Part shown: positions 1 through 43,563 of the stretch, piece by piece
How the letters are laid out: each line of letters starts with the position of its first letter
How positions within the stretch are numbered: the stretch's first letter is position 1
Virus record (IMG/VR): IMGVR_UViG_3300043410_000352
Span: 1-43,563 of that record
DNA from: a virus
DNA length: 43,563 bases
Reading direction: 5' to 3' (one strand)
Notes under the pieces: generated by a model
Database searches by the model: none
What the model saw: only the letters and a program-made list of their open reading frames with translations
What the model was told of the DNA's origin: nothing
Made by a program: the position numbers and the translations under genes

Positions 1-1892
1 GTGCTATCTCTGGCGTCAAGGCTCCCAAGGCGCTCAAGGGTGGAACCGATACTGTCGGTGACTTCTTTGAGAACGTTGTAAGGAACACGCAATCTGCCAT
101 CGAAGCTGGCATGAAGAACATTGCCGCTGAGAGAGCCATCCAGAATGAGGTTTATCTGGGTGATGCGGTTGAATCTTTGGATCCCAAAGGTCAGCCCAAG
201 CGTCCTTCCTCTGCGACCAACGTAGTAACTGTTCTGCGTAATGGGGAAACCCATTACTACGAATGTGTGGATGCTTTGTTTGTCGAAGCCATGAAGGGTT
301 TAAACATGGCAGAGATCCCTGGTCTGCAGCTCTTTGCAGCCCCGGCGAACCTGCTCCGCTCCTTTGTGACCAAGACGCCTGACTTCATTCTGGCTAACTT
401 ACTGCGTGACTCTATGGCTGCGTGGGTGACCAGTGGGGCTAACATCACCCCGGTCATCGACACTGCAAAAGGCTTTGCCACAGCACTGGCTGGTAAGGAT
501 AAAGACCTGCAGACCCTGCTCAAGGCTGGTTTGATCGGTGGTCAGGAGTTCTCTGGTAAGGTACGTGAAAGCGGCAAGACCCTGGAGAAACAACTCAGGA
601 AGACTGCCGGGGCAAAGACAACCAAGGAAAAGGCGCTCCGTCCGTTTACATCGGTATGGGAGGCTCTGGAGAAGGGGTCCGCTGCGTCCGACGCTGCCAC
701 CAGGCTTGCCGTTTACAAGGATGCCTATGCCCAGACTGGCAACGAAGCTGAGGCTTTGATGCGTGCCATGGAGATTATGAACTTCCAGCGCAAGGGTAGT
801 TCTGCTCTGATCCGTATCCTGACCGCAGTAACCCCGTTCTTGAACGCCCGGATCCAGGGTCTGGATGTTCTGTACCGCGCAGGCATCAAACCGTTCATTA
901 ACCAGGATGACCGCACTGCCTACGACCAAGCAGTTGCCAAGGCGTTCATCAAGCGGGGTATGTCTCTAATGGGCCTGTCTGGTTTGTACTACGCCCTCAT
1001 GCATGACGATGAGGATTACCTGGCGCAGGAAGAGGAAACCCGGGATAACAACTGGCTGATCCCTTCTTTGGGCGTAAAGATCCCCATCCCATTTGAAGTG
1101 GGTGTGATCTTTAAGGTCATGCCTGAGCGTATTTTGGCATACATCATGGGCAATGACACAGGGGAACAACTCCTGGCGTCTGTCCAGCGTAACCTGTATA
1201 GCACGTTCGGTGTCCAACTTCCCCAGGCTGTGCTTCCCATGATTGAGGTGGCAACCAACTATTCATTCTTCACAGGCCGTCCGATCATCGGGCAGGGTAT
1301 GGAAGATGTGGACAAGAAGTTCCAGGTCGATCCAGGTACATCCAAGTTCGCAGAAATGCTGGGCCAGATCACCTCGTTTAAAACTGAGACCGGTAAGTCC
1401 GTTGGCCTGTCGCCCATCCAGATCGATCACCTGATCAAGGGCTACACCGGAACGCTGGGAACCTACGCAGTAGACGCCATGGACACGGTCATCGGTTTAA
1501 ACAGCGAGATCCCCAAGCCGTCCAAACGGTTTGAGCAGATGCCGTTTATCCGTCGCTTTGCCTTGGATCCTGAAGCCCGGGGGAATGTCACTGCCTACTA
1601 CGAACTGAAGAACGCAGTGGATCAAGCAGTCAGGACATCAAACCTGCTGGAGCGTACTGGGAACGTGGAAGATCTGGCTGAGTACAAAGCTGACAACATG
1701 CCGCTGCTGGCCAGCAAAGACTATGTAAACGCTCTGTACAGGGATCTGAAGAAGTTCAATGACATGAAGCGTCAGATCCGCTCGTCAACCATGGATGCGG
1801 ATGACAAGCGGGATATCCTTCTATCCATCGGGCAGTCTGAAGCCGCCTTGGTCTCCCAGATCAGGGAGTACCGGAAGATGATTGCACAGTAA
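1..1892 (+). CDS. C-terminal part of a large internal-virion/polyvalent protein (LPD38-like)
   Basis: The frame is open from base 3 without a stop, so the gene begins outside the window; the ATG at 111 is only an internal methionine. About 630 residues are visible. The block around window residues 255-300 (MEIMNFQRKGSS, then TPFLNARIQGLDVLYRAG) resembles what I know as large polyvalent protein-associated domain 38, found in very long phage proteins that are packaged or injected with DNA. The rest is mostly predicted helix. Its end overlaps a convergent leftward gene by 32 bp. The structural orientation matches the genes at the right end, which suggests a circular map. Family name from memory; injection role inferred. 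Confidence 0.6.
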   Translation, partial: AISGVKAPKALKGGTDTVGDFFENVVRNTQSAIEAGMKNIAAERAIQNEVYLGDAVESLDPKGQPKRPSSATNVVTVLRNGETHYYECVDALFVEAMKGLNMAEIPGLQLFAAPANLLRSFVTKTPDFILANLLRDSMAAWVTSGANITPVIDTAKGFATALAGKDKDLQTLLKAGLIGGQEFSGKVRESGKTLEKQLRKTAGAKTTKEKALRPFTSVWEALEKGSAASDAATRLAVYKDAYAQTGNEAEALMRAMEIMNFQRKGSSALIRILTAVTPFLNARIQGLDVLYRAGIKPFINQDDRTAYDQAVAKAFIKRGMSLMGLSGLYYALMHDDEDYLAQEEETRDNNWLIPSLGVKIPIPFEVGVIFKVMPERILAYIMGNDTGEQLLASVQRNLYSTFGVQLPQAVLPMIEVATNYSFFTGRPIIGQGMEDVDKKFQVDPGTSKFAEMLGQITSFKTETGKSVGLSPIQIDHLIKGYTGTLGTYAVDAMDTVIGLNSEIPKPSKRFEQMPFIRRFALDPEARGNVTAYYELKNAVDQAVRTSNLLERTGNVEDLAEYKADNMPLLASKDYVNALYRDLKKFNDMKRQIRSSTMDADDKRDILLSIGQSEAALVSQIREYRKMIAQ

Positions 1893-2166
1893 TGTAGCCG
1901 TTCTCAAACAGCCAGCCGATAGTGTTTCGGTGGGCTGTTTCCCAGCGCTCCCTTCTCTCTTCCTTACTCCATTCTGACCCCTGGTCTAGTTTGGAATGGC
2001 AGGTGTAACAGAGAGCCGCTATCCGGTAGTCATGGGCTTTGATGCCCATGCCTTTCCCATCTCGTTGTTGGTTTGAATGCGCAGCAACGACAGTGTCATC
2101 GTTTAAACCGCAGATCTGACAGGGTGACTGCCGGACGATCTCAAGAAGCGTCTTGTTCCGGTACAT
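1861..2166 (-). CDS. YbcO/DUF1364-like HNH-type nuclease
   Basis: 101 residues. Paired cysteines (CQIC near the N-terminus and CYTCH in the middle), an AAHSNQ segment and an SKLDQG motif match the DUF1364/YbcO family of small prophage nucleases. The ATG at 2166 is preceded by AGGA at 6 nt; a longer reading would need a TTG. It is the last gene of the leftward operon, overlaps the upstream zinc-ribbon gene by 26 bp and runs convergently into the large virion gene. Enzyme activity is inferred from family membership. Confidence 0.7.
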   Translation of the reverse strand: MYRNKTLLEIVRQSPCQICGLNDDTVVAAHSNQQRDGKGMGIKAHDYRIAALCYTCHSKLDQGSEWSKEERRERWETAHRNTIGWLFENGYITVQSSSGTP

Positions 2167-2317
2167 TCTTTTTCCTAGACTTGACCAGCCTGACAAAGGT
2201 CTCCTCAGTCACAAACTTGTGGCCTTCAAAGCATTCCCGTACCCGGGTGATCTTGGTGGGGCTAGGCTTTGTCTGAAGAACATCTGTGAACCTCGTCTTG
2301 CAGACAGGGCATTTCAT
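2141..2317 (-). CDS. 58-aa NrdR-like zinc-ribbon protein
   Basis: Small gene starting MKCPVC, followed by a basic stretch, then RVRECFEGHKFVTEE. The C-x2-C / C-x3-H spacing and the flanking residues resemble the N-terminal zinc ribbon of the NrdR repressor, without its ATP-cone. The start overlaps the upstream stop as ATGA, and the end overlaps the YbcO-like gene. A role as a small DNA-binding or transcription regulator is inferred from the ribbon only. Confidence 0.7.
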   Translation of the reverse strand: MKCPVCKTRFTDVLQTKPSPTKITRVRECFEGHKFVTEETFVRLVKSRKKNVPEQDAS

Positions 2318-2544
2318 TCATGACCCCTTGCTCGGATGGCCTCACGACAGTCATAAGCAGTCTTGTCTTCCTGCCACAAGTCGTCACACACCTTCGCACA
2401 CGCCTCACGCTCTGCGGCGGCGACAAGGGCGGCAAAGTGTTCAAGTTCTTTGTAAATCGGATATGGTCCAGCCAACGGGCCAAAAGTTTCACTGATGTTG
2501 AAATCAGCCTCCCTCGCCAGTCGAATAATGTCATCTCTGTTCAT
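2314..2544 (-). CDS. cassette-like paralogue 1 (MNRDDII...AIRARG family)
   Basis: 76 residues. It starts MNRDDIIRLAREA, has a middle EREACAKVCD block and ends AIRARGHE. The same start, middle and end recur in the genes at 2541-2810 and 3407-3688 with different interiors. The start follows AAGGGG and overlaps the upstream stop as ATGA. I know similar EREACAKVC proteins from Burkholderiales phages but not their function. Confidence 0.75.
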   Translation of the reverse strand: MNRDDIIRLAREADFNISETFGPLAGPYPIYKELEHFAALVAAAEREACAKVCDDLWQEDKTAYDCREAIRARGHE

Positions 2545-2810
2545 GCTTGTCCCCTTGCTCGGATGGCGTTGGCGCAATGCTCTGTACCGCGACACCATTC
2601 TGGAGTTTCTGCTGAATAGCCCCAGGGATGACGAATCTCATCGCACACCTTCGCACACGCCTCACGCTCTGCGGCTTGGGCCATGTGGAAGAAGCGTTCC
2701 AGCATATCGAATGGCGGATGTTGAGCAATGTATCCCCCGTTATCGCAATAACGAACAATTTGATACAGCCCCGCCTCCCGCGCCATGCGGATGATGTCAT
2801 CTCGGTTCAT
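2541..2810 (-). CDS. cassette-like paralogue 2
   Basis: 89 residues with the N-terminal block MNRDDIIRMAREAG, the middle EREACAKVCDE and the end CANAIRARGQA. Between these lies a unique segment. Both junctions are ATGA overlaps. The DNA coding for its tail (GCCATCCGAGCAAGGGG on the minus strand) also provides the ribosome-binding site for the next gene, so tail, SD and next start move as one block. Function unknown. Confidence 0.75.
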   Translation of the reverse strand: MNRDDIIRMAREAGLYQIVRYCDNGGYIAQHPPFDMLERFFHMAQAAEREACAKVCDEIRHPWGYSAETPEWCRGTEHCANAIRARGQA

Positions 2811-2989
2811 TTTTTATCCTTGTGTTTATCCAGATACCATTTCCACTTGCGCTGTTTGGCAATGCGAAACAGTTCATATTTGACATAGTCTTCAACGGGT
2901 ATCCCAAACTTCTTGACCATCATGCATTCTGTGACAGACAGAATTATCTTGCCGACTTTGTCTTGCCCCCTCACCTTTCTTACTTGCAT
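2807..2989 (-). CDS. small basic hypothetical protein
   Basis: 60 residues starting MQVRKVRGQDKVG and ending in a lysine-rich tail. The start chosen at 2989 has AAGGAAAAG about 5 nt upstream; a longer open frame exists but would cover two neighbouring genes. It overlaps the upstream gene by 10 bp and the downstream gene as ATGA. No domain recognised; the charge suggests nucleic acid contact at most. Confidence 0.65.
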   Translation of the reverse strand: MQVRKVRGQDKVGKIILSVTECMMVKKFGIPVEDYVKYELFRIAKQRKWKWYLDKHKDKK

Positions 2990-3183
2990 GAGTTCTTTTC
3001 CTTTAGCCGTTGTTCTGCCCACAAAGCGCCAGCCTTGAAGATGTAGTAGTCGGCAGACAGGTTGGCCTCCCTGTTCAGCTCGTACTCGTTCAATCCAATC
3101 CAACCAGGAGTACCGTTTAAACGCCCAAGGCTGCGGACGTAGTTCCATAGAGCTTCCATGCCCCGGTTGATATCCTTGGTCAT
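2980..3183 (-). CDS. hypothetical protein
   Basis: 67 residues, start MTKDINRGMEAL. The ATG at 3183 is coupled to the upstream stop as ATGA, which decides between two nearby methionines. The middle contains a tryptophan/tyrosine-rich segment and the C-terminus is lysine-rich. No family recognised. Confidence 0.65.
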   Translation of the reverse strand: MTKDINRGMEALWNYVRSLGRLNGTPGWIGLNEYELNREANLSADYYIFKAGALWAEQRLKEKNSCK

Positions 3184-3410
3184 TCCCATGCCTTTCTGAT
3201 TCCATCTGATACGCCCATAGCCTTGGCAAACGACATGGTGTCGTGGGCATCGGCTATCTCTCTTGCTTGGTGTTTGTACATAGCCCATAGCATCATGCAG
3301 TACCAATGCGACTGTTCCTGTCCGTTCTCAAGACATTCAATCGCCCTGCCCATGTAGTGCGCTTGGTTTGATAACGCCCAGTAGTAGCGGCTCAGTTCGT
3401 ATTGGGTCAT
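3180..3410 (-). CDS. hypothetical protein
   Basis: 76 residues, rich in aromatic residues and histidine in its first two thirds, predicted mostly helical. The start at 3410 sits after GGGGAC supplied by the tail of paralogue 3, and overlaps that gene's stop as ATGA. No family recognised; it is placed here by the unbroken chain of coupled starts. Confidence 0.65.
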   Translation of the reverse strand: MTQYELSRYYWALSNQAHYMGRAIECLENGQEQSHWYCMMLWAMYKHQAREIADAHDTMSFAKAMGVSDGIRKAWE

Positions 3411-3688
3411 GCTTGTCCCCTTGCTCGGATGGCGTCATAGAGATCGGCTAAAGCATGAAGCCTGACATAAACCATGCGACCGAATTCGAGTTCATCACGG
3501 ACAGGCTCTCTAAATTTGCTTTCAGTCCAATCAATGACCCCCTGCGCGGCATCCAAAATTGGTTGAAATTTCTCACGCTCTGCGGCGGCGACAAGGGCGG
3601 CGAACTCCTCGGTAGCTTTGCGCCATTCCTCATGCTGTATCGGATAGCCGACTTGCCGCGCCATGCGGCTGATGTCATCTCGGTTCAT
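3407..3688 (-). CDS. cassette-like paralogue 3
   Basis: 93 residues. It begins MNRDDISRMARQ and ends DAIRARGQA, and shares an EEFAALVAAAEREK segment with paralogue 1. The stretch after the shared segment is unique (DAAQGVIDWTESKF). ATGA overlaps at both ends. Together with paralogues 1 and 2 it shows fixed ends around a variable interior. Function unknown. Confidence 0.75.
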   Translation of the reverse strand: MNRDDISRMARQVGYPIQHEEWRKATEEFAALVAAAEREKFQPILDAAQGVIDWTESKFREPVRDELEFGRMVYVRLHALADLYDAIRARGQA

Positions 3689-3927
3689 TCTTTTTCCTTC
3701 AGTTCTTTCTTTAAACTGCGGTTCTCATTCATCAAGTGCTGGAGCATTGTTGTGTGTTCTTTGTGACGGGCCTCCATGATCTTGATCAGTTTCTCAAATC
3801 GGCTGGCCCAGGTCATCATATCTAAGCGCAGTCTATCCCCTTCATACCAGACGTACTCATCGGTAATGCCCTCGGAGACAAGGCTATCTTTTATCTCAAA
3901 CTGTTTGATATCGTCTTCAATGCTCAT
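3685..3927 (-). CDS. small coiled-coil hypothetical protein
   Basis: 80 residues. An acidic N-terminal half (MSIEDDIKQFEI) is followed by a heptad-like segment from about residue 42 and a K/E-rich end, suggesting a coiled coil. Coupled by ATGA to both neighbours. No known family. Confidence 0.65.
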   Translation of the reverse strand: MSIEDDIKQFEIKDSLVSEGITDEYVWYEGDRLRLDMMTWASRFEKLIKIMEARHKEHTTMLQHLMNENRSLKKELKEKE

Positions 3928-4643
3928 GTGTTCTTCTCCTTCAAGGCTTGCTCGATGGCTTTAGCAAAGTCAATCCAGTCGGCAGACATACAACCGCAAG
4001 CTACAGCTATATTCATTTTTTCCGCATCCGTCAGCCCAACCCATTCACGCTGTGGTTGTGGGGTGATACGAGGACACTTTAAGCATTTGCCTCCGGGCCA
4101 ACTGCCACAAATACAAGGCCCAACAACATCGCCATCGGGATACGCCACCGGCTCCTGCTTCTCAGCCTGCTGTGGTTGTGGGGTGGTGTACGTCTTGAGC
4201 CTTGCAATAACATCACTACCGGTGTGACCGTCAAACTCAAACAAAGCACGTTCCGTTTCTGGAATAGCAAATAAGTCCCAATCCTTTGCTTCGTAATGAT
4301 TGCTGATTTGTCCATTAGGTAAGACTGCCACAACAATGAACCAACCGCCTCCAAAACATAGTTCGCCATCATGATGACGCCATGATTTGTGAACTGAGCA
4401 TTTACCTCCCGCCGCCCATTCATTGAATAGTGCAACGTTGTATGCTTTACGGAACTCGTACAGTTCGTTGAAGGTGTGGTATCCGTCCGATGTATTGCCA
4501 TCAATCTTTATCGGCTCTTGCTTCTCTGCTTCTGCGATGGCTTGGCGTAGGGCGGCTGCCGCTTTGGGGCCTCGTTCTGTATCAACAAGCCCTTGCAGGT
4601 AGTTCAAAGCCTCCAGCGCCTGTTTCATTGCTTCAATAGTCAT
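3924..4643 (-). CDS. modular hypothetical protein (EAMKQALEAL / FDGHTGSDV type)
   Basis: 239 residues built from recognisable modules: an N-terminal MTIEAMKQALEAL block; a central domain with YHTFNELYEFRKAYNVALFN, CFGGGWFIVV and FDGHTGSDVIARL, a pattern I have seen in many phage hypothetical proteins; two AEKQEP linkers; and a cysteine-bearing C-terminal part. The repeated AEKQEP and TPQPQ linkers look like joints between swapped segments. ATGA overlaps on both sides. Function unknown. Confidence 0.7.
   Translation of the reverse strand: MTIEAMKQALEALNYLQGLVDTERGPKAAAALRQAIAEAEKQEPIKIDGNTSDGYHTFNELYEFRKAYNVALFNEWAAGGKCSVHKSWRHHDGELCFGGGWFIVVAVLPNGQISNHYEAKDWDLFAIPETERALFEFDGHTGSDVIARLKTYTTPQPQQAEKQEPVAYPDGDVVGPCICGSWPGGKCLKCPRITPQPQREWVGLTDAEKMNIAVACGCMSADWIDFAKAIEQALKEKNT
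4611..4634. repeat. 24-bp direct repeat at gene starts (copy 2 at 4844-4867)
   Basis: The 24 bp beginning CTCCAGCGCCTGTTTCATTG at 4611-4634 recur without change at 4844-4867. Both copies code for the EAMKQALE block just after the start codon of a leftward gene, although the proteins differ completely after it. This suggests that a start region was copied or exchanged between neighbours. Confidence 0.85.
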
Positions 4644-4873
4644 AGGTATTTCCCCATCTGATTCAGACTTGTTTTGTAAGCCTTCGCCATGACCGCCGCC
4701 TTTGAAAGCGTAGGCATTATTTTGTCGTTTTCAACGTCCGACAAATACGACTTTGCACAACCGATTTTTTCTGACATCTTCTCCAATGACATATTGGTCT
4801 GACACAGCCGTAAACCGCGCAAGTATTCTCCAAGCGTTACCTTCTCCAGCGCCTGTTTCATTGCTTCTATCAT
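4640..4873 (-). CDS. XRE/Cro-type helix-turn-helix regulator
   Basis: 77 residues. After a short MIEAMKQALE lead shared with the next gene comes a classical HTH_3 fold: LGEYLRGLRL, then MSLEKMSEKIGCAKSYLSDVE with the turn at IGCAKS, then a PTLSKAAVMAKAY helix. DNA-binding repressor or activator by family. The N-terminal lead lies outside the usual HTH domain and appears acquired from the neighbour. ATGA overlaps at both ends; operator site not identified. Confidence 0.75.
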   Translation of the reverse strand: MIEAMKQALEKVTLGEYLRGLRLCQTNMSLEKMSEKIGCAKSYLSDVENDKIMPTLSKAAVMAKAYKTSLNQMGKYL

Positions 4874-5088
4874 CGCTTCATCCCCCTGATGTAGATGGCA
4901 AAGCTGCTGGTGGTGTCAGGCCCAAAGGCTCCCCGGAACCTCTCCACGGCCCGGGCTATCTCATCAATGGTGTCGTTCCTGACCTTGGTGGTGTATGGAT
5001 CTACATCCAACTTATTTGCAATCTGCCGCTTGCGCCAGCCCTGTGCCTTCTCAATGCAGTCGAATGCCTCGTCTTCATCTGACTTCAT
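4870..5088 (-). CDS. hypothetical protein
   Basis: 72 residues, acidic start (MKSDEDEAFDCIEKAQGW) followed by a mixed basic region that could form a small helical DNA-binding unit (QIANKLDVDPYTTKVRNDTI). It overlaps the upstream ribbon-helix-helix-like gene by 14 bp. No family recognised with confidence. Confidence 0.6.
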   Translation of the reverse strand: MKSDEDEAFDCIEKAQGWRKRQIANKLDVDPYTTKVRNDTIDEIARAVERFRGAFGPDTTSSFAIYIRGMKR

Positions 5089-5248
5089 ATTTCCTCCATT
5101 CGGTCTTTGGTTGTGGGCCGTTCTTCCGGTAGAAGTTGATCAGGTAGTCTACAAGCTGGTTGTAGCTGTAATCAATGCCATGCTCCTCTTGCAGTTGTCT
5201 TTTGATTGCTTCGATGTTGCCGCTGATGGTTAGGGTTATCCGCTTCAT
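5075..5248 (-). CDS. ribbon-helix-helix-like protein
   Basis: 57 residues. A short N-terminal strand (MKRITLTISGN) is followed by two helices (EAIKRQLQEEHG and YNQLVDYLINFYRK), the layout of Arc/MetJ-type regulators. The start at 5248 overlaps the upstream stop as ATGA with AGAGGA upstream. Regulator role inferred from the predicted fold only. Confidence 0.6.
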   Translation of the reverse strand: MKRITLTISGNIEAIKRQLQEEHGIDYSYNQLVDYLINFYRKNGPQPKTEWRKYEVR

Positions 5249-5568
5249 AGTGCTGATCCTCTCTTGGCGCAAGGCCAAACAGCCTTGAGCACCTTCATAA
5301 TGGTGATGTCTGCCGCTATGTGGCGCTCTGCCGGGATGTTGTCCAGGTAGTTCAGGATCATGTCCTTGATCTGACCAGCCGTTGCGTTGGATGGCGCACA
5401 GTACAGCGTCCCCGCCCCAAAGTCATATACCCCCAGGATGTATCCCATGCCCAGACCACGGCTAAAGGCGTCAGACTCCTTGAGGTTGCTCAAGAGTTTG
5501 TTTCCGTCCAAGAACTGGGCATTGGCTGTGCCCGCCAAGAGCATTGCCAAGATGATGACTCGTTTCAT
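5245..5568 (-). CDS. exported Rap1a/Tai-like protein
   Basis: 107 residues. The first 18 (MKRVIILAMLLAGTANA) form a clear signal peptide with an A-N-A|Q cleavage site, so export to the periplasm is expected. The mature part has FSRGLGMGYILGVYD, a YC-AP pair, a YLDNIPAERH segment and a terminal VWPC, which match my memory of the Rap1a/Tai family of immunity proteins that bind type VI secretion amidases. The two cysteines could form a disulfide. Coupled by ATGA on both sides. Family assignment moderately sure; phage role unknown. Confidence 0.6.
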   Translation of the reverse strand: MKRVIILAMLLAGTANAQFLDGNKLLSNLKESDAFSRGLGMGYILGVYDFGAGTLYCAPSNATAGQIKDMILNYLDNIPAERHIAADITIMKVLKAVWPCAKRGSAL

Positions 5569-6077
5569 TTGATAGCCCTCAAAACAAAGATAAATGTCTC
5601 GTCGCCCTCGTCCACAAACGACGGCTCAAAGTTCGCTGTGTAAATGTTCCTGAAGTCAGACATGGATGTCTTGCCCACCTGATCTGCGTAGGCTTGCTGG
5701 CTCAGGAATACTAGGTTCTCTTTCACCAGAATCCGGGTATGACTCGGATCACCCAATGCCCAGATGGAGTTCTTGCTAGGACATGTAGCCAGCAAGTGAC
5801 CACCCGGCTTGAGCACCCGCCAGAAGTCGCTGAACTGTTTAAAGAAGAACTTATAGTCACCCTGGGATCCGGTGTGTTCCAGCACCTCGTATGCATGGAT
5901 CTCATCAAAGGTGTTGTCCGGGAATGGTAAGTTCCCCTGCATCAGATCCCATACAACGTTAGGCTTGTGGTCTGCGTTGTAGTCCAGGGTGGTTAAGTCT
6001 GACCAGTCCTTAGATCCATCGCAGGTCAATCGCTTGTCCCATTTGGATCCGCATCCGATCAAGAGTTCTTTCTTCAT
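5565..6077 (-). CDS. class I SAM-dependent methyltransferase
   Basis: 170 residues. Motif I is LLIGCGSKWDK at the N-terminus, an acidic LDYNAD follows, then FDEIHAYEVLEHTG and VLKPGGHLLATCPS, all typical of Methyltransf_11-type enzymes. The substrate cannot be read from sequence; the family acts on small molecules, proteins, sugars or nucleic acids. No N6-adenine or C5-cytosine DNA methylase motif (DPPY, PCQ) is seen. Its start overlaps the stop of a 30-aa ORF as ATGA. Confidence 0.75.
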   Translation of the reverse strand: MKKELLIGCGSKWDKRLTCDGSKDWSDLTTLDYNADHKPNVVWDLMQGNLPFPDNTFDEIHAYEVLEHTGSQGDYKFFFKQFSDFWRVLKPGGHLLATCPSKNSIWALGDPSHTRILVKENLVFLSQQAYADQVGKTSMSDFRNIYTANFEPSFVDEGDETFIFVLRAIK

Positions 6078-6166
6078 AACGGGGCATCCTCTGCGTCAGA
6101 TGGGTACTTCGGCCCCCGGGGTTCTTTGTACGGGGGCAGGGGGAATTGAGGGAAAGGCCAAGTCAT
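6074..6166 (-). CDS. 30-aa proline-rich microprotein
   Basis: Open frame of 30 codons, start MTWPFPQFPLPPYKEP, with about nine prolines. Its ATG overlaps the upstream stop as ATGA and its stop overlaps the methyltransferase start as ATGA, so it exactly bridges two genes in the chain. The proline-aromatic composition suggests an extended peptide that binds another protein. No known family. Confidence 0.6.
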   Translation of the reverse strand: MTWPFPQFPLPPYKEPRGPKYPSDAEDAPL

Positions 6167-6615
6167 TTGCGCCTCACTCTTATCTTTGCCGCACCCTTTG
6201 TGACATTCCAATCGGTTGCGGAGTTGCGTTCAATTCTTTTGGTTCTTGCAAGTTCGTTTACTATTTTGTTTCGTCGGTTCTTTGCCCGTTCATTTGCCAA
6301 GTCCCTGTCTGCGTTTGTGCGGTATTCAGCTTTCTCCGTGTTGTATTTGGACTTTTGCAATTTGCGTAGCAAAGCAAGATCTTTTTCAGGTTCTTGATCC
6401 CACAGCCTGTCGTTTATCTTGGGAAGGTGGTATGCGGTAAACACCCGGACTCCTACTCGCCAGGGGATGTTTTCAAGTGGAACTCGCAACAGTTCGCACT
6501 CGTCAACCCGCTTCCCGGTTAGTGAGAGAAACATGCTCATGGCATCCAGCAAACTTAACTGCCGCCGCCATGATCGGATGAGACATGCGTCCCAGTACTC
6601 CTGTAGCGTGTTCAT
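6163..6615 (-). CDS. conserved phage hypothetical protein
   Basis: 150 residues. It contains an EYWDACLIRSWRR start, a LPKINDRLWDQEPEKDLALL centre and a very basic TNADRDLANERAKNRRNKIV end. I recall this central motif from other betaproteobacterial phages without a function. GGGAG lies upstream of the ATG. It is followed by the proline-rich microprotein through an ATGA overlap. Basic C-terminus suggests nucleic-acid binding (inference). Confidence 0.65.
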   Translation of the reverse strand: MNTLQEYWDACLIRSWRRQLSLLDAMSMFLSLTGKRVDECELLRVPLENIPWRVGVRVFTAYHLPKINDRLWDQEPEKDLALLRKLQKSKYNTEKAEYRTNADRDLANERAKNRRNKIVNELARTKRIERNSATDWNVTKGAAKIRVRRK

Positions 6616-6746
6616 TCTGCTTTCTCCCCAAGTTCAGTGACCATTTGGATCACCTCTTCCAAAAGATCATGGGCGGCATCCCAGTACCCAAAGCTCATCA
6701 AACCCTGGGCCTTTTTGATCTCTTCGATGATTTCTTCTGCACTCAT
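6612..6746 (-). CDS. 44-aa hypothetical protein
   Basis: Open frame of 44 codons, start MSAEEIIEEIKKAQGLM, acidic and predicted as two helices. The stop overlaps the next gene's ATG as ATGA. Upstream gene ends 2 nt away. Support comes from the coupling and the amphipathic composition; no family known. Confidence 0.6.
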   Translation of the reverse strand: MSAEEIIEEIKKAQGLMSFGYWDAAHDLLEEVIQMVTELGEKAE

Positions 6747-6748
6747 GT

Positions 6749-6943
6749 TTAAACCCTCTTGAAGTCCAACATCGCCCTTGCAGTGATCTCGTCGATCCTG
6801 CTGATGATGTCGCCCTTGGTTGATCTGCCACTGTCCAACACCTCCCGGATAGACAGGATGGCCTTAACCGCAGTCTCACCGCACAGGGCAAACCGCAGTT
6901 TCTCCTCGTCTTCCGGGTAGTTGTACTCAATGACGGCTTTCAC
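6749..6943 (-). CDS. hypothetical protein with GTG start
   Basis: 64 residues. I chose GTG at 6943 because it overlaps the upstream stop as GTGA and has AAGGAACAG upstream; a longer frame would hide most of the gene before it. The protein is mixed in charge with one central cysteine and ends DEITARAMLDFKRV. No family recognised. Confidence 0.6.
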   Translation of the reverse strand: MKAVIEYNYPEDEEKLRFALCGETAVKAILSIREVLDSGRSTKGDIISRIDEITARAMLDFKRV

Positions 6944-7089
6944 TTCTGTTCCTTGTGTACAGGGGGCACCCATCCAAAGCGCTTCCAAGTCTCTTGGACA
7001 TTGGTCTTAGCCTGGGGCACATACTTGAAGTCAGGATCCGTCACTCGTTGAGTCGGAACCGCTATCTTTGGTTTTTGCTCCGTAGTCAT
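6940..7089 (-). CDS. small conserved phage protein (FKYVPQAKTNV...RFGWVPP)
   Basis: 49 residues. The motif FKYVPQAKTNVQETWKRFGW recalls a short protein often found near phage recombination genes; its function is not known to me. The ATG at 7089 has GAGG at 6-7 nt. It overlaps the upstream zinc-finger gene by about 59 bp, unusually long for this operon. Confidence 0.6.
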   Translation of the reverse strand: MTTEQKPKIAVPTQRVTDPDFKYVPQAKTNVQETWKRFGWVPPVHKEQK

Positions 7090-7288
7090 GCAACACCTCG
7101 TATCGTTCGCTGATCCAAAAGCCAGCACTGTTTAAAGCCATTCCTTTGTCGATCATCTCTTGCTCTGATCTGCACCGCCGGTCAACACCATGTTTACCTG
7201 TGCGGTGTTTGTCAAATGCCACGTTGCTGTTGAAGTACAACCCACAACCTGGACATTGGTTACGCTGTCCCGTCAGATTTTTCGTCAT
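7031..7288 (-). CDS. C2H2-type zinc-finger protein
   Basis: 85 residues. CPGCGLYFNSNVAFDKHRTG has the C-x2-C-x12-H-x4-H spacing of a single C2H2 finger, a form seen in some phage proteins. The serine/aspartate-rich tail encodes the 5' part of the overlapping downstream gene. Start ATG at 7288 with GAGG upstream. DNA or RNA binding inferred. Confidence 0.65.
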   Translation of the reverse strand: MTKNLTGQRNQCPGCGLYFNSNVAFDKHRTGKHGVDRRCRSEQEMIDKGMALNSAGFWISERYEVLHDYGAKTKDSGSDSTSDGS

Positions 7289-7583
7289 CAAAGAACCTCA
7301 TCTTTTTGTCTGACAGGTCTTGGTCAATCAGTTCTGCGATAGAGATACCGGATGGGAATCTCATCTGCGCCCACTGAGCGGCCTTGACTATCTCAACCGC
7401 CTTGTCAATACCGGTGTTGAATCCGTTGGTGAACGAATCCCCGACTGACAGCCGTGCATCAATAGCCTCCCGCACAATCTGTGTCATGGGTATCTTGTGC
7501 TTGACCGAGAACTTCTTTAAACGCTTGATCTCCTTGGGTTCAAGGTAGACCATGAATGGATGGTATTTAGACGAACGGATCAT
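7260..7583 (-). CDS. ribbon-helix-helix-type DNA-binding protein
   Basis: 107 residues. MVYLEPKEIKRLKKFSVKHK followed by IPMTQIVREAIDARL is the strand-helix-helix pattern of RHH regulators; the remaining 50 residues may give oligomerisation. The start at 7583 overlaps the previous gene by 17 bp and has GGA upstream. Likely regulator inside the recombination operon. Confidence 0.6.
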   Translation of the reverse strand: MIRSSKYHPFMVYLEPKEIKRLKKFSVKHKIPMTQIVREAIDARLSVGDSFTNGFNTGIDKAVEIVKAAQWAQMRFPSGISIAELIDQDLSDKKMRFFDDEKSDGTA

Positions 7584-7977
7584 TTTGGTTCCAGCTTTCG
7601 TATTCTTTGATGATGATGTCGAACTTGCGCTGTGCCTCAGCGTTGCCGTTGAGTTCAGCCCTGGATTCGATACCGCAGTAGGTGCAGATTGCATTGGCCG
7701 CAGAGTCCTCGTTTTTGGCGGTTGCCATCTTCATCTCATGCAAGAAGACTTGGAACGTTCGATCTCTGCATAGCATGCCAGCCTTCTGCACTCGGTTGTT
7801 GTACTCGGTAGGGGACTCGTCATCTTGAATCCGCACCAGAGCACAGGCATAACGTGCCCCAACAAAATCCCTTAACAATTCGACAGGGATTTCATCAGGG
7901 TGGATAGACAGGGTCAGGACAAAGCCTGTCCTGTCCTGCTTCAGCGCCACCTTCCTGGCTTCAAACTGCAACGCCAT
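7567..7977 (-). CDS. phage hypothetical protein in recombination operon
   Basis: 136 residues. The N-terminal part (FVLTLSIHPDEIPVELLRDF) is familiar from phage recombination clusters but unnamed. It has several cysteines (LCRDRTF, ICTYCG) that could bind a metal. It overlaps both neighbours by 17 bp. It probably assists annealing or nuclease steps, judged by position only. Confidence 0.6.
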   Translation of the reverse strand: MALQFEARKVALKQDRTGFVLTLSIHPDEIPVELLRDFVGARYACALVRIQDDESPTEYNNRVQKAGMLCRDRTFQVFLHEMKMATAKNEDSAANAICTYCGIESRAELNGNAEAQRKFDIIIKEYESWNQNDPFV

Positions 7978-8296
7978 CTTTGATGCCTAGCTTGTTCTCA
8001 AGGTAGGAGATAACTGCAACCAAGCCAGACACTTGCTGGCGCAGGGTATAGATCTCCACGTTTAAAGCATGAACATTGGGGGCGTCCGTGCGCTGTGCCT
8101 CTTTGCGAATGTGCTCACGCAGAATCTGCTGACCCTTGGTAGGTTTACGCTTGTTGATCTTCTTGGTCATGCCAGCCTTCTTTAAGGCGGGATAGACCAG
8201 AGAGATATCACACTTGACGGCTTCTGCAATCGTTACATACTTGGCCTTGGGGTTGGCCTTCTTGTAGGCAACAATCTGTTCGCTTTTGCTTTTCAT
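7961..8296 (-). CDS. helix-turn-helix and coiled-coil protein
   Basis: 111 residues. VTIAEAVKCDISLVYPALKKAG (about 21-42) looks like a helix-turn-helix, followed by a basic KKINKRKPTKG linker and a C-terminal heptad segment (LRQQVSGLVAVISYLENKL) that could dimerise. RBS GGAG-TAAGCAA-ATG. Followed with a 17-bp overlap by the next gene. Possible regulator; no family name. Confidence 0.6.
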   Translation of the reverse strand: MKSKSEQIVAYKKANPKAKYVTIAEAVKCDISLVYPALKKAGMTKKINKRKPTKGQQILREHIRKEAQRTDAPNVHALNVEIYTLRQQVSGLVAVISYLENKLGIKDGVAV

Positions 8297-8317
8297 TTGC
8301 TTACTCCTGTGGGTTGA

Positions 8318-8602
8318 TCAAAAAGGCACGTCCGTATCATCATCTTGTTGAGCGGTACTGCCTTCGGGGACAAAGCGGCTAACACCGATAGACAGATAGG
8401 TCTTGCCAGCTTTGGACTGACGCTTCCATCCACTCAGCTTGATGATGGTCAGGCCATCCTTGGTGACGATGTTGGTCTTGTCGTTCATGTTGATAGCGAT
8501 CTCGCCAAAGTAGTCGGGTGACTTCTCAGACTTCTTGCTCTTGGTTGCATGCAGGTTGCCTGAGTCTGCCTTGGGCTTGTACTCGGTTTGGTAATCACTC
8601 AT
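8318..8602 (-). CDS. SSB-like single-stranded DNA-binding protein
   Basis: 94 residues. The strand-rich core (GEIAINMNDK, TIIKLSGWKR, KTYLSIGVSRF) and the acidic C-terminal tip ending DDTDVPF match the design of bacterial SSB, whose D-D-x-P-F tip recruits partner proteins. It is shorter than cellular SSB (about 170 aa) and I do not see all OB-fold strands clearly. It lies directly after the annealing protein with an ATGAGTGA overlap, a usual partner arrangement. Confidence 0.65.
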   Translation of the reverse strand: MSDYQTEYKPKADSGNLHATKSKKSEKSPDYFGEIAINMNDKTNIVTKDGLTIIKLSGWKRQSKAGKTYLSIGVSRFVPEGSTAQQDDDTDVPF

Positions 8603-9284
8603 TAGTTTTCTCCTTAAAAGATTCCTTCAGTTGCTTGAACTTGGTCAACACTTCCTCGTACATGTCTGGGTAGACGCTGTTGAGAATGTCTAGCTGACCC
8701 TGGTTTGCTTTCCAGTAGCTGTTGAGATGGGCTACTGAATCACAAATGGTTGTGTACTGGATCATGGAGTCTGCGAACAGACGCATGTCTTCCTTCTTGG
8801 GGACTTCCCCTGGTGGCACCTCCTTGCGTTTAACAATCTTTGCTTCTGGCTTTGCTTCTGGTTCCTCATCCATGGGCAAGTCTTCGTTTGCATAGATGTA
8901 CAGACCGAGTCCATGCAACGCCAAACATTTGGTCAGGCAACGCATCAATGCAGTGTTTAGATTGAAGCTGTCGATCTTCTCAACGAATGGCCCATTGCGG
9001 GTCTGGATAGTTCTGCCCTCAAGACTGATGGGCTTATTTGCGCCGTTCATCACAGGCAGGAAACAAGTCATCGGCTTGCCGAACATGGTGACAGTTACCC
9101 ACACCATGGCCGTGCCGTTGATTTCTAGATACGGCTTTTCCCCGAACATCTGCACACTGAAGTTGGCTTGCGGATCAGCCTTTAAAGCCTCTGCCCAAGC
9201 CCACGCCCATGACAGGTAGGTGAGATTGTTTTTCTTCTCAGTATGCTCGTTGACATTGATTCTGAGCAGGTCATGCGGCGACAT
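8595..9284 (-). CDS. DUF1071-type single-strand annealing protein
   Basis: 229 residues from the ATG at 9284. INVNEHTEKKNNLTYLSWAWAWAE, the LPVMNGANKPI segment and RCLTKCLALHGLGLYIYANEDLP are hallmark motifs of DUF1071 phage proteins, a recombinase group that anneals complementary strands. A longer reading starts at 9383 but would overlap the exonuclease by 113 bp; 9284 gives 14 bp, in keeping with the operon, and has AGG at 7 nt. The variable C-terminal third is charged. Works with the exonuclease and SSB-like neighbours. Confidence 0.8.
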   Translation of the reverse strand: MSPHDLLRINVNEHTEKKNNLTYLSWAWAWAEALKADPQANFSVQMFGEKPYLEINGTAMVWVTVTMFGKPMTCFLPVMNGANKPISLEGRTIQTRNGPFVEKIDSFNLNTALMRCLTKCLALHGLGLYIYANEDLPMDEEPEAKPEAKIVKRKEVPPGEVPKKEDMRLFADSMIQYTTICDSVAHLNSYWKANQGQLDILNSVYPDMYEEVLTKFKQLKESFKEKTNE

Positions 9285-10149
9285 TTGTACCTGCCTTCCA
9301 TCGCTTGAATTGATCGCAGTAATCTGCGACCCCGCAGTAATTTCCAGTACAGCGGACTGGTTCTCCTGGCCTCGTTTCGACATAGTGGTCTTTCTCCTTT
9401 GCTAGTTCAACTGCTTCTTCCATGGTTTTAAAGACTCGGACGGCAGTCTTACGTCCTTCCTTCTTCACGGCATAGGTGGTCTCTTTCATCCACCGATCCT
9501 CGTCTGTACAGGGCTGTAGATCATCCCCAAAGTCCCGGTCTACCTTGGACTGCTGGTGGGCATCCAGGCGGCTGGTGACAAATGCATTGGTCTTGGCTGA
9601 GTCCCAAACTGGGATATCCACCATGGTGATAGGGGCTTGTGGATAGTTCTCCCGGGTGTCATGGCGGCTGAAGTCCCGGATGAAGGCGCAGATCTTTAAA
9701 CCCACAACCTTCTGACCCTTCACGGTCTCAACCAGCCATTTGTAAAGGTTCAGCTGTTCGACCCATTCTTTCTTCTCCTCCTGCATGACTGCCCATGAGG
9801 AGGTGAACTTGTAGTCGATGATGGTTACACCAAAGGCCGTGACCTCTTGCAGATCGATTTGGCCGGAGATGGTGGTGTCCCCTACCTTTGCATATAAACG
9901 CTCTTCTGAGACGTACCCCGGGGTCTCGCCACGCTCCATGACCACATGCAAGGCAGAGCCAAGCATTGCCCATAGCATGTCGGAAACGTCCTGCTCCATC
10001 TGATCATGGAAACGTTCTTGCAACCTTCTAATTTGTGGTGACGAAAGCAACTCAGTCACGCTATACTGTGAAGCGCCCTTGCTGTAGTATTCCTTGGACG
10101 CTAAGGTCAACAACGGTGCGGGTACGCCGTATTTGTTTGTGATTTTCAT
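9271..10149 (-). CDS. RecB/Cas4-like PD-(D/E)XK exonuclease
   Basis: 292 residues. ISGQIDLQE supplies the first acidic residue, VTIIDYKF the D-x-K core, and QLNLYKWL the RecB-type motif IV. The C-terminal CTGNYCGVADYC may hold an iron-sulphur or zinc site. Expected role: 5'-3' resection feeding the annealing protein. I start at 10149 because AGGAGTAGAG lies directly upstream; a start 36 bp earlier has a poorer site. Its start is only 22 bp from the divergent RusA start, so no promoter fits between them. Confidence 0.8.
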   Translation of the reverse strand: MKITNKYGVPAPLLTLASKEYYSKGASQYSVTELLSSPQIRRLQERFHDQMEQDVSDMLWAMLGSALHVVMERGETPGYVSEERLYAKVGDTTISGQIDLQEVTAFGVTIIDYKFTSSWAVMQEEKKEWVEQLNLYKWLVETVKGQKVVGLKICAFIRDFSRHDTRENYPQAPITMVDIPVWDSAKTNAFVTSRLDAHQQSKVDRDFGDDLQPCTDEDRWMKETTYAVKKEGRKTAVRVFKTMEEAVELAKEKDHYVETRPGEPVRCTGNYCGVADYCDQFKRWKAGTNVAA

Positions 10150-10171
10150 CTCTACTCCTGTGAGGTCTTGA

Positions 10172-10564
10172 ATGCCTAGACGCAATGATACTGCTAGTCC
10201 AGAATCCGTGCAATCAATTTCTTTTATGATCTACGGAGAGCCAGCAAGCAAGGCAAATAGTAGGCGTGTTGTTCGCTATAACAATCTGAGCAGAGTAATA
10301 AAGTCTCAAAAAGCCTTGGACTATTCCGACCAATTTCGTCAACAATGCGTCCCGCTTGATCCGATGATGGACGGGGATTTGGTGGTGACCATCCATATCT
10401 GGTACGCATCACGCAGACCAGACCTTGATGACAGTCTGATCCTAGACCTTATGCAGGGATTGATTTACAAAAACGACAGGCAGGTGCGGGAGAGGCATCT
10501 CTACTGGCATCATGATCCAGAGAACCCACGCTCGTATATCACGGTCGAAAAAAAACCCCGGTGA
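10172..10564 (+). CDS. rusA: RusA-family Holliday junction resolvase
   Basis: 130 residues, the usual RusA size. RRPDLDDSLILDLMQG (Asp84, Asp86, Asp87) and YKNDRQVRE (Asp102) carry the conserved metal-binding aspartates; YGEPASKANSRR matches the N-terminal basic strand. It resolves four-way junctions produced by the recombination operon across the divide. GAGG precedes the ATG. Its last codons overlap the hairpin of a minus-strand terminator. Confidence 0.85.
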   Translation: MPRRNDTASPESVQSISFMIYGEPASKANSRRVVRYNNLSRVIKSQKALDYSDQFRQQCVPLDPMMDGDLVVTIHIWYASRRPDLDDSLILDLMQGLIYKNDRQVRERHLYWHHDPENPRSYITVEKKPR

Positions 10565-10574
10565 TTAGCCGGGG
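10548..10574 (-). terminator. intrinsic terminator, leftward
   Basis: Read on the minus strand: CCCCGG, loop CTAATCA, CCGGGG, then eight T. It would stop leftward transcription entering RusA antisense. No leftward gene lies upstream of it, so it either ends an unseen leftward RNA from 10.6-10.9 kb or acts as an attenuator for the early leftward operon. Confidence 0.8.
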
Positions 10575-10577
10575 CAA

Positions 10578-10595
10578 TGTGGATACCCATCCACA
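10578..10595. repeat. 7-bp inverted repeat TGTGGAT/ATCCACA
   Basis: TGTGGAT, loop ACCC, ATCCACA. The arm plus next base (TGTGGATAC) differs from the DnaA box TGTGGATAA at one position. It stands just beside the leftward terminator. Confidence 0.6.
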
Positions 10596-10631
10596 GGAGT
10601 AGCAACTGCTTGCGCAGCCCCGCCAGTATAA

Positions 10632-10673
10632 CGTGACATGGAGGTGGCGTCATGTCACGCTCACCAGGTGAGC
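10632..10673. repeat. two adjacent inverted repeats
   Basis: CGTGACATG (10632-10640) and CATGTCACG (10651-10659) are perfect 9-bp arms around a 10-nt loop. Directly after, GCTCACC-A-GGTGAGC (10659-10673) is a near-perfect odd palindrome. Either operators for a dimeric regulator or cruciform/RNA hairpins; no T-run follows. Confidence 0.7.
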
Positions 10674-10816
10674 CTGTGCGTTTAAACGCTGTGTGAAGTT
10701 TCGGTTTTGCAGCCCCGATATTTACCCCCCAATCCCCTCTGCAGCCCCCATAAATACTGGGGTTTTGCGTTTAAACATTCATGTGAAGTCTAGGCGCTAA
10801 CTTTTCTCTCTCCGAC

Positions 10817-10849
10817 GGAGGGTGTACGGTCTCCTGTGGAGGGTGTACG
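10817..10849. promoter_or_regulatory. paired 12-bp direct repeats upstream of promoter
   Basis: GGAGGGTGTACG occurs at 10817-10828 and again at 10838-10849, 21 bp apart, two helical turns, so a regulator would bind both on one face. The second copy ends 29 bp before the -35 box at 10879, a usual activator position. Confidence 0.65.
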
Positions 10850-10878
10850 AACAATTTACCTTTCTTTACAAAGGGGTA

Positions 10879-10909
10879 TTGACAGGCGTTGAAAACCTGT
10901 GGTTAAAAT
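10879..10909 (+). promoter_or_regulatory. sigma70-like promoter
   Basis: TTGACA at 10879-10884 is a perfect -35. TAAAAT at 10904-10909 (19-bp spacer) or TTAAAA at 10903 (18 bp) gives the -10. Expected start near 10916, just ahead of the structured RNA. Confidence 0.7.
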
Positions 10910-10915
10910 ACGCCC

Positions 10916-11031
10916 GTTGGTGTGTGGAAACCCAGCAGGATAGCCGTTAGATCAGACTCCGACCCCGCATGGGGTACATTCCGTTCACAAAATGGAAGGT
11001 TTCCACCGGGGTCTGTTCTAACGGCTTTTTT
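10916..11031 (+). ncRNA. candidate structured small RNA or attenuator with own terminator
   Basis: About 116 nt between a promoter and a T6 run. Outer helix: 10942-10957 with 11011-11026, 15 of 16 positions paired. Inside: ACCCC-GCAT-GGGGT (10962-10975) and TTCC/GGAA (10979-10982 with 10994-10997). A second helix, GTGGAAACC (10924-10932) with GGTTTCCAC (10998-11006), 9 bp perfect, crosses the outer helix in a-b-a'-b' order, so it forms a pseudoknot or a competing antiterminator. No known RNA family recognised; not 6S, tmRNA or RNase P by sequence. Confidence 0.65.
10942..11031 (+). terminator. intrinsic terminator formed by long-range helix
   Basis: AGCCGTTAGATCAGAC pairs with GTCTGTTCTAACGGCT across about 53 nt, followed by T6 (11026-11031). 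If it forms, transcription from the 10879 promoter ends here; if the crossing helix wins, reading continues to the nuclease genes. Confidence 0.65.
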
Positions 11032-11037
11032 GCTTTT

Positions 11038-11123
11038 GGGGTCAGGCTGAAACGGGTTAGCGCCGTGGTCACTTTTCTAAGTGTTGTTCAGCCAACTCTG
11101 CTTTATGAGAGCAGTCTGACCCC
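11038..11123 (+). ncRNA. second structured RNA element
   Basis: GGGGTCAGGCTG (11038-11049) pairs with CAGTCTGACCCC (11112-11123), 12 bp with one G-U. Inside are CACTT-TTCT-AAGTG (11070-11083) and overlapping short stems GTTG/CAAC (11083-11096) and CTCT/AGAG. The arrangement resembles a multi-branch junction and no open frame explains it. It probably lies in the leader of the operon that begins at 11361. Confidence 0.5.
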
Positions 11124-11140
11124 TCCCCACATCCTGCTCG

Positions 11141-11329
11141 GACACCATGCGGTACGTCGGTGGTGGTGTCTTAAACAACCCTGTTACATGAGCAAGCCAA
11201 AGCAGGGAGCGTGGGCGAATCCTTAGAGCGCGGTGGTTGAAATAGTCTGAGGTAGTGTGATGCGAGGACATGGCTCCGAAGGGCATGACACAGAGCGAAC
11301 CTGCAGTTTTGACTGCGGTAAGGCTGTGT
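11141..11329 (+). other. further leader hairpins before the nuclease operon
   Basis: GACACCA/TGGTGTC (11141-11147 with 11164-11170), and a two-tier hairpin: ACACAG/CTGTGT (11288-11293 with 11324-11329) enclosing CC-U-GCAGT-TTTG-ACTGC-GG (11300-11318). A short T-stretch follows. Could be leader structure or a weak terminator. Nothing recognisable between 11171 and 11287. Confidence 0.45.
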
Positions 11330-11360
11330 TTTGCTCAAACATTCACCAAAGGGCATGTAT

Positions 11361-11696
11361 ATGACCAGAGAGCAAGTAAAGGAACCAGGGGACAAGACAG
11401 AGTTTGAAGTACAAGCGTACATCTGGAATGAACTCAGGAAGATTGGAATCAATGCCAGAGGCGAGGTCAAGGCAAAGCATGGACATCGTAGCTACGTCAG
11501 GTTTGACATAGCAATATTTGAAGATGGATGTTTAAAGCACATCGTCGAGGTCAAGCGAAGCAAAATCAAACACAAAACAACTTGGGAGGACACAAGACAG
11601 GGAAAAAGATACAACGAGTTTGGCGTCCCGGTTACCATCGTGTACGGGATGAAAGACGCAGATGAATTTATTTGTTCATTAAAACAAAAGGAGTAG
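11361..11696 (+). CDS. PD-(D/E)XK-like nuclease
   Basis: 111 residues. TEFEVQAYIWNELRKIGI, then RFDIAIFEDG and HIVEVKRSK give the D-x(n)-E-x-K core; a VPVTIVYG strand follows. This resembles the N-terminal nuclease fold of type I restriction subunits. Start at 11361 has AAAGGG at 7 nt; two earlier starts (TTG 11331, ATG 11355) fit less well. First gene of the rightward early operon. Confidence 0.65.
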   Translation: MTREQVKEPGDKTEFEVQAYIWNELRKIGINARGEVKAKHGHRSYVRFDIAIFEDGCLKHIVEVKRSKIKHKTTWEDTRQGKRYNEFGVPVTIVYGMKDADEFICSLKQKE

Positions 11697-11699
11697 CAA

Positions 11700-11906
11700 A
11701 TGAACGATGATGAAGTTCCAAGCAGTGATGAGTTTGAGAAGTATCTTGACCAACAAGAGTTGATGTGGGAGGTCTGGTACAGGGTTTTCCTGTATGACGT
11801 GATGAAGGCAGGGGAGAACCCTGTAAACGCACGGATGTACCAGGAATATTTCCGCAAGAGGGCCAAGCGGACGCCGGAAGACTGGTACGGACTCCCGGAA
11901 GAATAA
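11700..11906 (+). CDS. small acidic hypothetical protein
   Basis: 68 residues, acidic start (MNDDEVPSSDEFEKY), aromatic middle (MWEVWYRVFLYDV) and basic end. The start follows AGGAGTAGCAA. It sits between two nuclease-like genes 3 nt after the first. No family recognised. Confidence 0.65.
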   Translation: MNDDEVPSSDEFEKYLDQQELMWEVWYRVFLYDVMKAGENPVNARMYQEYFRKRAKRTPEDWYGLPEE

Positions 11907-11923
11907 AAGAAAAGGAAGTAGCA

Positions 11924-12403
11924 ATGCCCACCGCAGAAGAAAACGAGTTGAACCACCAAGACATACTGTCCAACCTCGATAAGAGTAAGACAGGTGTTTA
12001 CAAGGTGGCAGACTGGTTGAACACAAAAGGATACACAGTGACTGTCCCGCCGATGAATGCGATACAGTCAGCCTACGCAGATCGAATGAAGCACGTTGAT
12101 AGTGGTGACCTGTTCATCCACCAGCGTGTTGAGGTCAAGGTCAGGGGGATTGATTTCACCTGCGCCGATGACTATCCGTTTAAAGATGGGGTGTACGTCT
12201 GTGCGCAACATTCATTCGACAATGCATCGCCAAAGCCGTATGCTTACATCCTTATGAACCGAGCCATGACCCACGCCGCAATTGTGATGGGCACATCACA
12301 CAAGCAGTGGTCTGTCAAGGAGGTTCAAGATTCCAGATATCGTGACTTCACTCAGAAGACCTATGTGTGTCCCCTGAGCGCAGTTCATTTTTCCAAGATG
12401 TGA
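11924..12403 (+). CDS. second PD-(D/E)XK-like protein
   Basis: 159 residues. DSGDLFIHQRVEVKVRG offers the D and E-x-K of a nuclease core, followed by DYPFKDGVYVC and KPYAYILMNRAMTHAAIV, a pattern I have met in unnamed phage proteins. Helical N-terminal 50 residues. RBS GGAAGTAGCA. Nuclease function inferred from the motif; no family name given. Confidence 0.55.
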   Translation: MPTAEENELNHQDILSNLDKSKTGVYKVADWLNTKGYTVTVPPMNAIQSAYADRMKHVDSGDLFIHQRVEVKVRGIDFTCADDYPFKDGVYVCAQHSFDNASPKPYAYILMNRAMTHAAIVMGTSHKQWSVKEVQDSRYRDFTQKTYVCPLSAVHFSKM

Positions 12404-12414
12404 CGGAGCAGATC

Positions 12415-12651
12415 ATGCGGGACTACAAACAGGAATACAAAACACAAAAGGCCAGAGGAGAACATGAAGACAGAATGGAGCGTCAACGAGCACGCAGAAA
12501 ACTCGACGCAAAAGGAGTATCCAGAGCAGGTAAAGACGTGGCACACGTTAAAGCCTTATCCAAAGGCGGTTCTAATGCGGACGGCATCCGCCTGGAACCT
12601 GCTTCCAAAAACAGATCATTTAAACGCAAGTCAGACGGCAGCATGAAATGA
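12415..12651 (+). CDS. HNH-like small protein
   Basis: 78 residues. A basic helical N-terminus (MRDYKQEYKTQKARG) leads to DVAHVKALSKGGSNADGIRL, which fits the D-x-x-H-x3-L-x-x-G-G-x-x-x-x-x-N pattern of HNH endonucleases; the zinc cysteines common in longer members are absent. ATG at 12415 after CGGAG. Coupled to the primase gene by an ATGA overlap. Confidence 0.6.
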   Translation: MRDYKQEYKTQKARGEHEDRMERQRARRKLDAKGVSRAGKDVAHVKALSKGGSNADGIRLEPASKNRSFKRKSDGSMK

Positions 12652-14345
12652 TCGAAGCCCTGATTGAGCAGACTCGGTTTAACGATCATGCCAGGGTTGC
12701 TTGCCCAGCGTGTTCACCCGAGCGCAGAAAATCTTCCCAGAAAGACATGACCCTGACACGCAAGGGAGATGGAGCGGTTGTCTACCATTGCCATCACTGC
12801 GGATTCCAGGGTTCCGTTCAGCCAGAACACAAACAGGAGTTTAAATTGTCCGCAGTACCAAGCCCCGTGGTAACTCAAACCAAACTGTCGAAGCATCACT
12901 ACGACTATCTCAAAGAAAGGGGCATCAGCGCAGACACCGCAGACAAGATGAAGTTGTTTGCATCGCAGAAGTTCTTTGCCAAGCTGGGACGTAACGCAGA
13001 CTGCATCGGGTTCCCCTACTACAGGAAAGGTGCATTGGTCTCAGTCAAGTACCGATCATTCCCCGACAAAGACTTCACGCAGGAATCCGGTGGAGCGCAT
13101 GACTTCTTTGGGATTGAATTGGTTGACCCGACCAAGCCTCTGATCATTGTCGAAGGTGAACTAGATCAGTTGACTGCGGTTGAGGCGGGGATTGAGAACG
13201 TGGTCAGTGTGCCAAGCGGGGCACCCATCAAGGTCGCAGATGGCAAGGTGCTACCCAGCGAAGATAAACGATTCAGCTATGTCTGGAACGCCCGGGAGAT
13301 ACTTGAAGCGGTTCCCTATGTGGTACTTGCCACAGACCAAGACACCCCGGGCCAAGCACTAGCCGAAGAGTTGGCACGGCGCATTGGCAAAGAAAAATGC
13401 AGAGTCGCCAAGTTTGACAAGAAAGACCTCAACGAGATACTTGTTGACCCGTCACGGGATGACCCCTCACGGGATATAAAGGCGGTGATCGAATCCGCAG
13501 AGCCGTACCCCATCGCAGGAATTTCCGAAGCAGCGAGCTTTGCCGAGCGTTTAAACGATCTGTATGCGAAGGGGACGGGCAAGGGGTTCAGCACCGGCTA
13601 TGAATCCGTCGATCAAATTTACACGGTGGCTCCTGGCCAACTAACCGTGGTGACAGGTTACCCGTCATCAGGTAAGTCCAACTTCATCGATCAGGTCATG
13701 GTCAACCTAGCCCGGGGGGTGGATTGGAAGTTTGCCGTCTGTTCGTTTGAGAATCAGCCCGACATCCACATCAGTCGCCTGATGGAGATATACACCGGCA
13801 AACGGTTCTTTGATGGCAAAGACCGGATGACCGAGGCCGAGCGGGATAAGGCGTTTAAATGGGTGAACGACCATTTCCTGTTCATTGATACCAATGGCGA
13901 AGAGCCATCGACCCTGGACTCGATCCTGGATAGAGCCAGGGTTGCAGTCAAACGGATGGGAGTCCGGGGTCTGATCATTGATCCGTACAACTACATCGAC
14001 CTTGATCGTTTAAACACTACAGAGACAGATGCTATCTCCAAAATGCTGAGCCGGGTTCAGGCATTCATCAAGAGCCATGATGTACATTGCTGGTTCATTG
14101 CCCATCCAGCCAAGATCAATCGGTCGGGGGTGGAGCAACCCAGGCCAGACGGAATGTCGATCAGCGGGTCGATGGCATGGTGGGCCAAGACAGACTGCGG
14201 TCTGACCGTCCATCGCAGGGAGGGTAAAGAGGTTGAGGTGGCGGTCTGGAAGTGCCGCTATCGATGGGTGGGCACCCAGGGGGAAACGGTGCTAGAGTAC
14301 TCCAAGACTGCTGGAACGTACTCAGAGACAATGGATGCGTTTTGA
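12648..14345 (+). CDS. primase-helicase (zinc-TOPRIM-DnaB-like)
   Basis: 565 residues, as in T7 gp4. Zinc finger: Cys19, Cys22, Cys48, Cys51. TOPRIM: IIVEGELDQL (Glu169 region) and ATDQDTPGQ (Asp230, Asp232). RecA-type helicase: Walker A GYPSSGKS (337-344), Walker B GLIIDPYNYI, and AHPAKI near residue 485. It unwinds the fork and primes lagging strands. The helicase half starts after a long linker near 300. Last gene before a strong terminator. Confidence 0.9.
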   Translation: MIEALIEQTRFNDHARVACPACSPERRKSSQKDMTLTRKGDGAVVYHCHHCGFQGSVQPEHKQEFKLSAVPSPVVTQTKLSKHHYDYLKERGISADTADKMKLFASQKFFAKLGRNADCIGFPYYRKGALVSVKYRSFPDKDFTQESGGAHDFFGIELVDPTKPLIIVEGELDQLTAVEAGIENVVSVPSGAPIKVADGKVLPSEDKRFSYVWNAREILEAVPYVVLATDQDTPGQALAEELARRIGKEKCRVAKFDKKDLNEILVDPSRDDPSRDIKAVIESAEPYPIAGISEAASFAERLNDLYAKGTGKGFSTGYESVDQIYTVAPGQLTVVTGYPSSGKSNFIDQVMVNLARGVDWKFAVCSFENQPDIHISRLMEIYTGKRFFDGKDRMTEAERDKAFKWVNDHFLFIDTNGEEPSTLDSILDRARVAVKRMGVRGLIIDPYNYIDLDRLNTTETDAISKMLSRVQAFIKSHDVHCWFIAHPAKINRSGVEQPRPDGMSISGSMAWWAKTDCGLTVHRREGKEVEVAVWKCRYRWVGTQGETVLEYSKTAGTYSETMDAF

Positions 14346-14366
14346 GGTTGAAGGGGGAAGACGTTA

Positions 14367-14391
14367 GGGGGGCTTGTGCCCCCCTTTTTTT
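14367..14391 (+). terminator. intrinsic terminator after primase-helicase
   Basis: GGGGGGC-TTGT-GCCCCCC, seven G-C pairs, followed by T7. It lies between the convergent primase gene and the leftward gene ending at 14390. Confidence 0.9.
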
Positions 14392-14626
14392 ATGCTGACA
14401 TACGCGCTCGGAATACTGCGGTGTGTAGCGTCTTGAATCGTCCGTACAACCTGGGAATGCGGTCTGGCGTCATCTTGTAGACCTTCCACAACCCACCCTC
14501 ATACCGCAGGAACTTCTCACCGGTGTTGATGAATCGTTCATGGTTCTGCAGGTCTATGAGGTGGTCATGGGCATACGCAGTCTTCAGGAATGTCGGGTCG
14601 GATTGGGTGATGGTCTTGATCTTCAA
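14390..14626 (-). CDS. hypothetical protein
   Basis: 78 residues. Basic, with FLRYEGGLWKVYKM in the centre and a RLYGRFKTLHTAVFRARM end, suggesting a small beta-rich nucleic-acid binder. The start overlaps the upstream stop by 4 nt. The stop lies at the edge of the terminator T-run. No family known. Confidence 0.6.
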   Translation of the reverse strand: MKIKTITQSDPTFLKTAYAHDHLIDLQNHERFINTGEKFLRYEGGLWKVYKMTPDRIPRLYGRFKTLHTAVFRARMSA

Positions 14627-14847
14627 TGGATTGCTCCCGATGGGTCAGGTTGCACCCGTGCCATGAAGTCATATAAACGCTCCATGTCATTCATCACAAC
14701 ACCGATTTCGTAGCCATTGGTGATGGCAAATTCGACCAGGATGGTTGCCATGATGGACATACAGTCGCTCAGCTCCAGGGGTGAGTCCATCACCTCTTTA
14801 ATGATTTTGTTGCTGAGTTTGATTGCTTCTTTGCTTTTGTCCATCAT
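14623..14847 (-). CDS. hypothetical helical protein
   Basis: 74 residues from the ATG at 14847, which overlaps the upstream stop as ATGA; a second ATG directly after (14844) is better spaced from GGAG. Helical, with a mildly hydrophobic ELSDCMSIMATILVEFAI segment. No family recognised. Confidence 0.6.
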   Translation of the reverse strand: MMDKSKEAIKLSNKIIKEVMDSPLELSDCMSIMATILVEFAITNGYEIGVVMNDMERLYDFMARVQPDPSGAIH

Positions 14848-14942
14848 GGTCTCCAATAGAACACGTCCAGGGCGATTACAACTGCCGCTATGAACAGTAA
14901 CACAACGTGGCGGCGTATCTCTTTGAATTCTTGATCGGTCAT
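14844..14942 (-). CDS. 32-aa single-pass membrane microprotein
   Basis: MTDQEFKEIRRH forms a charged start, then VVLLFIAAVVIALDVFYW is a membrane segment of about 18 residues. Both ends are ATGA overlaps with the neighbours. The positive N-terminal side predicts N-in topology. Possible holin-like, anti-holin or membrane-anchoring role is guesswork; the coupling makes it a real gene. Confidence 0.65.
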   Translation of the reverse strand: MTDQEFKEIRRHVVLLFIAAVVIALDVFYWRP

Positions 14943-15139
14943 TGGTTGTGCTCCCACAGAACGCGATTCCTAGCCCGGGCGCGGACAGCCTTCTTCAAGG
15001 CTTCAAGTAATAAATCCTTCTCCTGATCGGTGATCGATCCAAAGTCCAGCACCAGACTGACGCATTTAATGCACTGAGTCGTGTCGTCCTCAATCTGCTG
15101 GTACTTTTGGTCTTTGATCTGCTTTTCTCTTTCATTCAT
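14939..15139 (-). CDS. hypothetical protein
   Basis: 66 residues, start MNEREKQIKDQKYQQ, then CIKCVSLVLDFG and DLLLEALKKAVRARARNRV. Charged at both ends, one C-x2-C pair. ATGA overlaps at both sides. No family recognised. Confidence 0.6.
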   Translation of the reverse strand: MNEREKQIKDQKYQQIEDDTTQCIKCVSLVLDFGSITDQEKDLLLEALKKAVRARARNRVLWEHNQ

Positions 15140-15333
15140 TTGCTCTCTCCCAATTGATCACGCACCCAGGTCAACATCATCTGCGCGTCCATGGCGCAGG
15201 TCTTCACGTCCTCAAAAAATTCAGGCTGGTAGTCGCCTGGGTTGTCCAGGTACAGGTTGATGTCGCCATAGACTGCGCTCAGCATGCGACTGATTTTGCT
15301 CAGCGCATCATGGATATTTTTTGGTTGGTTCAT
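15136..15333 (-). CDS. hypothetical helical protein
   Basis: 65 residues starting MNQPKNIHDALSKI. Start at 15333 follows AAGGAG at 8 nt; an upstream extension lacks such a site. Helical, ends WVRDQLGES. About 70 bp downstream of the VWA gene, so it shares or follows its transcript. Confidence 0.6.
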   Translation of the reverse strand: MNQPKNIHDALSKISRMLSAVYGDINLYLDNPGDYQPEFFEDVKTCAMDAQMMLTWVRDQLGESK

Positions 15334-15370
15334 TTGCTTGCTCCTTCTTCTAACTACTGGTTTCAATCAA

Positions 15371-15398
15371 GGGGGGATAAGTGTTTGCTTTTCCCCCC
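15371..15398 (-). terminator. G-rich hairpin after the VWA gene
   Basis: On the minus strand GGGGGGA and TCCCCCC flank a 14-nt loop. Only a broken T-run (TTGATT) follows, so it may be a weak terminator or an mRNA end-protecting hairpin that lowers expression of the small genes beyond. Confidence 0.4.
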
Positions 15399-15404
15399 TC
15401 CCCT

Positions 15405-17006
15405 TCATGCGGCCAACTTGATACCCTTGAAGCTGGCGGTGCCAAGGTCTTTCGACTCCTTCACAAACACGTTGTTCGGGTAGACGGGGCCGACCTGCAA
15501 CTGGATGCCCACGCCGATGGTGGTCACACCCAGGCGTTCACCCGACTCCACTTGACGGCGGGTAGCGTCACGGGCACCCTCGCCATCGGTCAGGACAAAC
15601 AGCACCTTGCGCTCCTCTGGACGGGAATAGAGCATTTCATGGGCCACACGCACGGCGAAGTAGTCGTTCGTTGACCCTCCCTCACGCAGACGGGACACGT
15701 TGCGTTTGGCCTGGGCAATCGGCATCGACCAGGGCTTGATCACAGAAGTGTAAGAGTCGAATGCCATGACGCAGGTTGCAACACCAGCCCGGCCCAGGGT
15801 GTCCAGCAGGGCATGGCAGGTTGCCACGGCGTTCTTGGCACGGGCACCGTCACGGTTGCCGATGTCATCGAACATGGATGATGACACGTCAACCAGGATG
15901 ATCACGGCGGAGTCGATGCCATCATGCTCGAACCTGCGTTTAAACACTCGGTCTGTGGTGCCTGCGTAGGGTAGGGCGTGGACGTTGATCGATCCGGCCT
16001 TGTGGTTGCGTGTCCACTCGCAGATGTCTGTGCTCTCAAACAGTTGGCGCACCTCATGTTGCAGTTTCGCAGACACCGGGACAGGCAGGTCGAACAGGGG
16101 GTTCGCCTCATGGCGCAGGTGGTGGTCGGCCTCTGTCATACGGGCGGCACGGTCGAAACACCCGGTTCCCTTGACACCCTTGGGGGCATCGACCTGGGGC
16201 TCCACTTCCATGGGGTCACAGTTCGCACCGGGGGCGGTGGCCTGACCCACGTCTGAGCCGTTTTGACCCTGTGCCGCACCCTTACCCTTACCCGACCCCT
16301 GATCGGCGCTCTGAGAGCCATCTGATGCGTCCTGGGCACCATCCTGACCGCCAGGGTTGTCCTGGGATTGATCACCCTGGTCATCCTGCTCATCCTGGGA
16401 CAGGTTCTGCAGTTGTGCGTAGACCCACTCGGCGATTCTCAGGGTGTCGGCAGATGATTTGGCGGTGGTCAGCATGTCACCAGCCTGGGCGAAGATGGGG
16501 GCCAGCCCGTCAGCCAGGGGCACCTTGGTCTGGGCATGGTCACGCAGGTAGACTGCCAGGGCGAAGGGATACACGGCGGGGTCTGCCCAATCCTTCACGT
16601 TGACCATGGACTCCTGGACAATCTGCTCGACCAGATCGGAGAGCAGGTCACGCACGTTCCCGGTCAACTTCATGTCGATGGCGTTGTGCTCGATCCAGGC
16701 ATCCTCGACTGCGTTGTGCAGGGACTGCACGTAGGTGACGTCTGAGTTGCAGGTGAAGTCCGTCCACTTGCGGTGGCACAACTCATGGATCACAAACCCG
16801 CAGTAACGTTTAAACAGAGAGGCCGGGACGACTGCGTCATCGCGGATGTCAGCAAGGTACATCTTCCCGTACTTGCTGATGCCAGCGGTGGAGACACGGT
16901 CACTCCACTCGATGTTGATGGGGTCAAGGCCGATATATTGGCAGACCTTGTGGGCCAGAGTCTCGACACCCTTGCGCAGTTCATGTCCGAAGTATTTGTT
17001 TTTCAT
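15405..17006 (-). CDS. VWA protein with HExxH domain (CobT-like)
   Basis: 533 residues. N-terminal part: HELCH at 74-78 followed by NAVEDAW (Glu101, Asp102), a zinc-peptidase-like arrangement. Middle (about 225-300): low-complexity D/Q/G/S linker. C-terminal von Willebrand A domain: MIDAS DVSSS (Asp373, Ser375, Ser377), GGST (Thr446) and LTDGE (Asp474). Resembles CobT/BchD-type partners of MoxR AAA+ ATPases; in phages the cobalt-chelatase name is misleading because no cobalamin genes are near. The start at 17006 follows GAGGA; a longer frame lacks one. It begins 7 nt after the AAA+ gene. Confidence 0.8.
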   Translation of the reverse strand: MKNKYFGHELRKGVETLAHKVCQYIGLDPINIEWSDRVSTAGISKYGKMYLADIRDDAVVPASLFKRYCGFVIHELCHRKWTDFTCNSDVTYVQSLHNAVEDAWIEHNAIDMKLTGNVRDLLSDLVEQIVQESMVNVKDWADPAVYPFALAVYLRDHAQTKVPLADGLAPIFAQAGDMLTTAKSSADTLRIAEWVYAQLQNLSQDEQDDQGDQSQDNPGGQDGAQDASDGSQSADQGSGKGKGAAQGQNGSDVGQATAPGANCDPMEVEPQVDAPKGVKGTGCFDRAARMTEADHHLRHEANPLFDLPVPVSAKLQHEVRQLFESTDICEWTRNHKAGSINVHALPYAGTTDRVFKRRFEHDGIDSAVIILVDVSSSMFDDIGNRDGARAKNAVATCHALLDTLGRAGVATCVMAFDSYTSVIKPWSMPIAQAKRNVSRLREGGSTNDYFAVRVAHEMLYSRPEERKVLFVLTDGEGARDATRRQVESGERLGVTTIGVGIQLQVGPVYPNNVFVKESKDLGTASFKGIKLAA

Positions 17007-17013
17007 GGTGTCC

Positions 17014-18543
17014 TCAGATGTTTGCGTAGACAAATGCCGCATCGATGTATGTCGAATAGATGGCCTCAAGGGCGGTGCGGGACTCAGAGGGTTGACGGGC
17101 GACAATGCAGGACGACCATGCATCGGCGGGTTGTTTGACCTTCAGGGCGCGGATGAATGCCACAACCGAGCGGATGGACGGGGCATCGATGATCTCCCCC
17201 TCGGTCACCTTCTCACGGGCTACACGCACGGCGGTCAGAACGTGCTCTGCCAGGGGCTCACTGCAACCAGTGTGATTGACCACGGCTTTGATCTCCTCTG
17301 CCAGGGGCAGATACTGGAAGTGCAGGACACGGGCGAAACGGTCAACCAGGGCTGAGTTCATGGTGCGTGTCCCTGCGTAGCGGCCCGACTCATCACCGCA
17401 ACCGAGGGTGTTGTCAGCGGCGAAGATCATCACGCCAGGGGCACGGCGGCGCACGGCACCCCCGTAGATCACGGCGCAGTTGGGTTCCAGCAGGGGGTTG
17501 AGGGTTGCCAACTCACCCTCGGGGGCGTTGCTGATCTCATCATTCAGGATGACGGTCGAAGGGGTCATGTAAGCCTGGAGGAATGATCCAGCCTTGAACA
17601 CCGTAGCCCCATTCTCCAGGCCCACGGCACCAATGAACTCATCTGCGGATGAATGCTTGTGGTAGTTGACCCGGGCGAAGTTGCGTCCGGTACGGGCGGC
17701 AAACTGACGGGCGGTCTCGGACTTACCCGTGCCACGGTCACCCCCGAACCACAGGTTCTCGCCTGTTTCCTGGACACCGAGCAGGTCTTCTAGGATGGGG
17801 CGCGTCCAGATGAACATGGGGTCAACGGCAGGGGCGGCGGGGTGGTTCCAGATGTCAACCATCAGGGGATTGCCACGCACGTCAGTCACGTCAATACCGA
17901 ACACGTCCAGGGCGGTCTTGCGCTCGATCACCCGGATGGCAGACAGGTCAGCGACAACCTCTTGCAGACCCGCATCTTCCACGGCCTTGCGGAAGGGGGC
18001 AAAGGCGTTGTCCACAACCTGGGCCACGGCGGTGTTGATCTGGGCCTCATCCAGGACGAACTTGCCCATCTTCTGGTTCAGCGCCTTGACCTCCATCTCC
18101 ATCGACACAACCCCGGATTGCAGTTTGTTCAGGCCGGAGTGCGTCTTGTCCAGGTTGCCGATGATTGAATCGATGCGCTGACCGAGTGCTTGTTTGTCCC
18201 TCTCAAACAATTTTTGCGTGTCGGTGATGCGCCCGTTGACCATCTGCTCAAGGTTGTGCAGGTTTATGCCCAGGTCAGCGATAGCCCTGGACTCAGGGGT
18301 GCGTCCGGTGGGGAGGGCGGCAGGGTGGGAGACAGGCCCGGGCACAGTGGCGTGGGTGGCAACATCATAGACACGGGTCAGGTTGAACTGCCCATCCATG
18401 ATCTGGGTTTTGAGCCAATTGATGGCATCGGCCTTGGTGACCCGGGTGTTGTCCCCGGACAGGACGTTGTATGCCCCGATGACCTTTGCCATGGGCATGG
18501 CAAGCAGGGCATTGTTCACTTCTTTAATGTTCAGGTTGCTCAT
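17014..18543 (-). CDS. MoxR/CobS-like AAA+ ATPase
   Basis: 509 residues. Helical, coiled-coil-rich N-terminus (about 80-190), then AAA+: Walker A GGDRGTGKS (about 267-275), Walker B STVILNDE (about 329-336), sensor FAADNT, arginine finger ALVDRFA (about 398). Expected to form a hexamer that hydrolyses ATP and remodels targets with the VWA partner. ATG at 18543 has GAGGAG at 8 nt; the GTG at 18552 overlaps that site and is rejected. It starts 5 nt after the SprT-like gene. Confidence 0.85.
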   Translation of the reverse strand: MSNLNIKEVNNALLAMPMAKVIGAYNVLSGDNTRVTKADAINWLKTQIMDGQFNLTRVYDVATHATVPGPVSHPAALPTGRTPESRAIADLGINLHNLEQMVNGRITDTQKLFERDKQALGQRIDSIIGNLDKTHSGLNKLQSGVVSMEMEVKALNQKMGKFVLDEAQINTAVAQVVDNAFAPFRKAVEDAGLQEVVADLSAIRVIERKTALDVFGIDVTDVRGNPLMVDIWNHPAAPAVDPMFIWTRPILEDLLGVQETGENLWFGGDRGTGKSETARQFAARTGRNFARVNYHKHSSADEFIGAVGLENGATVFKAGSFLQAYMTPSTVILNDEISNAPEGELATLNPLLEPNCAVIYGGAVRRRAPGVMIFAADNTLGCGDESGRYAGTRTMNSALVDRFARVLHFQYLPLAEEIKAVVNHTGCSEPLAEHVLTAVRVAREKVTEGEIIDAPSIRSVVAFIRALKVKQPADAWSSCIVARQPSESRTALEAIYSTYIDAAFVYANI

Positions 18544-18548
18544 GTTGT

Positions 18549-19133
18549 TCACTCCTCAGTTGCTACAAAAAACGTGTCGCCGTCCAGGCCGCAGGTCGGC
18601 AGACCCTGCGATGCCCATTTCTGGGTCAGACGGATGGTGTATCCGCAGGTGGGGCATACGGCCTTCAGCATCCGGGTTGCCTGTTTGGGACGGGCACCCA
18701 GACCGAGGGACGCATGGGGATAGACACCCAGGGATTCGATGATGGCCCCGAAAGATGCATCGAAGGTGGCACCCGGGACGGTAGATCGGAAGTTATCGCC
18801 AGACGCAGGGGCAAGGTGCATCTTGCGAGCCCAGGTCTTGAAGACTGCGCCGTGATTGAATGCCCCGGCGGTGGTATGAATCAACTCATGGGTGAGCACG
18901 GCAAACACGTCACGGGGTGAGTCAACCTTGGGGTGAATGCTGATCTCCCAGGTGTTGTCAGCGGAGCGGTCAGCAGACACGCACTCGCCGACCACGTTAC
19001 CCCGGTTGCCACCAGAGGGGAAGCCGCAGGTCACTCGGATGCGTTGGGGCAGGGAGCCGTTGAACCAGGGGGTCAGTTCGACCACGGCGGCATTGAGCCA
19101 CTCCTCCCTGGTTGAATAGATTGCTTGTGTCAT
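18549..19133 (-). CDS. SprT-like zinc metalloprotease
   Basis: 194 residues. THELIHTTAGAFNHG gives HExxH (His82, Glu83, His86) and a third ligand (His94) as in SprT/Spartan proteases. A C-terminal ribbon CPTCGY ... CGLDG (from Cys160) probably binds a second zinc. Spartan family members cut DNA-bound proteins; target here unknown. First gene of the three-gene operon; CGGAGTAGCAAC precedes the ATG. Confidence 0.8.
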   Translation of the reverse strand: MTQAIYSTREEWLNAAVVELTPWFNGSLPQRIRVTCGFPSGGNRGNVVGECVSADRSADNTWEISIHPKVDSPRDVFAVLTHELIHTTAGAFNHGAVFKTWARKMHLAPASGDNFRSTVPGATFDASFGAIIESLGVYPHASLGLGARPKQATRMLKAVCPTCGYTIRLTQKWASQGLPTCGLDGDTFFVATEE

Positions 19134-19685
19134 GTTGCTACTCCGGTTTGTTGAGGTTGTAACGCCTTGCTAGTTGCGTTGGAATGAATTGTACTATCAA
19201 TTTAAACAGCTAGTATCATAGGGACAAACCCTAGGAGAATAAAGTACTCATATCCATGTCTTCTGGGAGGCTGACTGCAACATATAGATAAGGCTTCAGC
19301 GTTGTGGGTCTGCAAGTTATCCACAGAGTTATTCAATTCCGGGGTGTGGATAAGTCTCTGACCAGTGTGGATAACTATGTAACACTCAAGTAGTACAGAC
19401 CGGCATGGGAGGCGTTTAAACGAATGGGGTGATACCTCGGCCTGGGTGGGGGTGAAAAAAACGGCTGTAAACGGGGTGTGCAATGCGAAAGTATTACATC
19501 GATATCCACAGGTTATGCACTGAGTGTGGACAACTTTGGGTTATCAACAGGGTTCTGTGGATAGTGTGGATAACTTGCGTGGAGGGTTCAGATGTGGTCA
19601 AATCCATGCGAACAGTCCCGGGGATGGCATGTAGGTGTTGCCCTGGGGTGAGTGTGCGTGTAAACGATAGGGATTGGGGGTCAGT
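19134..19685. other. strand-switch region with DnaA-box cluster, probable replication origin
   Basis: No gene. Perfect DnaA boxes: TTATCCACA at 19317-19325 and TGTGGATAA (reverse) at 19345-19353, 19366-19374 and 19565-19573. One-mismatch forms: 19502-19510, 19525-19533, 19541-19549 and 19556-19564. A GTTTAAAC palindrome lies at 19414-19421 and ATTTAAAC at 19200. Divergent operons start on either side, so promoters must also be here. DnaA dependence is inferred from box density; no AT-rich unwinding element is obvious. Confidence 0.75.
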
Positions 19686-20312
19686 ATGGGGTTCAAGATC
19701 AGTAAGGGTGCAGACCTGGAGAAGGATGAGGCCGAGGGGCAAAAATGGGGCGAGGGAATGAGCGAAGCGGAACAGTCTGCCTATGCCGCAGAACCACCAA
19801 AAGGAGGAGCAGAGAACATAAAGATAACAAAAGCAATGAAGGTATTCATAGATGGACTAATAGAAGGAAAGAGCCAATTCCTCGCCTATAAAGCCGCATA
19901 CCCCAACGCCAAGGGAGCAGATAGAACAATAAGACAGAACGCCCACAGACTAACAAAACATCCGGGAGTGGCACATCACCTGAGAGAACGCCAGGAAGAG
20001 ACCGCAGAGATACTCGCTAATGATACGAATGCGGCACGACTCCATGTCATCAGGGGGCTTATCACACATAGCACCACAGGCAAGCAAGAAGGCACCAGAC
20101 TCAAAGCATTGGAACTAATCGGGAAGGCAGTGGGCCTGTTTACACCGCAGGCACAGGTCGAGGCGGCAACCATCTCAGTCGCAGATCTACGCAGTCAACT
20201 CTCCTCTCACCTCAAGACGTTGGAGCGAGTGAAACCATCGAAGCAGACCATCGATGTGTACACGCAAGGCGCAGATGATGCCTATGTGTTGGCCCCTAGC
20301 GATGACGTGTAA
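19686..20312 (+). CDS. terS: terminase small subunit
   Basis: 208 residues. The core ITKAMKVFIDGLIEGKS, AYKAAYPNAKGADRTIRQNA and HRLTKHPGVAHHL is the helix-turn-helix and stretch typical of Terminase_2-type small subunits that recognise the packaging site. The C-terminal part (TISVADLRSQLSSHLKTL) could bind the large subunit. ATG at 19686 has GGGGG; a TTG 12 bp earlier is less likely. Two genes lie between it and TerL. Confidence 0.75.
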   Translation: MGFKISKGADLEKDEAEGQKWGEGMSEAEQSAYAAEPPKGGAENIKITKAMKVFIDGLIEGKSQFLAYKAAYPNAKGADRTIRQNAHRLTKHPGVAHHLRERQEETAEILANDTNAARLHVIRGLITHSTTGKQEGTRLKALELIGKAVGLFTPQAQVEAATISVADLRSQLSSHLKTLERVKPSKQTIDVYTQGADDAYVLAPSDDV

Positions 20313-20512
20313 ACGGCAGGGACGGCCTCCCACTCCCTCCCTACCCCCCACTAACGCGCATGCCCGCCCCTCCACGCCTTACGCTGTAATCCACTCCTAC
20401 ACCCCACTCCCTCCACAAAAGCACTTCCCCCCAAAGTTCCAAATTCCACACCCGGGGGGTATATATAAATTTTAAAAAACATCTTGCGAACGTTCTTACG
20501 AACGCTTAAACT
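20313..20512. other. non-coding tract with extreme C over G bias
   Basis: 20327-20453 contains about 68 C but only about 9 G on the top strand. It is followed by G6, then TATATATAAATTTTAAAA (about 20459-20477). It lies just after TerS. A packaging (pac/cos) site, single-strand origin or R-loop signal is possible. No gene seen on either strand. Confidence 0.6.
20487..20505. promoter_or_regulatory. operator-like repeat before the LexA-like operon
   Basis: CGAACG at 20487 and 20499 (12 bp apart), also readable as CGTTC-TTAC-GAACG and containing the palindrome GAACGTTC. It lies between the AT-rich tract and the start at 20513. GAAC/GTTC repeats are typical of LexA-type operators and a LexA-type HTH is encoded 180 bp downstream, so autoregulation is possible. 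Confidence 0.5.
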
Positions 20513-20695
20513 ATGTCCATGGATGATTTAAACGACTATGCATATCCGACGATGATGGCGGAGACTGCTTTAAAGGAGCTGCACAAGGCCATGCTTGAGG
20601 GCAAGTATGAGAAGGCTTTGGAGCATGGTTTAAATGCGAGGATCTGGACGTCCCGGATCATTGAGACTGTCAGGATGAAGTTAGGGAATGACTGA
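20513..20695 (+). CDS. small helical hypothetical protein
   Basis: 60 residues, MSMDDLNDYAYPTMM then a helical ALKELHKAMLEGKYEKALEH segment. A second ATG lies at 20519. No clear ribosome-binding site is seen upstream. Overlaps the LexA-like gene by 8 bp. No family known; codons favour GAG and AAG as in the next gene. Confidence 0.6.
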   Translation: MSMDDLNDYAYPTMMAETALKELHKAMLEGKYEKALEHGLNARIWTSRIIETVRMKLGND

Positions 20696-20918
20696 GCGGG
20701 AGCGAGCCATCTTGGAGTTTATAAAGGCGTACATGAGGCTTCATGGGGTCTCGCCTAGCTATGAGGTGATTGCTTCTGGGATTGGTTTGAGGTCTAAGTC
20801 GAACATCCACAGGTTGGTTCATAAGCTGGAGCAGATGGGGCATTTGAAGTTGAAGCCGTACAAGTTCCGGTCTATTAAGTTGATTGATCGCAGTGTTATG
20901 GAGGTGTCAGCTCTATGA
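20688..20918 (+). CDS. LexA-type winged-helix DNA-binding domain alone
   Basis: 76 residues. MTERERAILEFIKAYMRLHG, then PSYEVIASGIGLRSKSNIHR and LVHKLEQMGHLKL match the LexA N-terminal domain helix by helix. The Ser-Lys protease half is absent, so it cannot self-cleave after DNA damage. Located between terminase subunits and coupled to TerL by ATGA. Likely regulator of late or host SOS-type promoters. Confidence 0.75.
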   Translation: MTERERAILEFIKAYMRLHGVSPSYEVIASGIGLRSKSNIHRLVHKLEQMGHLKLKPYKFRSIKLIDRSVMEVSAL

Positions 20919-22435
20919 GGGAAGTTATTCCTTCGGACTATGTTCTTCTTTCTGAGGAGGAGATAGAGGGGTTGACTGCGGGGTTAGAGGATGCGTCTGA
21001 TGAGGTTAAGGCGCAGATTCTTAGGTTATTGAAGGTGGATAAGACTGCCCGGGCGCAGAGGTCTTTCCTGTATTTTGTGACGCAGATGTGGCCTGTGTTC
21101 ATCTCGGGGAAGCATCATGCGATCATGGCGGATGCCTTTGAGAGGGTGGCTAGAGGGGAGTTGAAGCGGTTGATCATCAACATGCCGCCCCGGCACACCA
21201 AGTCTGAGTTTGCGTCTTATCTTCTACCAGCTTGGTTTCTGGGTAAGTTCCCGGAGAAGAAGATCATCCAGACGGCTCACACAGCTGAATTGGCTGTGGG
21301 TTTTGGCCGGAAGGTGAGGAACTTGGTATCTTCCCCGGCGTTTCAGGATGTATTTGAGACAAGTTTGTCCTCGGATTCAAAAGCCGCAGGACGATGGAAC
21401 ACCGGAGCTGGAGGGGATTACTTCGCTATCGGTGTTGGGGGTGCTGTGACCGGTAAGGGTGCTGATCTATTGATCATTGACGACCCGCATTCGGAGCAGG
21501 AGGCTAAGCAGGGTAATCCCGCAGTCTATGACTCCGTGTATGAGTGGTACACATCTGGTCCCCGGCAGCGTTTACAGCCTGGAGGGGCGATCATTATTGT
21601 GATGACGCGCTGGTCAAAGAGAGATTTGACCGGGCAGATCCTCAAAAGCTCCCAAAAAGACGGTGTAAACGACTGGGAAGTGATCAATTTCCCTGCGATT
21701 TTGCCCTCTGGTACACCTCTTTGGCCTGGATTCTGGTCTTTGAAGGAGCTGGAAGCCCTAAAAGCTGAACTTCCGGTGGCTAAATGGGAAGCGCAGTACC
21801 AACAAAGGCCCACTTCCGAAGAAGGGGCCATCATTAAGCGGGAAAACTGGAGGATTTGGGAAGAAAAGGATCCTCCTCCGTGTGAATACATCATCCAATC
21901 CTGGGATACAGCCTTTGAAAAGACCAACCGGAGCGACTATTCCGCCTGTACGACGTGGGGAGTCTTCTATATGCCGGATGACAAGGGTGAATCCCGGCCA
22001 AATATCATCGTCCTGGACGCAGTAAAACGCAGGATGGAGTTCCCGGATCTCAAGAAAATGGCCTATGAGATGTGGAAAGAATGGGAGCCAGACACCCTGA
22101 TTGTGGAAAAGAAAGCGGCTGGGTCTCCTTTGATCTACGAGCTGAGAAAGATCGGAATTCCTCTGGAGGAGTACACACCAGGCAAAGGAAGCGATAAGAT
22201 AGCCCGTGTAAACGCGATCTCGGACATGTTTGCTTCTGGAATTGTTTGGTGTCCTGAAACGAGATGGGCGGATGAGCTAATGGAAGAGTTGGCTTCTTTC
22301 CCCAACGGCGATCATGATGACCTTGTTGACTCCACCAGTCAGGCTTTGCTGAGATTTCGTCGCGGCGGGTTTATATCCATTGAATCAGATGAAGTGGATG
22401 AACCTATGTACAGACGTAGATCTGTCTATTACTAA
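20915..22435 (+). CDS. terL: terminase large subunit
   Basis: 506 residues. ATPase: variant Walker A MPPRHTKSE (90-98), Walker B ADLLIIDDPHS (about 183-193), coupling segment IIIVMTRWSKRD. Nuclease: IQSWDTAF (Asp331) with NRSDYSA (Asp341), VEKKAAGSPL, and HDDLVDSTSQAL near 473. Matches the TIGR01630-like terminase group. Drives DNA packaging at the portal. Codon usage changes inside the gene: Glu is GAG 14 of 16 before about 21,620 and GAA 19 of 28 after. Confidence 0.9.
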   Translation: MREVIPSDYVLLSEEEIEGLTAGLEDASDEVKAQILRLLKVDKTARAQRSFLYFVTQMWPVFISGKHHAIMADAFERVARGELKRLIINMPPRHTKSEFASYLLPAWFLGKFPEKKIIQTAHTAELAVGFGRKVRNLVSSPAFQDVFETSLSSDSKAAGRWNTGAGGDYFAIGVGGAVTGKGADLLIIDDPHSEQEAKQGNPAVYDSVYEWYTSGPRQRLQPGGAIIIVMTRWSKRDLTGQILKSSQKDGVNDWEVINFPAILPSGTPLWPGFWSLKELEALKAELPVAKWEAQYQQRPTSEEGAIIKRENWRIWEEKDPPPCEYIIQSWDTAFEKTNRSDYSACTTWGVFYMPDDKGESRPNIIVLDAVKRRMEFPDLKKMAYEMWKEWEPDTLIVEKKAAGSPLIYELRKIGIPLEEYTPGKGSDKIARVNAISDMFASGIVWCPETRWADELMEELASFPNGDHDDLVDSTSQALLRFRRGGFISIESDEVDEPMYRRRSVYY

Positions 22436-22443
22436 GGACTCAT

Positions 22444-24849
22444 ATGAGTATCGACAAAGGTTTGTATCAAGCGCCTTCAGGTTTAGAAACAATCGGCCAG
22501 GGCGTTGAGATCGACATCGAGAATCCTGAATCTGTTTACATTTCTGACGGGGACACAGAGATTATTCTGGAAGCCGGAAGTGAATATGACGGAGATTTTG
22601 AAGAAAACCTCGCAGAGGTATTGAGCGAGGCGGAACTTGGGAAGATCTCCTCAGATCTCCTGGAGATGGTGGACGCAGACATCAACTCCAGAAAAGACTG
22701 GGCTGAGACCTTTGTCAAAGGACTTGAAGTTCTTGGGCTTAGATATGAAGAGCGCACAGAACCCTGGACCGGGGCGTGTGGCGTTTATTCCACAATCCTG
22801 ACCGAGGCTGCGATTCGATTCCAGTCTGAGTCGATTATGGAAACCTTCCCGGCTCAGGGTCCGGTGAAGACTGCGATTATTGGCGCAATTGACAAGCTGA
22901 AGGAAGAGGCGGCTCGGCGTGTCCAGGAGGACATGAACTACAAGCTGACCGAGCAGATGCCTGAGTACCGCCCGGAACATGAGCGTTTGCTCTATTCTCT
23001 CGGCCTCGCAGGATCAGCATTCAAGAAGGTGTATTACGATCCCAATCTGGGACGCCAAGTATCCATCTTCTGTTCAGCCGAAGACGTGATTGTTCCTTAT
23101 GGAACGGCCAACATGGAGAGCGCAGAACGTGTTACCCATGTGATGCGCAAGACCAAGAACGAACTCCGTAAACTCCAGTACAACGGGTTTTACCGGGACA
23201 TCGATCTTGGGGATCCGATTAACGTCCTGACCGATATTGAGAAGGTTAAAGCTGACCAACAAGGATATCGGGCAACGGATGATGACCGTTATCAACTCCT
23301 TGAGATCCAGGCATATCTGGATATTGAAGGATATGAAGATCTGGATGAGAACGGTGAGCCGACTGAGATTGGCCTACCCTATATCATCACCATAGACCGT
23401 GGAACCACCAAGGTTCTTGGCCTGCGCCGTAACTGGAAGCCCGATGATGATAAGAAGCTCAAGCGCCAGCACTTTGTAGATTATTGCTACATCCCTGGCT
23501 TTGGTTTCTATGGCCTTGGCTTGATCCATATTATTGGTGGATATGCCCGCGCAGGAACGATGCTGATCCGCCAATTGGTGGACGCAGGTACGCTGTCGAA
23601 TCTCCCGGGCGGATTGAAGTCCAGAGGACTGCGGGTTAAGGGTGACGACACCCCGATTTCTCCGGGCGAATTCCGGGACGTGGATGTTCCGTCTGGCTCC
23701 ATCAAAGACAACATTATGACGCTCCCCTACAAGGAGCCGAGTGCAACTCTGTTGACTTTGTTGAACCAGATCACAGAAGAAGGACGCCGACTGGGTGCCA
23801 TCTCCGATATGAATATCTCGGACATGAGCGCTAACGCTCCGGTGGGAACGACCCTGGCTTTGTTGGAACGCACCCTGAAGACGATGTCTGCCGTTCAGGC
23901 CCGGGTGCATTATTCGATGAAGCAGGAGTTTAAACTTCTGAAGAACATCATCCGCGACTACACCCCGCCGGATTATGACTACGAGCCGAGCGATGGTCAG
24001 CCCACCGCCAAGCGCTCTGACTACGACATGGTTGAGGTTATCCCGGTCTCTGATCCGAATAACTCGACCATGGCTCAGCGGATCATGCAGTACCAGGCTG
24101 TTATGCAGATGGCTGCGACCGCCCCCCAGATCTATGACATGCCCTATCTGCATCGTCAAATGATCGAGGTTCTGGGTATCAAGAACGCAGAAAAACTTGT
24201 TCCTTTGGAAGACGATCTGAAGCCGAAAGATCCAATTTCGGAGAATATGGGATTCCTGACCAGCAAGCCGACCAAGGCGTTTATCTATCAGGACCATGAT
24301 GCTCACCTGATCGCTCACCAGTCGTTCATGCAAGACCCAATGATCGCCGCCACCATTGGTCAAACCCCGATGGCGCAAAAGATCCAGGCCGAGATCATGG
24401 CCCACATTGCAGAACATCTAGGGTTTAAATACCGCAGACAGATGGAAGAGCAGATCGGCGCACAACTGTTCCCGCCGAACGAAGAGCTGCCAGAGGACGT
24501 GGAAGTCGAACTCTCCCGCCTTATCGCAGAAGGTGCCAAGCAAGTACTGCAATCCAACCAGTCCCAAGCTCAGCAACAACAAGCCCAGCAGGCCGCGCAA
24601 GACCCGCTGGTTCAGTTGCAGCAGGCTGAATTGCAGATCAAACAGGCAGAAGTTCAGTCCAAGACTCAGAAAGCGCAGTCTGAGATTGCCATGAACCAAG
24701 CCAAACTCCAGATCGAAGCCGACAAGCTGAAGCTGGAGATGATGCGGATGCAGAACCAGAAAGAGATCGAACTGGCTCGCATCCAGGAGCAGACCCGCTC
24801 CAACAACCAGAAGGTTCAGGTAGACCTGTTTAAACGAGGAACCAAATGA
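22444..24849 (+). CDS. portal protein
   Basis: 801 residues, long, as in P22-like portals. The body contains YIPGFGFYGLGLIHIIGGYA and LERTLKTMSAVQARVHYSMK, typical of podovirus portals. The last 130 residues are a glutamine- and alanine-rich coiled coil that may form a barrel. RBS AAGGA. It follows TerL by 8 nt and precedes scaffold and capsid genes, the normal order. Twelve-fold ring at the head vertex by family. Confidence 0.85.
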   Translation: MSIDKGLYQAPSGLETIGQGVEIDIENPESVYISDGDTEIILEAGSEYDGDFEENLAEVLSEAELGKISSDLLEMVDADINSRKDWAETFVKGLEVLGLRYEERTEPWTGACGVYSTILTEAAIRFQSESIMETFPAQGPVKTAIIGAIDKLKEEAARRVQEDMNYKLTEQMPEYRPEHERLLYSLGLAGSAFKKVYYDPNLGRQVSIFCSAEDVIVPYGTANMESAERVTHVMRKTKNELRKLQYNGFYRDIDLGDPINVLTDIEKVKADQQGYRATDDDRYQLLEIQAYLDIEGYEDLDENGEPTEIGLPYIITIDRGTTKVLGLRRNWKPDDDKKLKRQHFVDYCYIPGFGFYGLGLIHIIGGYARAGTMLIRQLVDAGTLSNLPGGLKSRGLRVKGDDTPISPGEFRDVDVPSGSIKDNIMTLPYKEPSATLLTLLNQITEEGRRLGAISDMNISDMSANAPVGTTLALLERTLKTMSAVQARVHYSMKQEFKLLKNIIRDYTPPDYDYEPSDGQPTAKRSDYDMVEVIPVSDPNNSTMAQRIMQYQAVMQMAATAPQIYDMPYLHRQMIEVLGIKNAEKLVPLEDDLKPKDPISENMGFLTSKPTKAFIYQDHDAHLIAHQSFMQDPMIAATIGQTPMAQKIQAEIMAHIAEHLGFKYRRQMEEQIGAQLFPPNEELPEDVEVELSRLIAEGAKQVLQSNQSQAQQQQAQQAAQDPLVQLQQAELQIKQAEVQSKTQKAQSEIAMNQAKLQIEADKLKLEMMRMQNQKEIELARIQEQTRSNNQKVQVDLFKRGTK

Positions 24850-25046
24850 TAGATGACCAAGCTCTGAAGTACTTAGCGAAAGAACTGAAGAAAGCAGAAA
24901 CGGGTCTTCTAGAAAGTCTTGGGGATGGGGCAGCTGACGACTACCCCAAATACCGAGAAATGTGCGGCCAGATCCGAGGTCTTTTGTACGCACAGGATTT
25001 AATCTCCGACCTTGCGAAAAAATTGGAGAACTTTGAAGATGAGTGA
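24846..25046 (+). CDS. small helical hypothetical protein
   Basis: 66 residues, helical: ALKYLAKELKKAETGLLES, then YREMCGQIRGLLYAQDLISD. ATGA overlap with the portal stop and 8-bp overlap with the GroES-like gene. No family name; position suggests a head-assembly accessory. Confidence 0.65.
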   Translation: MIDDQALKYLAKELKKAETGLLESLGDGAADDYPKYREMCGQIRGLLYAQDLISDLAKKLENFEDE

Positions 25047-25449
25047 CATCCTTATAGGACAGTCGCTGGACCCCTCGGGGCCAGTGTCAGTGCTACCAGG
25101 CACTGCAGAAGAGAAAGCACGACAGGTACCAGATCCTGCGACATATCATTTACTCTGCGTTTTACCGGACGTGGATGAAGAATATGAGAGCGGACTGGTC
25201 AAAGCAGGCCAAACCATGCACTTTGAAGAGGTACTGTCGCCAGTCCTGTTCGTTGTGAAAATGGGGCCGGACTGCTACAAAGACGAGAAGCGATTCCCGT
25301 CTGGGCCTTCCTGCAAGGTGGGGGATTTTGTCCTTGTGCGTCCTAATACGGGAACCCGCATCAAGATTCATGGCAAAGAATTCCGATTGATTAACGACGA
25401 CTCTGTAGAAGGTGTTGTCCAAGATCCCCGTGGTATTACCCGGGCATAA
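25039..25449 (+). CDS. GroES-like co-chaperonin
   Basis: 136 residues. VLFVVKMGPDCY, then CKVGDFVLVRPNTGTRIKIH and INDDSVEGVV follow the strand order of Cpn10 (GxG, KVGD, AGT, EFxLxxEDDIxGVI). The usual mobile loop region is changed. Phage co-chaperonins such as T4 gp31 replace GroES for capsid folding; no GroEL gene is in the window. ATG at 25039 preferred over an earlier one because of the tight overlap. Confidence 0.7.
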   Translation: MSDILIGQSLDPSGPVSVLPGTAEEKARQVPDPATYHLLCVLPDVDEEYESGLVKAGQTMHFEEVLSPVLFVVKMGPDCYKDEKRFPSGPSCKVGDFVLVRPNTGTRIKIHGKEFRLINDDSVEGVVQDPRGITRA

Positions 25450-25459
25450 GGAGTAAAAC

Positions 25460-26443
25460 ATGCCAGAAATCGAACAAGTCGAATTTGAATTCCCTGACGA
25501 GAAAGAAGAAAAAGAATCTCGCAAGGGAAGCAAAATAGTAACCCCTGAGCCTGAAGAAAATATTCAGGCTGAGGAAAAAGAAGAAATCGAGGTGGTGGAT
25601 GACACCCCGGAGGAGGATCGTGGGCGTAAACCCATGGAAAACCCCCCGGAAGACCCCACCGATGAGGAATTAGCCTCCTATTCCAAGCGTGAAAAGACCA
25701 AAACAAGGGAGTTTCACAAGGCTTATCACGACGAACGCCGCGCAAAAGAGGCGGCAATGCGTGAAAAAGAGGAGGCAATTCGCATCGCCCAGGCTATTCT
25801 GGAAGAGAATAATCGCCTGAAAGGGACCGTAAATCAGAGCCAAAACGCCCTGATTGAACAGGCCAAGAAGTCTGTAGCCCAGGAATTGGATGAGGCCAAG
25901 CGGAAATATAAGCTGGCCTATGAAAATGGGGATGCAGACGCTCTTGTATCGGCGCAGGAAGAGATCACCGCAGCCAAAATCAAGGCAGAGCGGGTGAACA
26001 ACTTTAAACCTAAACCTTTACAGGAAGAAAAAAATCAGGTACAAATACCTACTGAAACGCCGCAGGTTAGGGTAGACCCCCGGGCTGAGGAATGGCAGCG
26101 TGCCAATACTTGGTTTGGAGTTGACCGAGAAATGACCGGCTTTGCACTTGCGGTACACGATAAGCTGGTTACGGAGGAAGGGCTAAGTCCTCAAAGTGAT
26201 GAATACTACCAACGCATAGATGGTAGGTTACGCCAAGTGTTTCCAGAGAAGTTTGCCTCTGCGAAACCCGCCGATGCGAATCAGCGCCCCAATGCAAATG
26301 TTGTTGCTTCTGCTTCCAGAAGCGTGGCTCCTAAGAAGATCACGCTGACGGCATCTGAGGTAAATATCGCCAAACGGCTTAACATTCCTTTGGAACGTTA
26401 TGCACGGGAGGTTGCGGTTTTAAGGAGAAATAATAATGGCTGA
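25460..26443 (+). CDS. scaffolding protein
   Basis: 327 residues. Highly acidic first 70, then a long charged helix (about 75-190) with coiled-coil character, and a C-terminal helix (TASEVNIAKRLNIPLERYAR), the capsid-binding end in this group. Placed between portal and capsid gene. Start follows AAGGAG. Overlaps the next gene by ATGGCTGA. Confidence 0.8.
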   Translation: MPEIEQVEFEFPDEKEEKESRKGSKIVTPEPEENIQAEEKEEIEVVDDTPEEDRGRKPMENPPEDPTDEELASYSKREKTKTREFHKAYHDERRAKEAAMREKEEAIRIAQAILEENNRLKGTVNQSQNALIEQAKKSVAQELDEAKRKYKLAYENGDADALVSAQEEITAAKIKAERVNNFKPKPLQEEKNQVQIPTETPQVRVDPRAEEWQRANTWFGVDREMTGFALAVHDKLVTEEGLSPQSDEYYQRIDGRLRQVFPEKFASAKPADANQRPNANVVASASRSVAPKKITLTASEVNIAKRLNIPLERYAREVAVLRRNNNG

Positions 26444-26888
26444 GCAGAAAAGAGAACCACGTCAGATGGAAATGCGTTCTGAGATGGAGCGTCCTAAAGC
26501 ATGGATGCCACCCACTCTGCTGCCGGATCCCGATCCTGAAGAGGGTTGGAAATTCCGTTGGATTCGCATGTCTATGTTGAACTCTCCTGACGCTGTTAAT
26601 ATTTCGACGAAATTCCGTGAGGGATGGGAACCTGTTAAGGCTTCCGAACAACCCAAACTCCGTTTCTTGAATAACCCTAACGGGCGATTCCCGGACGGAA
26701 TTGAAATTGGTGGTTTGTTGCTTTGCAAAACCCCGGCTGAGTTTGTCGAACAACGTGACACTTATTACCTGAATCAGGCTAATCAGCAGATGTTGTCCGT
26801 CGAAAACAGCTTCATGCGTGATAATGATCCGCGTATGCGCAAGTTCAATGAACAGCGCTCGCAGGTTACTATCGGAAAAAGTATTTAA
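26436..26888 (+). CDS. conserved structural-region protein
   Basis: 150 residues. Basic/acidic N-terminus, then GWKFRWIRMSMLNSPDAVNI and IGGLLLCKTPAEFVEQRDTY. I recall this type in phages with similar portal-scaffold order; function not known. It may assist procapsid assembly. RBS AAGGAG. Confidence 0.65.
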   Translation: MAEQKREPRQMEMRSEMERPKAWMPPTLLPDPDPEEGWKFRWIRMSMLNSPDAVNISTKFREGWEPVKASEQPKLRFLNNPNGRFPDGIEIGGLLLCKTPAEFVEQRDTYYLNQANQQMLSVENSFMRDNDPRMRKFNEQRSQVTIGKSI

Positions 26889-26906
26889 TCCTTTTAGGAG
26901 TCTCAA

Positions 26907-27512
26907 ATGGCTTATCCCACAGTAAGCGCTCCTTACGGCCTAAAGCCTATCAACCGAGTTGATGGCTTGCCGTATGCAGGCGCTATTCGCCAGATTCCCA
27001 TTGCCGCAGGCTACGCAACCGCCATTCTGAATGGCGCGACCGTGAAACTGAGCGGTGGTTATCTCGTCGCTGACACCAGCACCAACGCTGCCACTCCTTG
27101 TGGCGTTTTGGTCGGTTGCCAGTATGTCAACTCCAGCGGTCAGACCGTGCAGGGCCAGTACTATCCGGCCAGCCAGTCCACCGCAGCCAACCCGGCTTAT
27201 GCCTACGTTGTGGATGATCCGAACGCTCTGTTCAAAGTGGCCGTTGTGTCTTCTGGCACCACGATCACCTACACGGATCGTACGGTTGTTGGTTCTAACC
27301 TGCCCATGGTTCAAAACGGCGGCTCGACCACCACTGGTGACTCGACCATCGGCGTGACCACCACCGGCGGCGGCACGACCTCCACCATCCCCCTGCGTGT
27401 GATTGATGTTGTTCCTGACACCTCAACGGTTGTAAGTGGTACTACGTACTACTATGAGCTGTTGGTGAAGATCAACACGCACCAGTACAACAACACCACT
27501 GGCGTGTCTTGA
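26907..27512 (+). CDS. putative head decoration or stabilising protein
   Basis: 201 residues, beta-rich, Thr/Ser/Gly-rich in the last third, directly before the capsid gene. YPTVSAPYGLKPINRVDG at the N-terminus recurs in phage proteins annotated as structural. No cysteine-rich or enzyme motif. RBS AGGAG. Role inferred from position. Confidence 0.65.
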   Translation: MAYPTVSAPYGLKPINRVDGLPYAGAIRQIPIAAGYATAILNGATVKLSGGYLVADTSTNAATPCGVLVGCQYVNSSGQTVQGQYYPASQSTAANPAYAYVVDDPNALFKVAVVSSGTTITYTDRTVVGSNLPMVQNGGSTTTGDSTIGVTTTGGGTTSTIPLRVIDVVPDTSTVVSGTTYYYELLVKINTHQYNNTTGVS

Positions 27513-27526
27513 TAAGGAGCTAAATC

Positions 27527-28438
27527 ATGGCTATTTCCCGCGCACAACTACTCAAGGAACTGCTCCCTGGTTTGAACGCTCTGTTCGGCCTTGAGTACGC
27601 CAAATATGGCGAAGAGCACAAAGAGATCTACGAAACCGAGTCTTCGGAGCGTAGTTTTGAAGAAGAAACCAAGCTGTCTGGCTTCTCCGCCGCTCCGGTG
27701 AAGAACGAAGGCTCTGCCATTGCTTATGACAATGCGCAGGAGGCTTGGACTGCACGCTATACGCACGAAACCATCGCCATGGGTTTCTCGGTGACCGAAG
27801 AGGCCGTCGAGGACAACCTGTACGACAGCCTGTCTGCTCGTTACACCAAGGCTCTGGCCCGTGCTATGGCTTACACCAAGCAGGTTAAGGCCGCAAACGT
27901 GCTGAACAATGCGTTCAACACCTCTGTGACCTACGGTGACGGCGTTTCCCTGTGTAACACCGCCCACCCCCTGATCTCCGGTGGCACCAACAGCAACCGC
28001 CCGACGACCGGCGCTGACCTGAACGAAACTTCGTTGGAAAACGCAGTTATTCAGATCGCCGCTTGGACGGACGAACGTGGTCTGCTGATCGCTGCTAAGC
28101 CCAAGAAGCTGATCGTTCCTCCGAGCCTGATGTTCGTGGCTACCCGCCTGCTTGAAACCGAGCTGCGCGTTGGTACGACCGACAACGACATCAACGCCCT
28201 GAAGAACAACGGTTCTATTCCCGAGGGATATACCGTTAACCACTTCTTGACGGACACCAACGGCTGGTTCCTGACCACCGACGTGCCCAACGGCCTGAAG
28301 CACTTTGTCCGTATGCCGATGTCCACCAGCATGGATGGTGACTTCGACACCGGCAACGTCCGCTACAAGGCCCGTGAGCGTTATTCGTTCGGCGTGTCTG
28401 ATCCGCTGGGGATTTTCGGATCTCCCGGTTCGTCCTGA
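27527..28438 (+). CDS. major capsid protein (HK97 fold expected)
   Basis: 303 residues. EIYETESSERSFEEETKLSG is the N-arm/E-loop region, WTARYTHETIAMGFSVTEEA and a long helix ALARAMAYTKQVKAANVLNN the spine, and the C-terminal part the A-domain strands. Resembles Mu gpT-type major head proteins. AAGGAG precedes the ATG; strong codon preference for C-ending codons, as expected of the most expressed gene; followed by a terminator. Confidence 0.85.
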   Translation: MAISRAQLLKELLPGLNALFGLEYAKYGEEHKEIYETESSERSFEEETKLSGFSAAPVKNEGSAIAYDNAQEAWTARYTHETIAMGFSVTEEAVEDNLYDSLSARYTKALARAMAYTKQVKAANVLNNAFNTSVTYGDGVSLCNTAHPLISGGTNSNRPTTGADLNETSLENAVIQIAAWTDERGLLIAAKPKKLIVPPSLMFVATRLLETELRVGTTDNDINALKNNGSIPEGYTVNHFLTDTNGWFLTTDVPNGLKHFVRMPMSTSMDGDFDTGNVRYKARERYSFGVSDPLGIFGSPGSS

Positions 28439-28452
28439 TCGACGGAGAAAAA

Positions 28453-28476
28453 AGGGGGCTTCGGCTCCCTTTTTTT
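28453..28476 (+). terminator. intrinsic terminator after capsid gene
   Basis: GGGGGC-TTCG-GCTCCC (one G-T pair) with a UUCG tetraloop, followed by T7. It separates the head genes from the next unit. Confidence 0.9.
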
Positions 28477-28477
28477 A

Positions 28478-28505
28478 TTGCTTTTATTTTCGTTTGGTGT
28501 ATATT
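28478..28505 (+). promoter_or_regulatory. candidate promoter for the neck/tail unit
   Basis: TTGCTT (28478-28483), 16-bp spacer, TATATT (28500-28505). It lies directly behind the capsid terminator and 90 bp ahead of the next gene, where a new promoter would be needed. Confidence 0.45.
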
Positions 28506-28525
28506 TAAACAAACCGGGCTTTCCG

Positions 28526-28570
28526 GCGTATCAAACCGTCCCGGCGGACTGGCATGCAAGACTGATACGC
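28526..28570. repeat. inverted repeat GCGTATCA/TGATACGC in leader
   Basis: Perfect 8-bp arms at 28526-28533 and 28563-28570, enclosing GTCC-CGGC-GGAC. In RNA it forms an extended hairpin in the 5' leader of the gene at 28596; in DNA it could be an operator. Confidence 0.65.
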
Positions 28571-28595
28571 TTTAAACGCATGAAAGGAACCCATC

Positions 28596-29030
28596 ATGGG
28601 ATTCGCTACTCACCTTGGCCCATGGTTGTTGGGCACCGTTAAAGACACCACCGGCACTACCGCTGGCACCGTTCGCAACACTGGCGCAACTATGGTTACG
28701 CAACAAGTTGCTTTGGTTGCTGGTTCTGCCGTGACCGTTATGCTCCCCGCTGGAGCAATCATCAGTGATGTTAAGGCTTATATGACTACCGGCGCAGCTG
28801 GTACGCCTAACGTTACTGTTGGTGGAACGATTATTGGCACGCTGTCTACTGCTGCTGGTTTGAACTCTCTGGTTGTTACCGCTGCTAACGTTGGCACGAT
28901 GGCTAACGTTGGTTCTACGGACGCCATTCTGAGCTTTACCGCCACCGCATCAACTGCTGGTGTGTTGAGCGTGACCTACACTGTTCGCGGTTCTGACGGC
29001 GTTGGCTATCCTGTTGGCAACCAGAACTAA
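28596..29030 (+). CDS. virion structural protein, beta-rich
   Basis: 144 residues, almost entirely G/A/T/V/S, with regular strands (SAVTVMLPAGAIISDVKAYM). RBS AAAGGA. No catalytic motif. Likely decoration or neck component by position right after the capsid unit. Same style as the protein at 40827. Confidence 0.65.
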   Translation: MGFATHLGPWLLGTVKDTTGTTAGTVRNTGATMVTQQVALVAGSAVTVMLPAGAIISDVKAYMTTGAAGTPNVTVGGTIIGTLSTAAGLNSLVVTAANVGTMANVGSTDAILSFTATASTAGVLSVTYTVRGSDGVGYPVGNQN

Positions 29031-29038
29031 TTAACCTT

Positions 29039-29054
29039 GGGGGCTACGGCCCCC
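29039..29054 (+). terminator. hairpin with UACG loop, weak terminator
   Basis: GGGGGC-TACG-GCCCCC followed only by GTTT. Stable UNCG-type stem between two structural genes; more likely partial termination or mRNA stabilisation. Confidence 0.45.
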
Positions 29055-29073
29055 GTTTAACAGGAGATTAGTT

Positions 29074-29364
29074 ATGATGCAGACGGATGTACAGTCAATC
29101 CATACTGGCGGAACACAAACTAACCAAGCCCTTATTTCTGGGCGTGTTCGCATCAAAGGCGTAGCCATTACCGGCGGCGCTGGAGCTGGCACGGGTAAGT
29201 TTTTGAATGCGTCAGGCGGAACCGTATTGTTGGAATTGGACACCGGTTCAAACTCCAACATGACCAACGTTCTTCTCCCCGGAGAAGGAATTCTGTTCCC
29301 TAGTGGTGTTTGGTATACCTCTACCGGAACTGCTCCAATTGGAATCACGGTGTTTTATGGCTGA
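29074..29364 (+). CDS. small structural protein
   Basis: 96 residues, glycine/threonine-rich beta protein (LISGRVRIKGVAITGGAGAG, FPSGVWYTSTGTAPIGITV). Two start codons in a row (29074, 29077) after AGGAG. Overlaps the glycosyltransferase by ATGGCTGA. Resembles small capsid-surface proteins; not named. Confidence 0.6.
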   Translation: MMQTDVQSIHTGGTQTNQALISGRVRIKGVAITGGAGAGTGKFLNASGGTVLLELDTGSNSNMTNVLLPGEGILFPSGVWYTSTGTAPIGITVFYG

Positions 29365-30109
29365 AGAAAAACGTCCCATTGACCTTAAAGGTCTCAAGCT
29401 GATGATTGCCATTCCCGCATATGACGGGCGTGTAAACATCAAGACGGCTATTGCCATGACGCAACTAGCCGCAGAGACTTCAAAGTTCGGTGTGACGTTA
29501 TATATCAGCCATATCTCTGGTTGTTCCTTGATCACCAAGGCACGCAATGCTTTGGTGGCAGATTTCTTAGAAACAGACGCAGATACCCTGCTGTTTGTTG
29601 ATTCGGATGTGATCATCACCCCAGACGCAGTGTTGCGTCTTTTGGCTATCAGCCGGGACAAAGATATCACCGCAGGCGTTTACCCTCGCCGTGGTGCAGA
29701 TCGCAAGTTCTTTATGGATATCCACCTGGACGAAGACACCAATCAATTGGTGTTTGACGATAACGGGATGCTCCAGATCCGCAGGATTGGTACAGGGTTC
29801 ATGATGATTCAGCGCCATGTCTTAGAGACTATGGTTAAGAATCATCCAGAGTGGCGTTACATCAACGATACAAAGAATCGTGATGAATATGCCATCTTTG
29901 ACTTTGGTGTTTACAACGGCAAGTATTACGGAGAAGACTACCTGTTCTGTGACCGTGCGACTGCTGAAGGATTCACTGTGTTTTTGGACCCGACTATCAG
30001 CTTGGCGCATGTAGGAACTGAAGAATTTGAACGCAACTTTGAGGAAGAAGCCTTGAAGCCGCTCATTGACGAGTTCTGCACTCCCCAACTGAAGGTCGCA
30101 TATGGCTAA
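29357..30109 (+). CDS. GT-A-fold glycosyltransferase
   Basis: 250 residues. LMIAIPAYDGRV begins the nucleotide-binding strand; TLLFVDSDVIITP carries the D-x-D metal site; RRIGTGFMMIQR and YGEDYLFCDRA supply the acceptor-side acidic pair (Glu-Asp). Family 2-like. In the structural cluster it may add sugar to virion proteins or host surface polymers. Start at 29357 preferred to an upstream one by its tight overlap. Confidence 0.75.
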   Translation: MAEEKRPIDLKGLKLMIAIPAYDGRVNIKTAIAMTQLAAETSKFGVTLYISHISGCSLITKARNALVADFLETDADTLLFVDSDVIITPDAVLRLLAISRDKDITAGVYPRRGADRKFFMDIHLDEDTNQLVFDDNGMLQIRRIGTGFMMIQRHVLETMVKNHPEWRYINDTKNRDEYAIFDFGVYNGKYYGEDYLFCDRATAEGFTVFLDPTISLAHVGTEEFERNFEEEALKPLIDEFCTPQLKVAYG

Positions 30110-30608
30110 CATGCGCACTCCAGAACGGTCTTACAAATTGCCTAATTGGGTTGGGCTTTGTATTTCTTGTAACCGTGGAAAAGATGAAGTGTCTTTTGGA
30201 TCTGGTAGATCTGGAGAGTGCAACACATGTGCAAAACTTCGTTGGAATAAAGATAATCAAGTAAAGGTTAGAGCTCAGAGACTGCATGGTAATGCGCAAA
30301 AGAGAGCCAAAACAAATGGGTGGCCAGAGCCAGATTTTGATTCTTTATGGATTGAAGAAAAGATTTTGTCTGGTTTTTGCGAGGTAACTGGAATACCATT
30401 TGATTTGCATAATAAAACTTCAATGTCTGTTCATGCAAAAAATCCTTGGGTTCCTTCGCTTGATCGAATTGATAGTCAAAAGCCATATGTTAAAGATAAT
30501 GTTCAACTGGTTGTTTACATGTACAACGTATGCAAGGCAGAATTCAACCATGCAGATGTTGTGAAATTTTGTAAATCCGTATCCGCAATGGAGGCAGAAA
30601 TTGCCTAA
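30102..30608 (+). CDS. HNH endonuclease-like protein, probable insertion
   Basis: 168 residues. Zinc pair GLCISCN and ECNTCAK at the N-terminus, then SLDRIDSQKPYVKDNVQLV, the D-R-I-D-x(n)-N pattern of HNH homing endonucleases (the usual histidine replaced by arginine). Codons are visibly A/T-richer (GAT, AAA, TTT) than in neighbours. It interrupts a run of structural genes, overlapping both. Free-standing homing endonuclease is the likeliest reading. Confidence 0.65.
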   Translation: MANMRTPERSYKLPNWVGLCISCNRGKDEVSFGSGRSGECNTCAKLRWNKDNQVKVRAQRLHGNAQKRAKTNGWPEPDFDSLWIEEKILSGFCEVTGIPFDLHNKTSMSVHAKNPWVPSLDRIDSQKPYVKDNVQLVVYMYNVCKAEFNHADVVKFCKSVSAMEAEIA

Positions 30609-30852
30609 ATTTAAGACAGAAGCATGGCAACGATCAGAAGGCAAGAATCCGAATGGTGGCCTCAACGCCAAGGGTCGCGCCTCTGCCAAAAAACAGGGTA
30701 TGAACTTGAAACCTCCCCAGCCGGAAGGCGGCAAACGCCGCGACTCTTTCTGCGCTCGTATGGAGGGGATGAAGAAGAAACTAACCTCCGAGAAGACGGC
30801 CAAAGACCCGAACTCACGGATCAATAAAAGCCTGAAGGCATGGAACTGCTGA
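30601..30852 (+). CDS. small basic protein, TTG start
   Basis: 83 residues. The start is TTG at 30601 with GGAGG at 6 nt, an excellent site inside the end of the HNH gene. PKFKTEAWQRSEGKNPNGGL and SEKTAKDPNSRINKSLKAWN are motifs I recall from a small phage protein family (perhaps DUF6321). Strongly basic; DNA packing or head-internal role is a guess. Confidence 0.65.
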   Translation: MPKFKTEAWQRSEGKNPNGGLNAKGRASAKKQGMNLKPPQPEGGKRRDSFCARMEGMKKKLTSEKTAKDPNSRINKSLKAWNC

Positions 30853-30853
30853 C

Positions 30854-31102
30854 ATGGAAATGATGCTGTGGAACGCCTTGCTGACTACATTGCTCGGGTT
30901 GCTAGGTTGGAATCTGAAGGAGAAATCGGAAGAAATCTCCCGCCTTCAGATCCTCCTGAACCGGACAAGGGAAGAGGTTGCCAAGGAATATGTAACAAAG
31001 GTGGATGTCCATCACGACATCAACCGTGTTCTGGACCGGATCGATCGTCTGGAAACCAAGATTGATGCATTTATTAGGGAGCAGAAAAGTGCCCTCAACT
31101 AG
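30854..31102 (+). CDS. membrane-anchored coiled-coil protein
   Basis: 82 residues. MLWNALLTTLLGLLGWNL is a membrane segment, then a long heptad helix (residues 22-78). The layout is that of small phage membrane proteins near lysis genes (class like DUF2730 or spanin-type), but no lysozyme is adjacent. Lysis or membrane role is inference. Confidence 0.6.
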   Translation: MEMMLWNALLTTLLGLLGWNLKEKSEEISRLQILLNRTREEVAKEYVTKVDVHHDINRVLDRIDRLETKIDAFIREQKSALN

Positions 31103-31394
31103 CAAAAAACAACATAACTTCATGGAAGCCGTGGCCCATAGTCCGGCATTTGCGAAGAAGGCAGGCGTCCCACAGTCCGTGGGGCAAGAGTTCAGCAAGG
31201 CGGACAAAGGCCGCAAATTCTCAAAAGGTGGTGTAACTATGGCTACAGAAAAGAAAGTCGCAACGACTCCCATGGGCAAGGTGAAGACGGCTGCTCCCAG
31301 CCGCGACGGCGTTGCTCAACAGGGCAAAACCAAGGGCAAAGTCATCAAGATGGCTGGCTCGACCAAAGGCATGAAGCGCGGCGGCAAGTGCTGA
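31089..31394 (+). CDS. small basic protein, GTG start (KKQHNF / KGRKFSKGG type)
   Basis: 101 residues. GTG at 31089 follows AGGGAG. The first half (SKKQHNFMEAVAHSPAFAKK, VPQSVGQEF) is a short phage protein I have met without a function. From 31239 an internal ATG with AAAGGTGG starts a separate-looking basic 51-residue part with DGVAQQGKTKGKV, so this may be a fusion of two genes or one gene with two products. Confidence 0.6.
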   Translation: MPSTSKKQHNFMEAVAHSPAFAKKAGVPQSVGQEFSKADKGRKFSKGGVTMATEKKVATTPMGKVKTAAPSRDGVAQQGKTKGKVIKMAGSTKGMKRGGKC

Positions 31395-31409
31395 TCTAAG
31401 GAGTCGACT

Positions 31410-31649
31410 ATGTACGACGAAGAACTGGAAAAGAAGAAAACCAAAGGCGATTCCGTCTGGACGGAAGACTCTGGTATTCCTGTGCCCCAAGAACCTGATG
31501 GCGGCATCCTGAAGCCTAAGAAGCCTGTCAAGAAGGCTGCTGGAGGCTCTATTAGCTCTGCCTCCAAACGCGCAGATGGCATTGCCCAGCGTGGTAAGAC
31601 CCGTGGCACGATGATCATGTGCGGCGGCGGCTACACCAAGGGGAAGTGA
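31410..31649 (+). CDS. small basic protein with RADGIAQRGKTRG motif
   Basis: 79 residues. Charged N-terminus, lysine-proline middle, and an end ADGIAQRGKTRGTMIM that parallels the end of the preceding protein. RBS AAGGAG. The motif recurs widely in phages to my knowledge; function unknown, DNA or RNA binding plausible. Confidence 0.65.
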   Translation: MYDEELEKKKTKGDSVWTEDSGIPVPQEPDGGILKPKKPVKKAAGGSISSASKRADGIAQRGKTRGTMIMCGGGYTKGK

Positions 31650-31650
31650 C

Positions 31651-31905
31651 ATGATGGCAAGCCGTGGAATGGGGGCCATTGCCCCCAGCAAAATGCCGTC
31701 CGGTGTGCGCAAAGCCCGCCGGGATGATACCGACTTCACGCAGTATGCAGAAGGCGGTGAGGTATGGAGCAAGCCACGGCCTGAGAGCCTGGGCGCTCCT
31801 AAGAGCCTTTCTTCAAAGAAGAAGGCCAAGGCCAAAGCCAGGGCTAAGGCTGCTGGACGGCCTTATCCCAACCTGATCGACAACATGAATGCAGCTAAGG
31901 GGTGA
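31651..31905 (+). CDS. small basic protein
   Basis: 84 residues, start MMASRGMGAIAPSKMP, then RRDDTDFTQYAEGGEV, then a run of KKKAKAKARAKAAG. No signal or membrane segment. Third member of the local set of short basic proteins. Function unknown. Confidence 0.6.
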   Translation: MMASRGMGAIAPSKMPSGVRKARRDDTDFTQYAEGGEVWSKPRPESLGAPKSLSSKKKAKAKARAKAAGRPYPNLIDNMNAAKG

Positions 31906-31907
31906 TC

Positions 31908-32081
31908 ATGGCTGAAAAATGGATCCAGAAGGCTATCAAGAAGCCTGGTGCTCTGCGCAAAGAACTTGGCGTTAAGGAAGGCAAAACCATCCCGGCCAAG
32001 AAACTAGCTGCTGCGGCCAAGAAGCCTGGCAAGATGGGCCAACGCGCTCGTTTGGCTGAAACCCTCAAAGGGATGAAGTAA
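31908..32081 (+). CDS. 57-aa lysine-rich protein
   Basis: Open frame of 57 codons: AIKKPGALRKELGVKEG, IPAKKLAAAAKKPG, QRARLAETLKGMK. Very basic, helical, histone-H1-like in composition. GGGG lies 5-6 nt upstream. Ends 2 nt before the connector gene. A similar short protein is familiar from other phages of this gene order. Confidence 0.65.
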   Translation: MAEKWIQKAIKKPGALRKELGVKEGKTIPAKKLAAAAKKPGKMGQRARLAETLKGMK

Positions 32082-32083
32082 TC

Positions 32084-32797
32084 ATGGCAGTAACCGGCAC
32101 AACCGATTTCAACCTGGAGTTCACTGAGCTTGCGGAAGAGGCGTGGGAGCGTGCCGGTCGTGAGATGCGTTCGGGCTACGACCTACGTACAGCCAGACGC
32201 TCCATGAACCTGATGACCATCGAATGGCAGAACCGTGGCATCAACATGTGGACCATCGATGAGGGGTATGTAAACCTCGTCCAGGGACAGTCCACCTATG
32301 ATCTTCCGGCAGATACCATCGATCTGTTGGAGCATGTTGTCCGCACGGGGCAGGGAGAAGTCTCTACGCAGGCTGATCTAACGATCACCCGTATTAGTGT
32401 TTCTACCTATGCCACCATCCCAAATAAGCTCTCTCAGGCCCGTCCTATCCAGGTTTGGGTACAGCGTCTAAGGGATAACCCTAAGATCACGGTATGGCCT
32501 ATTCCTGACCAAGGAACAGAAGAAAACCCATATTACATCTTCCGTTACTGGAGACTGCGTCGTATTGATGATGCCGGATCTGGTGTGGAGACTCAGGACG
32601 TTAACTTCCGCTTCTACCCTGCCATGGCTGCAGGGTTGGCGTATCACATTGCCATGAAGGTTCCTGAGCTGGCTCCCCGGGTGGAGATGCTCAAGGCTTC
32701 CTATGATGAACAATTTGCCCTTGCTGCTGGTGAAGACCGAGAGAAGGCATCTGATCGTTATGTGCCTCGTCCCCAATTCATTGGGAGCAGCTACTAA
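32084..32797 (+). CDS. head-tail connector (P22 gp4-like)
   Basis: 237 residues. Helical N-terminal part (FTELAEEAWERAGREMRSGY, TARRSMNLMTIEWQNRG), then the beta part with YDLPADTIDLLEHVVR and IQVWVQRLRDN, and a C-terminal helix. This is the pattern of gp4-type proteins that attach below the portal. Order in the cluster agrees. Stop overlaps the next ATG by one base. Confidence 0.75.
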   Translation: MAVTGTTDFNLEFTELAEEAWERAGREMRSGYDLRTARRSMNLMTIEWQNRGINMWTIDEGYVNLVQGQSTYDLPADTIDLLEHVVRTGQGEVSTQADLTITRISVSTYATIPNKLSQARPIQVWVQRLRDNPKITVWPIPDQGTEENPYYIFRYWRLRRIDDAGSGVETQDVNFRFYPAMAAGLAYHIAMKVPELAPRVEMLKASYDEQFALAAGEDREKASDRYVPRPQFIGSSY

Positions 32798-34065
32798 TGC
32801 CTAATCGGTTTGCAAATGGTGTCCGTGCGATTGCCATGTGCGACCGTTGCGGGCAGCAGTTTAAACTGAAGAACCTCAGAACGGAGATCATCAAGCAGCG
32901 CAAGTATGAGCTGTTGGTGTGTCCTCAGTGCTGGGATCCTGACCAGCCGCAGTTGATGCTGGGGACATTCCCTGTCGAAGACCCGCAGGCTCTGCGTAAT
33001 CCCCGTAAAGACAACACATATTTGACCGCAGGAACCAACGGCCTGCAGGACAATTTAAGTGGTTTTGCAGGGTATCCCACCGGAGGATCCCGGGATATCC
33101 AGTGGGGCTGGAATCCGGTAGGCGGCTCAAGACTGTACGACGCAGTCATGACCCCCAATTACCTGGTGGCAACCACCTATGTCGGAACGGCTACAGCAGG
33201 TCTGGATGTTGCTGTTGGGCCACAGTTGGGCGGTGTTTCTGCTACAGGGTCGGTGGGAAATGCCCTTGGCCCTTTGGCTGTGACTGGAGTTTCCGCAACA
33301 GGCGCTGTCGGATCAATACAACGGGAAGGAGCCATCCCTACTGGGGTTTCTTCTACAGCCGCTGTTGGATCTATGGGCGATGCCATAACTATGGCCGTTC
33401 TTTGTCCTTCACAGTCAATCCAGTTCCAAGGGTCGGTTAACGGCTACAAAATGGATGTTTACAGCTCCACGGCCTTGGGCAACTGGATCGCCACTTATAC
33501 CGGCCCCAATTTTGATCATTCCTACATGTTTGCCGATATTGGCGGCGGACCGTATGTTGGCTTAGGGTATTTAGGGCAGTTCCAGCTACAGCCTGGGCCG
33601 GGTTCTTCCTATTACTGGGAGGCATTTATTGGCTCCGCAACGCCGAGCAACTTCCCTGGGCTGGGTATCTACACCATTAACAATTTTGTCGTTGCCGCGC
33701 AGTTCTATATTTCAGGCAATACGGCCAACCAATATGCCTCGTATTCCGAAGTTGGTGGCGTAGCGACATTTACCTGGACCGGTGATGCAGCGCTGCAAAT
33801 GCGCGATACCTATGGTGTGTACCCGTCGTTGCCAGTTGGGACGGAAATCAGCTCAGAGATCCTCTACTACAGTGGCTACAACTGGTTCCCGTCACGCCTC
33901 TACCTTGGCACCCTGTTGAGTATGGGGTACAGTTCTGGTACATTCACAATGACGTACACAGTGGCTAACTCATTTGTGCCGTATCCAGGTGGCACGCCTT
34001 CCGCCGGAATGATGTATTTCCAGACTTACGGAATTACATTCCTACCAATGGTAATCAACGTTTGA
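32797..34065 (+). CDS. virion protein with N-terminal zinc ribbon and ATG-x-VG repeats
   Basis: 422 residues. N-terminal CDRCG ... CPQC pair (about 15-44) forms a zinc ribbon. Four copies of a GVSATGSVG-type repeat lie around 145-200; the same repeat builds the protein at 36315. The remaining 220 residues are rich in aromatic and glycine residues, as in beta-structured fibres. Probably a tail or neck appendage. Confidence 0.65.
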   Translation: MPNRFANGVRAIAMCDRCGQQFKLKNLRTEIIKQRKYELLVCPQCWDPDQPQLMLGTFPVEDPQALRNPRKDNTYLTAGTNGLQDNLSGFAGYPTGGSRDIQWGWNPVGGSRLYDAVMTPNYLVATTYVGTATAGLDVAVGPQLGGVSATGSVGNALGPLAVTGVSATGAVGSIQREGAIPTGVSSTAAVGSMGDAITMAVLCPSQSIQFQGSVNGYKMDVYSSTALGNWIATYTGPNFDHSYMFADIGGGPYVGLGYLGQFQLQPGPGSSYYWEAFIGSATPSNFPGLGIYTINNFVVAAQFYISGNTANQYASYSEVGGVATFTWTGDAALQMRDTYGVYPSLPVGTEISSEILYYSGYNWFPSRLYLGTLLSMGYSSGTFTMTYTVANSFVPYPGGTPSAGMMYFQTYGITFLPMVINV

Positions 34066-34076
34066 AAGGATCCATC

Positions 34077-34262
34077 ATGGACAAAGAAGACCTGAAACAA
34101 GACAAAGCTCTTATCAAAAAAGCGTTTAAACAGCATGACGCTCAAGAGCACAAAGGCGGCAAGGGTACGACCCTGAAGCTGAAGAAAGGCGGTCCTACCT
34201 CTATGGATCGTAAACGCTTGGGCCGCAACCTGTCCCGCGCAATGAACCAACGTGGAGGCTAA
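34077..34262 (+). CDS. small basic protein (KAFKQHDAQEHKGG type)
   Basis: 61 residues, start MDKEDLKQDKALIKKAFKQH, then KGTTLKLKKGGPTSMDRK. ATG at 34077 after AAAGGA. A conserved short phage protein in my memory, function unknown. Very basic, as the set at 30601-32081. Confidence 0.65.
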   Translation: MDKEDLKQDKALIKKAFKQHDAQEHKGGKGTTLKLKKGGPTSMDRKRLGRNLSRAMNQRGG

Positions 34263-34263
34263 T

Positions 34264-34530
34264 ATGGCCAAGTTTAGTCAAAAACTGATGGGCAAAGAAG
34301 TCGGCTCAGCCGCTGTCTATGCCAAGCCCCACACCATGGATGGCAAAGAAGTCAAGGCTTCTACCAATCCTGGCAAGGAACCCAATCGCAGCAAACTGGA
34401 CACGTATGATGTGTCTGTTGGCGGCATTAGTAAATCTGCCGGTAATGAGCCTACCAAGACCAGCGGTATTAAAATGCGTGGTGCTGGCGCGGCTACCAAA
34501 GGTGTGATGGCCCGGGGTCCGATGGCTTGA
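34264..34530 (+). CDS. small basic protein
   Basis: 88 residues. Ends KTSGIKMRGAGAATKGVMAR, similar in style to the preceding small proteins. GGAGG at 5 nt from ATG 34264. No fold recognised; probably an accessory virion or assembly protein. Confidence 0.6.
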   Translation: MAKFSQKLMGKEVGSAAVYAKPHTMDGKEVKASTNPGKEPNRSKLDTYDVSVGGISKSAGNEPTKTSGIKMRGAGAATKGVMARGPMA

Positions 34531-34537
34531 GGTTACC

Positions 34538-35203
34538 ATGACGTACAACGAACTCGTCACTGCTGTTCAAGACTACTGTGAGAATAACTTTCCCACAGCG
34601 GACATGAACATCATGATCCGGCAGGCTGAACAGAATATTTATAACTCTGTTCAGATTGCAAACCTGCGGAAGAACATGACGGCATATCTGCATGCTGGTA
34701 ATCAGTATCTGTCTGCGCCGGACGATTTCTTGTCTACGTATTCTTTGGCTGTTATCGATTCGGATGGCGAATATCACTACTTGTTAAACAAGGACGTGAA
34801 CTTCATCCGCGAAGCATATCCAAAGACTTCGGCTGCATTTCGAGGCATGCCTAAGAACTATGCCATTTTTGGGCCCACTGTTTCTGGTTCAGCCATTACG
34901 AATGAACTCTCATTCATTGTTGGCCCAACGCCGGACCAGGAATATGAAGTCGAGCTGCACTTCTATTACTATCCTGAGTCAATCGTCACCGCAGGTTCTA
35001 CCTGGCTTGGCGATAACTTTGACTCCGCCCTGTTTAATGGAACCATGATGGAAGCCATTACATACATGAAGGGCGAAGCAGATATGGTCAGCTTGTACCA
35101 GAATCGGTACATCCAAGCCATTGCTCTGCTGAAGAACCTGGGTGATGGTAAACAGCGTATGGACGCATACCGCGACGGCCAAGTTAGGAACCCCGTCAAA
35201 TGA
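34538..35203 (+). CDS. tail adaptor/tubular protein
   Basis: 221 residues. YNELVTAVQDYCENNFP, MIRQAEQNIYNSVQIANLRK and LSAPDDFLSTYSLAV, then PNxFIVGP-like segment and FYYYPESI. I match it to podovirus gp6/tail-adaptor-type proteins that form the ring below the connector. Overlaps the next gene by ATGA. Confidence 0.7.
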   Translation: MTYNELVTAVQDYCENNFPTADMNIMIRQAEQNIYNSVQIANLRKNMTAYLHAGNQYLSAPDDFLSTYSLAVIDSDGEYHYLLNKDVNFIREAYPKTSAAFRGMPKNYAIFGPTVSGSAITNELSFIVGPTPDQEYEVELHFYYYPESIVTAGSTWLGDNFDSALFNGTMMEAITYMKGEADMVSLYQNRYIQAIALLKNLGDGKQRMDAYRDGQVRNPVK

Positions 35204-35619
35204 GCATTGTCCAGACCCAGACGACCAGCTTCAAGAAAGAGCTGTATCAAGGCATTCACGACCTAGAAACAGACGTGATCAAGATTGCCTTGTACACGGG
35301 CAATGCAAATTTAAACGCAGATACCACGGCGTACACCTCTGAAAATGAGATCTCAGCGACTGGTTATACGGCTGGTGGTAAGGTTATGGCCGGTGCCACG
35401 GTTCAGTCTTCTGGATATACGGCATATGTCAACTTTGATAATGTTGTCTGGTATCCAGGAGCATTTACTGTTCGATGTGCGTTGATATACAACAGCAGTA
35501 AATCCAATCGTTCAGTTGCCGTTTTAGATTTTGGATCGGATAAAACATCCGTTCAAAACTTTACAGTTGTTATGCCGACCAATTCACCAACCGAGGCTTT
35601 AATTCGTTCTTCAATCTAA
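35200..35619 (+). CDS. tail structural protein, paralogue A
   Basis: 139 residues. SFKKELYQGIHDLE, DVIKIALYTGNANLNADT, YTAGGKVM, CALIYNSSKSNRSVAVLDFG and PTEALIRSS align with the gene at 35835. Beta-rich. Probably part of a tail or fibre base; paralogy is seen directly. Confidence 0.65.
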   Translation: MSIVQTQTTSFKKELYQGIHDLETDVIKIALYTGNANLNADTTAYTSENEISATGYTAGGKVMAGATVQSSGYTAYVNFDNVVWYPGAFTVRCALIYNSSKSNRSVAVLDFGSDKTSVQNFTVVMPTNSPTEALIRSSI

Positions 35620-35628
35620 GGAGTAGAT

Positions 35629-35823
35629 ATGGCGCTAGTAAATACAACCAAAGGCGAAATGGATGAGTCTCTTCTTGAAAAGAAAGAGGGACTCATCGAT
35701 AATGAGGATGAAGAAACCCGTTGGGTTGAATATTGGTTGGATGGCGAACTTGTCCACCGTTCGGTACATGTTCATTTGAAGAAAAACGTCCTTGCTGATG
35801 GCATGGCCGCTACGTTTGGTTGA
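35629..35823 (+). CDS. small acidic protein
   Basis: 64 residues. Acidic N-terminus, then VEYWLDGELVHRSVHVHLKK. AAGGAG upstream. Sits between two paralogous tail genes. I have seen this type in related phages, unnamed. Confidence 0.6.
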   Translation: MALVNTTKGEMDESLLEKKEGLIDNEDEETRWVEYWLDGELVHRSVHVHLKKNVLADGMAATFG

Positions 35824-35834
35824 AAGGATAAATC

Positions 35835-36290
35835 ATGGCAAACACCCAGGCAATGTGCACTTCGTTCAAGGGCGAGCTGCTGACTGCTACCCACAACTTC
35901 GGTACCGCACCGATCCGCGCAGCTTCTACCGCTGACACGTTTAAAGCTGCTCTGTATCTGGCTTCTGCCACGATCGACGCATCCACCACGGCCTACACGG
36001 CTACGGGTGAAGTGTCTGGTACGAACTACACCGCAGGTGGTGTGACGGTTCTGAACTCGGTTGCTCCCACGACGAGCGGCACGACCGGTTACTGGACCCC
36101 CTCGTCCAGTATCGTTTACACCAACGTGACCCTGACCACGGCTTTTGACTGCGTGCTGATCTATAACAGCACCCAAAGCAACAAGTCTGTCAGCGTCCAT
36201 ACGTTCGGTTCGCAGACGATTACGGCTGGCACCTTCACGCTGACGATGCCTGCTAACACCAGCACGACCGCGCTGATCCGCTTGGCGTAA
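35835..36290 (+). CDS. tail structural protein, paralogue B
   Basis: 151 residues. SFKGELLTATHNFG, FKAALYLASATIDAST, YTAGGVTVLN, CVLIYNSTQSNKSVSVHTFG and TTALIRLA mirror paralogue A. More C-ending codons than A, so probably more highly expressed. RBS AAAGGA. Confidence 0.65.
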   Translation: MANTQAMCTSFKGELLTATHNFGTAPIRAASTADTFKAALYLASATIDASTTAYTATGEVSGTNYTAGGVTVLNSVAPTTSGTTGYWTPSSSIVYTNVTLTTAFDCVLIYNSTQSNKSVSVHTFGSQTITAGTFTLTMPANTSTTALIRLA

Positions 36291-36292
36291 GC

Positions 36293-36310
36293 CTCCCCGT
36301 TTTAGGGGAG
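36293..36310 (+). promoter_or_regulatory. hairpin covering the ribosome-binding site
   Basis: CTCCCC-GTTTTA-GGGGAG. The 3' arm GGGGAG is the only SD for the GTG at 36315 (4 nt later), so a folded mRNA hides the site. Could limit initiation or couple it to translation of the upstream gene. Confidence 0.5.
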
Positions 36311-36314
36311 CGCC

Positions 36315-37748
36315 GTGTTTGGCTTTAGCCCGTTCTCCGCCGCCCCTTTTAGCTCCCTAGCGGGGGGTACGACTGTAAGTGTCGCGCTCACCGGGGTGTC
36401 AGCTACAGGGGCTGTGGGATCACTCACGCCTGCAACTACCTGCGCGTTAACAGGCGTTTCGGCAACGGGTGCAGTCGGCACGGTCGTAGCCACTCAAGTC
36501 CCCTCGGCGCTTACCGGGGTCTCAGCCACTGGATCGGTTGGAGACCTGGCGGTTATTTTCCGGTTTGCCCTCACCAGCCTAACGGCAACGGGGGCTGTGG
36601 GCACGGTTCTGCCCAACACTTCCATTCAGGAAGACGGGACGATTGCTACCGGCAACGTCGGAACCGTAGGAATCAGCTCTACGGTAGCCATTACAGGCGT
36701 AGCCGCCACCGGCGAAGTTGGCACTGTAATCCCGGACCGAACCCATGCAATTACCGGTGTTTCTGCCACCGGGGCTGTCGGGACGGTAATTTTCTCCCAA
36801 ACGGCCTCTGTGACCGGGGTTTATGCAACCGGATACGCAGGCACTGTTCTGCCTAACATCTCTGTTCAAGAGGATGGGGATGTCGCCACTGGCAACGTCG
36901 GCACAGTAACCACAGCCATTACGGTTGCTATTACCGGAGTCTCTGCCACAGGCCAGGTTGGGACGGTTGGGTTTGGCCGGGGATATGACATCAGTGGTGT
37001 TGAAGCCACTGGGTCAGTTGGAAGTGTAGGCGTCACATTCGCGGTCCAGATTGCTCAGGTCGGTTGGGGCTATCCTGGCTGGGGTGAAGGAACCTGGGGT
37101 GGATACCCTGGGATGTACATCCAGGGTGAAGTTGGCTCCGTCATTGTTGGTAAGGTTGCCGCAATTACCGGGGTATCTGAGACCGGATACGCAGGGGATG
37201 TCCTTGCCAACATCTCAGTCCAGGATAATGGTGAGATTGCAACGGGTAATGTTGGAACTGTTACTGCCGACAGATCTGTGGACCTATCCGGCGTTCAGGC
37301 TACAGGCGAAGTTGGTACGGTTCTCTGGGGTAAGTCGGTATTCTTAGACGGTGTAGAGGCAACCGGCGCTACTGGGGTAATCTTCACTGGGGTATCTGCA
37401 ACCGGCGAAGTCGGAACTGTTGGGTATGAGAAGTCATATCCCATCACCGGAGTACAGGCGACAGGTGCTGTTGGCACCTTGCAGGGCGGCAAGTCAGTAA
37501 CGATAATCGGGGTTCAGGCTGTCGGTGAAGTCGGTATTTTGTGTCCTAAGTTCTGGACCTCGGTACAGGACACCAATGATGCAGACTGGGTGTTGATTGA
37601 TGATTCGCAGACTAATACCTGGAACATCATTCCCGATAGCAACAGTCCTGGATGGACTCAGGTCAATAACTCCCAGACTGCGACATGGGGTCTGGTTGAA
37701 AACGAAGAAAACCCCGAGTGGGAGTTGATCGTAACAGAGGTATGCTGA
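36315..37748 (+). CDS. tail repeat protein with about 19 ATG-x-VG units
   Basis: 477 residues from a GTG. About 19 units of roughly 18 residues with the core GVSATGAVGTV, some replaced by QEDGDVATGNVGTV. A tryptophan/glycine-rich block breaks the series near 245-270. The C-terminus repeats a W-V-L/I-x-D-S-Q-T-x-T-W pattern. Regular short beta repeats suggest an elongated fibre shaft. Confidence 0.65.
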   Translation: MFGFSPFSAAPFSSLAGGTTVSVALTGVSATGAVGSLTPATTCALTGVSATGAVGTVVATQVPSALTGVSATGSVGDLAVIFRFALTSLTATGAVGTVLPNTSIQEDGTIATGNVGTVGISSTVAITGVAATGEVGTVIPDRTHAITGVSATGAVGTVIFSQTASVTGVYATGYAGTVLPNISVQEDGDVATGNVGTVTTAITVAITGVSATGQVGTVGFGRGYDISGVEATGSVGSVGVTFAVQIAQVGWGYPGWGEGTWGGYPGMYIQGEVGSVIVGKVAAITGVSETGYAGDVLANISVQDNGEIATGNVGTVTADRSVDLSGVQATGEVGTVLWGKSVFLDGVEATGATGVIFTGVSATGEVGTVGYEKSYPITGVQATGAVGTLQGGKSVTIIGVQAVGEVGILCPKFWTSVQDTNDADWVLIDDSQTNTWNIIPDSNSPGWTQVNNSQTATWGLVENEENPEWELIVTEVC

Positions 37749-37749
37749 T

Positions 37750-38199
37750 ATGGCTTTAGTACTAAAAGACAGGGTTAAGGAAACCACATCCGTGACCGGT
37801 ACGGGTACAGCGACCCTGCTTGGTGCTGCGACCGGCTATCAGTCCTTTGCCGCCGTTGGCAACGGGAACACCACGTACTACACAATCGCAGATCAGACCG
37901 GCTCAAACTGGGAGGTCGGGATTGGCACGTATACATCTGTGGGCACGACGCTGTCCAGGGACACGGTGCTGGCCTCTAGCAACAGCGGTTCACTTGTATC
38001 GTTTACATCCGGGACGAAAGATGTGTTCGTCACGTTCCCGTCCATCATGCCCAACAACGGCATCAATTTAAACAATACAACAATAAACCAGAGCTTCACG
38101 ATTGCGTCGGGGCAGAATGGTTTTTCTGTTGGACCTATGACTGTCGCATCGGGCGTGGTAATTACTGTGGCATCTGGCCAGACTTGGGTAGTCATCTGA
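37750..38199 (+). CDS. tail fibre-associated protein
   Basis: 149 residues. VLKDRVKETTSVTGTGTATL and WEVGIGTYTS, TLSRDTVLASSNSG recur at the head of many phage fibre proteins; VTFPSIMPNNGIN follows. It may be an attachment domain for the fibres coded downstream. Start 2 nt after the preceding stop. Confidence 0.65.
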   Translation: MALVLKDRVKETTSVTGTGTATLLGAATGYQSFAAVGNGNTTYYTIADQTGSNWEVGIGTYTSVGTTLSRDTVLASSNSGSLVSFTSGTKDVFVTFPSIMPNNGINLNNTTINQSFTIASGQNGFSVGPMTVASGVVITVASGQTWVVI

Positions 38200-38218
38200 T
38201 CGCGTAGGAAATAAAAAC

Positions 38219-40045
38219 ATGAGCACCATCTCTTCCTCGACTACTACTCTGACCGCATACAAGGTCACAGCCGACACCACTGGCACGCTAGTGCTCCAGA
38301 CCGGGGCTACGCCGACAACGGCTGTCACGATTGACGCAAGCCAGGTAGTAAACTTTGCCAACACGCCGACGGTGGCTGGTTCTCCTATCGGTGCATCTGC
38401 TGCTACTGCTACCGCACTGGGTACTGTTTATGGACGGATGACCACCTCTGGCGCATCTCCGTATTTGGCTGCTCTTGGTTATAACGCTGGTGCAAGTACA
38501 ACGGGAGTAAGCGTAACTGCTGTTGGCACACAGGCTCTTTTTTCTAATACATCCGGCGCTAACAACACTGCTGTGGGTTATCAAGCGGCTTACACAAATA
38601 CCACTGGTGACAAGCAAGTTGCGGTGGGAACTAGCTCCTTGTATAGCAATACTACCGGCGTAAACAACACGGCAGTTGGTCGAGAGGCCATGTATCGGAA
38701 TACTACTGGCGGCAATAACGCGGCAGTTGGAATCAATGCGTTGCATGAAAACACAACGGCAAGCAACAACTCTGCGTTTGGAAACTCGGCGCTGTTTAGT
38801 AATACAACTGGCGCATCAAATACGGCCATTGGGGATTCTGCTCTTCTGTCCAACACCACAGCCTCAGACAGCGTTGCCGTTGGCTATCAAGCGGCATACT
38901 CAGGAACCACTGCATCAGGCGTTGTTGCAATCGGTAAATCTACTTTGTACAACAATACCGCTGGGTATAACACTGCTGTTGGTTATTCTGTACTGTATGC
39001 AAACACCAGTGGTCAATACAACGTGGGTATTGGTGGTTACGGTGGTGGTGATTCAACATTGCGTTACAACACTACGGGATCAAACAACACCGCCGTTGGC
39101 ATGGACGCACTTCGCTCCAACACCACAGCAAGCGACAACGTGGCCATTGGGTACAACGCCATGTACTCAAACCAAACCGGCACAAACAACGTGGCCGTCG
39201 GCAGAAATGCCATGTACAACAGCACCGGCAACAATAACACCGCTGTTGGTCGTGGTACGTTAAACACATCCAACGGGACAGACAACGTAGCTGTTGGTAC
39301 ATACGCACTGAATAGCCAGACAACTGGAAGCAGCTACAACACGGCGCTTGGTAGTTCTTCTTTACAGAATTTGACCACAGGTGCAAACCACACCGCTGTG
39401 GGCTATCAAGCACTTGGCGCTATTACCACAGCCAATTCTAACGTGGGTATTGGATATCAAGCTGGGGCTGCCATTACAACAGGAAATGATAATGTTTTGG
39501 TTGGAGTACAAGCAGGTCAATACTCTAACGCATTAACGGTTGGAACAAACAACGTCATTATTGGTAATTATTCTTACGCTGCTTCAGCGTCTGATAACAA
39601 TACAATTGTTATAGGTAGATTTGTTGCTGGTAAAGGCGGTTCGACAGGATTTATAAATCCGGGCGGCGGCGGTGTATATCAAGGCAACAACTCTGCATCT
39701 TGGTCAACTACATCTGATCGCAGACTGAAGAAGAATATTGTTGATAACAATGTCGGCCTAGAAAAACTGTTGCAAATTCAGGTTCGTAACTTTGAATATC
39801 GCCTGCCTGAAGAAGTTGAAGAGTTTGAATCTCATTGTGCAGTCAATAAAGAAGGTGTGCAACTCGGTGTTATTGCTCAAGAACTCCAACAGGTGTTGCC
39901 AGACTGCGTGAAGCAGGAAAGCACTGGTGTTTTGTCTGTCGACCCAGACAATCTGACTTGGTACACAATCAACGCCATCAAAGAACTCAAAGCCGAACTA
40001 GACGCAGCCAAGGCTGAAATCGCAGCACTGAAGGGAGCAGCATGA
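38219..40045 (+). CDS. tail fibre with YadA-like repeats and S74 intramolecular chaperone
   Basis: 608 residues. N-terminal 70 anchor-like; about 100-450 hold many 14-15-residue NTAVGYQAA / NNVAVGRNAM repeats as in YadA head left-handed beta-rolls; C-terminal SDRRLKKNIVDNN, LGVIAQELQQVLPD and YTINAIKELKAELDAAK define the Peptidase_S74 chaperone, which trimerises fibres and cuts itself off before Ser in the SDxRLK motif. Host recognition likely. Confidence 0.85.
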   Translation: MSTISSSTTTLTAYKVTADTTGTLVLQTGATPTTAVTIDASQVVNFANTPTVAGSPIGASAATATALGTVYGRMTTSGASPYLAALGYNAGASTTGVSVTAVGTQALFSNTSGANNTAVGYQAAYTNTTGDKQVAVGTSSLYSNTTGVNNTAVGREAMYRNTTGGNNAAVGINALHENTTASNNSAFGNSALFSNTTGASNTAIGDSALLSNTTASDSVAVGYQAAYSGTTASGVVAIGKSTLYNNTAGYNTAVGYSVLYANTSGQYNVGIGGYGGGDSTLRYNTTGSNNTAVGMDALRSNTTASDNVAIGYNAMYSNQTGTNNVAVGRNAMYNSTGNNNTAVGRGTLNTSNGTDNVAVGTYALNSQTTGSSYNTALGSSSLQNLTTGANHTAVGYQALGAITTANSNVGIGYQAGAAITTGNDNVLVGVQAGQYSNALTVGTNNVIIGNYSYAASASDNNTIVIGRFVAGKGGSTGFINPGGGGVYQGNNSASWSTTSDRRLKKNIVDNNVGLEKLLQIQVRNFEYRLPEEVEEFESHCAVNKEGVQLGVIAQELQQVLPDCVKQESTGVLSVDPDNLTWYTINAIKELKAELDAAKAEIAALKGAA

Positions 40046-40110
40046 AAATATCCAACAAAGGGGTAAACTTCTCTAATTGCTCCTTCCAAACCACCACGAA
40101 AGGACAGTAA
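40042..40110 (+). CDS. 22-aa ORF coupled to the S74 fibre
   Basis: MKISNKGVNFSNCSFQTTTK plus two residues. ATGA overlap with the fibre stop and GGGAG at 4 nt. Short, so uncertain; kept because of the coupling. Confidence 0.35.
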   Translation: MKISNKGVNFSNCSFQTTTKGQ

Positions 40111-40112
40111 TC

Positions 40113-40322
40113 ATGGCTTCAACAATCAACGCAGACGTATCCGGTCTTAAATCAACCGCAGATACCTCTACTGTGCTGACATTCCAGACTAATAGCACGA
40201 ACGCTATGTCGATCAGCTCATCTCAGGTGGTTAGTTTTGTCAACACGCCGACGACCAGCACGGGGGCAACCTATGCAACGACGGGAAAATGCATTGCGAT
40301 GGCAATTGTGTTCGGCGGCTAA
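40113..40322 (+). CDS. short fibre-tip-like protein
   Basis: 69 residues. MASTINADVSGLKSTADT and SQVVSFVNTPT parallel the N-terminus of the S74 fibre (TADTTGTLVLQT, SQVVNFANTPT). It ends CIAMAIVFGG, an end I know from other short fibre proteins. Probable truncated or second fibre anchor. AAAGGA upstream. Confidence 0.6.
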   Translation: MASTINADVSGLKSTADTSTVLTFQTNSTNAMSISSSQVVSFVNTPTTSTGATYATTGKCIAMAIVFGG

Positions 40323-40324
40323 AG

Positions 40325-40816
40325 ATGACAATCACGCAAGCTAAACTCAAAGCAATGTTTGACTATCGAGACGATGGTCAGCTTGTGAGTAAGTTTGCGT
40401 CATCCGGCAACAACAACTATGCCGGTAGAGCGATTGGGTGGTCTGCGGCAAAAGGGTACAGACATACAAAGATAAATGGCAAGACATACAGGTTGCACAC
40501 TTTGATTTGGCTGTGGCATCATGGAGAAATTCCGGAGATGCTTGATCACATTAACAAAAACACTTCTGACAACAGGATAGAGAATTTGAGGATTGCGACG
40601 CCATCGCAAAACGCAATGAATCGAAAGCTGTTTTCAAATAATACGTCAGGTTGCAGAGGTGTGGCTTGGCATAAGCACCAAGCAAAATGGTTTGCTTATG
40701 TTGATTTCAATAGGCGTCGCAAATGTTTGGGATACTTTGATGATCTCGAACTTGCTGACTTGGTTGCAACTGAAGCCCGTGCTATTTATCACGGCGAATT
40801 CGCAAATGTTTCTTGA
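40325..40816 (+). CDS. HNH-AP2 homing endonuclease
   Basis: 163 residues. HTLIWLWHHGEIPEMLDHINKNTSDNR is the HNH core (D-H-x-N-x(n)-N), followed by NLRIATPSQNAMNRK. The C-terminal SGCRGVAWHKHQAKWFAYVD is an AP2-type DNA-binding domain. A/T-richer codons than the fibres on either side. A typical mobile endonuclease gene; start ATG 40325, 2 nt after the previous stop. Confidence 0.8.
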   Translation: MTITQAKLKAMFDYRDDGQLVSKFASSGNNNYAGRAIGWSAAKGYRHTKINGKTYRLHTLIWLWHHGEIPEMLDHINKNTSDNRIENLRIATPSQNAMNRKLFSNNTSGCRGVAWHKHQAKWFAYVDFNRRRKCLGYFDDLELADLVATEARAIYHGEFANVS

Positions 40817-40826
40817 GGAGTAAATC

Positions 40827-41198
40827 GTGGCCAATCCGAACATTATAAATGTGACAAGCATCTACGGCAACACGTCCTATCTGATCCCGTCCACCACGGC
40901 GGCGACCACCTGGACTGCCCTGACGCCAGCAGTTGGAACCGTCAACAAGATCGATAACATCGTCGCATCGAACGTGACCTCCTCTGCAGCTACCGTCACC
41001 GTATCAATTAACAGCGCAACGGCTGGGGCGGGTACGGCATACCGTATTGCTTACCAGATCTCGGTTCCTGCGAACGCATCTTTGATCATCGTGGACAAGA
41101 CAACGTCTTTCTACGTTGGTGAGAGCCAGTCGATTGTGGTGACTGTGGGTACGGGTAGTGCGCTTGAACTGACAGCGGCCTACGAAGCAATTTCCTGA
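40827..41198 (+). CDS. virion structural protein, beta-rich (GTG start)
   Basis: 123 residues from GTG at 40827 with GAGGAG at 7 nt. Thr/Ala/Val-rich strands, ISVPANASLIIVDKTTSFYV and ESQSIVVTVGTGSALEL. Similar in style to 28596-29030. Probably a fibre or base component. Confidence 0.6.
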   Translation: MANPNIINVTSIYGNTSYLIPSTTAATTWTALTPAVGTVNKIDNIVASNVTSSAATVTVSINSATAGAGTAYRIAYQISVPANASLIIVDKTTSFYVGESQSIVVTVGTGSALELTAAYEAIS

Positions 41199-41210
41199 CC
41201 GGAGCCTGAC

Positions 41211-42065
41211 ATGAGTGGGCGCTATACGGGGGGCATTCTTAATGTCGGCAAGACCGGCTTGAATTGGCCTGTGACGCAGGTCGAGTACCTCGTCGTCGCT
41301 GGTGGTGGGGGAGGGGCAAGTGCTGTCGCAAATACTAACAACGGCGGCGGAGGCGGTGCTGGCGGTTTGTTGACAGCTGTAGGATACCCAATCACTCAAG
41401 GGTCATCAATAACGGTGACTATTGGCGCTGGGGGATCGGGAGGCGCATCCACCGGTATCTCAGGTTCAGCAGGTTCAAATTCTGTATTTGGAACCATTAC
41501 AACTGTTGGCGGGGGTAATGGAGTTTCTGGAACCTCTACTGGCGGAACTGGTGGCTCAGGCGGCGCATCTTCAGGTTCGGGGACGGCAGGTCAAGGTAAC
41601 GCTGGCGGTGCAACAGCAGCGGGTGGTTATGGTGGTGCTGGCGGAGGTGGAGCAGGTAGTGCTGGTGTTGCCTCCATTGCGGCATCAGTTGCTGGCGGCG
41701 CTGGTGGTGCAGGTGTTGTTTCTTCTATAACAGGTTCTTCTGTCCAATATGCCGGTGGTGGCGGAGGTGGCGGTTATGCTGTTTCTTATGGAGCTGGTGG
41801 CGGTGGTAACGGTGGATATGGTTTTGTAACCCCTACCGGATCGGCTACTACTGGATTTGCCAATACTGGTGGCGGAGGTGGCGGAGGCGGTGGTTTAACG
41901 GCTTCCGCTTCTCAACCAGGAGCAGCAGGCGGCTCTGGCATCGTAGTGATCCGTTATCCTGCTTACCAAGCCCAGGCCACGTCCACGACAGGCTCTCCTC
42001 GTACATACATTTCTGGTGCATATCGTGTGTACGTTTTCACATCTTCTGGTTCGATCACATTCTGA
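41211..42065 (+). CDS. glycine-rich fibre protein 1
   Basis: 284 residues. YLVVAGGGGGAS start, long runs of Gly with Ala/Ser, and a terminal SGIVVIRYPAYQAQATSTTG / FTSSGSITF block. The G-rich part may form a polyglycine-II sandwich as in other phage receptor-binding tips. Same start and end as the next gene. Confidence 0.7.
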   Translation: MSGRYTGGILNVGKTGLNWPVTQVEYLVVAGGGGGASAVANTNNGGGGGAGGLLTAVGYPITQGSSITVTIGAGGSGGASTGISGSAGSNSVFGTITTVGGGNGVSGTSTGGTGGSGGASSGSGTAGQGNAGGATAAGGYGGAGGGGAGSAGVASIAASVAGGAGGAGVVSSITGSSVQYAGGGGGGGYAVSYGAGGGGNGGYGFVTPTGSATTGFANTGGGGGGGGGLTASASQPGAAGGSGIVVIRYPAYQAQATSTTGSPRTYISGAYRVYVFTSSGSITF

Positions 42066-42073
42066 GGTAGCCC

Positions 42074-43528
42074 ATGCCTAATGGATTATTCAATCTAAAA
42101 CAGCAGTTGAGAGGCATCCAGCAAAGCGCCTGGACGGGCCAGAAGACTCCTGCTGTTAACTACCTTGTTGTTGCAGGTGGTGGTGGCGGCGGCGGATATT
42201 ATGGAGCCGGTGGTGGTGGGGGTGGACTACTACAAGGAAACCTTCCTGTTTCCGCTGGTTCCGCACTTACGGTAACCGTTGGGGGTGGAGGAGCAGGTTC
42301 TAGTAATGGGTATGGAACTAACGGCTCTAACTCTATTTTTTCAACCGTAACCTCTACTGGAGGCGGCGGAGGAGCAGGAGGCTCAACAGCTTCAGTTAAA
42401 ACAGGAAATTCAGGCGGTTCAGGGGGAGGCGGGCAGATCACAAACTCCACTGGTACGGCGGGTGGCGGTTCTGGTGTATTTGGACAAGGCAACTCTGGTG
42501 GTTCTGTAACTACTTCAGCAAGTAACGCTGGAGGCGGTGGAGGCGGTGCTGGCACAGTTTCTCCTGTTTACAACGGTGGAGCCGGTATTGCTTCTGATAT
42601 TTCCGGTACCCGTACAGCATATGCTGGTGGGGGCGGAGGTAACAATAATGGTACGGCAGGAACTGGCGGAGCAGGTGGCGGTGGTTCTTTTAATTCAGCC
42701 GGAACTGCTAACACAGGCGGCGGAGGAGGAGGGGACAACAGTAGCGCAGGCGGCTCAGGCATTGTCATCATCTCTTACCCAGACACCTATGCTGCTGCAA
42801 CATCTACGACAGGTTCACCGACTGTAAGCACAAGCGGGTCGGGGAGTATTTCGTTTAACGGGAGCAGTCAATTTGTATACGCCCCATCAAGTTCCAACAT
42901 AGCCAACTTTTCTGCTGGTCAAGCATATACATTTGAATGCTGGTTTTATCAAACAAGTTCTCCCGGTTGCACTATAACTCAAGGTGGCACAAATACATTT
43001 TCTGTTGCTGTTACAAGCAGTAATGGTTTAAATATCGGAAAATCTGGAGTTGTTGATTTCATTATAACTTCAAGTAGTATATTTACCAATAATACTTGGG
43101 TTCACCTTGCTATATCAAGAAACACAAGCAACCAAACAAGATGCTGGATTAACGGAACTAGTGTTGGAAGTACAAGTAGTGATACTTATGCCTACAACAG
43201 CGCCAATCAATATATAGGATCAAACGCAGCTCCTGGTAATTATTTTCCCGGCTACTTGAGCAATGTGCGATTTGTAAAAGGTACTGCTGTTTATGATCCA
43301 ACACAAACAACCATTACAGTGCCCACAGCACCACTGACTGCAATTACCAATACATCACTTTTGTTAAATTCCATTTCGGGGGCTTACCTTGCTGATTCAT
43401 CAGGCGGGGCTGTTGCTTTAACTGCAAGTAGTACTGTTCCAACATGGAACTCTGCTTCACCATTCACAGTGACTGGCTACAAGAACCGGGTGTATACCTG
43501 GACATCTAGCGGATCAATCACGTTCTAA
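42074..43528 (+). CDS. glycine-rich fibre protein 2 with lectin-like domain
   Basis: 484 residues. First 240 resemble fibre 1 (YLVVAGGGGGGG). From about 255 a LamG/concanavalin-type domain: ISFNGSSQFVYAPSS, FECWFYQTSSPG, WVHLAISRN, CWINGTSVG and LSNVRFVKGTAVYDPTQT. Ends WTSSGSITF as in fibre 1. Sugar-binding receptor recognition inferred. Confidence 0.75.
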   Translation: MPNGLFNLKQQLRGIQQSAWTGQKTPAVNYLVVAGGGGGGGYYGAGGGGGGLLQGNLPVSAGSALTVTVGGGGAGSSNGYGTNGSNSIFSTVTSTGGGGGAGGSTASVKTGNSGGSGGGGQITNSTGTAGGGSGVFGQGNSGGSVTTSASNAGGGGGGAGTVSPVYNGGAGIASDISGTRTAYAGGGGGNNNGTAGTGGAGGGGSFNSAGTANTGGGGGGDNSSAGGSGIVIISYPDTYAAATSTTGSPTVSTSGSGSISFNGSSQFVYAPSSSNIANFSAGQAYTFECWFYQTSSPGCTITQGGTNTFSVAVTSSNGLNIGKSGVVDFIITSSSIFTNNTWVHLAISRNTSNQTRCWINGTSVGSTSSDTYAYNSANQYIGSNAAPGNYFPGYLSNVRFVKGTAVYDPTQTTITVPTAPLTAITNTSLLLNSISGAYLADSSGGAVALTASSTVPTWNSASPFTVTGYKNRVYTWTSSGSITF

Positions 43529-43537
43529 GGAAAAGAT

Positions 43538-43563
43538 ATGAGTGACAGACTTGGTGGCGTGAT
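43538..43563 (+). CDS. start of next structural gene (cut by window)
   Basis: ATG at 43538 preceded by AAGGAAAAG; reads MSDRLGGV then leaves the window. Product unknown. Confidence 0.5.

Follow-up and report, generated by a model that had tools for sequence, protein, structure and literature searches.

The viral DNA analysed here (IMG/VR record IMGVR_UViG_3300043410_000352, 43,563 nucleotides, hereafter the window) carries a gene for a structured RNA, RNA1, which on the evidence of sequence comparison belongs to a real, uncatalogued and apparently virus-restricted family of environmental bacteriophages, within what was searched. Comparison of the homologues establishes a promoter, a fold, a pseudoknot within that fold, a terminator signal and a coupling to a second structured RNA (RNA2) farther downstream, as well as a virus-only distribution in the searched sets (Table 1). 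The family is widespread, and the covariation that supports it, pseudoknot included, is decisive. With RNA2, what an earlier note on this DNA had taken for a lone small RNA becomes half of a cassette of two linked RNAs, and RNA1 probably controls its partner or goes along with it. We give an even chance to the reading that RNA1 is the terminated, pseudoknotted leader of this two-RNA unit and gates transcription into RNA2.

Table 1. Positions of the RNA1-RNA2 unit and its elements in the window
Feature	Coordinates	Strand	Remarks
Sigma-70-type promoter	10879..10909	+	TTGACA 10879-10884, 19-nt spacer, TAAAAT 10904-10909; read in the sequence
RNA1, pseudoknotted RNA of ~116 nt ending in an intrinsic terminator	10916..11031	+	Pattern homologues and covariance model R1
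P1 hairpin	10916..10936	+	10916-10920 with 10932-10936; loop carries the pseudoknot 5' strand
Pseudoknot helix, 5' strand	10924..10930	+	Extendable to 10932
Pseudoknot helix, 3' strand	11000..11006	+	Immediately 5' of the terminator 3' strand
P2, long terminator helix	10943..11025	+	10943-10961 with 11007-11025; 18 pairs, one U.U; encloses P3 and P4
P3 hairpin	10962..10975	+	ACCCC-GCAU-GGGGU; near-invariant within the type-A family
P4 variable hairpin	10979..10997	+	87.8% paired, 5/5 pairs compensated
U-run (T6) of the intrinsic terminator	11026..11031	+	Sequence; conserved T-run in homologues
RNA2 (class D1), conserved structured non-coding RNA	11132..11357	+	Downstream of RNA1; absent from Rfam
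RNA2 direct repeat, copy 1	11279..11287	+	AAGGGCATG, after GGCTCC
RNA2 direct repeat, copy 2	11349..11357	+	AAGGGCATG, after CACC; the next ORF follows closely

RNA1 has the layout of a complete gene. Its promoter scores at least 9 of 12 in 56 of the 67 distinct homologues, at a near-constant distance; in random windows the rate is 3.4%. RNA1 is followed by a T-run of at least five in 66 of the 67. The stable GC-rich stem and U-run, conserved according to fold, covariation and homologue comparison, identify an intrinsic terminator; a good U-run is missing from a few RNA1-like elements (L177, L149). The earlier note had described the promoter, a crossing helix, the U6 tract and an extent of about 116 nt, and all of these were recovered where it had placed them. 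Its terminator helix is likewise present, although it spans 19 positions rather than 16. The crossing helix that it called a perfect 9-bp one is indeed exact in the window, GTGGAAACC at 10924-10932 being the reverse complement of GGTTTCCAC at 10998-11006; the conserved part, however, amounts to 7 bp (10924-10930 with 11000-11006), because the P1 hairpin takes C10932. Both P1 and RNA2 had been overlooked. RNA1 is also non-coding, as had been claimed: to judge by alignment A5, its homologues differ by indels of 1-2 nt, whereas a protein-coding gene would be expected to keep its frame, with indels in multiples of three. In MW202545 (L001), the one deposited phage with RNA1, an annotated hypothetical protein (UOF78434.1, 3011-3238) overlaps RNA1 and the start of RNA2; this coding sequence is most likely a spurious gene call.

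The RNA1 strand has a folding energy of -57.8 kcal/mol (z = -6.2), a stability equalled by none of 200 shuffles. Covariation was assessed on 68 distinct model-aligned RNA1 sequences (alignment A5). Over this set the structure including the pseudoknot is 95.6% paired, and 27 of its 40 pairs show changes in both partners. None of 500 shuffles (0/500) reaches the covariation score of 0.462 (0.160 when shuffled), and slid partners give at most 0.094. Compensatory changes in homologues, whose absence had been named beforehand as a refuting outcome, are therefore strongly present. In the pseudoknot helix 99.2% of the cells are paired and five of seven pairs are compensated, with AU, UA, GC and CG all occurring in columns 25-153 and 27-151; its strands vary freely in sequence between homologues yet stay matched. 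Since covariance model R1 was built without the pseudoknot, these columns were not fitted to the model. P2 is 99.3% paired (11 of 18 pairs compensated), and P1, which shifts register between sequences, is 80% paired with all five pairs changed on both sides. RNA1 thus contains two crossing helices, P2 and the pseudoknot, each upheld by compensation, as expected of a pseudoknotted RNA. Between the two arrangements offered earlier, a pseudoknot or a terminator/antiterminator switch, only the former holds: the crossing helix and P2 are adjacent and both about 99% paired across homologues, and the switch was rejected. The two helices can coexist because they use separate, adjacent nucleotides, and they probably stack coaxially. 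RNAalifold, which cannot draw pseudoknots, found no conserved competitor of P2, and by the measure of a mutually exclusive antiterminator helix RNA1 does not qualify as a cis attenuator or riboswitch.

Among deposited phages, blastn returned a single match to RNA1, MW202545 (Siphoviridae ctpbd312, Manatee Spring), 79% identical in an alignment that spans exactly from the -35 box to just beyond the U-run. Further relatives in IMG/VR were collected with two patterns derived from the window/MW202545 pair and one gapped pattern; the first pattern gave 53 matches against about 2 expected by chance (our own estimate, from base composition alone). The resulting collection holds 106 copies, 71 of them distinct, in IMG/VR contigs, in addition to the deposited phage. 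R1 recognises one real copy per locus, nearly all at 74.7-122.5 bits (L047 at 64.8 bits), and the element is retained where the flanking genes differ between loci. Several matches were discarded: those of R1 on the reverse strand are the palindrome-like stem read backwards and not second copies, L003 matched a pattern by chance only, and 15 pattern matches in GTDB genome contigs are chance as well (several resemble hisD or palindromes, none fits R1). Neither R1 nor RF02932 (see below) matched in a subset of 369 Gammaproteobacteria genomes, nor the RNA2 motif in a subset of 398 genomes of the phylum, both searched without a positive control, and the plasmids searched held no RNA1 copy. In Rfam 15 no family matched RNA1 above its gathering cut-off, the best weak hits (CRISPR-DR13, 17.6 bits; mir-2058, 17.1 bits) being at chance level, which bears out the view that RNA1 falls in no known class. 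When RNA1, the RNA2 classes and a second RNA1 type were compared with Rfam at the gathering cut-off and at E<=10, the only match was RF02932 in MW202545. As to the host, blastn found no cultured-phage relative but MW202545, for which no host is given, and the window's terminase is at most about 57% identical to those of deposited phages; the name of RF02932 hints at Betaproteobacteria.

RNA2 of the window belongs to class D1, which is about 80% identical in otherwise unrelated loci whose flanks are not conserved; the 5' motif of this class is present in 101 viral contigs (L129-L216 are those listed for class D1). Its stems covary, with compensatory changes at 11141-11147/11164-11170 and 11221-11227/11246-11252; S3 is 99% paired against 65% when shuffled and includes all four Watson-Crick types, and 91% of the RNA2 indels, all classes together, are not multiples of three. 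The linkage with RNA1 is seen from either side. A downstream conserved block, common to at least two other loci, accompanies 68 of the 71 distinct RNA1 loci and falls into several classes; L047 has RNA1 and no RNA2. Conversely, when sequences were scanned automatically for the combination of P1, pseudoknot, long stem and U-run, an RNA1-type gene was detected upstream of 65 of the 83 distinct D1 RNA2 copies and in 5 of 399 random windows. Many of these upstream genes have an entirely different core sequence (e.g. GCCGTTTACTCATGC...GCAGTAGTAAACGGC) and the same topology. The gap between RNA1 and RNA2 is mostly 28-31 nt (range 24-38), so short that in most relatives RNA2 has no room for a promoter of its own. 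In the window it is about 100 nt because of an inserted hairpin. This long hairpin (11040-11125; GGGGTCAG...CTGACCCC, with GGGTTAGCGCC) partly resembles the sequence behind RNA1 in L069. Where RNA1 is absent, RNA2 is mostly preceded immediately by a -10-like CATAAT element; RNA1 thus behaves like a module that can be present or absent between promoter and RNA2. A terminator follows RNA2 in few loci only (2 of 10 in class D4), so that RNA2 often serves as leader to the ORF that follows.

The RNA2 directly behind RNA1 in MW202545 (class D4; L001 3174-3291) is the Rfam motif Betaproteobacteria-1 (RF02932, 100.1 bits; gathering score 49.4), which Rfam types as 'Gene; sRNA'. Class D4 shares with the window's RNA2 the layout of a direct repeat behind GGCTCC and CACC. 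Nevertheless Betaproteobacteria-1 is the partner and not RNA1 itself, and neither RNA1 nor the window's RNA2 matches its model, the latter not even at E<=10 (cut-off 49.4 bits). An orphan motif hereby gains a context: in one deposited genome it forms the latter half of a phage cassette of two RNAs; such a two-RNA unit of phages was not found in the sources searched. Behind RNA1 there are several further classes of conserved non-coding RNA (in L004, L030, L044, L054, L068, L072, L104, L105 and others), some of which have in common a 5' module, CGTACTCCGCACGATAG...GCGCGGAAG, as well as a core containing CCAGCCTGTCAGCGAGGGACTGG; those that were scanned had no match in Rfam.

Within RNA2 lies a direct repeat that constitutes a testable molecular puzzle. 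In class D1 it is at most 11 nt long and in fixed register, with the copies 63-86 nt apart in nearly all loci. Its sequence is locus-specific, and the two copies match within a locus: the mean shared word is 7.3 nt, whereas shuffling the partners 2000 times gave 3.95 nt, and 4.76 nt at most. Where the gene downstream is the same (MxITREWLD...), both copies read GGGTCA, CAGAGG or CAACGG, depending on the locus; this points to a concerted change in place and not to re-insertion. No consistent site complementary to the repeat was found inside RNA1 or RNA2 or nearby. That copy 2 is a mere Shine-Dalgarno sequence was rejected, as several loci have a copy 2 unlike an SD or an ORF that begins farther downstream, and copy 1 matches even there.

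As a gate, RNA1 might work as follows. Transcription would start at the strong sigma-70 promoter, and the first 20 nt or so would fold as P1; once P3 and P4 have been made, the P1 loop would pair, as the pseudoknot, with the segment that immediately precedes the terminator 3' strand. P2 and the U-run would then stop most polymerases and release the RNA of about 116 nt, termination in vivo being inferred here. Read-through might be spontaneous, or might occur when a phage or host factor on the knotted domain or on RNA polymerase keeps P2 open, and such polymerases would enter RNA2 (about 29 nt on in most relatives) and then usually a downstream gene. Read-through would thus be the regulated step, and the knotted domain a candidate site for the controlling factor. 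A gate in cis is supported by the near-constant, short spacing, by RNA2 having no promoter and by RNA1 being optional. Some facts count against it: the fold is more elaborate and the type-A core more conserved than a plain terminator needs, the U-run is poor in L177 and L149, and L047 has RNA1 without RNA2. As no conserved antiterminator helix opposes P2, a switch in cis would need a trans factor; the same lack of a competing helix, with the elaborate fold, leaves room for a trans-acting role.

RNA1 could instead be an autonomous, protein-binding phage sRNA that acts in trans and not as an antisense RNA, with RNA2 as a second trans RNA made by read-through from the same promoter, a reading that we regard as possible although less than probable. 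It accounts well for a gene complete from promoter to terminator and for an elaborate conserved fold with a pseudoknot free to vary in sequence, which suits a shape bound by protein. The downstream genes, moreover, are unrelated between loci, which makes a single controlled gene unlikely, and Betaproteobacteria-1, a related RNA2, is typed as an sRNA. An independent sRNA would not, however, be expected to keep a near-constant short spacing and a near-obligatory link to RNA2, and because the conserved core is wholly different between RNA1 types no constant target sequence is visible. More speculatively, the two RNAs may form one RNA-programmed system of a new kind, in which RNA1 is the pseudoknotted launcher or gate, at a near-constant distance before RNA2, and RNA2 an exchangeable part with a short, variable, guide-like repeat matching its own 3' boundary. 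The target would be DNA or RNA of the phage itself, and no dedicated protein would be encoded next to the system. Attenuators and terminated leaders, among them lambda PR'-tR', likewise combine a promoter, a short structured leader, an intrinsic terminator and more transcribed sequence. RNA1 shares this order, with transcription beyond; it differs from attenuators in having no helix that competes as antiterminator, a conserved hairpin-loop pseudoknot adjoining the terminator, and another structured RNA behind it. That RNA1 is nothing but a PR'-tR'-like leader, made constitutively as a short transcript, with a terminator that a phage antitermination protein overrides by acting on RNA polymerase and with a fold of secondary importance, would explain the strong promoter, short leader, strong terminator and transcribed region behind them. 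We consider it unlikely, as the pseudoknot, P1 and P4 are kept by compensatory change, so that the RNA itself matters, and the genes downstream serve replication in some loci and packaging in others.

Two further readings fare worse. The RNA1-RNA2 transcript might form an R-loop, with repeat copy 1 pairing to template DNA at copy 2, and thereby prime or mark an origin. Persistent RNA-DNA hybrids are formed by ColE1 RNA II (review PMC5043065), to which the proposed pairing of an internal purine-rich segment with the template near the 3' end bears a likeness; here, however, both RNAs are encoded on one and the same strand, nothing corresponds to the antisense RNA I, and GC skew gives no general support for an origin. 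The copies do vary in concert, at a fixed register and with no complement in the vicinity, and the tract after copy 2 is purine-rich (64-77%, against 50% at random), but so are control sites at SD starts (0.59). The cumulative GC-skew minimum of the window (10757) adjoins the element; across 27 contigs, in contrast, a minimum lies near it in only six, and the skew jump there is not special (median rank 0.31; 2 of 27 in the top 10%). A general role as replication origin, promising in the window, was therefore rejected, RNA1-RNA2 does not qualify as ColE1-type, and the R-loop seems to us very improbable. Hardly credible is an ordinary strong terminator with secondary pairing by chance and no function beyond ending transcription: the strong GC-rich stem and U-run would fit, but covariation of P1, P4 and the pseudoknot already contradicts this, and the single copy per locus with its conserved promoter and the conservation of the element where flanks are not conserved also speak against it. 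GOLLD, ROOL and other large, ornate phage-associated RNAs are structured, non-coding and of unknown function. RNA1 is likewise a structured non-coding phage RNA; it differs in measuring about 116 nt and in having a promoter and a terminator to itself, and has no match in Rfam.

The unit occupies various genomic settings. In the window it has a RusA-like gene (10172-10564) on one side and a Toprim/DnaB-like helicase operon on the other, while a Sak-type single-strand annealing protein and a PD-(D/E)XK nuclease stand opposite; no relatives of the 68-aa ORF downstream were found. In other loci it precedes terminase, HNH, zinc-ribbon or PAPS-reductase-like genes (names read from the sequences). 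Elsewhere in the window, 15405-18543 encodes CobT-like and CobS-like proteins, which match PHROG families of cobalamin/porphyrin biosynthesis.

Follow-up and report, generated by a model that had tools for sequence, protein, structure and literature searches.

The window analysed here is the whole stretch of 43,563 nucleotides of the IMG/VR virus record IMGVR_UViG_3300043410_000352. According to the open reading frame calls it contains a three-gene operon on the minus strand, in which a SprT-like gene is followed by genes for a MoxR-type ATPase and for a von Willebrand factor A (VWA) protein (Table 1). The first-pass annotation had described a tightly spaced operon with a HExxH-containing VWA protein, and all three genes as well as the HELIH and HELCH motifs are indeed found there. 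The SprT stop codon and a GTG of moxR share four nucleotides (18549-18552), but the likelier MoxR start judged from the sequence is ATG 18543, with GAGGAG just 5' of it. The longest frame of the VWA gene begins at 17123 within moxR; its start was corrected to ATG 17006, seven nucleotides past the MoxR stop, which almost certainly is the true one because the alignment of relatives begins there. A consensus match for sigma-70 promoters gave none ahead of the operon. Between TerS and the operon lies the segment 19317..19573, into which every perfect DnaA box of the record falls.

Table 1. Features of the operon and of the adjacent intergenic region in the window.
Feature	Position	Strand	Basis or remark
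SprT-like protein, 194 aa	18549..19133	-	phrog_6361 and Pfam SprT-like
MoxR/CobS-type AAA+ ATPase, 512 aa	17014..18552	-	AAA_5, bpMoxR; midasin AAA and CobS profiles
VWA protein, 533 aa	15405..17006	-	VWA_2 and AlphaFold models
SprT HELIH motif, intact in the window	18876..18890	-	degenerate in many relatives
MoxR Walker A, GDRGTGKS	17719..17742	-	kept in nearly all relatives
MoxR Walker B, D338-E339	17536-17541	-	kept in nearly all relatives
VWA-protein HELCH, predicted zinc-binding motif (H74, E75, H78)	16773..16787	-	sequence conservation
VWA-protein NAVEDAWIE motif (N98, E101, D102, E106)	16689..16715	-	invariant in alignment A4
MIDAS DVSSS (D373, S375, S377)	15876..15890	-	DxSxS in all aligned relatives
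Four perfect DnaA boxes, TTATCCACA	19317, 19345, 19366, 19565 (within 19317..19573)		sequence match
One-mismatch DnaA boxes	19502, 19525, 19541, 19556		sequence match

Predicted motor and peptidase

The ATPase matches AAA_5 (1.7e-13) and, below the cut-off of that family, bpMoxR (9e-5); profile matches were obtained with the midasin AAA (3e-57) and CobS (7e-35) families. It has an N-terminal extension of about 230 residues; DUF3150 was considered as equivalent of this extension and ruled out, with no profile match. Walker A and B, the sensor asparagine, the arginine of the DRF motif and, in the partner protein, the DxSxS residues are all intact, in agreement with the earlier description of an AAA+ motor and an intact MIDAS.

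The VWA protein comprises a zincin-like domain (residues 1-205), a low-complexity linker (about 206-250), at which it is split into two reading frames in one set of relatives, and the VWA/MIDAS domain (about 295-533; VWA_2 match 2e-9). The predicted VWA domain resembles the MIDAS domain of Rea1 (Z 20.8) and NorD (Z 17.6). For the N-terminal domain an AlphaFold model of high confidence was obtained (pLDDT 96.7), and zinc peptidases make up the great majority of the matches listed by VIA-align, while the top Foldseek matches are to selecase (probability 0.99, E 0.05); these structural similarities to zincins are only middling (Z 5-7), and a PDB sequence search with the domain profile gave no meaningful match. 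No sequence that covers the HExxH motif departs from it, and the pattern N..ED...E is likewise retained without any loss. In the model the helix 91-111, which bears this second motif, packs after the HExxH helix. NAVEDAWIE is a candidate source of a third ligand for zinc, and of second-shell residues, in a gluzincin-like site. The constant HExxH site and the model thus suggest MoxR together with the VWA-metallopeptidase as the engine of the system.

Repeated decay of the SprT active site

The SprT-like protein belongs to phrog_6361 (2.9e-35). Its match to Pfam SprT-like (2.3e-4, 21.4 bits) lies under the gathering cut-off of 25.6, but this family was matched by 17 of 24 relatives (best 2.7e-6); a PDB sequence search with the SprT profile gave no meaningful match. 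Besides HELIH the protein in the window shows a third histidine (His94) and a C-terminal zinc ribbon (C160, C163, C181). The HExxH motif is intact in most relatives and degenerate in 53 of 220 sequences, where it is replaced by AQxxR, AMxxH, SQxxR, HGxxA, AQxxC, TQxxV and other forms. These correspond to about five losses of the active site, three of them forced, and despite them the zinc ribbon and the LGxYPH motif were retained. Since the SprT centre was lost repeatedly and the subunit was kept, constant selection acts on the centre of the VWA protein only. A reading with two zinc protease centres of equal weight is consequently not supported; loss of conservation of the HExxH motifs, named beforehand as an argument against the proposal, was observed in the latter and not in the former. 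The SprT-like protein is, as far as its sequence tells, probably a targeting adaptor. The variants with dead sites represent a natural series for separating an adaptor from an enzyme role.

Alternatively, SprT could be a Spartan-like enzyme of DNA-protein crosslink repair, with MoxR and VWA merely feeding substrates. The fold family, the HExxH motif that the window and most relatives have kept intact, and the location of solitary SprT genes in blocks with SSB and exonuclease genes are in line with this. We nevertheless regard it as unlikely, as the operon was retained while the SprT site was repeatedly lost and the VWA-protein site was never lost.

Relationship to CobS and CobT

A role of CobST in cobalamin synthesis has been argued for archaeal viruses (PMC8651126), and the viral proteins might act with host CobN to raise the level of vitamin B12. 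MoxR is truly homologous to CobS and the VWA half to CobT, and Pfam CobT weakly matches 8 of 52 N-terminal domains. The N-terminal domain itself is apparently homologous to that of CobT because motifs can be aligned, Pfam CobT matches occur and the domain order is common, although hhalign against the Sinorhizobium (S. meliloti) protein gave E 0.004 with a probability of only 8%. With the equivalog models, however, the window proteins score far under the cut-offs (CobS 56.5 versus 558.6, CobT 20.5 versus 759), whereas S. meliloti CobT as control reaches 1166. The true CobT examined has RKACH where phage and plasmid proteins have an invariant HExxH, CobN (PF02514) was not matched anywhere in the 43.6 kb of this possibly incomplete record, and the SprT partner would be left unexplained. 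A cobalamin role is thus very improbable. The earlier warning that the CobS/CobT label misleads is borne out, and annotation of the operon as vitamin B12 enzymes is probably wrong. That the peptidase motif is invariant in the phage proteins and broken in true CobT points to a peptidase; if this is true, viral "CobT" would generally be a peptidase and not a chelatase subunit.

Distribution and linkage to a predicted origin

The lineage of the window consists of uncultured lake and sea phages; a DNA search among cultured phages revealed zero close relatives, and among bacterial genomes one MAG contig (Burkholderiales, L129) carries a relative. In 88 of 88 complete loci of this lineage the SprT, MoxR and VWA genes are contiguous and keep one order, which is far beyond chance, and the trio was present in all 17 loci picked by the terminase alone. 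Separate occurrence in relatives, which was to speak against a functional unit, is found solely among distant ones with solitary SprT or with MoxR-VWA pairs lacking SprT. This core and syntenic, not patchy, distribution disfavours defence complexes as targets. A counter-defence protease that destroys such complexes is a job of which proteolytic machines are capable, but given this distribution and the failure of PADLOC to give a convincing match we consider it quite improbable.

Across the lineage 173 of 175 perfect DnaA boxes lie at most 3 kb upstream of SprT, and one was found in 329 kb downstream. The boxes are clustered at one place, as in DnaA-dependent origins, and we predict from the sequence that 19317..19573 is an origin dependent on host DnaA; the intergenic AT content reaches at most 0.62 per 40 nucleotides, with no clear AT-rich unwinding element. 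All 15 of 15 lineage records lack PolA, PolB and PolC and have module and boxes. The clade with split VWA genes (L024-L027, L030, L031) has kept the trio and shows no recognisable DnaA box, nor any alternative box variant, so module and box are separable; synteny alone could hold the operon beside the origin. Phages that encode a DNA polymerase can also carry MoxR-VWA pairs.

Sister phages have homologous TerL (47-57%), portal (41-44%) and, in one case, capsid (67%) proteins. They lack all three module genes and the DnaA boxes, and three of four encode PolA. This contrast, which may perhaps reflect a single evolutionary event, together with origin linkage and the absence of a polymerase favours host-dependent replication over virion assembly. 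In the latter case the MoxR-VWA-peptidase would remodel and process structural proteins during assembly or maturation, as already proposed for the jumbo-phage pair of MoxR and metallopeptidase-vWA (Iyer et al. 2021, PMC7824862); passages of the same paper report that tail assembly of an archaeal virus needs a MoxR-vWA system. Yet head genes occur in sister phages without the module, conjugative plasmids, which have no virion, carry the HExxH-VWA and AAA+ genes, and transcription of the operon points away from the structural genes. Virion assembly therefore appears rather unlikely and capsid proteins, once suggested as targets, are disfavoured.

Proposed mechanism

The view of the set as a protein-remodelling or proteolytic machine is supported by the predicted AAA+ motor, VWA adaptor and zincin-like domain, and the first-pass interpretation as a whole is partly supported. 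DNA-bound proteins would be the best candidates among the targets proposed. We suggest, with a probability of roughly 0.45, that the three proteins form a complex acting on DNA-bound proteins at or soon after initiation by host DnaA. As in Rea1 or NorD, the MIDAS would grip an acidic residue of the target. The MoxR ring would turn or pull the VWA portion, and the HExxH domain tethered to it would clip or cut the remodelled protein. The SprT-like subunit with its always retained zinc ribbon would, mainly as adaptor, recruit the machine to DNA-bound proteins. The job of the machine would fall at or soon after the point at which DnaA and the replisome of the host begin to replicate the phage, when host or phage proteins on DNA might be cleared, cut or remodelled so that the host replication machinery copies the phage. 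A more specific version, in which polymerase-less phages use a three-part ATP-driven protease to hijack or license host DnaA and replisome, with SprT as non-catalytic DNA-targeting adaptor and catalysis in the VWA-tethered gluzincin-like domain, is conceivable but doubtful. Module and DnaA boxes covary with loss of the phage polymerase among related phages, which makes such a role testable.

Comparison with known systems

NorQ/NorD and Rea1/midasin also combine a MoxR-clade ring with a VWA/MIDAS protein; they remodel NOR or pre-60S particles, whereas here a peptidase is attached, and to our knowledge a zincin domain is absent from them. MoxR-vWA ternary conflict systems, reportedly described by Kaur et al. 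in 2020, are said to have VMAP, iSTAND or a related protein as third component and variable effectors; the operon does not belong to the VMAP type, its third component being SprT-like and no variable effector domains being seen. In cobaltochelatase the AAA+ and VWA halves of CobS/CobT, and apparently the N-terminal domain, are homologous to those of the window, but differ in the features given above.

Cultured phages of Arthrobacter, Microbacterium, Burkholderia and E. coli encode SprT-like proteins that belong to the same phrog_6361 family and have HExxH, but in the stretches examined these proteins stand alone in SSB/exonuclease/polymerase blocks without MoxR-VWA. IncC and other conjugative plasmids carry HExxH-VWA and a MoxR/CobS-like AAA+ protein (hmm 1.8e-47) adjoining Bet/RecT and a lambda-type exonuclease; there a DUF3150 gene replaces SprT and the AAA+ protein is without the long N-terminal extension. 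In the literature searched, no paper linking SprT-like, CobS and phage, or DnaA box, MoxR and phage, was found, and a single one brings together SprT, MoxR, VWA and phage.

The closest system is the jumbo-phage pair (group 2.2, PMC7824862), in which MoxR likewise adjoins a VWA protein with N-terminal metallopeptidase. The window shares these properties, having a MoxR with intact Walker motifs beside a VWA gene and a MIDAS domain fused to a zincin-like one, and SprT-like peptidases are also present in this jumbo-phage group. The passages of that paper considered here contain no SprT-MoxR-VWA operon; the phages of the window's lineage differ by the third subunit, the origin-linked place and the frequent pseudo-SprT. 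Hence, the MoxR-VWA-peptidase pair is known from jumbo phages, and the trio, its pseudo-SprT subunit and its linkage to an origin appear to be described here for the first time.

Composition of the module and co-occurrence of its genes

The SprT-like, MoxR and VWA genes described for this region by the first-pass annotation were found again, all on the minus strand (Table). The SprT and MoxR genes overlap by 4 nt, and the start of the VWA gene is ATG 17006 rather than 17123. Terminase, portal and head genes lie on the plus strand of the record, a 43.6-kb IMG/VR virus contig that elsewhere also encodes RusA and primase/helicase. The LexA-domain gene is kept in 57/74 representatives, and the first of the four small genes (14390-14626) recurs beside the module in 22/74.

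Table. Features of the window around and beyond the module
Feature	Position	Strand	Context
Sak-type annealing protein overlapping PD-(D/E)XK exonuclease with DUF2188-like stretch	8595-10185		
Four small genes without assigned function	14390-15366		downstream of VWA gene
VWA protein (zincin-like N-domain, linker, VWA/MIDAS domain)	15405-17006	minus	module
MoxR AAA+ protein	17014-18552	minus	module
SprT-like protein	18549-19133	minus	module
DnaA box cluster, four perfect and four one-mismatch	19317-19573		TerS-SprT intergenic region
Small gene, LexA DNA-binding domain without peptidase part	20688-20918		immediately ahead of terminase large subunit gene
Major capsid protein	27527-28438	plus	head genes

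Relatives gathered by separate scans, one per protein, gave 115 loci, near-duplicates included; with SprT clustered at 95%, 57 complete loci remain. All three genes are present in 88 of the 115, always on one strand in the order SprT-MoxR-VWA (88/88); nearly all others run off a contig end, with L036 as an indeterminate exception. Because scans with module proteins favour module carriers, terminase was chosen as bait, and the full trio appeared in 17/17 loci that extend 5.5 kb or more to the module side and SprT plus MoxR in 27/27 loci with 3.5 kb. MoxR-selected loci comprise 70 complete and one cut. Separate occurrence, regarded in the first-pass annotation as an argument against a common machine, is thus confined to wider relatives: among the stretches examined SprT stands without MoxR-VWA in ten cultured-phage loci, and MoxR-VWA without SprT in one Microcystis phage and two Zobellviridae.

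MoxR matches AAA_5 and by profile resembles midasin AAA+ domains (3e-57) and CobS (7e-35). A profile comparison links the VWA half to CobT, NorD and other VWA chains, and its fold matches Rea1 MIDAS (Z 20.8) and NorD (Z 17.6). Earlier doubts about a CobS/CobT label proved justified, as the window proteins score far under both equivalog cut-offs, which the control passes, and no CobN was found in the record. For this lineage, these results thus give no support to the published view that viral CobST acts in B12 synthesis (PMC8651126).

Two HExxH sites

The SprT identity rests on Pfam (17/24 relatives match), phrog_6361 and the motif. SprT-like relatives of this phage family, at about 40% identity, are often met on plasmids of sphingomonads (Sphingobium, Sphingomonas), sometimes two or three to a record. 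The SprT HExxH is intact in 167 and broken in 53 of 220 sequences (ten distinct broken forms; 20/77 representatives), and in sets not selected by SprT only 61/101 are intact. Alignments at the broken sites are unambiguous, no substitute HExxH occurs anywhere in these proteins, and the C-terminal zinc ribbon and LGxYPH segment are retained. A tree built without the motif columns needs five motif changes, at least three being forced by well-supported branches.

The first 205 residues of the VWA protein, modelled on their own with 52 relatives as input (pLDDT 96.7, pTM 0.91), show an HExxH helix (H74, E75, H78) followed by a helix carrying N98-E101-D102-E106, a layout that is gluzincin-like in the predicted structure; the zinc-binding Glu is probably among these candidates. 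The top Foldseek match is selecase (probability 0.99 but E 0.05), and zinc peptidases predominate in the VIA-align list with only middling Z of 5-7 (M1 aminopeptidases, selecase, BepA, BlaR1, SPRTN, Wss1, ArdC). No VWA protein covering the site has lost the H-E-H or N-E-D-E set, and HExxH is retained in plasmid relatives (IncC, Rhodanobacter, Marinobacter). In contrast, S. meliloti CobT has RKACH in place of HExxH and EQ in place of ED, both kept by the phage and plasmid proteins. Of the two zinc centres initially proposed, only that of the VWA protein is thus never lost. Conservation of one site and repeated decay of the other would be expected if the VWA-protein site were the working enzyme and SprT chiefly a binding subunit.

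DnaA boxes and replication strategy

The window's four perfect DnaA boxes are all in the cluster, a predicted host-DnaA-dependent origin that is retained in most of the lineage within a syntenic block TerL-TerS-boxes-module-primase. Of the 175 perfect boxes in 74 representatives, 173 fall in the 3 kb ahead of SprT, where 203 kb were surveyed; downstream, 329 kb contain a single one. The 1.2-kb upstream regions hold 71 boxes (permuted 9-mers: mean 0.5, maximum 5), and the terminase-selected set agrees (boxes in 20/20 loci, 62/63 placed likewise). The upstream box is absent in 9/74 representatives, mostly of the clade L024-L027, L030, L031 and L033, which encodes HExxH and VWA as separate ORFs and whose upstream regions show no recognisable boxes. 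Repeated 9-mers such as TGCTTGCAT and CGTTCGTGC are found there instead.

PolA, PolB and PolC had no match in 15 records of the lineage (55-64 kb long in fourteen cases), all with module and boxes; PolA is also absent from seven records of the box-less clade. Judged by terminase, the closest phages in culture are HTVC027P, 023Pt_psg01, DSL-LC04 and MinM2. They have terminase, portal and adjacent head genes in common with the lineage but lack any SprT, MoxR or VWA N-domain of its kind and any perfect DnaA box, and 3/4 encode PolA. The module therefore tracks replication strategy, not the virion, although this may represent one single evolutionary contrast and MoxR-VWA pairs are also seen in phages with their own polymerase. 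The window capsid protein is 67% identical to that of DSL-LC04 while the replication genes differ, which is a modular swap.

IncC and other large plasmids (L131, 1277-8743; L132; L133) carry AAA, DUF3150 and HExxH-VWA genes, in IncC and Marinobacter plasmids adjoining Bet/RecT and exonuclease; the VWA protein has matches in more than 1,700 records of plasmids.

Proposed mechanism and comparison with known systems

We favour DNA-bound proteins during initiation or recombination as the target class, given where the module lies, the lack of a polymerase, the SSB/exonuclease neighbours and the setting on plasmids. The VWA protein is split at its linker in some phages, as also reported for HHTV-2 cobT (PMC8651126), implying that each half can act as a chain of its own. 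In NorQD cryo-EM structures a VWA finger occupies the MoxR pore, the VWA partner is twisted relative to its own N-terminal domain as ATP is turned over, and MIDAS binds the target (PMC13036017). By analogy, the twist in the phage module would act between a MIDAS- or SprT-held target and the zincin domain, and the target would be remodelled and cut. The architecture has good support, and this function is put forward as a reasoned proposal. As a variant of the phage pair of MoxR and vWA-metallopeptidase already known, the module is conserved and core, is linked to a predicted origin, and has a third, SprT-like subunit that, to judge from its motif, is often catalytically dead.
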